Source of the DNA: an uncultured Sphingomonas sp.
GTDB taxonomy: Bacteria; Pseudomonadota; Alphaproteobacteria; Sphingomonadales; Sphingomonadaceae
Direction of reading: 5' to 3'
DNA: 39,849 nucleotides
Assembly: GCA_902806275.1 (NCBI GenBank)
Contig: CADCVY010000107.1
Coordinates: forward strand, 1 to 39,849
Numbering within the stretch: position 1 is the first letter of the stretch; each line of letters opens with the position of its first letter. Positions 1-39,849 of the stretch are shown piece by piece. A program made the position numbers and the translations under genes. Under the pieces are notes generated by a model that worked only from the letters and a program-made list of their open reading frames with translations, did no database searches and was not told the origin of the DNA.

Positions 1-972
1 CGAGGTCGCCTTGCCCTGCTGGTGCATGCGAAAGTGGCGGGTGACGGTTGCGTTCGCGGCCCCCGCTTCCACGATCTTGCCCTCGGGGGTCATCAAAACC
101 GACGTCATGAGGCCGAGGCTGCCGAAGCCCTGCGCAACCAGGTCCGACTGCACGTCGCCGTCATAATTCTTGCAGGCCCACACGAACTTGCCGCTCCACT
201 TGAGCGCGCTGGCGACCATGTCGTCGATCAGGCGGTGCTGATACTCGATCTTCGCTTCCGCGAACTTGTCCTTGAACTCGCTCTCGAAAATCTCTTCGAA
301 GATGTCCTTGAAGCGGCCGTCGTAGGCCTTGAGGATGGTGTTCTTCGTCGACAGGTACACGGGCCATCCGCGGTTCAACCCGTAGTTGAAGCTGGCTCGG
401 GCGAAGGCGCGGATGCTGTCGTCGAGATTGTACATGCCCATGGCGACGCCGGCTTCGGGGAAGTTGAACACTTCCTCCTCGATCACTTGGCCGTCCTCGC
501 CCTGCCAGCGCATGGTCAGCTTGCCCTTGCCGGGCACCTTGAAATCGGTCGCCTTATACTGGTCGCCAAAGGCATGGCGGCCGACCACGATCGGGTCGGT
601 CCAGCCGGGGATCAGGCGCGGGACGTTGGCGATCACGATCGGCTCGCGGAAGACGACGCCGTTGAGGATGTTGCGGATGGTGCCGTTGGGCGACTTCCAC
701 ATCTTCTTGAGGCCGAACTCCTCGACCCGGGCCTCATCGGGGGTGATGGTCGCGCATTTGACGCCGACGCCGTGCTCGCGAATGGCTTCGGCCGCTTCCA
801 CCGTGACCTTGTCGTCGGTGGCGTCACGGTTCTCGATCGACAGGTCGTAGTAGCGCAGGTCGATATCGAGGTAGGGCTGGATCAGCCGCTCGCGGATCCA
901 CTGCCAGATGATGCGGGTCATCTCGTCGCCATCGAGCTCGACGACGGGGTTATTCACCTTGATCTTGGCCAT
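1..972 (-). CDS. icd: NADP-dependent isocitrate dehydrogenase (3' end cut by window)
   Basis: TCA-cycle enzyme that oxidatively decarboxylates isocitrate to 2-oxoglutarate and makes NADPH; cytosolic homodimer. The 324 visible residues run from the ATG at 972 ([20 protein letters not shown]) to the window edge; the family is about 405 residues, so roughly 80 C-terminal residues are missing. Diagnostic blocks of the eukaryote-like IDH class are GDEMTRIIW near residue 15, [11 protein letters not shown] near 47, [46 protein letters not shown] and [11 protein letters not shown]. The segment that normally reads AAHGTVTRH in the cofactor-binding loop is AANATVTRH here (see findings). It diverges from psd across a gap of about 100 bp. 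The identification is secure. Confidence 0.95.
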
Positions 973-1002
973 GCGTTTCCCTGCCTCGTGGGTTCGGGCG
1001 GG

Positions 1003-1031
1003 GCCTTAGGATGGAGCCTGCTGGCAGGCAA
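1003..1031 (-). promoter_or_regulatory. candidate icd promoter
   Basis: On the minus strand TTGCCT (1031-1026) is followed after exactly 17 nt by TAAGGC (1008-1003), about 30 nt upstream of the icd ATG. The G-rich -10 resembles the TAGGGS -10 boxes seen before rpsB and rpmE. This is pattern inference only. Confidence 0.35.
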
Positions 1032-1074
1032 CCGCAGCGTTGTATGGACTAGGGAGCGACAGTAAGGAACGCGG

Positions 1075-1812
1075 ATGCCCGCACTCGAGAAACCCGACGG
1101 CCCGCTCACGACCAATGTGAAGTGGCGTTTTCCTTCCGTTCACCCGGAGGGTCGCAAATATCTCGTGATCGCCGCCGGCATCACGTTCCTGACCTATACC
1201 CTCATCAGCCACTTCCTCGGTTGGCTGCTGGTCGGTGTCACGATGTGGGTCGCAACCTTCTTCCGCGATCCGGTGCGCACCACGCCGCGCGGCGACAATC
1301 TGCTCGTCGCGCCGGCCGACGGGCTGATCACCATGATTGTCAAGGTGCCGCCACCGCCGGAGCTTCGCGGGCCTGAGGCGCTGTCCGACAGCGAATATAC
1401 GCGCGTGTCGATTTTCATGAGCGTGTTCGACGTCCACATCAACCGCTCGCCGATCAATGGCCGCATCAAGCGGGTCGCCTATGTGCCTGGCAAGTTCATC
1501 AACGCCGACCTCGACAAGGCCAGCGAGGACAATGAGCGCCAGCACTTCCTGGTCGAGGGCAACAACGGGGTGCGCGTCGGCTTCACCCAGATCGCCGGCC
1601 TGGTTGCCCGCCGCATCCTCGCCTTTGTCCGCGAAGGCGATGCGGTGGAAGCGGGGCAGCGGATCGGTTTGATCCGGTTCGGCAGCCGCGTCGACGTTTA
1701 CCTTCCTGCGGGAACGGGCCCGCGCGTCCTCCTCGGGCAGCGCTCGATTGCCGGCGAGACGGTGATCGGCGAAATCGGCATCGACCCGGCCCTGATCGGG
1801 ACCAGCCAGTGA
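1075..1812 (+). CDS. psd: phosphatidylserine decarboxylase proenzyme
   Basis: Decarboxylates phosphatidylserine to phosphatidylethanolamine, the last step of PE synthesis, at the inner membrane. The 245 residues match the short PSD class. A hydrophobic segment lies at about residues 29-63, followed by FFRDPVR and the APADG motif. The self-cleavage site is Gly203-Ser204 within [11 protein letters not shown]; in this family cleavage there turns the Ser into the catalytic pyruvoyl group of the alpha chain. The ATG at 1075 follows AGTAAGGAACGCGG, a plausible ribosome-binding site. The stop overlaps the pssA GTG start by 4 nt, so the enzyme is translationally coupled to the one that makes its substrate. 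Confidence 0.95.
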
Positions 1813-2654
1813 CAGCCGAGGCGGAACCGCGCGGGATCCCGTTCCGCGCGCTGGTTCCGAACGCCATCACCGCGGTGGCGCTGTGCATGGGGCTGACTGG
1901 CGTCAGCTTTGCGATCGGCGGCGAGTGGGAAAAGGCGCTCGGCTCCGTCGTGCTTGCGGGCGTCCTCGACGGTCTGGACGGGCGGATCGCGCGGCTGCTC
2001 CGCGCGCAGAGCAGGTTCGGCGCCGAACTCGACTCCCTTGCCGACAATATAGCGTTCGGCACCGCGCCGGCGCTGATCCTTTTTCTGTGGTCGCTGCAGA
2101 CGGCACCGCGCTTCGGGTGGATCGCGGCGCTGGCTCTGGCGGTGTGCTGCGCGCTGCGGCTGGCGCGGTTCAACGCCCGCATGGATGCTGCCGAGCAGCC
2201 GCACAAATCGGCCAACTTCAACACCGGCGTGCCGGCGCCCGCCGGCGCGGGCCTGGCGTTCGTCCCGGTCTATTTGTGGCTGATCACCGGCAATGACCTG
2301 TTCCGGCAGTGGCCGCTGGTGATGGCGTGGACGCTGTTCATCGCAATGCTGATGATCTCCAGCATCCCGACGTACAGCTGGTCCAGCATGCGGGTCAGGA
2401 GCAGCTGGCGGCTGTTCGCGCTGGCGGGGATTGCGCTGGTAGGCGCGGCTCTGATCCGGGCGCCTTGGCATACGCTGGCGCTGATCTCCGCGGTTTATCT
2501 CGTCGTGATCCCGTTCAGCCTGGCCGGCTACGCCAAAGTCAGGCGGCGTCGCGCCACTGCGGGCGGGCGCGCATCGGCGTCGCCATCCACGTCCGCGTCC
2601 GGAGCCGTGCCGGCGCAAAGCCGAGCCGCGGGCCCATCTGGGATTGGCCCCTAA
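1809..2654 (+). CDS. pssA: CDP-diacylglycerol--serine O-phosphatidyltransferase
   Basis: Makes phosphatidylserine from CDP-diacylglycerol and L-serine; polytopic inner-membrane enzyme. The CDP-alcohol phosphatidyltransferase signature is complete: D54, D57-G58, A61-R62, G71, D75 and D79 in [12 protein letters not shown]...GAELDSLAD. Several hydrophobic helices follow. The GTG start at 1809 overlaps the psd stop (GTGA). The last 35-40 residues, after [13 protein letters not shown], are a low-complexity Ala/Ser/Gly/Pro tail that lies entirely over a convergent small gene on the other strand. The tail was probably gained by read-on into that gene and is unlikely to be catalytic. Confidence 0.93.
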
Positions 2655-2760
2655 GGGCAGCGCCGATCTTGCCCCCGCTCTCCTCGAGCAGCTTCGCACC
2701 TAACACCACCAACATCCACAACGTGGCCAGGAAGACGAGCGTGCCGAGAGCTGCAATCAT
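2539..2760 (-). CDS. small single-pass membrane protein, possibly SOS-regulated
   Basis: A 73-residue protein of unknown function. Residues 2-23 ([20 protein letters not shown]) form one strongly hydrophobic helix, followed by an amphipathic stretch ([19 protein letters not shown]) and a basic tail ending [10 protein letters not shown]. The start is well supported: GAAGGA lies 9 nt before the ATG at 2760. The 3' half overlaps the tail of pssA by 116 bp, convergently. Upstream is a TTGACA promoter with a GTTC-N7-GTTC motif between its -35 and -10 boxes. In Caulobacter, SOS-induced small membrane proteins of this general layout (SidA) block cell division; extending that role here is inference from layout, since no sequence homology to SidA is visible. 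Confidence 0.7.
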
Positions 2761-2842
2761 AAAATCTTATCCTTCGTTACGCCCCCAACTCAGCCGGACA
2801 TGCTTTGTTCCGGAGCGATGGTGCATCTGGTTGATGGGGAAC

Positions 2843-2871
2843 AGTGTTCGCGTTATGTTCTCTTCTGTCAA
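2843..2871 (-). promoter_or_regulatory. candidate SOS promoter with LexA box
   Basis: Reading the minus strand, TTGACA (2871-2866) and AACACT (2848-2843) are 17 nt apart. Between and partly over them lies GAACATAACGCGAAC (2860-2846). Its plus-strand form is GTTC-N7-GTTC, the LexA operator defined in Caulobacter, Rhodobacter and Rhizobium. The predicted transcript has a leader of about 75 nt before the small membrane protein gene at 2760. One such motif per 40 kb is expected by chance, so its placement inside the promoter is the main support. Confidence 0.55.
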
Positions 2872-2899
2872 GCGGATCGTTGTGGCCGGGCCGCAAAGG

Positions 2900-2928
2900 T
2901 TGAAAGCACCGCGGCCTTCAGCTAGGGG
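2900..2928 (+). promoter_or_regulatory. candidate rpsB promoter
   Basis: TTGAAA (2900-2905), 17 nt, TAGGGG (2923-2928), in the context GCTAGGGGCGCG. The rpmE promoter candidate at 18209 has the same spacing and the same GCTAGGG-S-CGCG surround, which strengthens both. Confidence 0.45.
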
Positions 2929-3025
2929 CGCGGCATCCCACAGGCGGAAGCATACATACCGGTGCTCTGAATCTCGGTTCAGGGTTGCTCGCTACCGCCG
3001 AGGCACAACCGGAAGGAGAAGACCT
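2929..3025 (+). other. rpsB 5' leader
   Basis: About 95 nt of untranslated leader lie between the predicted promoter and the rpsB ATG. A small hairpin CTGAA/TTCAG (2967-2971 with 2978-2982) is visible, and the strong ribosome-binding site GGAAGGAGAA (3011-3020) ends the leader. S2 represses its own mRNA in E. coli, so a regulatory role is possible, but I do not recognise a known leader motif here. Confidence 0.3.
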
Positions 3026-3799
3026 ATGGCGGCTACTGTCGTCACCATGCAGCAATTGCTCGAAGCCGGAGCCCACTTCGGCCACCAGACCCACCGCTGG
3101 AACCCCAAGATGAAGCCGTACATCTTCGGCGATCGTAACGGGGTGCACATCATCGACTTGTCGCAAAGCGTGCCCTTGTTCGCGCGAGCGCTCGACTTCG
3201 TGCAGCAGACCGTCGCCCGCGGCGGCAAGGTGCTGTTCGTCGGCACCAAGCGCCAGGCGCAAGACGCGATGGCGGAAGCCGCGCAGACCAGCGGCCAGCA
3301 CTTCGTCAACCACCGCTGGCTCGGCGGTATGCTGACCAATTGGAAGACGATCTCCAACTCGATCAAGCGCCTGAAGAGCCTCGAGGAGCAGCTGTCGGGT
3401 GACACTGCCGGCCTGACCAAGAAGGAGGTGCTGCAGCTCACCCGCGAACGCGACAAGCTGGAGAAGAGTCTGGGCGGCATCCGCGACCTTGGCGGCCTGC
3501 CGGACGTCATGTTCGTGGTGGACACCAACAAGGAAGAGCTGGCCATCAAGGAAGCCAACGTGCTCGGCATCCCGGTCGTTGCGATCCTCGACTCCAACAG
3601 CGACCCGAGCGGCATCGCTTTCCCGGTCCCCGGCAATGACGACGCCAGCCGCGCCATCCGCCTGTACTGCGACGCCATCGCCCAGGCCGTTGGCGAGGGC
3701 CGTTCCGGCAATGCCCAGGCCCGCGGGCAGGACATTGGCAGCATGACCGAGCCGCCCGTCGAGGTGTCGCTGGCGCGGGCCGAAGCCGCGGTCGCTTAA
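3026..3799 (+). CDS. rpsB: 30S ribosomal protein S2
   Basis: Structural protein of the small subunit, positioned between head and body and needed for S1 binding. The 257 residues begin [20 protein letters not shown], with the S2 hallmarks [13 protein letters not shown] near residue 17, [24 protein letters not shown] and the [21 protein letters not shown] block. The open frame continues far upstream without a stop, but the ATG at 3026 is fixed by the GGAAGGAG site and by family length. It is followed by tsf after a 98-bp spacer filled by a palindromic repeat. Confidence 0.98.
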
Positions 3800-3802
3800 G
3801 CG

Positions 3803-3884
3803 GCGCTGTGCTCCTGCTGAGGCAGGAGTCCAGTACCTATATTCATCCGAGAAGTGACTGGGCCCCTGCCTCCGCAGGGGCACA
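3803..3884 (+). repeat. dispersed intergenic palindromic repeat, copy A
   Basis: Two perfect 7-bp hairpins with 4-nt loops: CTCCTGC/GCAGGAG (3811-3817 with 3822-3828) and CCCCTGC/GCAGGGG (3863-3869 with 3874-3880). They are joined by an outer pairing of TCCAGT (3829-3834) with ACTGGG (3857-3862), giving a branched fold. A diverged second copy lies at 32402-32480 in this window. The element fills the rpsB-tsf spacer and is probably transcribed with it. Confidence 0.8.
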
Positions 3885-3897
3885 AGGAGAACGAGAA

Positions 3898-4866
3898 ATG
3901 GCTGAGATCACCGCTGCTTCGGTGAAGGAGCTGCGCGAGCGCACCGGCGCCGGCATGATGGACTGCAAAAAGGCGCTCGCCGAGAACAACGGCGAGATGG
4001 AAGCCTCGATCGACTGGCTGCGCGCCAAGGGCCTGGCTGCGGCCGCCAAAAAGGCGGGCCGCACGGCCGCCGAGGGCCTGGTCGGGGTTGCCGTCGAAGG
4101 CACGCGCGGCGCGGTCGTCGAGGTCAATTCCGAGACCGACTTCGTCGCCAAGAACGAGCAGTTTCAGGTGTTCGTCGGCAATGTCGCGCGACTGGCGCTG
4201 CAGCATGGGTCCGATGTCGGGGCCCTGGGCGCTGGCCAATACCCGGGCGGCGGCACCGTCGCCGAGAAGCTGACTGACAACATCGCGACCATCGGTGAGA
4301 ACCAGTCGCTCCGCCGCGCCGCTTTGCTTGAGGTCGGCGAGGGTGTCGTCGTGCCGTACGTCCACAATGCGGTCGCGCCCGGCATGGGCAAGATCGGCGT
4401 GCTGGTTGCGCTTGAGAGCGCAGCAGCTCCGGAGACTCTGACCGCGCTTGGCAAGCAGATCGCCATGCATGTCGCCGCCGCGCACCCGATGGCGCTGACG
4501 GCGGAAGAGCTGCCGGCCGAACTCATCGAGCGCGAGCGTGCGATCGCGATGGAAAAGGCGCGCGAAAGCGGCAAGCCGCAGAACATCGTCGAGAAGATGG
4601 TCGAGGGCGGGCTGGCCAAGTTCCGCAAGGAGCATGCTTTGCTGACCCAATTGTTCGTGATCGATGGCAAGACGCCAGTCGCCGAGGTCGTGGCGGCTGC
4701 CGCCAAAGACGCCGCCACGGGTATCGCGCTGACCGGCTTTGTCCGCTTTCAGCTCGGGGAGGGCATCGAGAAGAAGGTCGACGACTTCGCTGCGGAGGTT
4801 GCTGCCGCGGCTGGGACCAACAAGCCTGTCCTGAGCGGAGCCGAAGGGGCCGAGCCGGTCACCTGA
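3898..4866 (+). CDS. tsf: translation elongation factor Ts
   Basis: Guanine-nucleotide exchange factor that regenerates EF-Tu-GTP. The 322 residues start [27 protein letters not shown] (UBA-like N-domain), then [13 protein letters not shown] (the TDF motif that displaces Mg from EF-Tu) near residue 80, then the dimerisation domain. The ATG at 3898 has AAGGAGAACGAGAA upstream. The family normally ends shortly after EVAAAAG; here about a dozen extra residues ([15 protein letters not shown]) follow, whose DNA resembles a dispersed repeat (separate entry). Cotranscribed with rpsB, as in most bacteria. Confidence 0.97.
4825..4860 (+). repeat. repeat-derived 3' end of tsf
   Basis: The segment containing TGTCCTGAGCGGAGCCGAAG (4827-4846) encodes PVLSGAEG. 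I recognise this as the translation of a short dispersed repeat common in Sphingomonadaceae genomes (core GTCCTGAGCG-AGTCGAAGG). Only one copy is in this window, so the assignment rests on recalled knowledge. Confidence 0.5.
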
Positions 4867-4888
4867 GCATCTAGGCAGTTGGAAAATG

Positions 4889-4922
4889 GGGCGGGCGCGT
4901 TAAAGCGTGCTCGCCCTTTTTT
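4889..4922 (+). terminator. rho-independent terminator after tsf
   Basis: GGGCGGGCGCGT (4889-4900) pairs with GCGTGCTCGCCC (4905-4916) over 12 bp with three G-T wobbles and a TAAA loop, followed directly by six T (4917-4922). It separates rpsB-tsf from pyrH, whose ATG is only 30 nt further on. Confidence 0.85.
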
Positions 4923-4952
4923 CGCATCCGCGCGCCCCGAGGATCCTCCCGC

Positions 4953-5675
4953 ATGACCCGTCCCCGCTTCAATCGCATCCTGCTGAAGCTCTCGGGCGAG
5001 GCATTGATGGGGCAGGGGCAGTTCGGTCTCGATCCTGACGCCGTTGCCGGCCTTGCCAGCGAGATCGCGGCGGCGAAGCAGCTTTGTCCCGAACTGTGTT
5101 TGGTGGTCGGCGGCGGCAATATCTTCCGCGGCATGGCCGCCGCGGCCAAAGGCTTCGACCGCGCCAGCGCCGACTACATGGGCATGCTCGCGACCGTGAT
5201 GAACGCGCTCGCCTTGCAGAACGCGCTGGAAAAGGTCGGCGTCGACACCCGCGTGCAGTCCGCCATCCCGATGGCCAGCGTCAGTGAGCCCTACATCCGC
5301 CGCCGTGCGCTCCGCCACATCGAAAAGGGCCGCATCGTCCTATTCGCTGCCGGTACCGGCAACCCCTATTTCACGACCGACACGGCGGCTGCCCTGCGTG
5401 CCGCGGAGATGGGATGCGATGCCTTGTTCAAGGGCACCAGCGTTGACGGCGTCTACACTGCCGATCCTAAGACGGATGCGGCGGCGCAGCGCTACGATCG
5501 GCTGAGCTACGACCGCGTGCTCGGCGACAACCTCAAGGTCATGGACGCCGCCGCCGTGGCGCTGTGCCGCGACAACAATATCCCGATCGTCGTGTTCAAC
5601 GTCCGTCAGTCCGGCAACCTTGCCGAAGTGCTGGCCGGCCGCGGAACCGCGACGATCGTTCAGAACGGAGAGTGA
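4953..5675 (+). CDS. pyrH: uridylate kinase (UMP kinase)
   Basis: Phosphorylates UMP to UDP in de novo pyrimidine synthesis; hexameric cytosolic enzyme of the amino-acid-kinase fold, unrelated to eukaryotic UMP/CMP kinases. The 240 residues match the family. Landmarks: [13 protein letters not shown] at the N-terminus (phosphate binding), [10 protein letters not shown] near 50, [34 protein letters not shown] and [13 protein letters not shown] near 160. It sits 30 nt after the tsf terminator and 3 nt before frr, the usual neighbour order. There is little room for a promoter of its own, so its expression probably depends on read-through or a promoter inside tsf. Confidence 0.97.
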
Positions 5676-5678
5676 CAC

Positions 5679-6239
5679 ATGACTGCAACCGCCGACACGG
5701 CTGACCTCAAGCGGCGCATGCATGGCGCTGTTGATGCTCTGAAGCACGACCTTAGCGGGCTGCGTACCGGCCGCGCTTCGACGGCCCTGCTCGATCCGGT
5801 GCAGGTGGAGGTGTACGGCGCCAACATGCCGCTCAACCAGGTGGCGACGGTATCGGTGCCTGAAGCGCGCTTGATCTCCGTGCAGGTCTGGGACCGCTCG
5901 AACGTCGGGCCAGTTGAAAAGGCGATCCGCGCCGCCGGTCTCGGCCTCAATCCCGTCACCGATGGGCAGATGATCCGACTGCCCATCCCGGAACTGACCG
6001 AAGAGCGGCGCAAGGAGCTTGCCAAGCTGGTCGGCCAGTATGCGGAAAAGGCGCGCATTGCCGTGCGCAACGTCCGCCGCGACGGCATGGACGGGCTGAA
6101 GCAGGCCGAGAAGAAGCACGAGATCAGCGAGGACGAGCGCAAGCGCCTGGAGACTGAGGTGCAGAAGCTGACCGACGACACGATCAAGGAGATTGATGAA
6201 GCAGCGGGCACCAAGGAAAAGGAAATCCTCAACAAGTGA
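5679..6239 (+). CDS. frr: ribosome recycling factor
   Basis: Works with EF-G to split the post-termination ribosome from mRNA. The 186 residues have the standard length and form the long three-helix bundle plus a small beta domain. Recognisable blocks: LRTGRAST near residue 27 (the conserved RTGRAS loop), [33 protein letters not shown] near 105 and the C-terminal helix ending EKEILNK. The ATG at 5679 follows GGAGAGTGACAC (site partly inside the pyrH end). The stop overlaps the uppS GTG by 4 nt. Confidence 0.97.
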
Positions 6240-6985
6240 CCCCTGCCGCCGCGCCGGACCAGCCCGAGCAGTCGCGGGACGGCAGTGGATCGGTCCCTCG
6301 CCACGTCGCGATCATCATGGATGGCAACGGCCGCTGGGCGAAGCAGCGGGGCCTGCCGCGCGTGGCGGGTCACAAGGCCGGCGCGGAGGCGGTACGCCGG
6401 ACTATGCAGGCCGCCGTCGATCATGGCGTCGAGGTCCTGACGCTGTACGCTTTCTCGTCGGAGAACTGGCGGCGGAGCTCGGAAGAGATTGCCGACCTCA
6501 CCGGCTTGATGCGCTTTTATCTCGAGCGCGAGCTGGCCACCCTGCAGAAAGAAAACGTCCGCCTGAAGCTGATCGGCGATTGCTCGGCGTTCGGCCCGGA
6601 TCTCGCCCGGCAACTCGGCAAGGCGCTCGAGCGCACCGCCGGCAACCAGCGGCTCACCCTGGTCGTAGCGCTGAACTACGGTTCGCGCGCGGAGATTGCG
6701 GCCGCTGCTCGCCGGGTGGCGCACAAGGTGGCGGCGGGAGAACTCGACCCCCATACTGTCGACGAGCACAACCTCGAATGCGAGCTGCAGACGCACGGCC
6801 TCCCCGAGCTCGACCTGCTGATCCGCACGTCCGGCGAAGTGCGCTTGTCCAACTTCCTGCTGTGGCAGGCGGCTTATGCCGAGTTGGTCTTCAGCGACGT
6901 GCTCTGGCCCGATTTTGGCGAGCGCGCGTTCGCCGATGCGCTCGAGCAGTTCGCGGGACGGCAGCGGCGGTTCGGCGGGCGGTGA
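6236..6985 (+). CDS. uppS: undecaprenyl diphosphate synthase (cis-prenyltransferase)
   Basis: Adds isopentenyl units to farnesyl diphosphate to make the C55 lipid carrier for peptidoglycan and surface glycans. The 249 residues include the signature [17 protein letters not shown], with catalytic Asp29 and the phosphate-binding [14 protein letters not shown]; the FSSENWRR block; and the C-terminal [25 protein letters not shown] motif. The GTG start at 6236 overlaps the frr stop. Residues 1-22 before the core are Pro/Gln-rich and variable, so a slightly later start is possible, but the overlap favours this one. It ends overlapping cdsA by 4 nt. Confidence 0.95.
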
Positions 6986-7614
6986 GCGAGCTTCTGGTAC
7001 GAAGCCTCTCGGGCGTGGTGATGGTTGCGCTGGCGCTCGGGGCGGCGATCAAGGGCGGCAATGTATTTGCGGTTCTGGTCGCCGCGATTGCGGCCATCAT
7101 GTACTATGAGTGGAGCCGGATCGTCCGCGGCTGGGGCGTGGCGTGGCACATCGGCGGCTTCTTCTATGCCCTGGTTCCGGCGCTGGCGCTGCTGTGGCTG
7201 CGCGAGCGAGACCTGCACGGGCTGTTCCTGATCATGTGGGTATTCATCGTCACCTGGTCGGTCGACATTGGCGGATACGTGTTCGGCAGGCGCTTCGGTC
7301 GTCGCAAGCTGGCCCCCGCGCTCAGCCCCAACAAAACCTTCGAAGGTCTTTATGGCGGCGTCGGAGCTGCTACCCTGCTCGGTGGAGCGTGGGCGCTTCT
7401 CACCGGGCTGGGGCCGGCGTTGCTTGTGCTCGCCCCGGTGCTGGGAGTCGCGGCGCAGGCCGGCGACCTGTTCGAAAGCGGGATGAAGCGGCGGGCAGGA
7501 GTCAAGGATTCGGGCGCCTGGCTGCCCGGCCACGGCGGCCTGCTCGACCGGCTCGACGGGCTTGTCCCGGTGGCCGTCTTCACTGCCGCTGCCCACGTCG
7601 GCGGCCTAACATGA
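6982..7614 (+). CDS. cdsA: phosphatidate cytidylyltransferase (CDP-diglyceride synthase)
   Basis: Makes CDP-diacylglycerol from CTP and phosphatidic acid, the precursor used by pssA elsewhere in this window. The 210 residues are mostly transmembrane, with about six helices, shorter than the E. coli enzyme but typical for alphaproteobacteria. The family signature near the C-terminus is intact: MKRRAGVKDSGAWLPGHGG followed by LLDRLDG, including the K-D and H-G-G metal and substrate residues. The frame is open far upstream into uppS; the GTG at 6982, overlapping the uppS stop (GTGA), gives the right length and a sensible N-terminus ([10 protein letters not shown]). It overlaps dxr by 4 nt. Confidence 0.94.
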   Translation: MSELLVRSLSGVVMVALALGAAIKGGNVFAVLVAAIAAIMYYEWSRIVRGWGVAWHIGGFFYALVPALALLWLRERDLHGLFLIMWVFIVTWSVDIGGYVFGRRFGRRKLAPALSPNKTFEGLYGGVGAATLLGGAWALLTGLGPALLVLAPVLGVAAQAGDLFESGMKRRAGVKDSGAWLPGHGGLLDRLDGLVPVAVFTAAAHVGGLT

Positions 7615-8774
7615 GGCGCAAGATCGCGATCCTCGGCGCCACCGGCTCGATCGGCAAGTCGACCCTCGACCTCGTCGAGCGCTCGCCCGAACGGTTCGAG
7701 GTCGTCGCTGTCACCGCTGCAAGCAACAGTCGGGGGCTTGCCGACATCGCCAGGCGCACCGGCGCGAAACTGGCCGTCATTGCCGATGAGGGCCGTTTAG
7801 CCGACCTCCGGGAACAATTGGCCGGGAGCAGCTGCCGAGGGGAGACCGGCACCGCCGCGCTGAACGAAGCTGCGACCGCAGACGTCGATCTGGTCATCGC
7901 CGCAATCGTCGGCTGCGCGGGCCTGGAGCCGGTGATGGCGGCGGTCGAGGCAGGCAAAACCATCGCGCTCGCCAACAAGGAGGCGCTGGTCACTGCCGGC
8001 GCCCTGATGATCGACGCCACGGTGCGGCATGGCGCAACCCTGCTGCCGATCGATAGCGAACATAACGCGATATTCCAGTGCCTTGCTGGCAGTTGCATAG
8101 AGGACGTGGCAGGGATCGTCCTGACTGCAAGTGGCGGTCCGTTCCGTACTGCGAGTGCCGAGTTCATGCACGCGGCCAGCCCTACGGAAGCGGTCGCCCA
8201 TCCCAATTGGTCGATGGGCGCCAAGATCTCGGTCGATTCGGCGACCCTGATGAACAAGGGGCTAGAGCTGATCGAAGCCTCCTACCTGTTCGCTTTGCCT
8301 TCGGACCGCATCGACATCGTAGTCCACCCGCAATCCGTGATCCATTCGCTGGTCGAGTTCGTCGACGGTTCCGTCCTGGCCCAGCTTGGCGCCCCGGACA
8401 TGCGCATCCCGATTGCCTACGCGCTGGCCTGGCCGCGCCGGATGGAGACGCCGGCGGAGCGGCTCAACCTAGCAGCAATCGCGCGGCTCGACTTCGAAGC
8501 GCCGGATCCCGAGCGCTTCCCGGCGTTGCGGCTTGCGCGCGAAGCGCTGGAGGCGGGAGGCGCTGCGCCGGTTGTCCTGAATGCCGCCAATGAAGTTGCC
8601 GTGGCGCGCTTCCTTGCAGGCGGGGTCGGCTTCACCGATATTGCACGGATGGTGGAAAAAGCGCTGGAGACGAACGACTTGGCCGCGCCGCGCAGCATTG
8701 GCGACGTGCTGGAGATCGACCGCTCGACCCGAGAGCGCGTCGAAGCGGCCATAACTGTGAGCTACGCCGGGTGA
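7611..8774 (+). CDS. dxr: 1-deoxy-D-xylulose-5-phosphate reductoisomerase
   Basis: Second step of the non-mevalonate isoprenoid route: converts DXP to MEP with NADPH; target of fosmidomycin. The 387 residues begin MRRKIAILGATGSIGKSTL, containing the NADPH-binding GATGSIG loop. ALANKEALV near residue 120 and the metal site D148-S149-E150 in LLPIDSEHNAIFQCL follow, then TASGGPF, the HPNWSMGAKISVDSATLMNK block and the C-terminal NAANEVAVARFL. The ATG at 7611 overlaps the cdsA stop (ATGA). With uppS nearby, the operon supplies both isoprenoid precursors and their polymerised lipid carrier. Confidence 0.97.
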   Translation: MRRKIAILGATGSIGKSTLDLVERSPERFEVVAVTAASNSRGLADIARRTGAKLAVIADEGRLADLREQLAGSSCRGETGTAALNEAATADVDLVIAAIVGCAGLEPVMAAVEAGKTIALANKEALVTAGALMIDATVRHGATLLPIDSEHNAIFQCLAGSCIEDVAGIVLTASGGPFRTASAEFMHAASPTEAVAHPNWSMGAKISVDSATLMNKGLELIEASYLFALPSDRIDIVVHPQSVIHSLVEFVDGSVLAQLGAPDMRIPIAYALAWPRRMETPAERLNLAAIARLDFEAPDPERFPALRLAREALEAGGAAPVVLNAANEVAVARFLAGGVGFTDIARMVEKALETNDLAAPRSIGDVLEIDRSTRERVEAAITVSYAG

Positions 8775-9871
8775 CCCAGCCGCCGCTTTGGCTGATCCTG
8801 CTGGCCTTCGTTGGGGCGCTCGGGCCGCTCGTCTTCTTCCACGAGCTTGGGCATTACCTGGTCGCGCGCTGGTTCAAGGTGCCTGCCGAGGCCTTTTCCA
8901 TCGGCTTCGGTCGGGAGGTCCTGGGCTGGACGGACAAGCAGGGGACGCGGTGGAAGGTCGGGTGGCTGCCGCTTGGCGGCTACGTGCGCTTTGTCGGTGA
9001 CATGAGCCCGGCGAGCGAGCCGGTAGCGGAAAGCAGCATCCCGCCCGAGCTGCGCCAACGCGCGTTTCAGCTTCGCCCGGTCCATCAGCGGTTCCTGATT
9101 GTGCTGGCCGGACCGGTCGCCAATTTCCTGCTCGCCATCCTGATCTTCGCCAGCTTCTTCTGGCTGGTCGGCACGCCGCGCACCAATGTCGTCGGCGCGA
9201 TTTCGCCTAACACGGCGGCGGCGTCGGCCGGCCTGCAACCGGGCGACAAGATCTTGTCGGTCGCCGGCCGCGAGACGCCGACGTTCGACGCAATCTTCAA
9301 CACGGTTGCCGTGCGGCCGGCCGAGACGGTGCCAATCACCATCGAACGGCAGGGCAGCATCCGCCAGCTCCAGGTCAAGCTCGGCACCGCTGCCATCGAG
9401 GACCCCTCGGGTCAGCAATTCGAGCGGGGCATGTTGGGAGTTTCGCCGACCACCCAGGTGTCCGATCCGGTGCCTATTTACGAGGCCGTGCCGCTAGCTG
9501 TCGATTATACCGCGCGACTCACCCGGGCGATCGTCGATGGTCTAGTTCAACTGATCCGCGGCAAAGTGTCGCCAAAGCAGCTGGGCGGGCCAATAAAGAT
9601 CGCGCAAGTCGCGGGCCAGGGGGCGTCACTGGGCGCGTTGCCGTTCGTCGAACTGCTGGCGCTGCTTTCAATTAATCTCGGATTCATCAACCTCTTGCCA
9701 GTTCCGATGCTGGATGGAGGCCATCTGTTCTTTTATGCAGTTGAGGCCGTCCGGCGTCGCCCGCTTAGTGCTCGCGCCATGGAATGGGCGTTCCGCGGCG
9801 GGCTTGCGGCCATCCTTGCGTTGCTGATTTTCACGACCGTGAACGACCTGAGCGGCCTGGGCCTGTGGTGA
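8771..9871 (+). CDS. rseP: site-2 zinc metalloprotease RseP
   Basis: Inner-membrane protease that cuts transmembrane segments, classically the anti-sigma factor RseA and leftover signal peptides. The 366 residues carry the HExxH zinc motif in FFHELGHYL (H24, E25, H28) within the first membrane helix and the third ligand Asp315 in PMLDGGHLFFY. One PDZ domain is visible at about residues 130-200 (AASAGLQPGDKILSVAGRETPTF), where the E. coli enzyme has two. The GTG at 8771 overlaps the dxr stop. No rseA/rpoE pair is in this window, so the substrate here is unknown. Position just before bamA links it to envelope stress control. Confidence 0.95.
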   Translation: MTQPPLWLILLAFVGALGPLVFFHELGHYLVARWFKVPAEAFSIGFGREVLGWTDKQGTRWKVGWLPLGGYVRFVGDMSPASEPVAESSIPPELRQRAFQLRPVHQRFLIVLAGPVANFLLAILIFASFFWLVGTPRTNVVGAISPNTAAASAGLQPGDKILSVAGRETPTFDAIFNTVAVRPAETVPITIERQGSIRQLQVKLGTAAIEDPSGQQFERGMLGVSPTTQVSDPVPIYEAVPLAVDYTARLTRAIVDGLVQLIRGKVSPKQLGGPIKIAQVAGQGASLGALPFVELLALLSINLGFINLLPVPMLDGGHLFFYAVEAVRRRPLSARAMEWAFRGGLAAILALLIFTTVNDLSGLGLW

Positions 9872-9896
9872 AGCTCGGCTTGATTGGTTAACGCGG

Positions 9897-9925
9897 TTGG
9901 GGCAGGGCTGGACACGGGCATAGCG
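9897..9925 (+). promoter_or_regulatory. possible bamA promoter
   Basis: The 95-bp rseP-bamA gap is the widest in this part of the operon. It holds TTGGGG (9897-9902), 17 nt, ATAGCG (9920-9925), a weak match to a sigma-70 promoter about 40 nt before the bamA GTG. Pattern only. Confidence 0.25.
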
Positions 9926-9966
9926 CGGGGCGGCGCCAAGCCATTGCACACAAAGGCGGGGTTTGA

Positions 9967-12627
9967 GTGATTTCAAAGTCGAAGAATTTCAGCAGGCGCG
10001 CCGGCGCGCTGCTTCTGGTGGGAACCGTGCTCGGCGCCACCTCCGCCCCGCTGCTGGCGCAGGCTGCGCCACCGGCAGGCACGCCCACGCAGGCTCCGCC
10101 AGCGGCGGCCGCACCCGCGCCGCCGGCGGCAGCGTCCGCGCCGGCGGAGCAAGTCGTCCGCTCGATCGCCGTTTCCGGCAACCAGCGACTCGAGCCCGAA
10201 ACGATCCGCGCCTACGCCAACCTCGCACCGGGACAGTCCTACAGCGCGCAGACGCTCGATCAGGCGCTCAAGGATCTCTACGCGACCCAGCTGTTCGCGG
10301 ACGTAACCATCACTGGCGCGGAGACGGGCAACCTCGTCATTTCGGTGCGTGAGAACCCGGTCATCAACCGCATCGTCCTCGAAGGTAACAAGCGCCTCAA
10401 GGACGACAAGATCCTGCCCGAGATCAAGCTGGCGGCGAGGCAGATCTTCACTCGCTCGGCCGCTCGCGCCGACGTTGAGCGGATCCTCGAACTCTATCGC
10501 CGCCAAGGCCGGTTCGCAGCCCGGGTCGAGCCCAAGATCGTGCAGCTCGACCAGAACCGCGTCGATGTTGTCTACGAGATCTTCGAAGGCGACCTCGCGA
10601 AGGTCCAGCGGATCAACGTGCTGGGCAACAACAGTTTCGACGACGAGCGGCTGCGCAAGGAGATGTTCACGCGGCAGGCCGGCGGTCTGCTCGGTTTCCT
10701 CAAGTCCAACGACACCTACGATCCGGACCGCCTTGCCGCCGACCAGCAGAAGCTGCGCGCCTTCTACCTGACCGAAGGTTATGCGGATTTCCGGGTCGTT
10801 TCCGCGCTGGCCGAGCTCACGCCCGACCGCCGCGACTTCGTGATTACGTACGTTGTCGAGGAAGGGCCGCGCTACAAGTTCGGCACCATCGAGGCCGACA
10901 GCGCCCTGCGCGACCTTCCCAATGCGACGGTCAAGCAGACGGTCGATCTGCAACCCGGCACGTGGTTCAACGCTAAGGCGGTGGAGGACGCGGTCACCGA
11001 TCTCAGCGAGACCGCCGGCAACCTTGGCTACGCCTTCGCGGACATCAGTCCGACCTATGACCGCAACCCTGAAACGCGGGTCATGAACGTCACGTTCAAG
11101 GTTGGACAGACGCCGCGTGTCTATGTCGAGCGGATCGACATCACGGGCAACACGATCACCCGCGACAAGGTGATCCGCCGCGAGTTCCGCCTCAACGAAG
11201 GCGACGCGTTCAACGCGCTCAAGGTCAAGCGCAGCCAGGACCGCGTCCAGAGCCTCGGCTTTTTCCAGGAGAACCTCGAGATCAAGCAGACCGAAGGCTC
11301 GGCGCCCGACCGCGTCGTGCTTGGCGTCAACGTCGAGGAGAAGCCGACCGGGCAATTGTCGCTTTCCGGCGGCTATTCCAGCCTCGAGCGCTTCGTCCTG
11401 CAGCTCGCGGTCTCGCAGAACAATTTCATGGGCAAGGGCCAGCAGCTCGACGCCTCGGTCAATTACTCGCGCTATTCGAAATCGATCCAGCTCGGCTTCG
11501 TCGATCCGTATTTCATGGACAAGCCGATCCTGCTGGGCGGGCAGCTGTTCCGGCGCGACTACAACAGCTTCAACTTCATCGGCGGCGAGCGCAACACGAC
11601 CTACTCGCAGCTGGCCACTGGCGGCGGCCTCAGAACCGGCTTTCCGATTACCGAGTTCGCGACCTTTGGCGGCCGTTACAGCCTGACCCAGGACAAGGTC
11701 ACGCTGGACCGGAGCACCTTCTACACCGATCCGGACGGCAACGGGCCGCGTGGCCTCGAGTGCGATCCGCTGAAAGCCGGCGAATACCTTTGCGACGAGG
11801 TCGGACGGCGGCTGACGTCGGCCCTCGGCTATTCGCTGATCTACAACGACACCGACGGCGCCCGCCCGACGCGCGGCATGCGCATCATCATGTCGCAGGA
11901 CTTCGCTGGCCTCGGCGGGGACGTGAAGTACCTGCGCACCACGGCCGATGCGACCAAGTACCTCCAGATCTTGGACGACTGGACCTTCTCGATCCACGGG
12001 GAAGGCGGCTACATCTTGCCGGGCCGCGGATCGCCCGGCGTCGGCCGCGATCCGGTCCGGCTGACCGACCGCTTCTTCGGCCCGCAGCTGCGCGGGTTCG
12101 ACATCCGCGGCATCGGCCCGCGCGTCCAACGCGTGCCGTACAACAACGATGGGACGTTGGCCGAGGATGAGGCGCGGATCACCGACGCGCTTGGCGGACG
12201 GGCGTATTACATGGGGCGGCTCGAGCTCGAGTTCCCGGTCAGCGCCAGCATTCGCAACCTGGGCCTGCGCCCGTCCGCTTTCCTGGACGTGGGATCGCTG
12301 TTCAAGCTGACGACGCCGCAGCTTACCAACGTCATCGCCACTTGTGTTCCGGTTGCCGCGAATACGACCGGCAGGCCGTTCCAAATTCTTCCCGGCGGCA
12401 CGCAGACAAGCTGCGGCGCCGACACGGGAGTCAACGGGTTCACGCGCGTTGGCGGGTTCAAGGAAGTGTATCTCGGCGACTCGCCCAAGCCGCGGTTGTC
12501 GGTCGGCGTCGGCGTGAACTGGATATCCCCGTTCGGGCCACTGCGCCTCGACCTCGCCAAAGCACTTCTCAAGCAAGAGGGCGACGACACCAAGCTCTTC
12601 AGCTTCAACGTAGGGACGTCATTCTAA
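9967..12627 (+). CDS. bamA: outer membrane protein assembly factor BamA
   Basis: Central pore of the BAM machine, which folds beta-barrel proteins into the outer membrane. The 886 residues comprise a signal peptide (residues 1-33, ending LLAQA), an Ala/Pro-rich linker to about 60, POTRA repeats from VVRSIAVSGNQRLEPETIR (64) to about residue 460, and a 16-strand Omp85 barrel. POTRA starts such as RIVLEGNKRLKD, RINVLGNNSFDD and RIDITGNTITRD are easy to see. The barrel's conserved (V/L)RGF motif is LRGFDIRG, and the protein ends in Phe, the usual outer-membrane beta-signal. The start is GTG at 9967. It overlaps skp by 1 nt. Confidence 0.97.
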   Translation: MISKSKNFSRRAGALLLVGTVLGATSAPLLAQAAPPAGTPTQAPPAAAAPAPPAAASAPAEQVVRSIAVSGNQRLEPETIRAYANLAPGQSYSAQTLDQALKDLYATQLFADVTITGAETGNLVISVRENPVINRIVLEGNKRLKDDKILPEIKLAARQIFTRSAARADVERILELYRRQGRFAARVEPKIVQLDQNRVDVVYEIFEGDLAKVQRINVLGNNSFDDERLRKEMFTRQAGGLLGFLKSNDTYDPDRLAADQQKLRAFYLTEGYADFRVVSALAELTPDRRDFVITYVVEEGPRYKFGTIEADSALRDLPNATVKQTVDLQPGTWFNAKAVEDAVTDLSETAGNLGYAFADISPTYDRNPETRVMNVTFKVGQTPRVYVERIDITGNTITRDKVIRREFRLNEGDAFNALKVKRSQDRVQSLGFFQENLEIKQTEGSAPDRVVLGVNVEEKPTGQLSLSGGYSSLERFVLQLAVSQNNFMGKGQQLDASVNYSRYSKSIQLGFVDPYFMDKPILLGGQLFRRDYNSFNFIGGERNTTYSQLATGGGLRTGFPITEFATFGGRYSLTQDKVTLDRSTFYTDPDGNGPRGLECDPLKAGEYLCDEVGRRLTSALGYSLIYNDTDGARPTRGMRIIMSQDFAGLGGDVKYLRTTADATKYLQILDDWTFSIHGEGGYILPGRGSPGVGRDPVRLTDRFFGPQLRGFDIRGIGPRVQRVPYNNDGTLAEDEARITDALGGRAYYMGRLELEFPVSASIRNLGLRPSAFLDVGSLFKLTTPQLTNVIATCVPVAANTTGRPFQILPGGTQTSCGADTGVNGFTRVGGFKEVYLGDSPKPRLSVGVGVNWISPFGPLRLDLAKALLKQEGDDTKLFSFNVGTSF

Positions 12628-13217
12628 TGAAGAACATCATGATTTGCGCCGCCGCCGCCGCCGCCACCTCGGTGGTGGCTCCCGCGGCCGCGAGCGCGCA
12701 GGCCGTTCCCGCGGCGGTCGTCGCGGTTGTCGACCTTGGTCGCGTGACCAGCGACTGCACCGCCTGCAAGTCGGCTTCGGCGGCGCTGCGCAGCCAAGTC
12801 ACGGCGCTGCAAGGCCGTGAGCGCAGCCTGTTGGCTCCGCTGGAAACCGAAGGAAAGGCGATCCAGGCCGCGGCAGACGCTCTGAAAGGCGCACAACCGG
12901 ACGCTGCTTTGCAAACGCGAGCGCGCACCTTTGAGCAAAAGCGTCAGCAGGTCGCGCAGCAGTTGCAGCGCGAGCAGGCCCAGGTCGAGCGGAACCAGGC
13001 GTACATCCGACAGCAGATCGCAACCAAGCTGGGGCCGATCTACCAGCAGGTGATGCAGCGTCGCGGCGCGAATCTCCTGGTCGAGACGAGTACCACATTG
13101 GCGACCTCGACCAGCGTCGACGTTACCACCGACGTGCTGACCGCGCTGAACAGTGCCTTGCCGTCCGTGCAGACCACCGCGCCGGCGCAGGCCCAGGCGC
13201 AACCGCAGGGCCGCTAA
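12627..13217 (+). CDS. skp: OmpH/Skp family periplasmic chaperone
   Basis: Trimeric holdase that escorts unfolded outer membrane proteins to BamA. The 196 residues start with a signal peptide (1-25, ending AAASAQA). The OmpH domain runs from about 30 (VAVVDLGRV) to 165, and its middle is a long charged coiled coil (residues 60-140, rich in Gln, Arg and Glu). A Gln/Pro-rich tail ends the protein. An unusual CxxC (DCTACKSA) sits at the N-terminal end of the first helix. The ATG at 12627 shares its A with the bamA TAA stop; the frame is open upstream but that part reads through bamA. Its place after bamA is standard. Confidence 0.9.
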   Translation: MKNIMICAAAAAATSVVAPAAASAQAVPAAVVAVVDLGRVTSDCTACKSASAALRSQVTALQGRERSLLAPLETEGKAIQAAADALKGAQPDAALQTRARTFEQKRQQVAQQLQREQAQVERNQAYIRQQIATKLGPIYQQVMQRRGANLLVETSTTLATSTSVDVTTDVLTALNSALPSVQTTAPAQAQAQPQGR

Positions 13218-13226
13218 GCCAACCGC

Positions 13227-13703
13227 ATGGCTGATCAAGAGGCCGCGGCCGCTTTCACTCCGCTCGACGTCCGGCGGGTGATGGCGGCGCTGCCGCATCG
13301 CTACCCGATGCTGCTGGTCGACCGGGTCGAAGCGCTTGAGCCCGATCGGGCGATCCGGGCCATCAAGGCGGTCACAATCAACGAGCCGTTCTTCCAGGGT
13401 CACTTTCCGGGGCGCCCAATCATGCCCGGCGTGCTGATCGTCGAGGCGCTGGCACAGGCGGCAGGGGTGCTTGCGGTGGAAAGCCTCGGCCTCGCGAGCT
13501 CGGGCAAGCTGGTCTATTTCATGGCGATTGAAGGCGCCAAGTTCCGCCAGCCGGTAGAGCCGGGCGTCCTGCTGCAGCTCGACGTCGAGTTCGTCCAGAA
13601 GCGGACCAGCATCTGCAAGTTCGCCGGCCGCGCGAGCATCGCAGGAAAGCTCGCCGCCGAAGCGAACTTCACGGCGATGATCGCCGATCCGCCGTCGGAT
13701 TGA
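13227..13703 (+). CDS. fabZ: 3-hydroxyacyl-[acyl-carrier-protein] dehydratase FabZ
   Basis: Dehydrates 3-hydroxyacyl-ACP to trans-2-enoyl-ACP in fatty acid elongation; cytosolic hot-dog-fold hexamer. The 158 residues contain the [13 protein letters not shown] entry motif, catalytic His59 in [16 protein letters not shown] and Glu73 in the following helix ([10 protein letters not shown]). The ATG at 13227 lies 9 nt after skp. In many Proteobacteria fabZ sits between lpxD and lpxA; neither is here. The last 35 nt overlap the convergent btuD gene tail-to-tail (13669-13703). Confidence 0.96.
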
Positions 13704-14397
13704 GCCGCCAGTCGGCGCCGCTCCACTCCGCTCCGAACACCCGGTCGGCCTCTCCCGAGGCTTGTAGGTCAGTCGGCCGACCGTCCCACACGATTGCTCC
13801 CTCCGAGATCAGCAACAGCCGGTCGGCATAGCGCACGGCGGTGGTGAGATCGTGGACCGCAAGCACTACTGAGCGCTGGCGCGAAGCAACGCGTTCGCGC
13901 AACATGTCCATGACGACGAGCTGCCAGTAGGGATCAAGGTTTGCCAGCGGCTCGTCGAGCAGGAGAAGCTGCGGATCGCTGGCAAGCAGTCGGCCGAGCA
14001 GCAATCGGGCGCGCTCCCCGCTCGACAGCCGATCGACGCGGCCGTCGAGCAAGGGCTCCAGGGCAAGGGCGGCAACCACCGGCTCGCAATTCCCTTGCTG
14101 CGCCGTGCCGAACGCTAGCAGGTCGCGGCCAGCGATCGGCCACGCGACGTGCCGGTCCGCCGTCAGCAACCCCACCAGGCGTTGCCGCAGGACCGGCGGT
14201 TGGCCGTGGATTGGCGTGCCGCCGACCTCGACGGAGCCGGCTGCGGGCGGCACGCCGGCAAGCGCATGCAGCAGGCTGGTCTTGCCGCTGCCATTGGGCC
14301 CGACGAGGGCGGTCAGCGAGCCGCTGCCAATCTCGAGGTCGGTCGGCTGCAGTCGGCGTTCTGTCCGCAGGCTCCGCCCGCGCGCCAGTGCCATCAT
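13669..14397 (-). CDS. btuD: cobalamin/iron-type ABC transporter ATP-binding protein
   Basis: Cytoplasmic ATPase that drives vitamin B12 import with BtuC. The 242 residues carry Walker [10 protein letters not shown] (33-41), the signature [16 protein letters not shown], Walker B LLLLDEP followed by the D-loop (LANLD), and the H-loop His in [11 protein letters not shown]. The family is the FecE/BtuD branch of importers. The start (two successive ATGs at 14397 and 14394) overlaps the permease stop as ATGA. Assignment to B12 rather than heme or siderophore import rests on the upstream cobalamin riboswitch controlling the operon. The 3' end overlaps fabZ by 35 nt. Confidence 0.88.
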
Positions 14398-15359
14398 GAA
14401 AGCCGCCAGCGCATGCGCGCGACCAGCCAGAGGAAGAAGGGGGCGCCAAGGATCGCGGTCACAACCCCGATCGGCAACGTGCGGCCGAGCGGGGCTGTCC
14501 GCACCGCCAAATCCGCAGCCAGCAGCAACGCCGCCCCGATCACCGCCGCAGGTAGCAGGGCCCGGCCGGCATGGCCGCGCGTCAGCCGCCTGGCGAAAAC
14601 CGGAGCCACCAGGCCGATGAACCCGATCGCACCGCAGATCGCGACGCAGGCACCGACCCCGACCGCGCTCAGCGTCACCACCCACAGGCGGGTCCCGCGC
14701 ACGTCGTGGCCCATGGCCGCTGCGGCATCTTCACCGAAAGTCAGGCTGTCGAGCGCCGGCACCTGACGCAGGAGCAAGGCCGTTGCGGCGATGCTCGGAA
14801 TCAGCGCGAACAACGCCTGGTCGAGGCTGCGGTCGGCCAGCGAGCCCATCAGCCACTCGTAAGCATCGTAAAAGGCGAACGGCGAGGGCGCGAGCGCCAG
14901 GGCCAACGTCGTCAGCGCCCCGGCCAATGCACTGATCGCCAACCCGGCAAGCAGCAGCGTCGCCGTTTCCGCGCGCGGTCCGGCGAGGGCGAGTAGCAGG
15001 ACCAGGGCGCCGAGGGCACCAGCGACTGCGCCGACGGACAGGGCAAGCGGGCTGGCGAAGGCGAGGGTATAAGCGGAGACCACCGCACCCAAAGCGGCGC
15101 CGCTCGTGGTGCCGGTAAGGTCCGGCGAGGCGAGCGGGTTGGCGAACAGGGCCTGGATCGCGGCTCCGCTAGCGCCCAGCATGGCGCCATAGGTGAGCGC
15201 CAGCAGCGCGCGCGGCAGGCGCAGCTGGGCGAGCACCGTCCACGCCAACTGGCGGTCGTCGCCCCACAGCGCCGCAAGGCTGGACCAGGGCAACAGCAGC
15301 GAGGCGGCGAGCAGCATGAGCGTCAGCACCGCCGAGCTTGCCATGCTTGCGCGCCTCAT
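14394..15359 (-). CDS. btuC: cobalamin/iron-type ABC transporter permease
   Basis: Inner-membrane channel of the B12 importer, FecCD/BtuC family. The 321 residues are highly hydrophobic with about nine to ten helices. Recognised blocks are RLPRALLALTYGAMLGASGAAIQALFANPLASPD, characteristic of FecCD permeases at residues 45-80, and the cytoplasmic coupling-helix region GAIGFIGLVAPVFARRLTRGHAGRALLPAAVIGA. The frame is open far upstream, but the ATG at 15359 (MRRASMASS) overlaps the btuF stop as ATGA and gives the usual length. It overlaps btuD by 4 nt. Confidence 0.88.
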   Translation of the reverse strand: MRRASMASSAVLTLMLLAASLLLPWSSLAALWGDDRQLAWTVLAQLRLPRALLALTYGAMLGASGAAIQALFANPLASPDLTGTTSGAALGAVVSAYTLAFASPLALSVGAVAGALGALVLLLALAGPRAETATLLLAGLAISALAGALTTLALALAPSPFAFYDAYEWLMGSLADRSLDQALFALIPSIAATALLLRQVPALDSLTFGEDAAAAMGHDVRGTRLWVVTLSAVGVGACVAICGAIGFIGLVAPVFARRLTRGHAGRALLPAAVIGAALLLAADLAVRTAPLGRTLPIGVVTAILGAPFFLWLVARMRWRLS

Positions 15360-16147
15360 TTGGCAAGCGCCCGCCGCAGGCGCTCGATCTCCGGAATGAG
15401 GGTCGGCCCCATGCACGTCCACGCGCGGCCATCGGTCGCAAGCGTTCGGCCCGCGCGGACGCGCCGCGCGAGCGGGTGCGAAAGCCAGCGCTGCTCGCTC
15501 GAATATTGCCCCTGCCGGTAATTGCTGCGCAGGAGCACGCGCGGCGGCTGCGTCAGCAGCTGCTCCAGCGCGACGCGGTCGCCGCGGACTTGCCTTTGCC
15601 GCAGGCCCGCCAGGCGCATCCATTCGGCTGCCAGGCCGACACCCGAAACCGTGCGGCCGCCGCCGCCGATCCACAGCGTGTCGGTTGGGACCCGGGGCGA
15701 GCTGTGCTTGAGCGCCTCAATTCGAGCGTCGAACGGCTGCGCCGCGGAGGGCCGCCCGAGCGCCTTGGCCACAAGCACCAGATTGCGCTGCACATCGGCG
15801 AGCCGCTGCGGGTAGGGGAGGTCGAGTATCGAAACGCCCAAGCGTCTTGCAATCACCTGACGGTCGCGCACGCCACCGCCCATGGTCAGGATAAGATCCG
15901 GCTTGAGCGGAACCACGCTCAACAGGCTCCCGTCATTGGCGCGGTAGCCGCGAGCGACAGGTGCGAGGCGGGTTTCCTCCGGCTTGTGCGCAAGGTGGGT
16001 CACCGACGCGATCTGCCGCTTGTCGGCGAGCAGCAGCATCATCTCGTCGGTGCACAGATTAAGCGACACCACCCGCCGCGGAGGGCCGGCGGATGCCGTC
16101 GCAGCGCCGAGCAGGCTAAGGCCGGCCAGCCAGGCGAACACCCGCAA
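15356..16147 (-). CDS. btuF: periplasmic B12-binding protein of ABC importer
   Basis: Captures corrinoid in the periplasm and delivers it to BtuCD. The 263 residues begin with a signal peptide (about 1-20, LAGLSLLGAATASAG), then the class III binding-protein fold: PRRVVSLNLCTDEMMLLLADK near 23, VVPLKPDLILTMGG near 80 and a long connecting helix. The start is TTG at 16147: GGGAGAGG lies 5 nt upstream of it, whereas the alternative GTG at 16141 is 11 nt away. The gene begins inside the 3' end of btuB (32-nt overlap). Substrate assignment rests on the riboswitch and neighbours. Confidence 0.85.
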   Translation of the reverse strand: MRVFAWLAGLSLLGAATASAGPPRRVVSLNLCTDEMMLLLADKRQIASVTHLAHKPEETRLAPVARGYRANDGSLLSVVPLKPDLILTMGGGVRDRQVIARRLGVSILDLPYPQRLADVQRNLVLVAKALGRPSAAQPFDARIEALKHSSPRVPTDTLWIGGGGRTVSGVGLAAEWMRLAGLRQRQVRGDRVALEQLLTQPPRVLLRSNYRQGQYSSEQRWLSHPLARRVRAGRTLATDGRAWTCMGPTLIPEIERLRRALAK

Positions 16148-17945
16148 AGATACCTCTCCCTTCGGTGCGGTAGCCGAACACGTCTTGGTGACGGTCGTTC
16201 AGCAAGTTGGACCCGCGGGCGAACAACTCAACGCCGGGACGGAGGGCATAGGCCACCCGCGCGTCCGCCAGCCGGTAGGAGCCGAGCCGGACGACATTGT
16301 ACGGCGGGTTCTCGTTGAGGTCGGTTTGGGCGCCGCTGAAGGCGATGGAGGCGCCGTAGCTCAAGCGGCCGAGCACGCCGTCGGCGGCAATCGCCCCGCT
16401 ATGCTTGGGCCGGCGCAACTCCTTCACCTGCAGCGATCCATCGAAGTTGGGCTGCGTGGCCTTGAGGTAGCTGTAGTTGGCCGTGAGCCGAAGCTGTTCG
16501 CCGATCGCCCAGCCGAGTTCAGCCTCGATCCCCCAGCGGCGGCTTCGATCCCGCCGGTTCTCCGTCGAGGACAGGCCCGAGGCAAAGTCGAACACGTCGA
16601 CGATTTCGTCGCGCAGCCGCTGGCGGAAGCCGGTCAGGGCAGCGGACACGCGACCGCTGCGAAACCGTACAGACCCTTCGAAGCCGCGGGAGCGTTCCGG
16701 CGTAAGTTGCGGATTTCCCTCGAACGTTCCGGGAAAGAAGCCGTAGAGGTCGAAGAAGGTCGGCTGCGCAATCCCTTCGCCGTAGGTCCCGGCTACCGAA
16801 AAACCAGCGCCGACATGAGCGAGCAAGGACGCGCGCAGCGTCGTTGCGTCCTTGAAGCGGTTGAACGCGTCGCGCCGCACAGCGACATCGGCCGTCAGCT
16901 TGTCAAAACGACCGCGCCACTCCGCAGTGATCGCCTGGTGGGTGCGGTCGCGATCCTGAGCGGTGGCGCCGCCGTAGACGGTGTCATTGGCCGCGAACGT
17001 CTCCCGCTCATGCTCGGCGGCGGCGATCAGCAGGTGCTGCACCGGGCCAGTCCGGAAGTGCCGCTCGAGCTGCCCGCTCAACGTCGTCCGCGCGCCGCTT
17101 GTGCGATTGATCTCGTCATCGGCGAAGTAGTTGCGGTTGCGTGAATTGAGCCGCGAAATCTCGATATTGCCCCTCCAGGGCGACTGGTCCTGCCCGACCT
17201 CGACCCAGGCTCGCGCGGCGTTCATCCGGTCACGGCTGACAAGGTCGTGCGTGCGGTCGAACGTGAAGGGATCAAAGCCGTCATACTCGCTCCGCCCATT
17301 GAGCAGAAAACCCGCAGCGCCGACCTCGACCTGATCGTGCACTCTCACCGAGCCGCGCAGCCGTGCGGCGATGTTGCGGTAGCCGTCGCGGTCGCCGCCG
17401 CTGAAGATGTCGATGCCCGAAGCTCGCTGCCAGGCGACGGCGCCTGCCACGCTGGCAATCCCCCCGGCGAGCGACGTACGGGTCAGGCCGAACGAGCCTG
17501 CCTCACCCGAAGCGCGCACCGCTCTACCATCCGCAGGGTCGGCCCCATCGGCCGCAACCACGCCGCCGATCGCCTGCGACCCCCACAATGCCGATTGCGG
17601 CCCGCGCACCACCTCGATGCGCGAGAGGATGTCGGCATTGAGCAGCTCGAAGCGCGGCGCATCGCCACGCGCGGGGTCGTTGGCGCGGATGCCGTCGATG
17701 AACAGCAAGGTGTGGTTGGCTTCCGCCCCTCTGATGCGGACCTCGGCAACCGTTCCTGCGGCACCCGACTGCGTCACGGCAACCGACGGCACCTGGCGAA
17801 GCAGGGCAGGGGCGAGCGGCGTGCCGAGCCGCTCGATGCGCTCGGCGTCCAGCACCGTTGCGCTGGCTGCGGTATGCGCCTGCGTGTCAGGGGCTCGCGA
17901 AGCGGTGATGACGATCTGGTTGGTGTCCACGGGTACGGCGGCCAT
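16116..17945 (-). CDS. btuB: TonB-dependent vitamin B12 receptor, lacking a visible signal peptide
   Basis: Outer-membrane active transporter for corrinoids. The 609 residues contain a TonB-box-like DTNQIVITAS at 8-17, the plug domain to about 130 (TVLDAERIERLGTPLAPALLRQVPSV, EVRIRGAEANHTLLFIDGIRAND, RIEVVRGPQSALWGSQAIGGVV) and a 22-strand barrel whose last strands read GVELFARGSNLLNDRHQDVFGY. BtuB proteins normally have a signal peptide before the TonB box; here Met1 is only about ten residues from it. The ATG at 17945 has a good AAGGA site 6-7 nt upstream, and an in-frame TGA sits two codons before it, so no extension is possible. It lies downstream of a cobalamin riboswitch. Confidence 0.88.
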   Translation of the reverse strand: MAAVPVDTNQIVITASRAPDTQAHTAASATVLDAERIERLGTPLAPALLRQVPSVAVTQSGAAGTVAEVRIRGAEANHTLLFIDGIRANDPARGDAPRFELLNADILSRIEVVRGPQSALWGSQAIGGVVAADGADPADGRAVRASGEAGSFGLTRTSLAGGIASVAGAVAWQRASGIDIFSGGDRDGYRNIAARLRGSVRVHDQVEVGAAGFLLNGRSEYDGFDPFTFDRTHDLVSRDRMNAARAWVEVGQDQSPWRGNIEISRLNSRNRNYFADDEINRTSGARTTLSGQLERHFRTGPVQHLLIAAAEHERETFAANDTVYGGATAQDRDRTHQAITAEWRGRFDKLTADVAVRRDAFNRFKDATTLRASLLAHVGAGFSVAGTYGEGIAQPTFFDLYGFFPGTFEGNPQLTPERSRGFEGSVRFRSGRVSAALTGFRQRLRDEIVDVFDFASGLSSTENRRDRSRRWGIEAELGWAIGEQLRLTANYSYLKATQPNFDGSLQVKELRRPKHSGAIAADGVLGRLSYGASIAFSGAQTDLNENPPYNVVRLGSYRLADARVAYALRPGVELFARGSNLLNDRHQDVFGYRTEGRGIFAGVRLAGRP

Positions 17946-18053
17946 GGTTCATCCTTCTGCTGGCAACTTGCCGTCACAGAGGGATGCGCCCGTGCGAGTG
18001 CGCCCGGGCGGCCCACGCCCCCGCGGCTGAACCCGGCCGGGGAAACGGACGAC

Positions 18054-18178
18054 GGACCAAGGCAAGTGTCTGACTCGATTGGGTTGGTGAAAACCCAGTC
18101 CTACAGTTGCGGGCACAGCGCCGGCTTCGCACCGGCTTCCTTTTTCAACCGGCGGCCGTGACCGCCGGACCCTGGTCC
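18054..18178 (-). promoter_or_regulatory. cobalamin riboswitch
   Basis: The minus strand shows the conserved core AAAAAGGAAGCCGGTGCGAA, then GCCGGCGCTGTGCCCGCAACTG, then a hairpin (TGGGTT/AACCCA) and the 3' block GAGTCAGACACTTGCC. The closing stem pairs GGACCA (18178-18173) with TTGGTCC (18060-18054). These match the Rfam cobalamin aptamer (AdoCbl class). It lies about 110 nt before btuB and should repress btuBFCD when adenosylcobalamin is plentiful. The expression platform is not obvious; GC-rich inverted repeats lie between 18050 and 17980. Confidence 0.93.
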
Positions 18179-18185
18179 TGGAGCA

Positions 18186-18215
18186 TCGCTAGGCGCGGTG
18201 CCGAAACCTTGTCAA
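18186..18215 (-). promoter_or_regulatory. candidate btuB operon promoter
   Basis: On the minus strand a consensus TTGACA (18215-18210) is followed after 18 nt by TAGCGA (18191-18186), placing the start just before the riboswitch aptamer. Its -35 overlaps the -35 of the divergent rpmE promoter. Confidence 0.55.
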
Positions 18216-18237
18216 TCACAGGCCCGTTCGCTAGGGC
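18209..18237 (+). promoter_or_regulatory. candidate rpmE promoter
   Basis: TTGTCA (18209-18214), 17 nt, TAGGGC (18232-18237) in the context GCTAGGGCCGCG, the same layout as the rpsB promoter candidate. The -35 occupies the same bases as the btuB -35 on the other strand. Confidence 0.5.
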
Positions 18238-18295
18238 CGCGCGACACTTGCTGCCGCTGGTCGGAAACCAGCTGCTAACCCAAGGAAATCATGAC

Positions 18296-18526
18296 ATGAA
18301 GTCCGGCATCCACCCCGAATATCACACCATTACCGTCGAAATGACCGACGGCACCAAGTTCCAGACCCGCTCGACGTGGGGCAAGGAGGGCGACACTCTC
18401 CACCTCGACATCGATCCGACCGCCCACCCGGCGTGGACCGGCGGCAACCAGAAGCTGCTGGATACCGGCGGCCAGGTGGCGCGCTTCAACAAGCGGTTTG
18501 GCGGCCTTTCGCTGGGCAAGAAGTAA
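18296..18526 (+). CDS. rpmE: 50S ribosomal protein L31
   Basis: Large-subunit protein near the central protuberance that helps bridge the subunits. The 76 residues begin [19 protein letters not shown] and include [16 protein letters not shown] and [16 protein letters not shown], the alphaproteobacterial L31 pattern. There is no cysteine, so this is the zinc-free (C-minus) form. The frame runs open upstream, but the ATG at 18296 has AAGGAA 8 nt before it and gives the family length. A second ATG at 18291 is out of frame. It is divergent from the B12 operon and followed closely by an acetyltransferase gene. Confidence 0.96.
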
Positions 18527-18537
18527 GCTCACCCCTT

Positions 18538-19083
18538 TTGACGACTGATACGCACCGCTCGGCTCCAGCCTTGGAGACCGAACGCCTCCGGCTGCGCGCG
18601 TGGCGCAAGGGCGATCGCGAGCCATATTTCGAGATACTGCAGGAGCCGGAGGTATTCCGGCACTTCGGGCCCGAACCGATGGGCATGGAGGAGTGCTGGC
18701 GGCGCGTGATGGCCGCGGCCGGAGGCTGGCAGCTCATCGGGTTCGGAGGCTGGGCGGTCGAGCGCAAGGCTGACTGCAAGCTGCTCGGTATGACGGCAGT
18801 GTTCACCGCCTGGCGCGACCTTGAGCCGCAGTTCGGCGACGAGCCCGAGATGGGGTGGATTTTCGCGACCGACGCACATGGCCAGGGGCTTGCCGGGGAA
18901 GCGTGCCGGGCCGTGCTCAGCTGGCTCGATGCCAGCCTGCCGTCGACGCCCGTTTGGGCAATCATCGCTCCGGCGAATGCGCCATCAATCCGGCTGGCTG
19001 AGAAGCTCGGCTTCAAGCCCGTGCACGAGACGCCATACCACGGCGAGCCGACCCTGGTGCTGCGCCGGCCGCCTCGGGACTAA
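18538..19083 (+). CDS. GNAT family N-acetyltransferase (RimJ/RimL-like)
   Basis: Predicted to transfer an acetyl group from acetyl-CoA to an amine; the substrate cannot be told from sequence. With the TTG at 18538 the protein has 181 residues. The fold starts at LETERLRLRAWRKGDREPYF (residue 12), motif A is EMGWIFATDAHGQGLAGEA (near 110, acetyl-CoA pyrophosphate loop QGLAGEA), and motif B is IIAPANAPSIRLAEKLGFK, all typical of the Acetyltransf_3 group. There is no ATG before the domain and the ribosome-binding site is weak, so the start is the least certain part. It begins 12 nt after rpmE and may be cotranscribed with it. It converges on gcdH with a 13-nt gap. Confidence 0.85.
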   Translation: MTTDTHRSAPALETERLRLRAWRKGDREPYFEILQEPEVFRHFGPEPMGMEECWRRVMAAAGGWQLIGFGGWAVERKADCKLLGMTAVFTAWRDLEPQFGDEPEMGWIFATDAHGQGLAGEACRAVLSWLDASLPSTPVWAIIAPANAPSIRLAEKLGFKPVHETPYHGEPTLVLRRPPRD

Positions 19084-19096
19084 GGCCCCGCCGTTT

Positions 19097-20287
19097 TTAA
19101 AAGGCGGACAAACCGGTGATGGCGCGGCCCATGATGAGGGCGTGGACATCGTGGGTGCCCTCGTAGGTGTTGACCGTCTCAAGGTTCACCAGGTGGCGCA
19201 TGACGTGGAATTCGGCCGATATGCCATTGCCGCCATGCATGTCGCGGGAGACGCGGGCGATATCGAGCGCCTTGCCGACGTTGTTGCGCTTGATGAGGCT
19301 GATCGTTTCCGGAACCAGCTCGCCCGCTTCCAGTCGGCGCCCGACACGAAGCGAGGCCTGCAGGCCAAGGGTGATCTCCGTCACCATGTTGGCGAGTTTC
19401 AGCTGGACCAGCTGGTTGGCGGCCAGCGGCCGGCCGAACTGCTTGCGGTCGAGCGTGTACTGGCGCGCTGATGCATAACAAGCTTCCGCCGCGCCCATCG
19501 CGCCCCAGGAAATGCCGTAGCGGGCGCGGTTGAGACAGCCGAACGGACCTTTGAGGCCCTCCACGTTGGGCAGCAGCGCGTCTTCGCCGACCTCGACGCC
19601 GTCCATCACGATCTCGCCGGTGATCGAAGACCGCAGCGACAGCTTTTCCTTGATTGCCGGCGCCGACAGCCCAGGCATGCCCTTTTCGAGCACGAAGCCG
19701 CGGATCTTGCCGTCGTGCGCATCCGACTTCGCCCAGACGACGAAGACGTCGGCAATCGGCGAGTTAGTGATCCACATTTTGCTGCCCGAGATGAGGTAGC
19801 CGCCCTGGACCCTCTGCGCCCGGGTGCGCATGCCGGCGGGATCGGAGCCGGCGTCGGGCTCGGTCAGGCCGAAGCAGCCGACCCACTCGCCGCTGGCCAG
19901 CTTGGGCAGATATTTGCTTTTCTGTTCCTCAGATCCGTAAGCGTGGATCGGGTGCATCACGAGGCTGGATTGCACCGACATGGCCGAGCGGTAGCCGCTG
20001 TCGACCCGTTCCACGGCGCGGCCGATGAGGCCGTAGCTGACATAGCCGAGCCCGGCTCCGCCATACTGCTCCGGGATGGTAGCGCCAAGCAGGCCGAGTT
20101 CGCCCATCTCGCTCATGATCTCGCGGTCGAAGCGTTCGTCCATATAGGCCGACATCACGCGCGGCAGCAGCTTTTCCTGCGCATAGCCCTCTGCCGTGTC
20201 GCGGACGAGCCGCTCCTCATCGCTCAGCTGATGGTTGAGATCGAACGGATCCTGCCAGTCGAACGGCAGGACGGCAGGCTCGCCCAC
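19097..20287 (-). CDS. gcdH: glutaryl-CoA dehydrogenase
   Basis: FAD enzyme that oxidises and decarboxylates glutaryl-CoA to crotonyl-CoA in lysine and tryptophan breakdown. The 396 residues show the acyl-CoA dehydrogenase layout: [20 protein letters not shown] at 22, [13 protein letters not shown] near 140 (FAD/substrate), [33 protein letters not shown] and YTLDRKQFG. The C-terminal [20 protein letters not shown] carries the catalytic base Glu376, in the position specific to this subfamily. The GTG at 20287 has GGAGAC 6 nt upstream. It is monocistronic and divergent from the secretion genes across 227 bp, in which I see no convincing promoter beyond an isolated TTGACT at 20381. Confidence 0.94.
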
Positions 20288-20514
20288 TTTGATGTCTCCG
20301 CAAATGGTGGTGATTGCGACGGCCTCTTAGCGGGCTCGCTCCGGGAGTGCCAGAGTGGCGTTGGCGGCGACCTGAAGTGGTTGACTTCTAACAGCATTTA
20401 CCCGAATGCGCGGCCTAGGGCGGGGGCGCGCTGGTCAAAGCCGCGCAGGCCAAGTAATCCAAGCCCCAAGCGCCGTAAAACGGCAGCGAGTTAACGAGCT
20501 GAGGCGGACCACAC

Positions 20515-22260
20515 TTGCTACAACCCCTGCGTACTCAACCGGCGGTCATCCAGGCGGCCGCCGATGCCTGCCGCAAGCACTTCATGTCGGCGCTGCTGTT
20601 CAGCGCGCTTCTGAACCTGCTGTTCATTGCGCCCATGCTGTACATGCTGCAGGTCTACGACCGCGTGCTGCCGACTGCCGGCACCACGACTCTGGTTTTC
20701 CTGACCTTGGTGCTGGTGTTCGCGCTGCTGACGCTGTCGGCGCTGGATGCGATCCGCTCGCGCCTGCTGGTCCGCGCCAGTGTCCGCCTCGACCGCGTGC
20801 TCTCGGGAGCCATCCTCGACGCGACGTTGACTCGCCCGGAACTCGGCTCCGAGCGCCTGGCAAAGCAGGCGATGCGTGAATTCGACGTACTGCGCCAGAC
20901 GCTGACCGGGCCAGTGATGGTCGGCATCTTCGATGCGCCGTGGATCCCGGTTTACATTCTGATCGCCTTCCTCATCCACCCGTGGATCGGCGTGCTCGCC
21001 TTAGTTGGCGCGTTGATCAGCTTGTTCCTCGCCTGGCGGAACGAGGTGGCGACGAATGCGCCGCTGAAGCGCGCCAACGAGGCGGCCGGCCGTGCCCATG
21101 CGGGCTTCGAGTCGACCGTTGCCTCGGCCGATGTCGTCCGGGCGCTTGGTCTGCGCCGGGCGCTGGTCAGCGGCCACCTCGACGACCGCCACAACATGAT
21201 GCAGCTGCAGACCGACGCCAGCCTGGCGTCGAGCGGGCTGACCGCGACGTCCAAGTTCATCCGGCTGCTGCTGCAATCGCTCGCCTTAGGCCTCGCGGCC
21301 TTGCTTGCGATCGATGCCAAGGTGAGTCCGGGGGCGGTGTTCGCCTCGTCCTTCATCGTCGGCCGCGCGCTGGCGCCGATCGACCAGATCGTTGGCGGCT
21401 GGAAGAACCTCATCCAGGCCTGGGGCGCCTATCACACGCTTCGCGACCTGTTCGCCGAAACTCCCGACGACGTGTCGGTGACGCAGCTGCCAGCACCGCT
21501 GGGCAATCTCTCGACCGAAAACCTCGGAGTTGCGGGGCTGGATCGGCGGCCGATCATCGCCGGCATCTCATTCGCCGTTGAAAGCGGTGAAATGGTCGCC
21601 ATTGTCGGGCCGAGCGGCGCGGGCAAATCGACGCTGGTGAAGGCGCTTGCCGGCGCCATCGTCCCGGCCGCCGGGATCATCCGCTTCGACGGCGCCGACC
21701 AGCGCAACTGGGACCCCGAGCGCCTGGCCGAATATGTCGGCTACATGCCGCAGGAGCCGTCGCTGTTCGCCGGCACTGTGAAGGAGAATATCGCACGCTT
21801 CCGCAACCGGCTCGGCGAGGACCAGCTAAGCGTCGACGAAGCGGTGGTCGAGGCGGCCCGCACTGCCGGAGCGCATGATCTCATCCTCAAGCTGCCGGGC
21901 GGGTACGATTACATGCTGGGCCTCGGTGGGCGCGGGCTGTCGGTCGGCCAGTCGCAACGCATTGCGCTCGCCCGCGCCTTGTTCCGCGACCCGCAGTACC
22001 TCATCCTCGATGAGCCGAACTCGAGCCTCGACGCCGAAGGGGACGCGCAGCTCATCCAAACGCTCGAGGAGCTGAAGAACCGCGGCCGAACGATCATGAT
22101 CGTGGCGCACCGCCTCAGCGTGCTGCCGATCGTGGATCGCCTGATGGTCATCCAGGACGGGCGCCTGACCATGTTCGGCCCGCGGGACGAAGTGCTGCGC
22201 AAGATCGCGCCGCCGCCGCCACCCAAGAATGTGATCTCCTCAGTAAAGGCCAGCTCATGA
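20515..22260 (+). CDS. type I secretion ABC transporter, permease-ATPase fusion (PrtD family)
   Basis: Inner-membrane exporter that drives one-step secretion of a protein through a membrane-fusion partner and an outer-membrane channel. The 581 residues have an ABC_membrane domain with about six helices (residues 20-300), then an ATPase domain with Walker A GPSGAGKST (365-373), Walker B LILDEP (D499, E500) and switch His in IVAHRL. The signature reads LSVGQ (475-479) where LSGGQ is usual. The start is TTG at 20515 after GAGGCGG; no earlier start is available. The stop overlaps the fusion-protein ATG (ATGA). Neither a secreted RTX-type substrate nor a TolC homologue is encoded nearby, so the cargo is unknown. 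Confidence 0.93.
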   Translation: MLQPLRTQPAVIQAAADACRKHFMSALLFSALLNLLFIAPMLYMLQVYDRVLPTAGTTTLVFLTLVLVFALLTLSALDAIRSRLLVRASVRLDRVLSGAILDATLTRPELGSERLAKQAMREFDVLRQTLTGPVMVGIFDAPWIPVYILIAFLIHPWIGVLALVGALISLFLAWRNEVATNAPLKRANEAAGRAHAGFESTVASADVVRALGLRRALVSGHLDDRHNMMQLQTDASLASSGLTATSKFIRLLLQSLALGLAALLAIDAKVSPGAVFASSFIVGRALAPIDQIVGGWKNLIQAWGAYHTLRDLFAETPDDVSVTQLPAPLGNLSTENLGVAGLDRRPIIAGISFAVESGEMVAIVGPSGAGKSTLVKALAGAIVPAAGIIRFDGADQRNWDPERLAEYVGYMPQEPSLFAGTVKENIARFRNRLGEDQLSVDEAVVEAARTAGAHDLILKLPGGYDYMLGLGGRGLSVGQSQRIALARALFRDPQYLILDEPNSSLDAEGDAQLIQTLEELKNRGRTIMIVAHRLSVLPIVDRLMVIQDGRLTMFGPRDEVLRKIAPPPPPKNVISSVKASS

Positions 22261-23630
22261 GTACCGTGCTTGCGACAAGGTCCGTCGATCTGCCTGCCAA
22301 CTACGTGCCGCAGGCGGATGAAGGCGGCCGCGACAATCCGGGCGGGGACATCCGCATCGGTGCGATCATCGCGGGGTTGTTCTTCGTCATTTTTCTCGGT
22401 TGGGCGACATTCGCACGGCTCGATGCGGCGGCGATCGCACCGGGCAATCTCGCCGTCTCCGGACAGCGGCAAACGGTGCAGCACCGCGAGGGCGGGGTTG
22501 TCGCCGAGATCTTGGTCAAGGAAGGCGCCCGCGTGCAGCAGGGCCAGGTCCTGATCCGCCTCGCCGGTGCCGACGTGCGCGCGCAGGAGCGGGCGATGTC
22601 GGCTCAGGCGATCGGCCTGCTCGCCCAGCGTGCGCGGCTTTATGCCGAGCAGCGCGGGCTCCCGACAATCCTGCCGCCTGCCGAGTTCCGGACGCTTCCG
22701 CCCGAGGACCGCGCGCAGGCAGCGGAGGAATTGCAGATTCAGACCGGGCAGATGCGCACGCGCCGCGCGGTGCTGTCGGCGCAGCGCGGGGCGCTCGGCG
22801 AAAAGGTCGGTCAGGCCGGCAACCAAGGGCAGGGCTACAGCCGCCAGCTCGCCGCCATCAACGACCAGCTCAAGCTGATCGAAGACGAACTGGTCGGCAT
22901 GCGCTCGGCGGCGGAGAAGGGCTTTGTGTCCCAGAACCGCATTCGCGCCCTGGAGCGCGCAAAAGCGGACCTCCAAGGGCAGCGCGGACAATATTCGGCA
23001 ACCATCGCGCAATCGCAGGGTATGGCCAGCGAAAGCCGCATCCAGTCGCTCGAGGCACAAGGCAATTACATGGAGCGGGTCGCGACGGAGCTTCGCGAGG
23101 TTGAGGCCAGCCTCAACGACGTCATGCCCAAGCTGCAGGCGGCTCGCGACCAGCTTGCGCGCACCGAGATCCGGGCGCCGGCCAGCGGCACCGTCGTCGG
23201 GCTCACCGTGTTCACGCCCGGCGGGGTCATCGAGCCGGGGCAGAAGTTGATGGACGTCGTACCCGAGCGGGCGCCGCTGACGATCGAAGCAAAGCTGTCG
23301 ACGACGGACGGCGACGACGTTCACGCAGGTCGGGAAGCCCTCGTGAACTTCGATGCGCTGCACGAGCGGACGCTGCCGGCGCTGAAAGGCAAGGTAACGC
23401 GCGTGTCCGCCGACGCCTTTACCGATGAGCAGACCGGCGCATCCTATTACACGGCCGAGATCGCGGTGCCGTTGACCGAGCTCAAGAAGATCGAGGAAGT
23501 TCGCGGGAGCGACGCGCTTCGCGCCGGCCTGCCGGTCAGCGTCCAGATCCCGCTGCGCAAGCGGACCGCGCTGCAATATGCGTTCGAACCGCTGACCGCA
23601 TCGCTGCGCAAGTCGTTCCGCGAGCAATAA
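22257..23630 (+). CDS. type I secretion membrane fusion protein (HlyD/PrtE family)
   Basis: Periplasmic adaptor that connects the ABC exporter to an outer-membrane channel. The 457 residues have one membrane anchor at about 33-57 (IGAIIAGLFFVIFLGWATFARLD). A lipoyl-like half follows (GNLAVSGQRQTVQHREGGVVAEILVKEGARVQQGQVLIRL, ending near 100), then a long coiled coil to about 290 with heptad Ala/Leu/Gln runs, the second lipoyl half (RTEIRAPASGTVVGL) and a beta-barrel ending. The ATG at 22257 overlaps the transporter stop by 4 nt, so the two are made together. It ends 2 nt from the stop of a convergent TonB-dependent receptor. Confidence 0.94.
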   Translation: MSTVLATRSVDLPANYVPQADEGGRDNPGGDIRIGAIIAGLFFVIFLGWATFARLDAAAIAPGNLAVSGQRQTVQHREGGVVAEILVKEGARVQQGQVLIRLAGADVRAQERAMSAQAIGLLAQRARLYAEQRGLPTILPPAEFRTLPPEDRAQAAEELQIQTGQMRTRRAVLSAQRGALGEKVGQAGNQGQGYSRQLAAINDQLKLIEDELVGMRSAAEKGFVSQNRIRALERAKADLQGQRGQYSATIAQSQGMASESRIQSLEAQGNYMERVATELREVEASLNDVMPKLQAARDQLARTEIRAPASGTVVGLTVFTPGGVIEPGQKLMDVVPERAPLTIEAKLSTTDGDDVHAGREALVNFDALHERTLPALKGKVTRVSADAFTDEQTGASYYTAEIAVPLTELKKIEEVRGSDALRAGLPVSVQIPLRKRTALQYAFEPLTASLRKSFREQ

Positions 23631-23632
23631 GC

Positions 23633-25825
23633 CTATTGGCTGGCCGCCGGCGCGACCGGCTTGGCAGCGCTGCCGAACGTGCGCTTGATCGTCAGTCCGA
23701 AGTTGCGGTGGCGATTGCGCTCCCGGAGCTCGTCGATCTCATCTTCGACGAGTGCCCGATTGGGGAAGTAACGCAGACGCCGGCGGTTGCCGCTGGTTCC
23801 GAGCGCGTTGTCGAGGTCGAGCGTGATGGAGGTGCGCGCGTCGGGCCGGTACTCGACGAAAGCGGTGCCGTACGGCCGGCCATTGTAGTTGATGTCGAAC
23901 TCATCCGTGCGGAAGAAGGTGAAGCGGTCGCGGTCGCTGACGGCGAAACCATAGGACCACGGGCCGGCGTCGCGGCGGACGTCGAAGCGCCATTCCCAAT
24001 CGGGGAAGTAGTCGCTGAAGTTCCGCTGCTCGCCGCTGATCGGGTCCTCCACCCGGGTCCGCCGAAGCGTGCCGTCGAACTTGGCGCGAAAGCCCGGCCA
24101 CAGGGCGCTTAGCGGCGCATCGACCGTTAGCGTGGCGAACATATGCTTGCCGGTCCCGAGGTTGCCCGGGGCGTCGAAGAAGCGCTCGCTTTCCGCGTCG
24201 AAGATAAGAACGCGATCCTGGAGCTTGCTGATGTGATCGTAGCCCAGGTCCAGCTTGACCAGACCGTCCCCGAGAATCGGCCGATCGCCGGTCAGCCGGA
24301 ATTCCCACGCGCGCTGGGGCTGCAGGTTCTCGTTGCCGGCATTGATGCGGTCGGTGGACAGCTCGGCAACCGTGACGAAATCGTAGAAGTCTAACTGCGC
24401 GACGGTTCGCTTGACTGAGAACTGCGTGTGCCAACCGCCGCCGGGCTTCCAGTCCACGGTAAGGCTGGGCTTGTAGAATGCCAGCTTGCGGTTTGCCTGA
24501 GCATCGCCGCTGACCTTCAGCCGCGACAATTCATAACGCATGCCGGCGTCGACGCGAAGGTTGGGGTTGAAGCTCCTGCCGACATTGATGAAAGCCTCGC
24601 CGCGCTTCTCCTTGACGTTGACTTTGGCGACCGGGAGATCGATCTCTGTCCTCGAACCATCGGGATTGACGACCAGCAGTTCCGTCGAGTTGTCGAGCGT
24701 GTTGAGCACGGCTTCGCCGCCCACTTCCCATGACAGACCCCACAGGCTCTGGCGGGTCCAGGAGAGCCGCCCGATCGTTTCGTTCAACTGGGCGAGCTGC
24801 GTCTGCTCGAAACCGCCCACCTGCGTCGCCTCGTCTTCAAGCAGGCCGTTACGGACGACCTGGGCGTCGAAATTGTCGCGCTTGCGACGGGTCGCGAGCC
24901 CGAGCAGCTTGATCGCCCCTCCGGCCAGCGGCCGCGTGACGTCGCCCCCAATTTCGAACGTCGGGCGATCGTAGTCCTGCAGCAAAGAGTCGTCGCGGTC
25001 CGGTTCGCCGGTCACCGACACCCGGTTCCTCTGCGTCAGGTCGAACTGGCCCGGCGACCAGCGCGCATTGAAGTGCATCGATTGGTCTGGAGCGCGCTCC
25101 AGCCCCCAGCTGCCCGCAAGGTAGGGGTCGAAATCGCTGTACGAATTGAACTTGCGCCGGAACTCCAGGAGGTCGCCCGTGCCCGGATCGGTCAGCGTAT
25201 CGGTGCCTTCCTCGAGGTTGACGACATTGTTGAAGCCGCCCGACAGGTTGACGGTCGCAGCTCCGCGCCGGATGAGCACCGATGCAGAGCCGTCCGGAAC
25301 CACTTTGCCCGTGTAGAGCCGTCGGAGCGAACCCGTCGCGTTGCCGTCAAGCCCGCCTTCCGCGGATAGCAAGATGTTGAGCACTTGGCTGCGGCTGGCA
25401 TAATCTGCCCCATAGAGGCTACCGGGACCGACCTGCACGCTCGTCACCCGGCTAGCCGGGATCCGCTGCAGCGTTGCTTCGAGCGATTCCGATTTTGAGC
25501 TCGGGCGCGCCCCGTTGAAGACGACGTTGCCGGCCGCGGCAGCAAAGCCGCGGACGTCCTGATCGCCCAGATCGAGGCTGAACCCGGGGACACGCCGCGC
25601 GATGTCGAGCGCGGTGCGGGGCGCATATTGGGCGAAGAAGGCGGCGTCGTAGCTGGTGGGCCCGCTCGTTCGCGCGACCGGCACGTCCGTTGCAGGCTGA
25701 TCTCCGGCCACAGCCGCGGACGGTTGTTCGCCGGGCGCAGTCTGGGCGAGGGCTGCATTGCCGACGGCGAGCGCCACCGTTCCGACCGTCGAAAGCGAGA
25801 AAGCCCGCACTGCGTATCCCCTCAT
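23633..25825 (-). CDS. TonB-dependent receptor-like outer membrane protein
   Basis: Predicted outer-membrane beta-barrel with an N-terminal plug, 730 residues. A signal peptide ends near ALAQTA (residue 30). The plug is short: RTALDIARRVPGFSLDLGDQDVRGFAAAAGNVVFNGARPSSKSE, then RIPASRVTSVQVGPGSLYGADYASRSQVLNI. The remainder alternates beta-strands rich in Trp, Tyr and Arg/Asp turns. I see no clear TonB box, so transport may differ from classical siderophore receptors. An ATG at 25825 opens the frame, but a GTG at 25810 (residue 6) has the better ribosome site, GAGGGG with 7 nt spacing. The convergent layout with type I secretion genes gives no certain functional link. The ligand is unknown. 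Confidence 0.85.
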   Translation of the reverse strand: MRGYAVRAFSLSTVGTVALAVGNAALAQTAPGEQPSAAVAGDQPATDVPVARTSGPTSYDAAFFAQYAPRTALDIARRVPGFSLDLGDQDVRGFAAAAGNVVFNGARPSSKSESLEATLQRIPASRVTSVQVGPGSLYGADYASRSQVLNILLSAEGGLDGNATGSLRRLYTGKVVPDGSASVLIRRGAATVNLSGGFNNVVNLEEGTDTLTDPGTGDLLEFRRKFNSYSDFDPYLAGSWGLERAPDQSMHFNARWSPGQFDLTQRNRVSVTGEPDRDDSLLQDYDRPTFEIGGDVTRPLAGGAIKLLGLATRRKRDNFDAQVVRNGLLEDEATQVGGFEQTQLAQLNETIGRLSWTRQSLWGLSWEVGGEAVLNTLDNSTELLVVNPDGSRTEIDLPVAKVNVKEKRGEAFINVGRSFNPNLRVDAGMRYELSRLKVSGDAQANRKLAFYKPSLTVDWKPGGGWHTQFSVKRTVAQLDFYDFVTVAELSTDRINAGNENLQPQRAWEFRLTGDRPILGDGLVKLDLGYDHISKLQDRVLIFDAESERFFDAPGNLGTGKHMFATLTVDAPLSALWPGFRAKFDGTLRRTRVEDPISGEQRNFSDYFPDWEWRFDVRRDAGPWSYGFAVSDRDRFTFFRTDEFDINYNGRPYGTAFVEYRPDARTSITLDLDNALGTSGNRRRLRYFPNRALVEDEIDELRERNRHRNFGLTIKRTFGSAAKPVAPAASQ

Positions 25826-25852
25826 TGTTGTTGTTCGTCGCCTAAGCGAGGT

Positions 25853-25866
25853 GTCGGCGAGCCGAC
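25853..25866. promoter_or_regulatory. perfect inverted repeat upstream of the receptor gene
   Basis: GTCGGC-GA-GCCGAC lies about 30-45 nt before the receptor start. It could be an operator or an mRNA hairpin. I do not recognise a specific regulator. Confidence 0.25.
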
Positions 25867-25938
25867 GATAGCTGTTCGATCAATCGACAGACGGTTCGAC
25901 AGGAAGCCGCCACGGGCAGGGCCAACCGGACCCCCGCC

Positions 25939-26814
25939 TCAGTGCCGGCGCCCGAAGATCTTGCGCTCGACGAGGTCGCCGACCGACGGCTGCCCTCCGG
26001 CTTCGCTTTGCACCGCGCGCACGAACTCGGGCGTGATATCGAGCGCCTTGAGCTCTACAAGCTTCTGGACCGGCAGGTTGCGGTAACCGAGCCGCTCGAA
26101 ACCGGCGATGTAATCCGCCGTGATATTCATCACGCGCATCTGCACCAGGTCGTCGGGGTCCATGTTGCCGTGACCGCCACGGACGAAGCCGCCGATGTAC
26201 TGCGGGGTGATGTTCAGTGCCTTGAACTGCACCAACGTGTCGATGGAGGCCGGCCGGTATCCGACCTGGGCGAGTCCGCGGATGTACGAGCCGTCGACGC
26301 CGAGCGCGGTCAGCGCCATCAGGTCGTCGACCGTCGGCGTCGGGTACCGCGCCGCGGCAACGGCTTCGATCAGCTCGCCCCGGGCATTGATCGCCATAAG
26401 CCCGAACGCCTGATCCCGGGTTGGCCGTCCGATGCCGCGGCTGGCCAGGAGCTGGGTGAAGCGCGCGTCGGGCGAAAAGCGGCAATTGCCGCTGGCGTAA
26501 GCGTTCCCGCCCTGACCGGAGCAATCCAGGCGTCCGGCTTCTCGGACCAGGGCGAAGCGGATCGGGTGCGTGCCGGCCGCCCGGAAGCTCGCAGCGTCGA
26601 GGCCCACCAGGTGCGGCGGGTGGAAGCTGGTCGACCAATTGTTGTCGCCCCGGTGCCGGTCGCGATCGAGGTCGCGGAACTCGGCGCGGATCTCGCCGTC
26701 ACGCGACGGCTCTAGCGTAAAGCCGATCCACTCGACACCCTGCGCGGTGCACGCCGAAGCGATCGACAGCGATGCGAGGAACAATGCGCAAAGGAATGCG
26801 AGACATTTGTTCAT
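25939..26814 (-). CDS. secreted protein with four to five tandem 29-residue repeats
   Basis: Function unknown. The 291 residues begin with a signal peptide (MNKCLAFLCALFLASLSIAS...AQG). Residues 25-160 form a globular part with one likely disulfide pair (LDCSGQG...SGNCRF). From residue 163 to the end run repeats with an exact 29-residue period, starting DDLMALTALGVDGSYI, DTLVQFKALNITPQYI, DDLVQMRVMNITADYI, QKLVELKALDITPEFV and a partial GDLVERK. Consensus: D-x-L-V-x-(L/M/F)-K-A-L-(G/N)-I-T-x-x-Y-I, which looks like a helix pair. The neighbouring M56 protease ends in the same repeats. The ATG at 26814 has AAGGAG 7 nt before it. It is probably the third gene of the blaI operon. Confidence 0.8.
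   Translation of the reverse strand: MNKCLAFLCALFLASLSIASACTAQGVEWIGFTLEPSRDGEIRAEFRDLDRDRHRGDNNWSTSFHPPHLVGLDAASFRAAGTHPIRFALVREAGRLDCSGQGGNAYASGNCRFSPDARFTQLLASRGIGRPTRDQAFGLMAINARGELIEAVAAARYPTPTVDDLMALTALGVDGSYIRGLAQVGYRPASIDTLVQFKALNITPQYIGGFVRGGHGNMDPDDLVQMRVMNITADYIAGFERLGYRNLPVQKLVELKALDITPEFVRAVQSEAGGQPSVGDLVERKIFGRRH
25942..26328 (-). repeat. coding tandem repeat, 29 residues (87 bp) per unit, secreted protein
   Basis: Four complete units and a 13-residue fifth, residues 163-291 of the secreted protein. Spacing is exactly 29 residues each time; the conserved positions are Leu3, Lys/Arg7, Ile/Val11, Thr/Asp12, Tyr/Phe15 and Ile/Val16. Confidence 0.85.
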
Positions 26815-26921
26815 GGTCGGTCTCCTTCTGGAAGGCTGGGCAAGCGCCGCCCGTTCGCCCAAACACGGGCGTGCAAAGCTTCGGAAATGTGCAGGGCTGG
26901 CTAGCTTAGGAGCGGCTCAGG

Positions 26922-28787
26922 TCAGCCGCCGTCAGGGTCGAGGTCTGGATCGGGATCCCGTAGCGGATTCCAGCCGGGCGGCGGCACTCGCGGTGCGACC
27001 GGCAGCCGCATCGATTTGAGGTCCCGGGCGCTAACGCCCAGCGCCCGCATTTCGACCAGCTGGTCGGCATTGCGGAAGACGTAGCCCGACCCGCGCAGGC
27101 TGCGGACGTAATGCGGCCTGATGCCGACCGCGAACAGCTCGATGAAGTCGTCGAAGGAGGCGTTGACCCCGGCTGCGCGCATCTCGCGAACGTAGCTGCC
27201 GTTGATGCCGATCGCGCGCGCCTGGGTGAGATGTTCTTCGTCGATGTTGCGGAACCCGGCGGCGACCATGTCGCGCGCATATTCCGGCGTGACTCCGACG
27301 GCCTTCATGCCAGCGAAGTCCGATGCTTCGAGCCGCGCCAGCCGCGGCGCCGCGGCCCGCATGGCGGCGACATATTCGGGACTCACGCCGCTAGCCTTGA
27401 GGTGGATCGCACGGTCGATGTCGCGGTCGCGAAGGGCCTGTTGCGCGGCTTTGACCCCTTCGCCGGCGCGATGGACGCCTTCGCGAGCGCGGTCACTGCC
27501 TTCGCGGATGCGGTCGGCAGCTTCACGCACCCGCTCCGCCGCCTCGAGCCTGCGCTCCAGCGCATCTTCGCGCCTGCGCTCCGCGTCGCTCTCGTAAATC
27601 TCCCACCCGTCCACGGCGATCTCGCCCGCAGACGCGGCGGCCATCGCGGTCGTCACCGACGTGCTCACGCCATCGGCGATGATGCTTGCAAGGTCGGCCG
27701 GGGCATCGCTGCCGACGTAATAAGGCGCGGTCGGCCCGCTTCCATCTTCAGCTCCCGTCGCGTGCGCCGCTTTGAACATTGCTGAGCGACCACCCGGTGC
27801 AAGGGTCAAAGCGGCAAGCGGGGCGGCGATCAGCACCGCTCCAACCGCAACCCCCAAAGCGAACGGCCGCGCTGCCGGGCCGCGTGCCGAACCCCCGTCC
27901 AGCACGCGTGCAACCCGGCGTGCGAGCGAGTTCTTGGACGGAGCGACGCCATGGGCGCCAAGCAGCAGGCCGGGGCACTCATGGCGCGCCACGCCGACCA
28001 GCAACTGGGCATAGTCCGTGTCCGGGATGTCGGACCCGAGCACCGCGTCGTCGGCAGCTTCCTCGCGCAGCTGGTGCGCTTCGCGGGCAAGTACCCAGAC
28101 GAGCGGGTTGAACCAGAACAGCGCGGTCGCGACGCGCGCCAGCAGCAGCTTGATCCAGTCCATTCGGGCGATGTGGGCAAGCTCGTGGGCAATGATCGCT
28201 TCGGCTTCGCCCGACGCTTCGACGGCACGGCTGTTGAGCAGGATGACGGGGCGCATCAGCCCCCAGCTGATCGGCGAGGCGAGATCGTCGCTGGTCAGCA
28301 AAGCGGTGCCATGCTTGAAGCCCATGCGCCGCTGAGCGCGCGCGAGGGCGCTAAGCCAGTGAGCGTCGACCAGCACGTCAGCGCGGGCGCGAAGGGTTAT
28401 CAGCCGCGCCAACGCGAGAACGGTGAGGAAGAGCAGGAGCGCTGCCGGTAGCGCATAGGCCGCGCTGGCGAGGGCCGCCGAGCTGATGCTCAGGTTGGAT
28501 GGCGCCCCAGCGGATGCGGGGCCTGGCAACGCCGTCACGGCCACCTTTGTGCCCGCTGGCGCAGCAGCCGGATCGACATGCGGGGCCTCGCCGAGCAGGG
28601 CCGGGGCCTCGACCGTCCAGCTCGGGAGCACCAGCGGCGCCAACGCCAGCAGCACCAGCGCGACAAGCCCAATGTGCGCGACCCACGAACGTTCGGCTGC
28701 GGAGCGGCGCTTCATCATCGCCAGCAAGCCCAGCGTTGCCCCCGCGACGAGCATTGACTTGAGCGCGATCGCAACGAGCACCAGCAT
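26922..28787 (-). CDS. BlaR1/MecR1-like M56 membrane metalloprotease with C-terminal repeats
   Basis: Predicted signal-transducing protease that on stimulus cleaves or inactivates the partner BlaI repressor. The 621 residues have N-terminal helices at about 2-24 and 36-56, a third near 100-130, then the zinc motif HELAH (H201, E202, H205) in AIIAHELAHIARMDW, the REEAADDAVL block, and a further helix near 325. Instead of the penicillin-binding sensor of BlaR1, the exposed C-terminal part is a charged coiled coil (residues 395-457, Glu/Arg/Ala) followed by about four and a half 28-31-residue repeats (458-597) and an Asp/Pro tail. The ATG at 28787 shares a base with the blaI stop (TGATG). Confidence 0.88.
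   Translation of the reverse strand: MLVLVAIALKSMLVAGATLGLLAMMKRRSAAERSWVAHIGLVALVLLALAPLVLPSWTVEAPALLGEAPHVDPAAAPAGTKVAVTALPGPASAGAPSNLSISSAALASAAYALPAALLLFLTVLALARLITLRARADVLVDAHWLSALARAQRRMGFKHGTALLTSDDLASPISWGLMRPVILLNSRAVEASGEAEAIIAHELAHIARMDWIKLLLARVATALFWFNPLVWVLAREAHQLREEAADDAVLGSDIPDTDYAQLLVGVARHECPGLLLGAHGVAPSKNSLARRVARVLDGGSARGPAARPFALGVAVGAVLIAAPLAALTLAPGGRSAMFKAAHATGAEDGSGPTAPYYVGSDAPADLASIIADGVSTSVTTAMAAASAGEIAVDGWEIYESDAERRREDALERRLEAAERVREAADRIREGSDRAREGVHRAGEGVKAAQQALRDRDIDRAIHLKASGVSPEYVAAMRAAAPRLARLEASDFAGMKAVGVTPEYARDMVAAGFRNIDEEHLTQARAIGINGSYVREMRAAGVNASFDDFIELFAVGIRPHYVRSLRGSGYVFRNADQLVEMRALGVSARDLKSMRLPVAPRVPPPGWNPLRDPDPDLDPDGG
26997..27416 (-). repeat. coding tandem repeat, 28-31 residues per unit, M56 protease
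   Basis: Units start DRAIHLKASGVSPEYV, SDFAGMKAVGVTPEYA, EHLTQARAIGINGSYV, DDFIELFAVGIRPHYV and DQLVEMRALGVSARDL. They align column by column with the 29-residue repeats of the adjacent secreted protein. Confidence 0.8.
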
Positions 28788-29167
28788 CACTTGCCTCCCT
28801 TGGCCTCGCGGGCACGGGCGATCATCGCCTCGAGTTCGTCTAGCTCTTCGGCGTCGAGCTTGTTGGTCATTCCGAGCAGGGCCGATGCGGCGCTGGCCGG
28901 TGAGCCGTTGAAGAAGACCCGCACGATGTCGCTGAGCGCGGACCTCTTGGCAGCGGTGTCGGAAACAACCGGGCTGTAGAGGAACCCGCGCTGCGACTCG
29001 CTGCGCTGGACGAAGCCCTTGTCTTCGAGCCGCTTGAGCATGGCCCGCACGGCCGAACCGCTGAGCTGGTCGGGCAGGGCATCGCAAATCTCCGCGACCG
29101 CCAAGGCGCCGCGCTCATAAAGAATGTCCACGATCTGCCGTTCGCGGGGTGGAAGCTTGCTCAGCAT
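28787..29167 (-). CDS. BlaI/MecI/CopY family transcriptional repressor
   Basis: Winged-helix DNA-binding repressor, partner of the M56 protease encoded next. The 126 residues begin MLSKLPPRERQIVDILYERG, followed by the helix-turn-helix region ALAVAEICDALPDQLSGSAVRAMLKRLEDKGFVQR, and the wing RGFLYSPVVSD. The C-terminal half (residues 75-120) is the dimerisation helix region, and a cleavage site there would release DNA binding. AGGAG lies 5 nt before the ATG at 29167. Inverted repeats just upstream are likely its own operators. No beta-lactamase gene is in the window. Confidence 0.93.
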   Translation of the reverse strand: MLSKLPPRERQIVDILYERGALAVAEICDALPDQLSGSAVRAMLKRLEDKGFVQRSESQRGFLYSPVVSDTAAKRSALSDIVRVFFNGSPASAASALLGMTNKLDAEELDELEAMIARAREAKGGK

Positions 29168-29181
29168 TGCGACTCCTAAAG

Positions 29182-29213
29182 CACTACGTTTTAGTGTGTG
29201 CTACATTTGTAGC
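29182..29213 (-). promoter_or_regulatory. candidate BlaI operators at the blaI promoter
   Basis: Two inverted repeats lie 15-46 nt upstream of blaI: the perfect GCTACA-TT-TGTAGC (29200-29213) and CACTA-CGTTT-TAGTG (29182-29196). Both contain the TACA/ACTA-type half-sites seen in BlaI/MecI operators. The first overlaps the region where a -35/-10 would be expected. Autorepression is inferred. Confidence 0.55.
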
Positions 29214-29298
29214 GTGAGCGCAAGACCAAATCGAAGGGAAATGTGCGCAGACTGCTGTGATCATGCTAAATGCCCGCGTGCGCCTTGGGGGAAAATCA

Positions 29299-29787
29299 AT
29301 GCGAATACTAACTTGCGCGATCATTGGCGGCCTGGCGGTTTCCGCTTCGCCCGCCGCAGCCTCGTGGCAGGCAGCCAACCCTGCGGTTCAAGCCGCGGCG
29401 CGGACACCGCGCGTTGCTGCGGCACTCGCCGCCACCGAGCGGATGGATCGCGCCATCCTCACGCGCGATGCCAGGGAGTTCTCGGCGGTCTTTGCCGACG
29501 ATGCCGTGGTCAACAACCCGTTCAACCGGATTGCCCGCAAGGCTGATGCCGAGCGTAACCTCGCGACTGGCCTGATCGACTACACGTCGCTCGAACGCGT
29601 GATCGAATATGCGGCCGAGCGCGGCGAGCACGACGTGGTGCTGATGGGCGAAGAGGTGCTCACTCCGGTGGGCAAGGCCAAGTTCGCGGGCGAGAAGATT
29701 CGCCGCCGAACGACCGAAGTATGGAGCGACGCGAGCGGGCAGTGGAAGCTGTCGCTGCGACAGGCAACGATCTATCGCACCAAGTAG
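29299..29787 (+). CDS. secreted SnoaL/NTF2-like (DUF4440-type) protein
   Basis: Function unknown. The 162 residues start with a signal peptide (MRILTCAIIGGLAVSASPAAA, cut near 22), and the rest fits the small cone-shaped NTF2-like fold: an N-terminal helix with ERMDRAILTRDAREFSAVFADDAVVNNPF (residues 50-80), then beta-strands ending EVWSDASGQWKLSLRQATIY. This helix-then-strand pattern with a final W-K-L-x-x-x-Q-A-T strand is typical of DUF4440 proteins. The frame opens 42 nt earlier, but the ATG at 29299 puts the signal peptide at the N-terminus and follows GGGGGAAAA. It diverges from blaI across 131 bp that hold the operators. Confidence 0.75.
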   Translation: MRILTCAIIGGLAVSASPAAASWQAANPAVQAAARTPRVAAALAATERMDRAILTRDAREFSAVFADDAVVNNPFNRIARKADAERNLATGLIDYTSLERVIEYAAERGEHDVVLMGEEVLTPVGKAKFAGEKIRRRTTEVWSDASGQWKLSLRQATIYRTK

Positions 29788-29825
29788 CCGGTGCCGGTTG
29801 CCTGTTCGTGCCGGGCTGCGGGGTG

Positions 29826-29916
<91 letters not shown>

Positions 29917-30017
29917 GCTGGACCGCGTGCCGCCTATCGCCTGACGCGCCATGTCGTGCAAGGCGCGCGGTGAACCTGCTGGCGCGTTGCGGGTTAACAG
30001 CACTAGCCTCGGCTGTG

Positions 30018-31172
30018 ATGAGGAGCGTTGCGTTGCGAGTATTGGGCGGGATTGCGCTGGCGGCCGCGTCGGCGATGGCGCTGGCAACGCCGTCGGCACA
30101 GGTGCAGCAAGAAAGACCGCGGCCGCAAACGGGACAGGCTGTGCAGGTCGCCCAGGCGCAGCCGGTGACCATCCACCGTACGCAATACCCTTATGCCGCT
30201 CCGGCCCCACAGGCCGCCAGGCCCTTCGAGCAGTACAAGGCGTACCTTGCCGGCCGCGCGCGCAGCGCCGGCATTCGCGAGGCGACGATCCAGGCCGTCG
30301 TCCCTTATCTGCGGCTGAACCAGCGGGCGATGGAGCTTGATCGGGCCCAGCGTCCGACCCCTTCAAGCAACAGCAATAATCCGCCGGCCTTCGGCACCTA
30401 TCTCAACCGGCACATCACCTCGTCGCTGATCAATCGCGGCCAGGCGCGCTATTCCGCGCATTGGCCGAACCTGTCGCGCATCCAGCAGCTCTACGGCGTC
30501 GATCCTGCCGTGATTATGGCGATCTACGGCAAGGAGACGAGCTATGGTTCAGTAACGGGCAGCTTCGACCTGCTCGAGGCGCTTGCCAGCCTCGGCTACG
30601 AAGGCCGCCGGCGCCAGTTCTTCGAGGACGAGTTCCTCGCCGCGCTCAAGCTGGTCGACCAGGGCGTGCAGCGCTCGACGCTCAAGGGAAGCTATGCCGG
30701 CGCTACCGGTTTTCCGCAGTTCATGCCGACCGTCGCCCTGAGGCTCCGCGCCGATGGCAACGGCGACGGCTATGCCGATATCTGGCGCAGCGAGGCAGAT
30801 GCTTTTGCATCCGTCGCCAACTACCTGCGCGACGCCGGCTGGAAGCGCGATGTGCCGTGGGGCGTGGCGGTTCGGATCCCCCCGACGCTCAACCGGGCGG
30901 CGATCCGTTCGCTGGTCGCTCCCACCCGCTGCCCGGCGGTCTACCGGCGCCACAGCCGCTGGCTGACGGTTGCCCAATGGCGTGCGCTCGGCGTGGTGCC
31001 GACGGGCAGGACGCTTCCGGACACCGAACTTGCGAGCCTGATGGAGACACCGGGCGCCTACGCCGACGCCTATCTCCTCACCAACAATTACCGGGCGATC
31101 CTCGATTATAATTGTTCAAACTATTACGCGATGGGCGTCGGGCTGCTGGCGAACGCGATAGCGCGGCGGTAG
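30018..31172 (+). CDS. lytic murein transglycosylase (MltB/SLT_2 family)
   Basis: Cleaves peptidoglycan glycan strands to 1,6-anhydro-muropeptides in the periplasm. The 384 residues begin with a signal peptide (MRSVALRVLGGIALAAASAMA) and a Gln/Pro-rich linker to about residue 65. The catalytic Glu is in IMAIYGKETSYGSVTG (equivalent to Glu162 of E. coli Slt35), followed by FDLLEALASLGYEGRRRQFFEDEFLAAL and the substrate-groove block SYAGATGFPQFMPT, then DGYADIW and a C-terminal domain. An in-frame GTG at 29970 would add 16 residues; the ATG at 30018 gives the cleaner signal peptide. No lipobox is seen, so the enzyme is soluble or loosely attached, unlike E. coli MltB. Confidence 0.9.
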   Translation: MRSVALRVLGGIALAAASAMALATPSAQVQQERPRPQTGQAVQVAQAQPVTIHRTQYPYAAPAPQAARPFEQYKAYLAGRARSAGIREATIQAVVPYLRLNQRAMELDRAQRPTPSSNSNNPPAFGTYLNRHITSSLINRGQARYSAHWPNLSRIQQLYGVDPAVIMAIYGKETSYGSVTGSFDLLEALASLGYEGRRRQFFEDEFLAALKLVDQGVQRSTLKGSYAGATGFPQFMPTVALRLRADGNGDGYADIWRSEADAFASVANYLRDAGWKRDVPWGVAVRIPPTLNRAAIRSLVAPTRCPAVYRRHSRWLTVAQWRALGVVPTGRTLPDTELASLMETPGAYADAYLLTNNYRAILDYNCSNYYAMGVGLLANAIARR

Positions 31173-31216
31173 ACGGGGACCCTAGCATTTCAATCGGGGG
31201 TTTAAGCTTTCCACCT

Positions 31217-32395
31217 ATGTCCCGCTCCATCCTGCTCGCCACTGCCGCTTCGCTCCTGTTCGCCGCCGCCGCTCCTGCTGCGGTTCCGACCTTCGACACG
31301 CCGGCCAGGACCGCGTTCCTGCTCGACCTGTCGTCGGGCGCGGTGCTCTACGCCAAGAACCCTGACGCCCGCATGCCGCCGGCATCGATGGCCAAGATGA
31401 TGACCACCGAGGTCGCGTTCGAGCTGATCGACAAGAAACAGTTGCCGCTCAACAAGAGCTGCACGGTGCGGCCGGAGACCTGGCAGAAGTGGCACGGCCC
31501 GCAGGCCGGATCGACCATGTTCCTGTCGGCCAACGAGCAGGTCAGCGTCGAGAACCTGCTGCACGGCATCGTCACCTTGTCGGGCAATGACGCCTCGGTG
31601 GTGCTGGCCGAGTGCATCGCCGGCACTGAGCAGGCCTTTGCGCAACAGATGAACGCGCTTGGCAAGCAACTGGGGCTTACCAACAGCAACTTCTGCAACT
31701 CCAACGGCTGGCCGGACGAAGGCTGCACCTATGTCACCGCGCGCGATCTCGCGACGCTTGCACGGGCGTCGGTCGAGCGGCACCCTGCGCTGTACAAGAA
31801 GTTCTACGGGCAGCCGAGCTTCACCTGGGGCAAGACCCTGGGCTCGGGCCAAGCGATCACCCAGGGCAACCGTAACCCCATTCTCGGCAAGGTCGCGGGC
31901 GCCGACGGGCTCAAGACCGGCCATACCGAGGAAGCCGGCTACGGCTTCACGGGATCGGCCGAGCAGAACGGCCGCCGCATGATAGAGGTCGTCGCAGGGC
32001 TGCCGAGCTGGAACGCCCGCGTCTCAGAGTCGACGCGATTGATGGAATGGGGCTTCAACTCGTGGACGGCGAAGCCCTTGTTCAAGGCTGGCCAGCAGAT
32101 CGGCATGGCGCAAGTGCAACTCGGCAGCGAGAGCGAAGTACCGCTGGTCGCCCCGCGCAACCTGGCGGTCACCATCCCGGCTGGGCTGGCCTCCGGCGCG
32201 ACTTCGATGAAGATCCGCTACCAAGGCCCCGTCGCGGCTCCGATCGCCAAGGGCCAGCAGATCGCCGAACTGGTGATCACCACCGGCGACACGCCGCCGC
32301 AGGTGGTGCCGCTGGTGGCCGGCGAGGCGGTCGGCAAGGCCGGCCTGTTCGGCCGCATGTGGATCGGACTGAAGCAACTCGTCGGTATGGCGTGA
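31217..32395 (+). CDS. D-alanyl-D-alanine carboxypeptidase (penicillin-binding protein 5/6 family)
   Basis: Removes the terminal D-Ala of peptidoglycan pentapeptides; a target of beta-lactams. The 392 residues carry a signal peptide (1-22), the serine active site SMAK (Ser57, Lys60), the SGN motif in TLSGNDASVVLAE and the KTG motif in GADGLKTGHTEEAGYG, all S11 peptidase hallmarks. A C-terminal beta domain (PBP5_C, about 290-375) and a final amphipathic stretch (GLFGRMWIGLKQLVGMA) that would anchor it to the membrane follow. The frame is open upstream; the ATG at 31217 gives the signal peptide. It starts 44 nt after the transglycosylase gene and is followed by the second palindromic repeat. 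Confidence 0.94.
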   Translation: MSRSILLATAASLLFAAAAPAAVPTFDTPARTAFLLDLSSGAVLYAKNPDARMPPASMAKMMTTEVAFELIDKKQLPLNKSCTVRPETWQKWHGPQAGSTMFLSANEQVSVENLLHGIVTLSGNDASVVLAECIAGTEQAFAQQMNALGKQLGLTNSNFCNSNGWPDEGCTYVTARDLATLARASVERHPALYKKFYGQPSFTWGKTLGSGQAITQGNRNPILGKVAGADGLKTGHTEEAGYGFTGSAEQNGRRMIEVVAGLPSWNARVSESTRLMEWGFNSWTAKPLFKAGQQIGMAQVQLGSESEVPLVAPRNLAVTIPAGLASGATSMKIRYQGPVAAPIAKGQQIAELVITTGDTPPQVVPLVAGEAVGKAGLFGRMWIGLKQLVGMA

Positions 32396-32401
32396 GCACA
32401 C

Positions 32402-32480
32402 GCTCTGTGCTCCGAAGGCAGGAGCCCAGTTCCTATACGAGCTTGATTGAAGGCACTGGGCCCCTGCCTATGCGCGGGCG
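32402..32480 (+). repeat. dispersed intergenic palindromic repeat, copy B
   Basis: It aligns over its length with copy A at 3803-3884: CTGTGCTCC, then GGCAGGAG-CCAGT-CCTATA, and the right end ACTGGGCCCCTGCCT. The outer pairing CCCAGT (32425-32430) with ACTGGG (32455-32460) is perfect here, while both terminal hairpins are decayed (GCTCC/GGAGC at 32409-32425). It fills the spacer between the carboxypeptidase and tmk. Confidence 0.75.
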
Positions 32481-32488
32481 CTGAAAAC

Positions 32489-33109
32489 ATGCGCGGCAAG
32501 TTCATCACGCTTGAAGGCGGGGAGGGCGTCGGCAAGTCGACGCAGGCCGATGCACTCGCCGATACACTCCGGGCCCGCGGCATTGATGTGCTGGCGACGC
32601 GCGAACCCGGCGGAAGCGAAGGCGCCGAGCGCATTCGCGACTTGCTCCTGTGGGGCGCCGAGGACCGCTGGAGCATCGAAGCCGAAGCGCTTCTGTTCGC
32701 CGCCGCCCGCGCCGACCACCTCGCCAAGCGCATCCGTCCGGCGCTCAACAGCGGGCAGTGGGTGATCTGCGACCGCTTCATCGACAGCTCGCTGGCGTAC
32801 CAGGGCGGCGCCGGCGGTCTCGGGATCGACACAGTGCGCACGATCAACAAGCTGGCTATCGGAGACTGCCTCCCGGATCGCACTTTGGTCCTGGCGCTTG
32901 CCGAGGGCGGCGCTCGCGCCCGCGTGCGTGACAACGACGGCAGCGATCGCATCGGCGGCCGCCCCGACGGATACCATCAGAGTGTCGATCTCGCGTTTCG
33001 GCAGATCGCGGCCGAGGAACCGTCGCGTGTCCGGATCGTGGACGCCTCCGGTTCCCCGGCCGAGGTGACTCAGCGCCTGCTCGCCGGCATCGCGGACCTG
33101 CTGAAATGA
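32489..33109 (+). CDS. tmk: thymidylate kinase
   Basis: Phosphorylates dTMP to dTDP for DNA synthesis. The 206 residues start MRGKFITLEGGEGVGKSTQA with the P-loop GGEGVGKST (10-18), then LATREPGGSEGAERIRDLLL (the DRX-type substrate segment begins REPGG), VICDRFIDSSLAYQGGAGG near 90 and the LID region RVRDNDGSDRIGGRPDGYHQSV. The frame extends upstream through the repeat; the ATG at 32489 gives the standard N-terminus. The stop overlaps the holB ATG by 4 nt. tmk-holB-metG-tatD is a conserved bacterial run. Confidence 0.96.
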   Translation: MRGKFITLEGGEGVGKSTQADALADTLRARGIDVLATREPGGSEGAERIRDLLLWGAEDRWSIEAEALLFAAARADHLAKRIRPALNSGQWVICDRFIDSSLAYQGGAGGLGIDTVRTINKLAIGDCLPDRTLVLALAEGGARARVRDNDGSDRIGGRPDGYHQSVDLAFRQIAAEEPSRVRIVDASGSPAEVTQRLLAGIADLLK

Positions 33110-34086
33110 TCCTCGGGCAGGACCGCGCGGTCGATCAGTTCGCCAGCGCTTGGGCGACCCGCAAGCTCCATCATGCGTGGCTGCTCGCCGGTCCCAAGGG
33201 CGTCGGCAAGGCGAGCTTCGCGCTTGCGGCGGCTCGCCGGGTGCTTGCCGATGCCGCCGGCCCCGTCGCGGACCTCCCAGGTCTTGGGACCTCCGGGGAC
33301 CACCCGATCGTCAAGCTGATCGCGGCCTGCAGTCATCCCGACATGCGCTGGCTGCAGCGCTTGCCAAAGGAGCGGGGGGAGGGATTGGCCCGCAACATCA
33401 GCGTCAAGCAGGTCCGCGAGCTCGCAGAGCTGTTCGACCTCAGCCCGGCGATGTCGCAATGGCGGGTAGCGGTGATCGACACCATCGACGAGCTCGAGCC
33501 GTCCGCCGCCAACGCGCTGCTCAAAATGCTCGAGGAGCCGCCGCCCAACAGCATCTTCTTCCTCGTCAGTCATGCGCCGGGTCGTTTGCTGCCAACGATC
33601 CGGTCGCGCTGCAGAAAGCTTGATTTCCAGGCGCTTGGCGATGCCGCCGTGACGTCGATCCTGACCGCCGAGGCTCCGGACACTGCAGCCGCCGAGCGCC
33701 AGCGGATCATCGCCATGGCGGGCGGCTCGGCGGGCCGGGCGCTGGCCTTTGCCGAGCTCGACCTCGCCAAGCTGGAGGACTCCGCCTCGGCCATCCTGAG
33801 GCAGGGCGACCCGACCAACGCCCGGCGTTCTGCACTGTCCGCGGAATTGGGCAAGAAGGGCGCCGCCGAGCGCTACGCTGCTTTCCTCGACCTAGCGCCG
33901 TCACTGATTGCGCGCGAAGCGCGGCGGCTCGAAGGCTCGCCACGCGAGCGCGCGCTCGAAGCTTACTCGCGGGCCCGCGAGCTTGCCGGCATGGCGCCGC
34001 GCCTGTCGCTGGACCCGGCCTCGACCGTGTTCCAGCTGGGCGGCATCCTCGCCAACGTGGCGGAGCCACCTTCCTTGAAGCGCTAG
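33106..34086 (+). CDS. holB: DNA polymerase III subunit delta'
   Basis: Clamp-loader subunit that helps load the beta clamp onto DNA. The 326 residues have a RecA-like AAA+ N-domain starting MILGQDRAVDQFASAWATRKLHHAWLLAGPKGVGKASFALA. The P-loop has Ala where Ser/Thr normally follows the Lys (GKA), in line with delta' not hydrolysing ATP. Also seen are the VIDTIDELEPSAANALLKMLEEPPPNSIFFLVSH block and the SRC motif in TIRSRCRKLDF. The zinc-module cysteines of E. coli delta' are not evident. The ATG at 33106 overlaps the tmk stop. metG follows after 25 nt. Confidence 0.94.
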   Translation: MILGQDRAVDQFASAWATRKLHHAWLLAGPKGVGKASFALAAARRVLADAAGPVADLPGLGTSGDHPIVKLIAACSHPDMRWLQRLPKERGEGLARNISVKQVRELAELFDLSPAMSQWRVAVIDTIDELEPSAANALLKMLEEPPPNSIFFLVSHAPGRLLPTIRSRCRKLDFQALGDAAVTSILTAEAPDTAAAERQRIIAMAGGSAGRALAFAELDLAKLEDSASAILRQGDPTNARRSALSAELGKKGAAERYAAFLDLAPSLIAREARRLEGSPRERALEAYSRARELAGMAPRLSLDPASTVFQLGGILANVAEPPSLKR

Positions 34087-34111
34087 GCGGCGCTCGCTAG
34101 GGCGCTCGGAC

Positions 34112-35623
34112 ATGGCCGAGCCCTTCTACATCACGACGGCGATCAGCTACCCGAACGGGCCGCCGCATATCGGCCACGCCTATGAAGCGATCGCCGCGGA
34201 CGCCATCGCCCGCTTCCAGCGCAGCCGCGGCCGCGACGTCAAGCTGGTCACCGGCACTGACGAACACGGGCTGAAAATGGTCCAGACGGCACGTGGGGAA
34301 GGCCGCGACACTCTTGAGTTCGCCGATGAAATGTCCGGCCATTTCCGTGACATGTGTGCACGTCTGAACATTGCATATGATGATTTCGTGCGCACGTCCG
34401 AACCGCGCCACCACGACGCCAGCATTGCCATCTGGAAGGCGATGGAAGCTGCCGGGGACCTGTACCTCGACCGCTATGAGGGCTGGTATTCGGTGCGCGA
34501 CGAAGCTTTCTACGATGAAGGCGAACTGGTGGCAGGCGAGGGCGAGGAAAGGCTGTCGCCCCAGGGCACTCCCGTGGAATGGACTGCGGAGGAAACCTGG
34601 TTCTTCCGCCTGTCGCGCTACGCAGAGCCGCTACTGGCGCTCTATCGCGACAACCCGGAGTTCATCCGACCTGAGAGCCGCCGGAACGAGGTGATGCGCT
34701 TCGTCGAGGGCGGGCTCAAGGACCTTAGCGTCTCGCGCACCAGCTTCGACTGGGGGGTTCCGGTGCCCGGCTCCCCCGGTCACGTCATGTACGTTTGGGT
34801 CGACGCCCTCACCACCTACATGACCGGGGTCGGCTACCCGCAGAAGGAGGGCGAATTTTCCAGCCGCTGGCCGGCCGATGTCCACCTGATCGGCAAGGAC
34901 ATCGTCCGCTTCCACGCCGTCTACTGGCCGGCGTTTCTGATGTCGGCGCAGCTGCCGCTGCCCCGCCAAGTGTTCGCCCATGGATTCCTGCTCAGCCGTG
35001 GCGGCGAGAAGATGTCGAAGAGTCTCGGCAACGTCGTCGATCCAATGGCGCTGGCCGAGCGGTTCGGAGTCGATGTTCTGCGCTACTTCCTCTTGCGCGA
35101 GGTCACCTTCGGGCAGGACGGCAGCTACAGCGCCGAAGCGATCGTTGCCCGCGCCAATGCCGAGCTCGCCAATAGCTTCGGCAACCTTGCGCAGCGCACT
35201 TTGTCGATGATCCACAAGAACTTGGGCGGTATTCTTCCGATGGCCGGGGAAGCTCCCGAGGATATCGAGCTGCGCGCCCGGGTGACAGACGGCATTGTTA
35301 CTCTGACCGCGGAGTTCGAGCGCTTTGCTTTTTCCGCTGGCCTGGAAGCCTGGATGCAGGCGGTGTTCGCCTGCAACGCCTATGTCGATGCCCAGACGCC
35401 CTGGGCGATGCGCAAGACTGACCCGGCGCGGATGGCGGCGGTGCTTGGGACTTTGATCGGTGCAGTTCGCGCGCTGGCAGAGGCGGTTGCGCCGATCATC
35501 CCGGCGTCCGCCGAGAAGCTGCTAGCGGTGCTCGACGCTGGCCGGGACGGGTCGCCGATCCCGCAGCCGACCCCCCTGTTTCCGCGCCTCGACCTCGAGG
35601 CTGACGAGGAAGCGGCGGCGTGA
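34112..35623 (+). CDS. metG: methionyl-tRNA synthetase
   Basis: Charges tRNA-Met. The 503 residues begin MAEPFYITTAISYPNGPPHIGHAYE with the class I HIGH motif at 19-22, and KMSKS is at 300-304 in GGEKMSKSLGNVVDP. The connective peptide lacks the zinc-binding CxxC pairs (YEGWYSVRDEAFYDEGELV), placing it in the zinc-free MetRS group, and the protein stops after the anticodon-binding helical domain without the C-terminal tRNA-binding EMAP-like domain. WVDALTTYMTG and FGQDGSYSAEAI are other family blocks. The GTG of tatD overlaps the stop by 4 nt. Confidence 0.96.
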   Translation: MAEPFYITTAISYPNGPPHIGHAYEAIAADAIARFQRSRGRDVKLVTGTDEHGLKMVQTARGEGRDTLEFADEMSGHFRDMCARLNIAYDDFVRTSEPRHHDASIAIWKAMEAAGDLYLDRYEGWYSVRDEAFYDEGELVAGEGEERLSPQGTPVEWTAEETWFFRLSRYAEPLLALYRDNPEFIRPESRRNEVMRFVEGGLKDLSVSRTSFDWGVPVPGSPGHVMYVWVDALTTYMTGVGYPQKEGEFSSRWPADVHLIGKDIVRFHAVYWPAFLMSAQLPLPRQVFAHGFLLSRGGEKMSKSLGNVVDPMALAERFGVDVLRYFLLREVTFGQDGSYSAEAIVARANAELANSFGNLAQRTLSMIHKNLGGILPMAGEAPEDIELRARVTDGIVTLTAEFERFAFSAGLEAWMQAVFACNAYVDAQTPWAMRKTDPARMAAVLGTLIGAVRALAEAVAPIIPASAEKLLAVLDAGRDGSPIPQPTPLFPRLDLEADEEAAA

Positions 35624-36399
35624 CGCTGATCGATAGCCACTGCCACCTGAACTACGACGGTCTTCGCGAGCGCGAGAACGAGGTGCTCGAGGCCGCCCGC
35701 AACCGGAGCGTCGCCGGCTTTCTCAACATCTCCACGCGGCAGCGAGAGTGGGATGACGTCATCGGAGCGGCCGAGCGCAACTCCGACGTTTGGGCGAGCG
35801 TGGGTGTTCATCCCCACGAAGCGGACGCTCATCCCAACCTTGGCGCCACGGCGCTTGCCGAAGCGGCGCAGCATCCGCGGGTGATCGCCATCGGCGAATG
35901 CGGGCTCGATTATTATTACGACAAGTCCGACCGCGCCGTGCAGCGCGACCGCTTCGAAGCGCATATCGATGCCGCGCGGCAAACTGGCCTGCCACTGATC
36001 ATCCACACCCGCGATGCCGAAGAGGACACGGCGGAGATCCTCGGCGCGGCGGTGCGTGCAGGGGGCATCACCGGAGTCCTCCACTGCTTCACAGGATCGG
36101 CGGAGCTGGCGAAAAGGGGCCTGGATATCGGCTTCCTGATCTCGCTGTCGGGGATCGTTACCTTCAAGAACGCTCGCGATCTCCAGGACACCGCCAAGGC
36201 GATCCCGCTCGACAGCCTGCTGGTCGAGACCGACGCCCCGTTCCTCGCACCGGTGCCCAACCGCGGCAAGGTGTGCGAGCCGGCCTTCGTCGCGGACACC
36301 GCCGCTTTTCTGGCCGGGCTGCGCGGCGACGATCCGCACGATTTTGCTGCGGCGACAACCGCCAACTTCTTCCGGCTGTTCCCCCGGGCGAGCGCGTGA
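35620..36399 (+). CDS. tatD: TatD family metal-dependent hydrolase
   Basis: Cytosolic TIM-barrel metal-dependent nuclease/hydrolase linked to DNA repair and 3'-5' exonuclease activity in E. coli. The 259 residues show all metal ligands: IDSHCHLN at the start (HxH), GECGLDYYYD near 92 (catalytic Glu), IHTRDAEEDT near 129, LHCFTGS near 152 and VETDAPFLAPVPNRGK near 203. Length is typical. The GTG at 35620 overlaps the metG stop (GTGA), and the gene overlaps the following MBL hydrolase gene in the same way. Confidence 0.95.
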   Translation: MTLIDSHCHLNYDGLRERENEVLEAARNRSVAGFLNISTRQREWDDVIGAAERNSDVWASVGVHPHEADAHPNLGATALAEAAQHPRVIAIGECGLDYYYDKSDRAVQRDRFEAHIDAARQTGLPLIIHTRDAEEDTAEILGAAVRAGGITGVLHCFTGSAELAKRGLDIGFLISLSGIVTFKNARDLQDTAKAIPLDSLLVETDAPFLAPVPNRGKVCEPAFVADTAAFLAGLRGDDPHDFAAATTANFFRLFPRASA

Positions 36400-37160
36400 A
36401 GGCACGGATGCTGGGCTGCGGGACGTCGACCGGCGTTCCCAGGATCGGCAACGACTGGGGCCGGTGCGACCCCGCCGAGCCGCGCAACGCCCGCCTGCGA
36501 TCGTCGATCCTGGTCGAAAGCGCCAACGAAAAGCTGCTGGTCGATTGCGGCCCCGATCTGCGCCAGCAGCTGCTTGCGGCCCAGATCGGGCGAATAGACG
36601 CAGTGATCATCACCCATGACCACGGCGACCACATCCATGGCATCGACGAGCTGCGGCCGATTGCGCAAGCGCTGGGCCACCCGGTGCCGGTTCTGAGCAC
36701 CGCCGGAACGCTCGCCAGCCTGGCCAGACGCTTCGCCTATGCCTTCGCCGCCGATAGCTTCTACCGTCCGATCGCCGAGGCGCACGAGATGGAACGCGAG
36801 TGGCGGTTCGGGGATGCCAACATACGCATCGTCGAGCAGCCGCATGGCGGCCAGACCTCACTCGGCCTGCGCTTCGACGAGGGCGAGCGCTCACTGGTTT
36901 ATGCCATAGATTACAGCGACATGACGCCAGCCATGATGGCGCTTTATGAAGGCGCCAACGTGATGATCAGCGACTGCCTGACGCGGCAGCCGCACCCCAC
37001 CCACGCGCATCTCGACGGGGTGCTCGGCTGGGCTCGGGAATTGCGGATCGGACACCTATATTTAAGCCACATGGGCAATGGGCTCGACTATCGAACGCTC
37101 GTGGCCGAGCTGCCGGACTGGGCGGAGACGGGCTTCGACGGGCTGGAGATCACCTTGTGA
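36396..37160 (+). CDS. MBL-fold metallohydrolase (PhnP-like)
   Basis: Predicted zinc phosphodiesterase or hydrolase of the metallo-beta-lactamase fold; the exact substrate is unknown. The 254 residues start MKARMLGCGTSTGVPRIGNDWG (the GCGTSxGVP opening is typical of the PhnP/YcbX-type branch). The first metal motif is ITHDHGDHIHGID (HxHxDH, near 70), further ligands are in YAIDYSDM and ISDCLTRQPHPTHAH, and the last His is in YLSHMGNGLDY. The frame is open far upstream over tatD; the GTG at 36396 overlaps the tatD stop. In many alphaproteobacteria this gene follows metG-tatD, so the operon is standard up to here. Confidence 0.9.
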   Translation: MKARMLGCGTSTGVPRIGNDWGRCDPAEPRNARLRSSILVESANEKLLVDCGPDLRQQLLAAQIGRIDAVIITHDHGDHIHGIDELRPIAQALGHPVPVLSTAGTLASLARRFAYAFAADSFYRPIAEAHEMEREWRFGDANIRIVEQPHGGQTSLGLRFDEGERSLVYAIDYSDMTPAMMALYEGANVMISDCLTRQPHPTHAHLDGVLGWARELRIGHLYLSHMGNGLDYRTLVAELPDWAETGFDGLEITL

Positions 37161-37738
37161 GCGGCGACGAGGCACCGCGCGCGCTCTACCTCGTGCTCCT
37201 GCTGATGCTGGTCGCAGCATCGCTGATCGGCATGCGCCTGCCGGCCGGCAAGGTGGTCAAGATGGCGCTCGCCTGGGTCGCCATTTTCGCCGCCGGTTTC
37301 GCGCTGTTCGCCTTCCGCGACGATTTCGGCGCCCTCGGGCAACGGCTGCGGGCCGAGGCGACCGGCGAGCCGATCGCGAGCGGGGAGGAGCTGCGTATCC
37401 CGATCTCCGGAGACGGGCACTTCTGGGTTCAAGCGGACGTCAACGGGAGGCCGGCGCGCTTCCTGATCGACAGCGGCGCCTCCATCACCACCATCGGCGG
37501 CGAAACCGCCCGCGCGGCCGGCATCCGTCCAGGCATCCGCGTGCCGGTCAACACGGCCAACGGCACCGTGGCCATGGCCCGCGGCTCCGCGGAGCGCTTC
37601 TCGGTCGGCTATATCGACCGCGCCGACTTCACGGTACATGTGAGCAGCAGCGACGCCACCAATGTCATCGGCATGAACTTCCTGTCGTCGCTGCGCGGCT
37701 GGAGCGTCGAGGGCAATTACCTGGTGCTTCGGGCGTGA
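37157..37738 (+). CDS. membrane-anchored retropepsin-like aspartic protease, copy 1
   Basis: Predicted single-domain aspartic protease of clan AA (TIGR02281/retropepsin-like), acting outside the cytoplasm if oriented as expected. The 193 residues have two N-terminal helices (about 10-26 and 35-53, AWVAIFAAGFALFAFRD), then the protease domain from about 78. The catalytic motif is FLIDSGASIT with Asp105, the flap region follows, and the domain ends NVIGMNFLSSLRGWSVEG. As in retroviral proteases, two chains would be needed for one active site. The GTG at 37157 overlaps the upstream stop. The adjacent downstream gene is a clear paralogue. Confidence 0.88.
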   Translation: MSGDEAPRALYLVLLLMLVAASLIGMRLPAGKVVKMALAWVAIFAAGFALFAFRDDFGALGQRLRAEATGEPIASGEELRIPISGDGHFWVQADVNGRPARFLIDSGASITTIGGETARAAGIRPGIRVPVNTANGTVAMARGSAERFSVGYIDRADFTVHVSSSDATNVIGMNFLSSLRGWSVEGNYLVLRA

Positions 37739-38322
37739 CGAACAGCCTGCAACTCGGCGGGCTCTACGTCCTGATGGCGGTCATGCTGATCGCCGGCACC
37801 CTGATGTCGCGCCGCGAACCCCGGGCGCAGATGATCCGCACCGCGCTCGCCTGGCTGGCGATCTTTGGCGCCGGTTTCGTGCTGTTCACCTTTCGGGACA
37901 ATATAGGCTGGGTGGCCCAGCGCCTGAAGGCGGAAGCCGTCGGCACGCCGGTAAGCCAAGGCCGCGATACCCGAATTCCGATGGCCATGGACGGCCATTT
38001 CTGGGTCGAAGCGCGGCTCAATGGCAAGCCGGTGCGCTTTCTGGTCGATAGCGGCGCGACGGTCACCACCATCGGCCGGGCGACCGCAACCCGCACCGGC
38101 GTGCGGATGTCGCGCCGCCGCAACCAGCTGGCGCGCACCGGCAATGGCATCATCCCCGTCGCCAGCGGCAAGGCCGATGAGCTTCAGGTCGGCGGCATCC
38201 TGCGGCGCGACGTCACGCTGCAGGTCGCCGATGCGGAGAACCTCAACGTCCTTGGCATGAGCTATCTGTCGTCGCTCAGCCGCTGGGGCGTCGAAGGCCG
38301 CTGGCTGGTTCTCGTCTCGTGA
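37735..38322 (+). CDS. membrane-anchored retropepsin-like aspartic protease, copy 2
   Basis: Tandem paralogue of the preceding gene with the same plan and length (195 residues): helices at about 8-24 and 35-53 (AWLAIFGAGFVLFTFRD), the catalytic FLVDSGATVT with Asp105 at exactly the same position, and the ending NVLGMSYLSSLSRWGVEG. Shared blocks such as DGHFWV, RFL-DSGA and TTIG show recent common ancestry. The flap region is more basic (RMSRRRNQLARTG) than in copy 1. The frame is open upstream; the GTG at 37735 overlaps the copy 1 stop (GTGA). The pair could form heterodimers. Confidence 0.88.
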   Translation: MTNSLQLGGLYVLMAVMLIAGTLMSRREPRAQMIRTALAWLAIFGAGFVLFTFRDNIGWVAQRLKAEAVGTPVSQGRDTRIPMAMDGHFWVEARLNGKPVRFLVDSGATVTTIGRATATRTGVRMSRRRNQLARTGNGIIPVASGKADELQVGGILRRDVTLQVADAENLNVLGMSYLSSLSRWGVEGRWLVLVS

Positions 38323-38351
38323 TTGCGTCTGCACTTTACATAATGCATATT
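38323..38351 (+). promoter_or_regulatory. possible mazG promoter in an AT-rich patch
   Basis: The 87-bp gap before mazG holds a strikingly AT-rich stretch (38334-38360) in an otherwise GC-rich window. TTGCGT (38323-38328), 17 nt, CATATT (38346-38351) is a weak promoter match, and ATGCAT (38343-38348) is a short palindrome. Low certainty. Confidence 0.3.
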
Positions 38352-38409
38352 ATCATACTTGCAGATGCGAGCGGGCGAGAGCCCCTCGGCCGCCGGCGCG
38401 AGGCTTCCC

Positions 38410-39156
38410 ATGCCGCTTGACCGACTGGTCGCCATCATGCGCCGGCTGCGCGATCCCGAGCGCGGCTGCGCATGGGACCGGCAGCAGACGTTCGCCACCA
38501 TTGCACCCTATACGATCGAAGAAGCTTACGAGGTCGCCGATGCCATCGCGCGCGACGACATGGACTCACTCGCCGACGAGCTTGGCGATCTGCAGCTTCA
38601 GGTCGTGTTCCATGCGCAGATGGCTGACGAAGCTGGACAGTTTACGCTCGAGGACGTGATCGCCGGCATCTGCGATAAGCTCGAGCGCCGGCACCCGCAC
38701 ATCTTCGGCGATGCCGACCACAGCCCCGGCTGGGAGGAACTGAAGGCCGTCGAACGCCAGCAAGCGCCGGATGACAGCGCTCTCGCCGGCGTCGCGCTGG
38801 CGCTGCCGGCACTGGAGCGGGCCGCCAAGCTCCAGCGGCGCGCTGCTCGCGTCGGCTTCGACTGGCCGGACCCTTCGGGCCCGCGGGCGAAGATCGACGA
38901 GGAACTGGCCGAACTCGCCGCCGAAAGTGATCCGCGGCGCCAGGCCGACGAGCTCGGCGACCTGCTGTTCACCGTCGTCAACCTCGCACGGCATCTAAAC
39001 ATAGAACCGGAAAGTGCTCTGCGTGAAGCCAATCGCAAGTTCGAAAAGCGTTTTCGGGCCATCGAAGGCGCGCCGGGCTTCGCCGATTTGTCGCTCGATG
39101 AGATGGAAGCGCTATGGGTCGCTGCCAAGCAGGCTCAGGCGGACTCCAGCGCCTGA
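38410..39156 (+). CDS. mazG: nucleoside triphosphate pyrophosphohydrolase MazG
   Basis: Hydrolyses NTPs and dNTPs to the monophosphate and PPi, a house-cleaning role. The 248 residues hold two MazG domains. The first starts MPLDRLVAIMRRLRDPERGCAWDRQQTF with metal motif IEEAYEVADAI and DELGDLQLQVVFHAQMA; LERRHPHIFGD joins the halves. The second has KIDEELAELAAE and DELGDLLFTVVNLARHLN. In-frame starts also exist at 38359 (TTG) and 38365 (ATG), but the ATG at 38410, with GCGAGG 6 nt upstream, matches the E. coli MazG N-terminus. The 3' end overlaps the convergent hflX by 22 nt. Confidence 0.93.
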   Translation: MPLDRLVAIMRRLRDPERGCAWDRQQTFATIAPYTIEEAYEVADAIARDDMDSLADELGDLQLQVVFHAQMADEAGQFTLEDVIAGICDKLERRHPHIFGDADHSPGWEELKAVERQQAPDDSALAGVALALPALERAAKLQRRAARVGFDWPDPSGPRAKIDEELAELAAESDPRRQADELGDLLFTVVNLARHLNIEPESALREANRKFEKRFRAIEGAPGFADLSLDEMEALWVAAKQAQADSSA

Positions 39157-39849
39157 AAACGCGCCCAATTGTCAGGTGACAGGCGCACCGACAGCCTGAC
39201 TTCACTGTCCTCGACCTGCTGGTCGAGCACTTCGCCGCGCGAGTGCAGCCATGCGATCCGGCCGCCGTCTGTGGCGGGCACCTGTATCTCGTGCACCTGC
39301 TCTCCGTTGCGCAGCTTCTCGGCCATGCGCTCGCCAAGGGTTTTGAGCCCTCCTCCGGTCAGAGCCGAGATCGGCACCACATCCTCGCGCCGCTTGGCTT
39401 CCTCGAGCAAGCGGTCGCGCTCCTCGTCGCCAAGCAGGTCGACCTTGTTCCACGCTTCGATCCGCGGCGGCGCGCCCTCTTCCGCCAGATCGAGCGACTT
39501 CAGTACGTCCTCAACATCGTCCCGCTGCGCTTCCGTGTCGGGATGAGCCATGTTGCGGACATGGACTAGGAGGTCGGCCGAGCGCACTTCTTCCAGCGTC
39601 GCCCGGAATGCCGCGATCAGCTCGGTCGGCAGGTCCGACACGAAGCCGACCGTGTCGGAAAGGATCACCTTGTCGAAACCTGGCAGCCGGATATCACGCA
39701 TGGTCGGGTCGAGGGTCGCGAACAGCATGTTCTCGGCCAGCACGTCGGCGGCGGTGAGCCGGTTGAACAGGGTCGACTTGCCGGCATTCGTGTAGCCCAC
39801 CAGCGCCACGATGGGATAGGGCACGCGCCGGCGGCTCGCCCGGTGGGGG
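39135..39849 (-). CDS. hflX: GTPase HflX (5' end cut by window)
   Basis: Ribosome-associated GTPase that splits stalled ribosomes, notably after heat stress. The visible 237 residues are the C-terminal part: HRASRRR leading into PYPIVALVGYTNAGKSTLFNRL (G1), DPTMRDIRLPG, the G3 motif ILSDTVGFVSDLP, EAWNKVDLL (G4, NKVD) and ISALTGGG (G5). The N-terminal HflX-specific subdomain is beyond the window edge. A GTG at 39824 could be mistaken for the start, but the conserved basic RxRxPYP linker continues upstream to the edge, so the gene is cut. It is convergent with mazG. Confidence 0.94.
   Translation of the reverse strand, partial: PHRASRRRVPYPIVALVGYTNAGKSTLFNRLTAADVLAENMLFATLDPTMRDIRLPGFDKVILSDTVGFVSDLPTELIAAFRATLEEVRSADLLVHVRNMAHPDTEAQRDDVEDVLKSLDLAEEGAPPRIEAWNKVDLLGDEERDRLLEEAKRREDVVPISALTGGGLKTLGERMAEKLRNGEQVHEIQVPATDGGRIAWLHSRGEVLDQQVEDSEVRLSVRLSPDNWARFQALESA

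Follow-up and report, generated by a model that had tools for sequence, protein, structure and literature searches.

Divergent rpmE and btuB promoters of an uncultured Sphingomonas very probably merge on one palindromic −35 element

In an uncultured Sphingomonas sp., the gene for ribosomal protein L31 (rpmE) and a vitamin B12 uptake operon headed by a btuB-type receptor gene are oriented divergently, and an earlier note on this DNA suggested that their promoters read the same near-palindromic −35 hexamer in opposite directions. The question is whether one hexamer indeed serves two promoters and, if so, whether this couples the two genes. Throughout, the window is the whole analyzed stretch of 39,849 nucleotides. 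The letters, coordinates, and spacings that the note gave for both strands are exact, and domain matches agree with its assignment of rpmE to the plus strand and of the B12 uptake operon to the minus strand (Table 1); a cobalamin riboswitch and a hairpin resembling L31 leaders went unmentioned there. The rpmE and predicted btuB promoters very likely form a compact divergent pair merged on a palindromic −35 element, i.e., two housekeeping-sigma promoters, TTGTCA-17-TAGGGC (rpmE) and TTGACA-18-TAGCGA (btuB), that would be fused at this single element.

Table 1. Features of the rpmE/btuB locus (coordinates of the window)
Feature	Position	Strand	Evidence
Near-palindromic −35 element CTTGTCAA, both directions	18208–18215		Sequence and relatives, most with CTTGTCAAG
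rpmE −35, TTGTCA	18209–18214	+	With −10: rank 3 of 79,626
rpmE −10, TAGGGC, 17-nt spacer	18232–18237	+	TAGGGG consensus in relatives
Predicted rpmE transcription start (A)	18244	+	Inferred, 6 bp after −10
rpmE leader hairpin, core CTGGTCGGAAACCAG at 18257–18271	18251–18277	+	Likeness to RF03128, covariation
rpmE, ribosomal protein L31, 76 aa	18296–18526	+	PF01197, 1.5e-26
btuB −35, TTGACA	18210–18215	−	With −10: rank 1 of 79,626
btuB −10, TAGCGA, 18-nt spacer	18186–18191	−	Same spacing in promoters away from rpmE
Predicted btuB transcription start (A)	18179	−	Inferred, 6 bp after −10
Cobalamin riboswitch aptamer, RF00174	18044–18189	−	69 bits, cut-off 31.5
btuB-type TonB-dependent receptor, first gene behind the riboswitch	16116–17945	−	PF00593, PF07715
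btuF-like periplasmic binding protein	15356–16147	−	PF01497, 1.1e-8
btuC-like FecCD permease, ORF start uncertain	14394–15674	−	PF01032, 1.8e-72

Of the three TTGWCAA heptamers in the window, only the shared one is flanked in both directions by a TA-type −10 element at 16–18 nt. In windows simulated with a Markov model, such bidirectional sites turn up 0.003 times per window; the site at 18186–18237 is more than expected by chance in the window. A promoter scan with the generic E. coli consensus yields nothing at this site, since each −10 element agrees with TATAAT at just two of six positions. Measured against E. coli, both are weak, and matrices built from relatives were preferred, the −10 elements here not being E. 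coli-like. The rpmE matrix was derived from 67 promoters of rpmE genes with no riboswitch next to them, the btuB matrix from eight btuB-riboswitch promoters away from rpmE (imperfect solo controls, as in some of them the −35 may in part serve a different divergent gene as well), and all 79,626 window sites were ranked with each. With the btuB matrix, the minus-strand site leads the runner-up by 10 bits.

Both promoters combine a TTG-type −35, a spacer of 17–18 nt, and a −10 with A at position 2, and in these features, as well as in lacking T at −7, they show no notable difference from Alphaproteobacterial sigma70 promoters (PMC8407463). More than 80% of sigma70 −10 elements in Novosphingobium lack T at −7 (PMC8407463); its absence is normal for the host group.

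The comparison drew on rpmE upstream regions of 61 whole genomes and 80 named genome contigs. The rpmE −35 reads TTGTCAA in 32 of 41 loci with an adjacent divergent cobalamin riboswitch (most confirmed by Rfam, the remainder by sequence pattern) and in none of 66 loci without one, where TTGC(A/C/T)N is usual; the Fisher P of 2e-19 ignores kinship, the loci being related and the counts not independent events. Where no riboswitch adjoins, 61 of 67 rpmE promoters carry C at position 4 of the −35, while T at this position and the following CAA go with riboswitch adjacency. Promoters of btuB riboswitches away from rpmE follow TTGAC(A/G)-18-NA in 8 of 9 same-genus loci, mostly as TTGACA-18-NAGCAN. 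In one genome (G019), with promoters about 66 bp apart, rpmE has TTGCAA and btuB still has TTGACA. The letters of the shared element would hence be a compromise between the mostly TTGC(A/C/T)N hexamer of rpmE alone and the TTGACA of btuB away from rpmE. Three Sphingosinicella-type loci (L066, L068, L073) carry a different palindrome, CTTGCAAG, in this place, with TAAGGC, TATGGC, and TATCCC, respectively, 17 nt away toward btuB and Rfam-confirmed riboswitches; therefore, the element stays palindromic although its letters differ.

Among 39 distinct sites, all picked because TTGTCAA-16-TA occurs close to the leader, the plus-strand −10 has the consensus TAGGGG, in which T and A are fixed by the search pattern. 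On the minus strand, 34 of the 39 sites have A at position 2 of the −10, while the neighboring columns vary. The −11A of sigma70 promoters is a critical base, and we take the conserved A to be this one; in many relatives it is all that is kept of the minus −10 (e.g., GACAAG, CACTTC). In 71 genomes of the genus, TA-N17-TTGWCAA-N16-TA is matched 17 times, and 15 of these matches fall at the rpmE/btuB locus. A reversed control pattern has at least as many matches as the double pattern genome-wide, and the bare genome-wide count is uninformative; the informative part is the concentration of 15 out of 17 at one locus. Here, one hexamer is correctly placed for both −10 elements and is conserved as such, so the part of the earlier interpretation that postulated two divergent promoters with a common palindromic −35 stands, on the evidence of the relatives.

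The poor conservation of the minus −10, save for its single A, could also mean that TTGTCA is used by the rpmE promoter alone, with btuB starting elsewhere and the minus match arising by chance. We consider this quite improbable: at other loci of the genus this riboswitch is preceded by TTGACA-18-NAGC, T at position 4 and CAA track riboswitch adjacency, and the predicted btuB start abuts riboswitch helix P1.

As CTTGTCAAG is a near-perfect 9-bp palindrome, eight positions of which are invariant in the 39 sites (selected for TTGTCAA), it might instead be the operator of a dimeric regulator acting on both genes, its likeness to a −35 being incidental. The exact distances of 17 and 18 nt from the conserved −10 bases argue against this, as do two further facts: Sphingosinicella-type loci carry another −35-like palindrome, CTTGCAAG, in its place, and rpmE has TTGCAA where the promoters stand apart. 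CTTGWCAAG occurs 0–6 times per genome, in one genome (G011) at the rpmE/btuB locus alone, which makes the operator highly improbable. In ten genomes of the genus no sign of a CTTGWCAAG regulon was seen, and the operator of a global transcription factor was dropped as a candidate for lack of a regulon.

The merged arrangement is not universal among relatives. Two genomes (G002, G006) have two adjacent −35 elements instead of one; several same-genus genomes have lost the rpmE/riboswitch adjacency, which most other Sphingomonadaceae sampled also lack. In two Sandarakinorhabdus-type loci (L084, L090) the divergent promoters are apparently interleaved with separate −35 elements, TTGACC-18-TAACCC of btuB lying within the rpmE promoter. 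Four same-genus loci (L006, L009, L010, L011) have a shortened cobalamin riboswitch variant adjoining rpmE; the best match of the first is AdoCbl-II, and the second matches the central part of RF00174 alone.

RNA polymerase covers roughly −55 to +20 of a promoter. With the commonest −10-to-start distance of 6 bp (PMC8407463), the predicted starts A18244 (+) and A18179 (−) are about 65 bp apart, and footprints on the two predicted promoters would overlap by about 45 bp; therefore, one polymerase should exclude the other. Moreover, sigma region 4 would dock on the shared −35 in one orientation at once, which would make initiation mutually exclusive. The earlier claim that polymerase could occupy only one direction at a time is, hence, reasonable sterically, given the shared −35 and the start spacing, with exclusion itself predicted from the geometry.

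Among the closest known systems are the prokaryotic bidirectional promoters (Warman, Forrest, Stringer, Wade, and Grainger; PMC12825309), where, similar to the pair described here, one symmetric core element is used both ways and bound polymerases would exclude one another. However, those promoters share the −10, with starts within it or to either side, most often at distances of 10, 18, or 23 bp, whereas the window pair shares the −35, has separate outward −10 elements and predicted starts about 65 bp apart, and so does not belong to the shared −10 type. A limited literature search, which in itself does not prove absence, found no direct precedent for divergent promoters with a −35 in common.

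On the minus side, the aptamer scores well above the RF00174 gathering cut-off and is located upstream of B12 uptake genes. Apart from the promoter shared with rpmE, this is an ordinary case of RF00174 before a btuB operon, with genes for a TonB receptor and BtuF-like and BtuC-like proteins following. The modelled 5′ end of the riboswitch overlaps the minus −10, and the predicted start A18179 is one base ahead of helix P1, in which GGACCA (18178–18173) can pair with UGGUCC (18059–18054). Folding of 250 nt of the riboswitch region did not lead to a worked-out expression platform. The N-terminus of the encoded BtuB (start 17945) resembles MPALPIDTxQIVITASR and has no evident signal peptide, as in L005, L028, and L156; BtuB of L012 and L015 seemingly has one.

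On the plus side, a conserved, covarying hairpin lies just upstream of rpmE, as is general for L31 leaders, and our hairpin covariance model (R1) matches the window at 18251–18277. Covariation is 0.275 versus 0.141 in shuffled alignments (49 distinct rows), above all 500 shuffles, and three of the six pairs change on both sides; folding of the rpmE leader by itself is uninformative (z −1.2). The L31-Coriobacteria leader RF03128 likewise consists of one hairpin immediately before rpmE, and its core, CUGGUCGGAAACCAG, is almost identical (PMC7247131). The window hairpin scores 24.6 bits against this family, under the cut-off of 33, and cannot be assigned to it, while a relative (L005) reaches 33.3 bits. 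The core CYGG-UCGGAA(A)-CCRG was found upstream of rpmE in 116 loci with 105 distinct sequences (e.g., L005, L010, L064, L096), in practically all Sphingomonadaceae sampled; in 24 genomes representing seven further families of the order, no such core precedes rpmE. A search with R1 over the order and class scores few candidates per genome and under-reports, and was not used for prevalence; among its matches outside the family with fetched loci, none had rpmE nearby. Published L31 leaders come from Actinobacteria, Coriobacteria, Corynebacteriaceae, Firmicutes, and Gammaproteobacteria; Alphaproteobacteria are not among them (PMC7247131). The hairpin probably extends L31-type leaders, with putative autoregulation by L31, to Sphingomonadaceae, for which the published list has no entry, although the window copy falls under the Rfam cut-off. 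A two-codon frame, ATG-ACA-TGA at 18291–18299 (+), overlaps the rpmE start codon.

The hairpin model also matches apparent 23S rRNA, with core CTGGTCGGAAACCAG, in two genomes from other families of the same class (L174, L176); at the same place, 23S rRNA of Sphingomonadaceae has ACGGTTGGAAACCGT or close variants. Rfam classes three such 23S loci as LSU rRNA. The leader hairpin is similar to one in domain V of 23S rRNA (L174, L176, L186, L189), and the matching helix is presumably H84, judging by the E. coli structure. L5 contacts H84 (PMC10531944), and L31 contacts 5S rRNA and L5 (PMC7247131). Mimicry of rRNA by the L31-type leader is possible, a lead from sequence likeness rather than a result.

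These two RNA elements bear on the second half of the question, since the earlier note also proposed that simple competition ties the output of ribosomal protein to B12 uptake. In such a switch, occupancy in one direction lowers the other, inversely coupling the two. The common −35 and starts about 65 bp apart would indeed make occupancy exclusive, and at E. coli bidirectional promoters strong activation one way can repress the other; yet five E. coli bidirectional promoters that were tested had basal activity too low to compete (PMC12825309), no activator site is known at the rpmE/btuB locus, and adjacency is missing in several relatives. Furthermore, the riboswitch acts on RNA already being made, and therefore B12 status should not alter promoter occupancy. 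Such coupling is accordingly doubtful, and the proposed link is unsupported: the riboswitch acts after initiation, rpmE has its own hairpin, and several same-genus genomes lack the adjacency. It is similarly unlikely that the palindromic −35 is a polymerase-orientation switch, in which strong rpmE firing during fast growth starves btuB initiation and the reverse happens in slow growth. If this were so, both RNA leaders would act on top of the initiation ratio, and the pair would stand for a conserved class of bidirectional promoters whose common element is the −35 and not the −10.

In the preferred reading of two promoters merged on one −35, control would be mostly after initiation, by the cobalamin riboswitch on the btuB transcript (as its family membership suggests) and, on the rpmE transcript, by the L31-leader-type hairpin, which from its resemblance to known leaders probably controls translation. 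Selection on both promoters, and not a B12-to-ribosome signal, would keep the layout compact. The locus is a natural case, recurring in related species, of two promoters co-evolved on one hexamer, palindromic while the genes are adjacent and with an ordinary TTGC-type rpmE −35 where they are apart; this makes it a clean system for asking if competition between polymerases at a −35 used in common affects regulation.

Elsewhere in the window, the best rpmE-type promoter match is TTGCCT-17-TAAGGC at 1031 (−). Another compact divergent pair is seen at 972–1075, between isocitrate-dehydrogenase-like (−) and phosphatidylserine-decarboxylase-like (+) genes, both named by eye.
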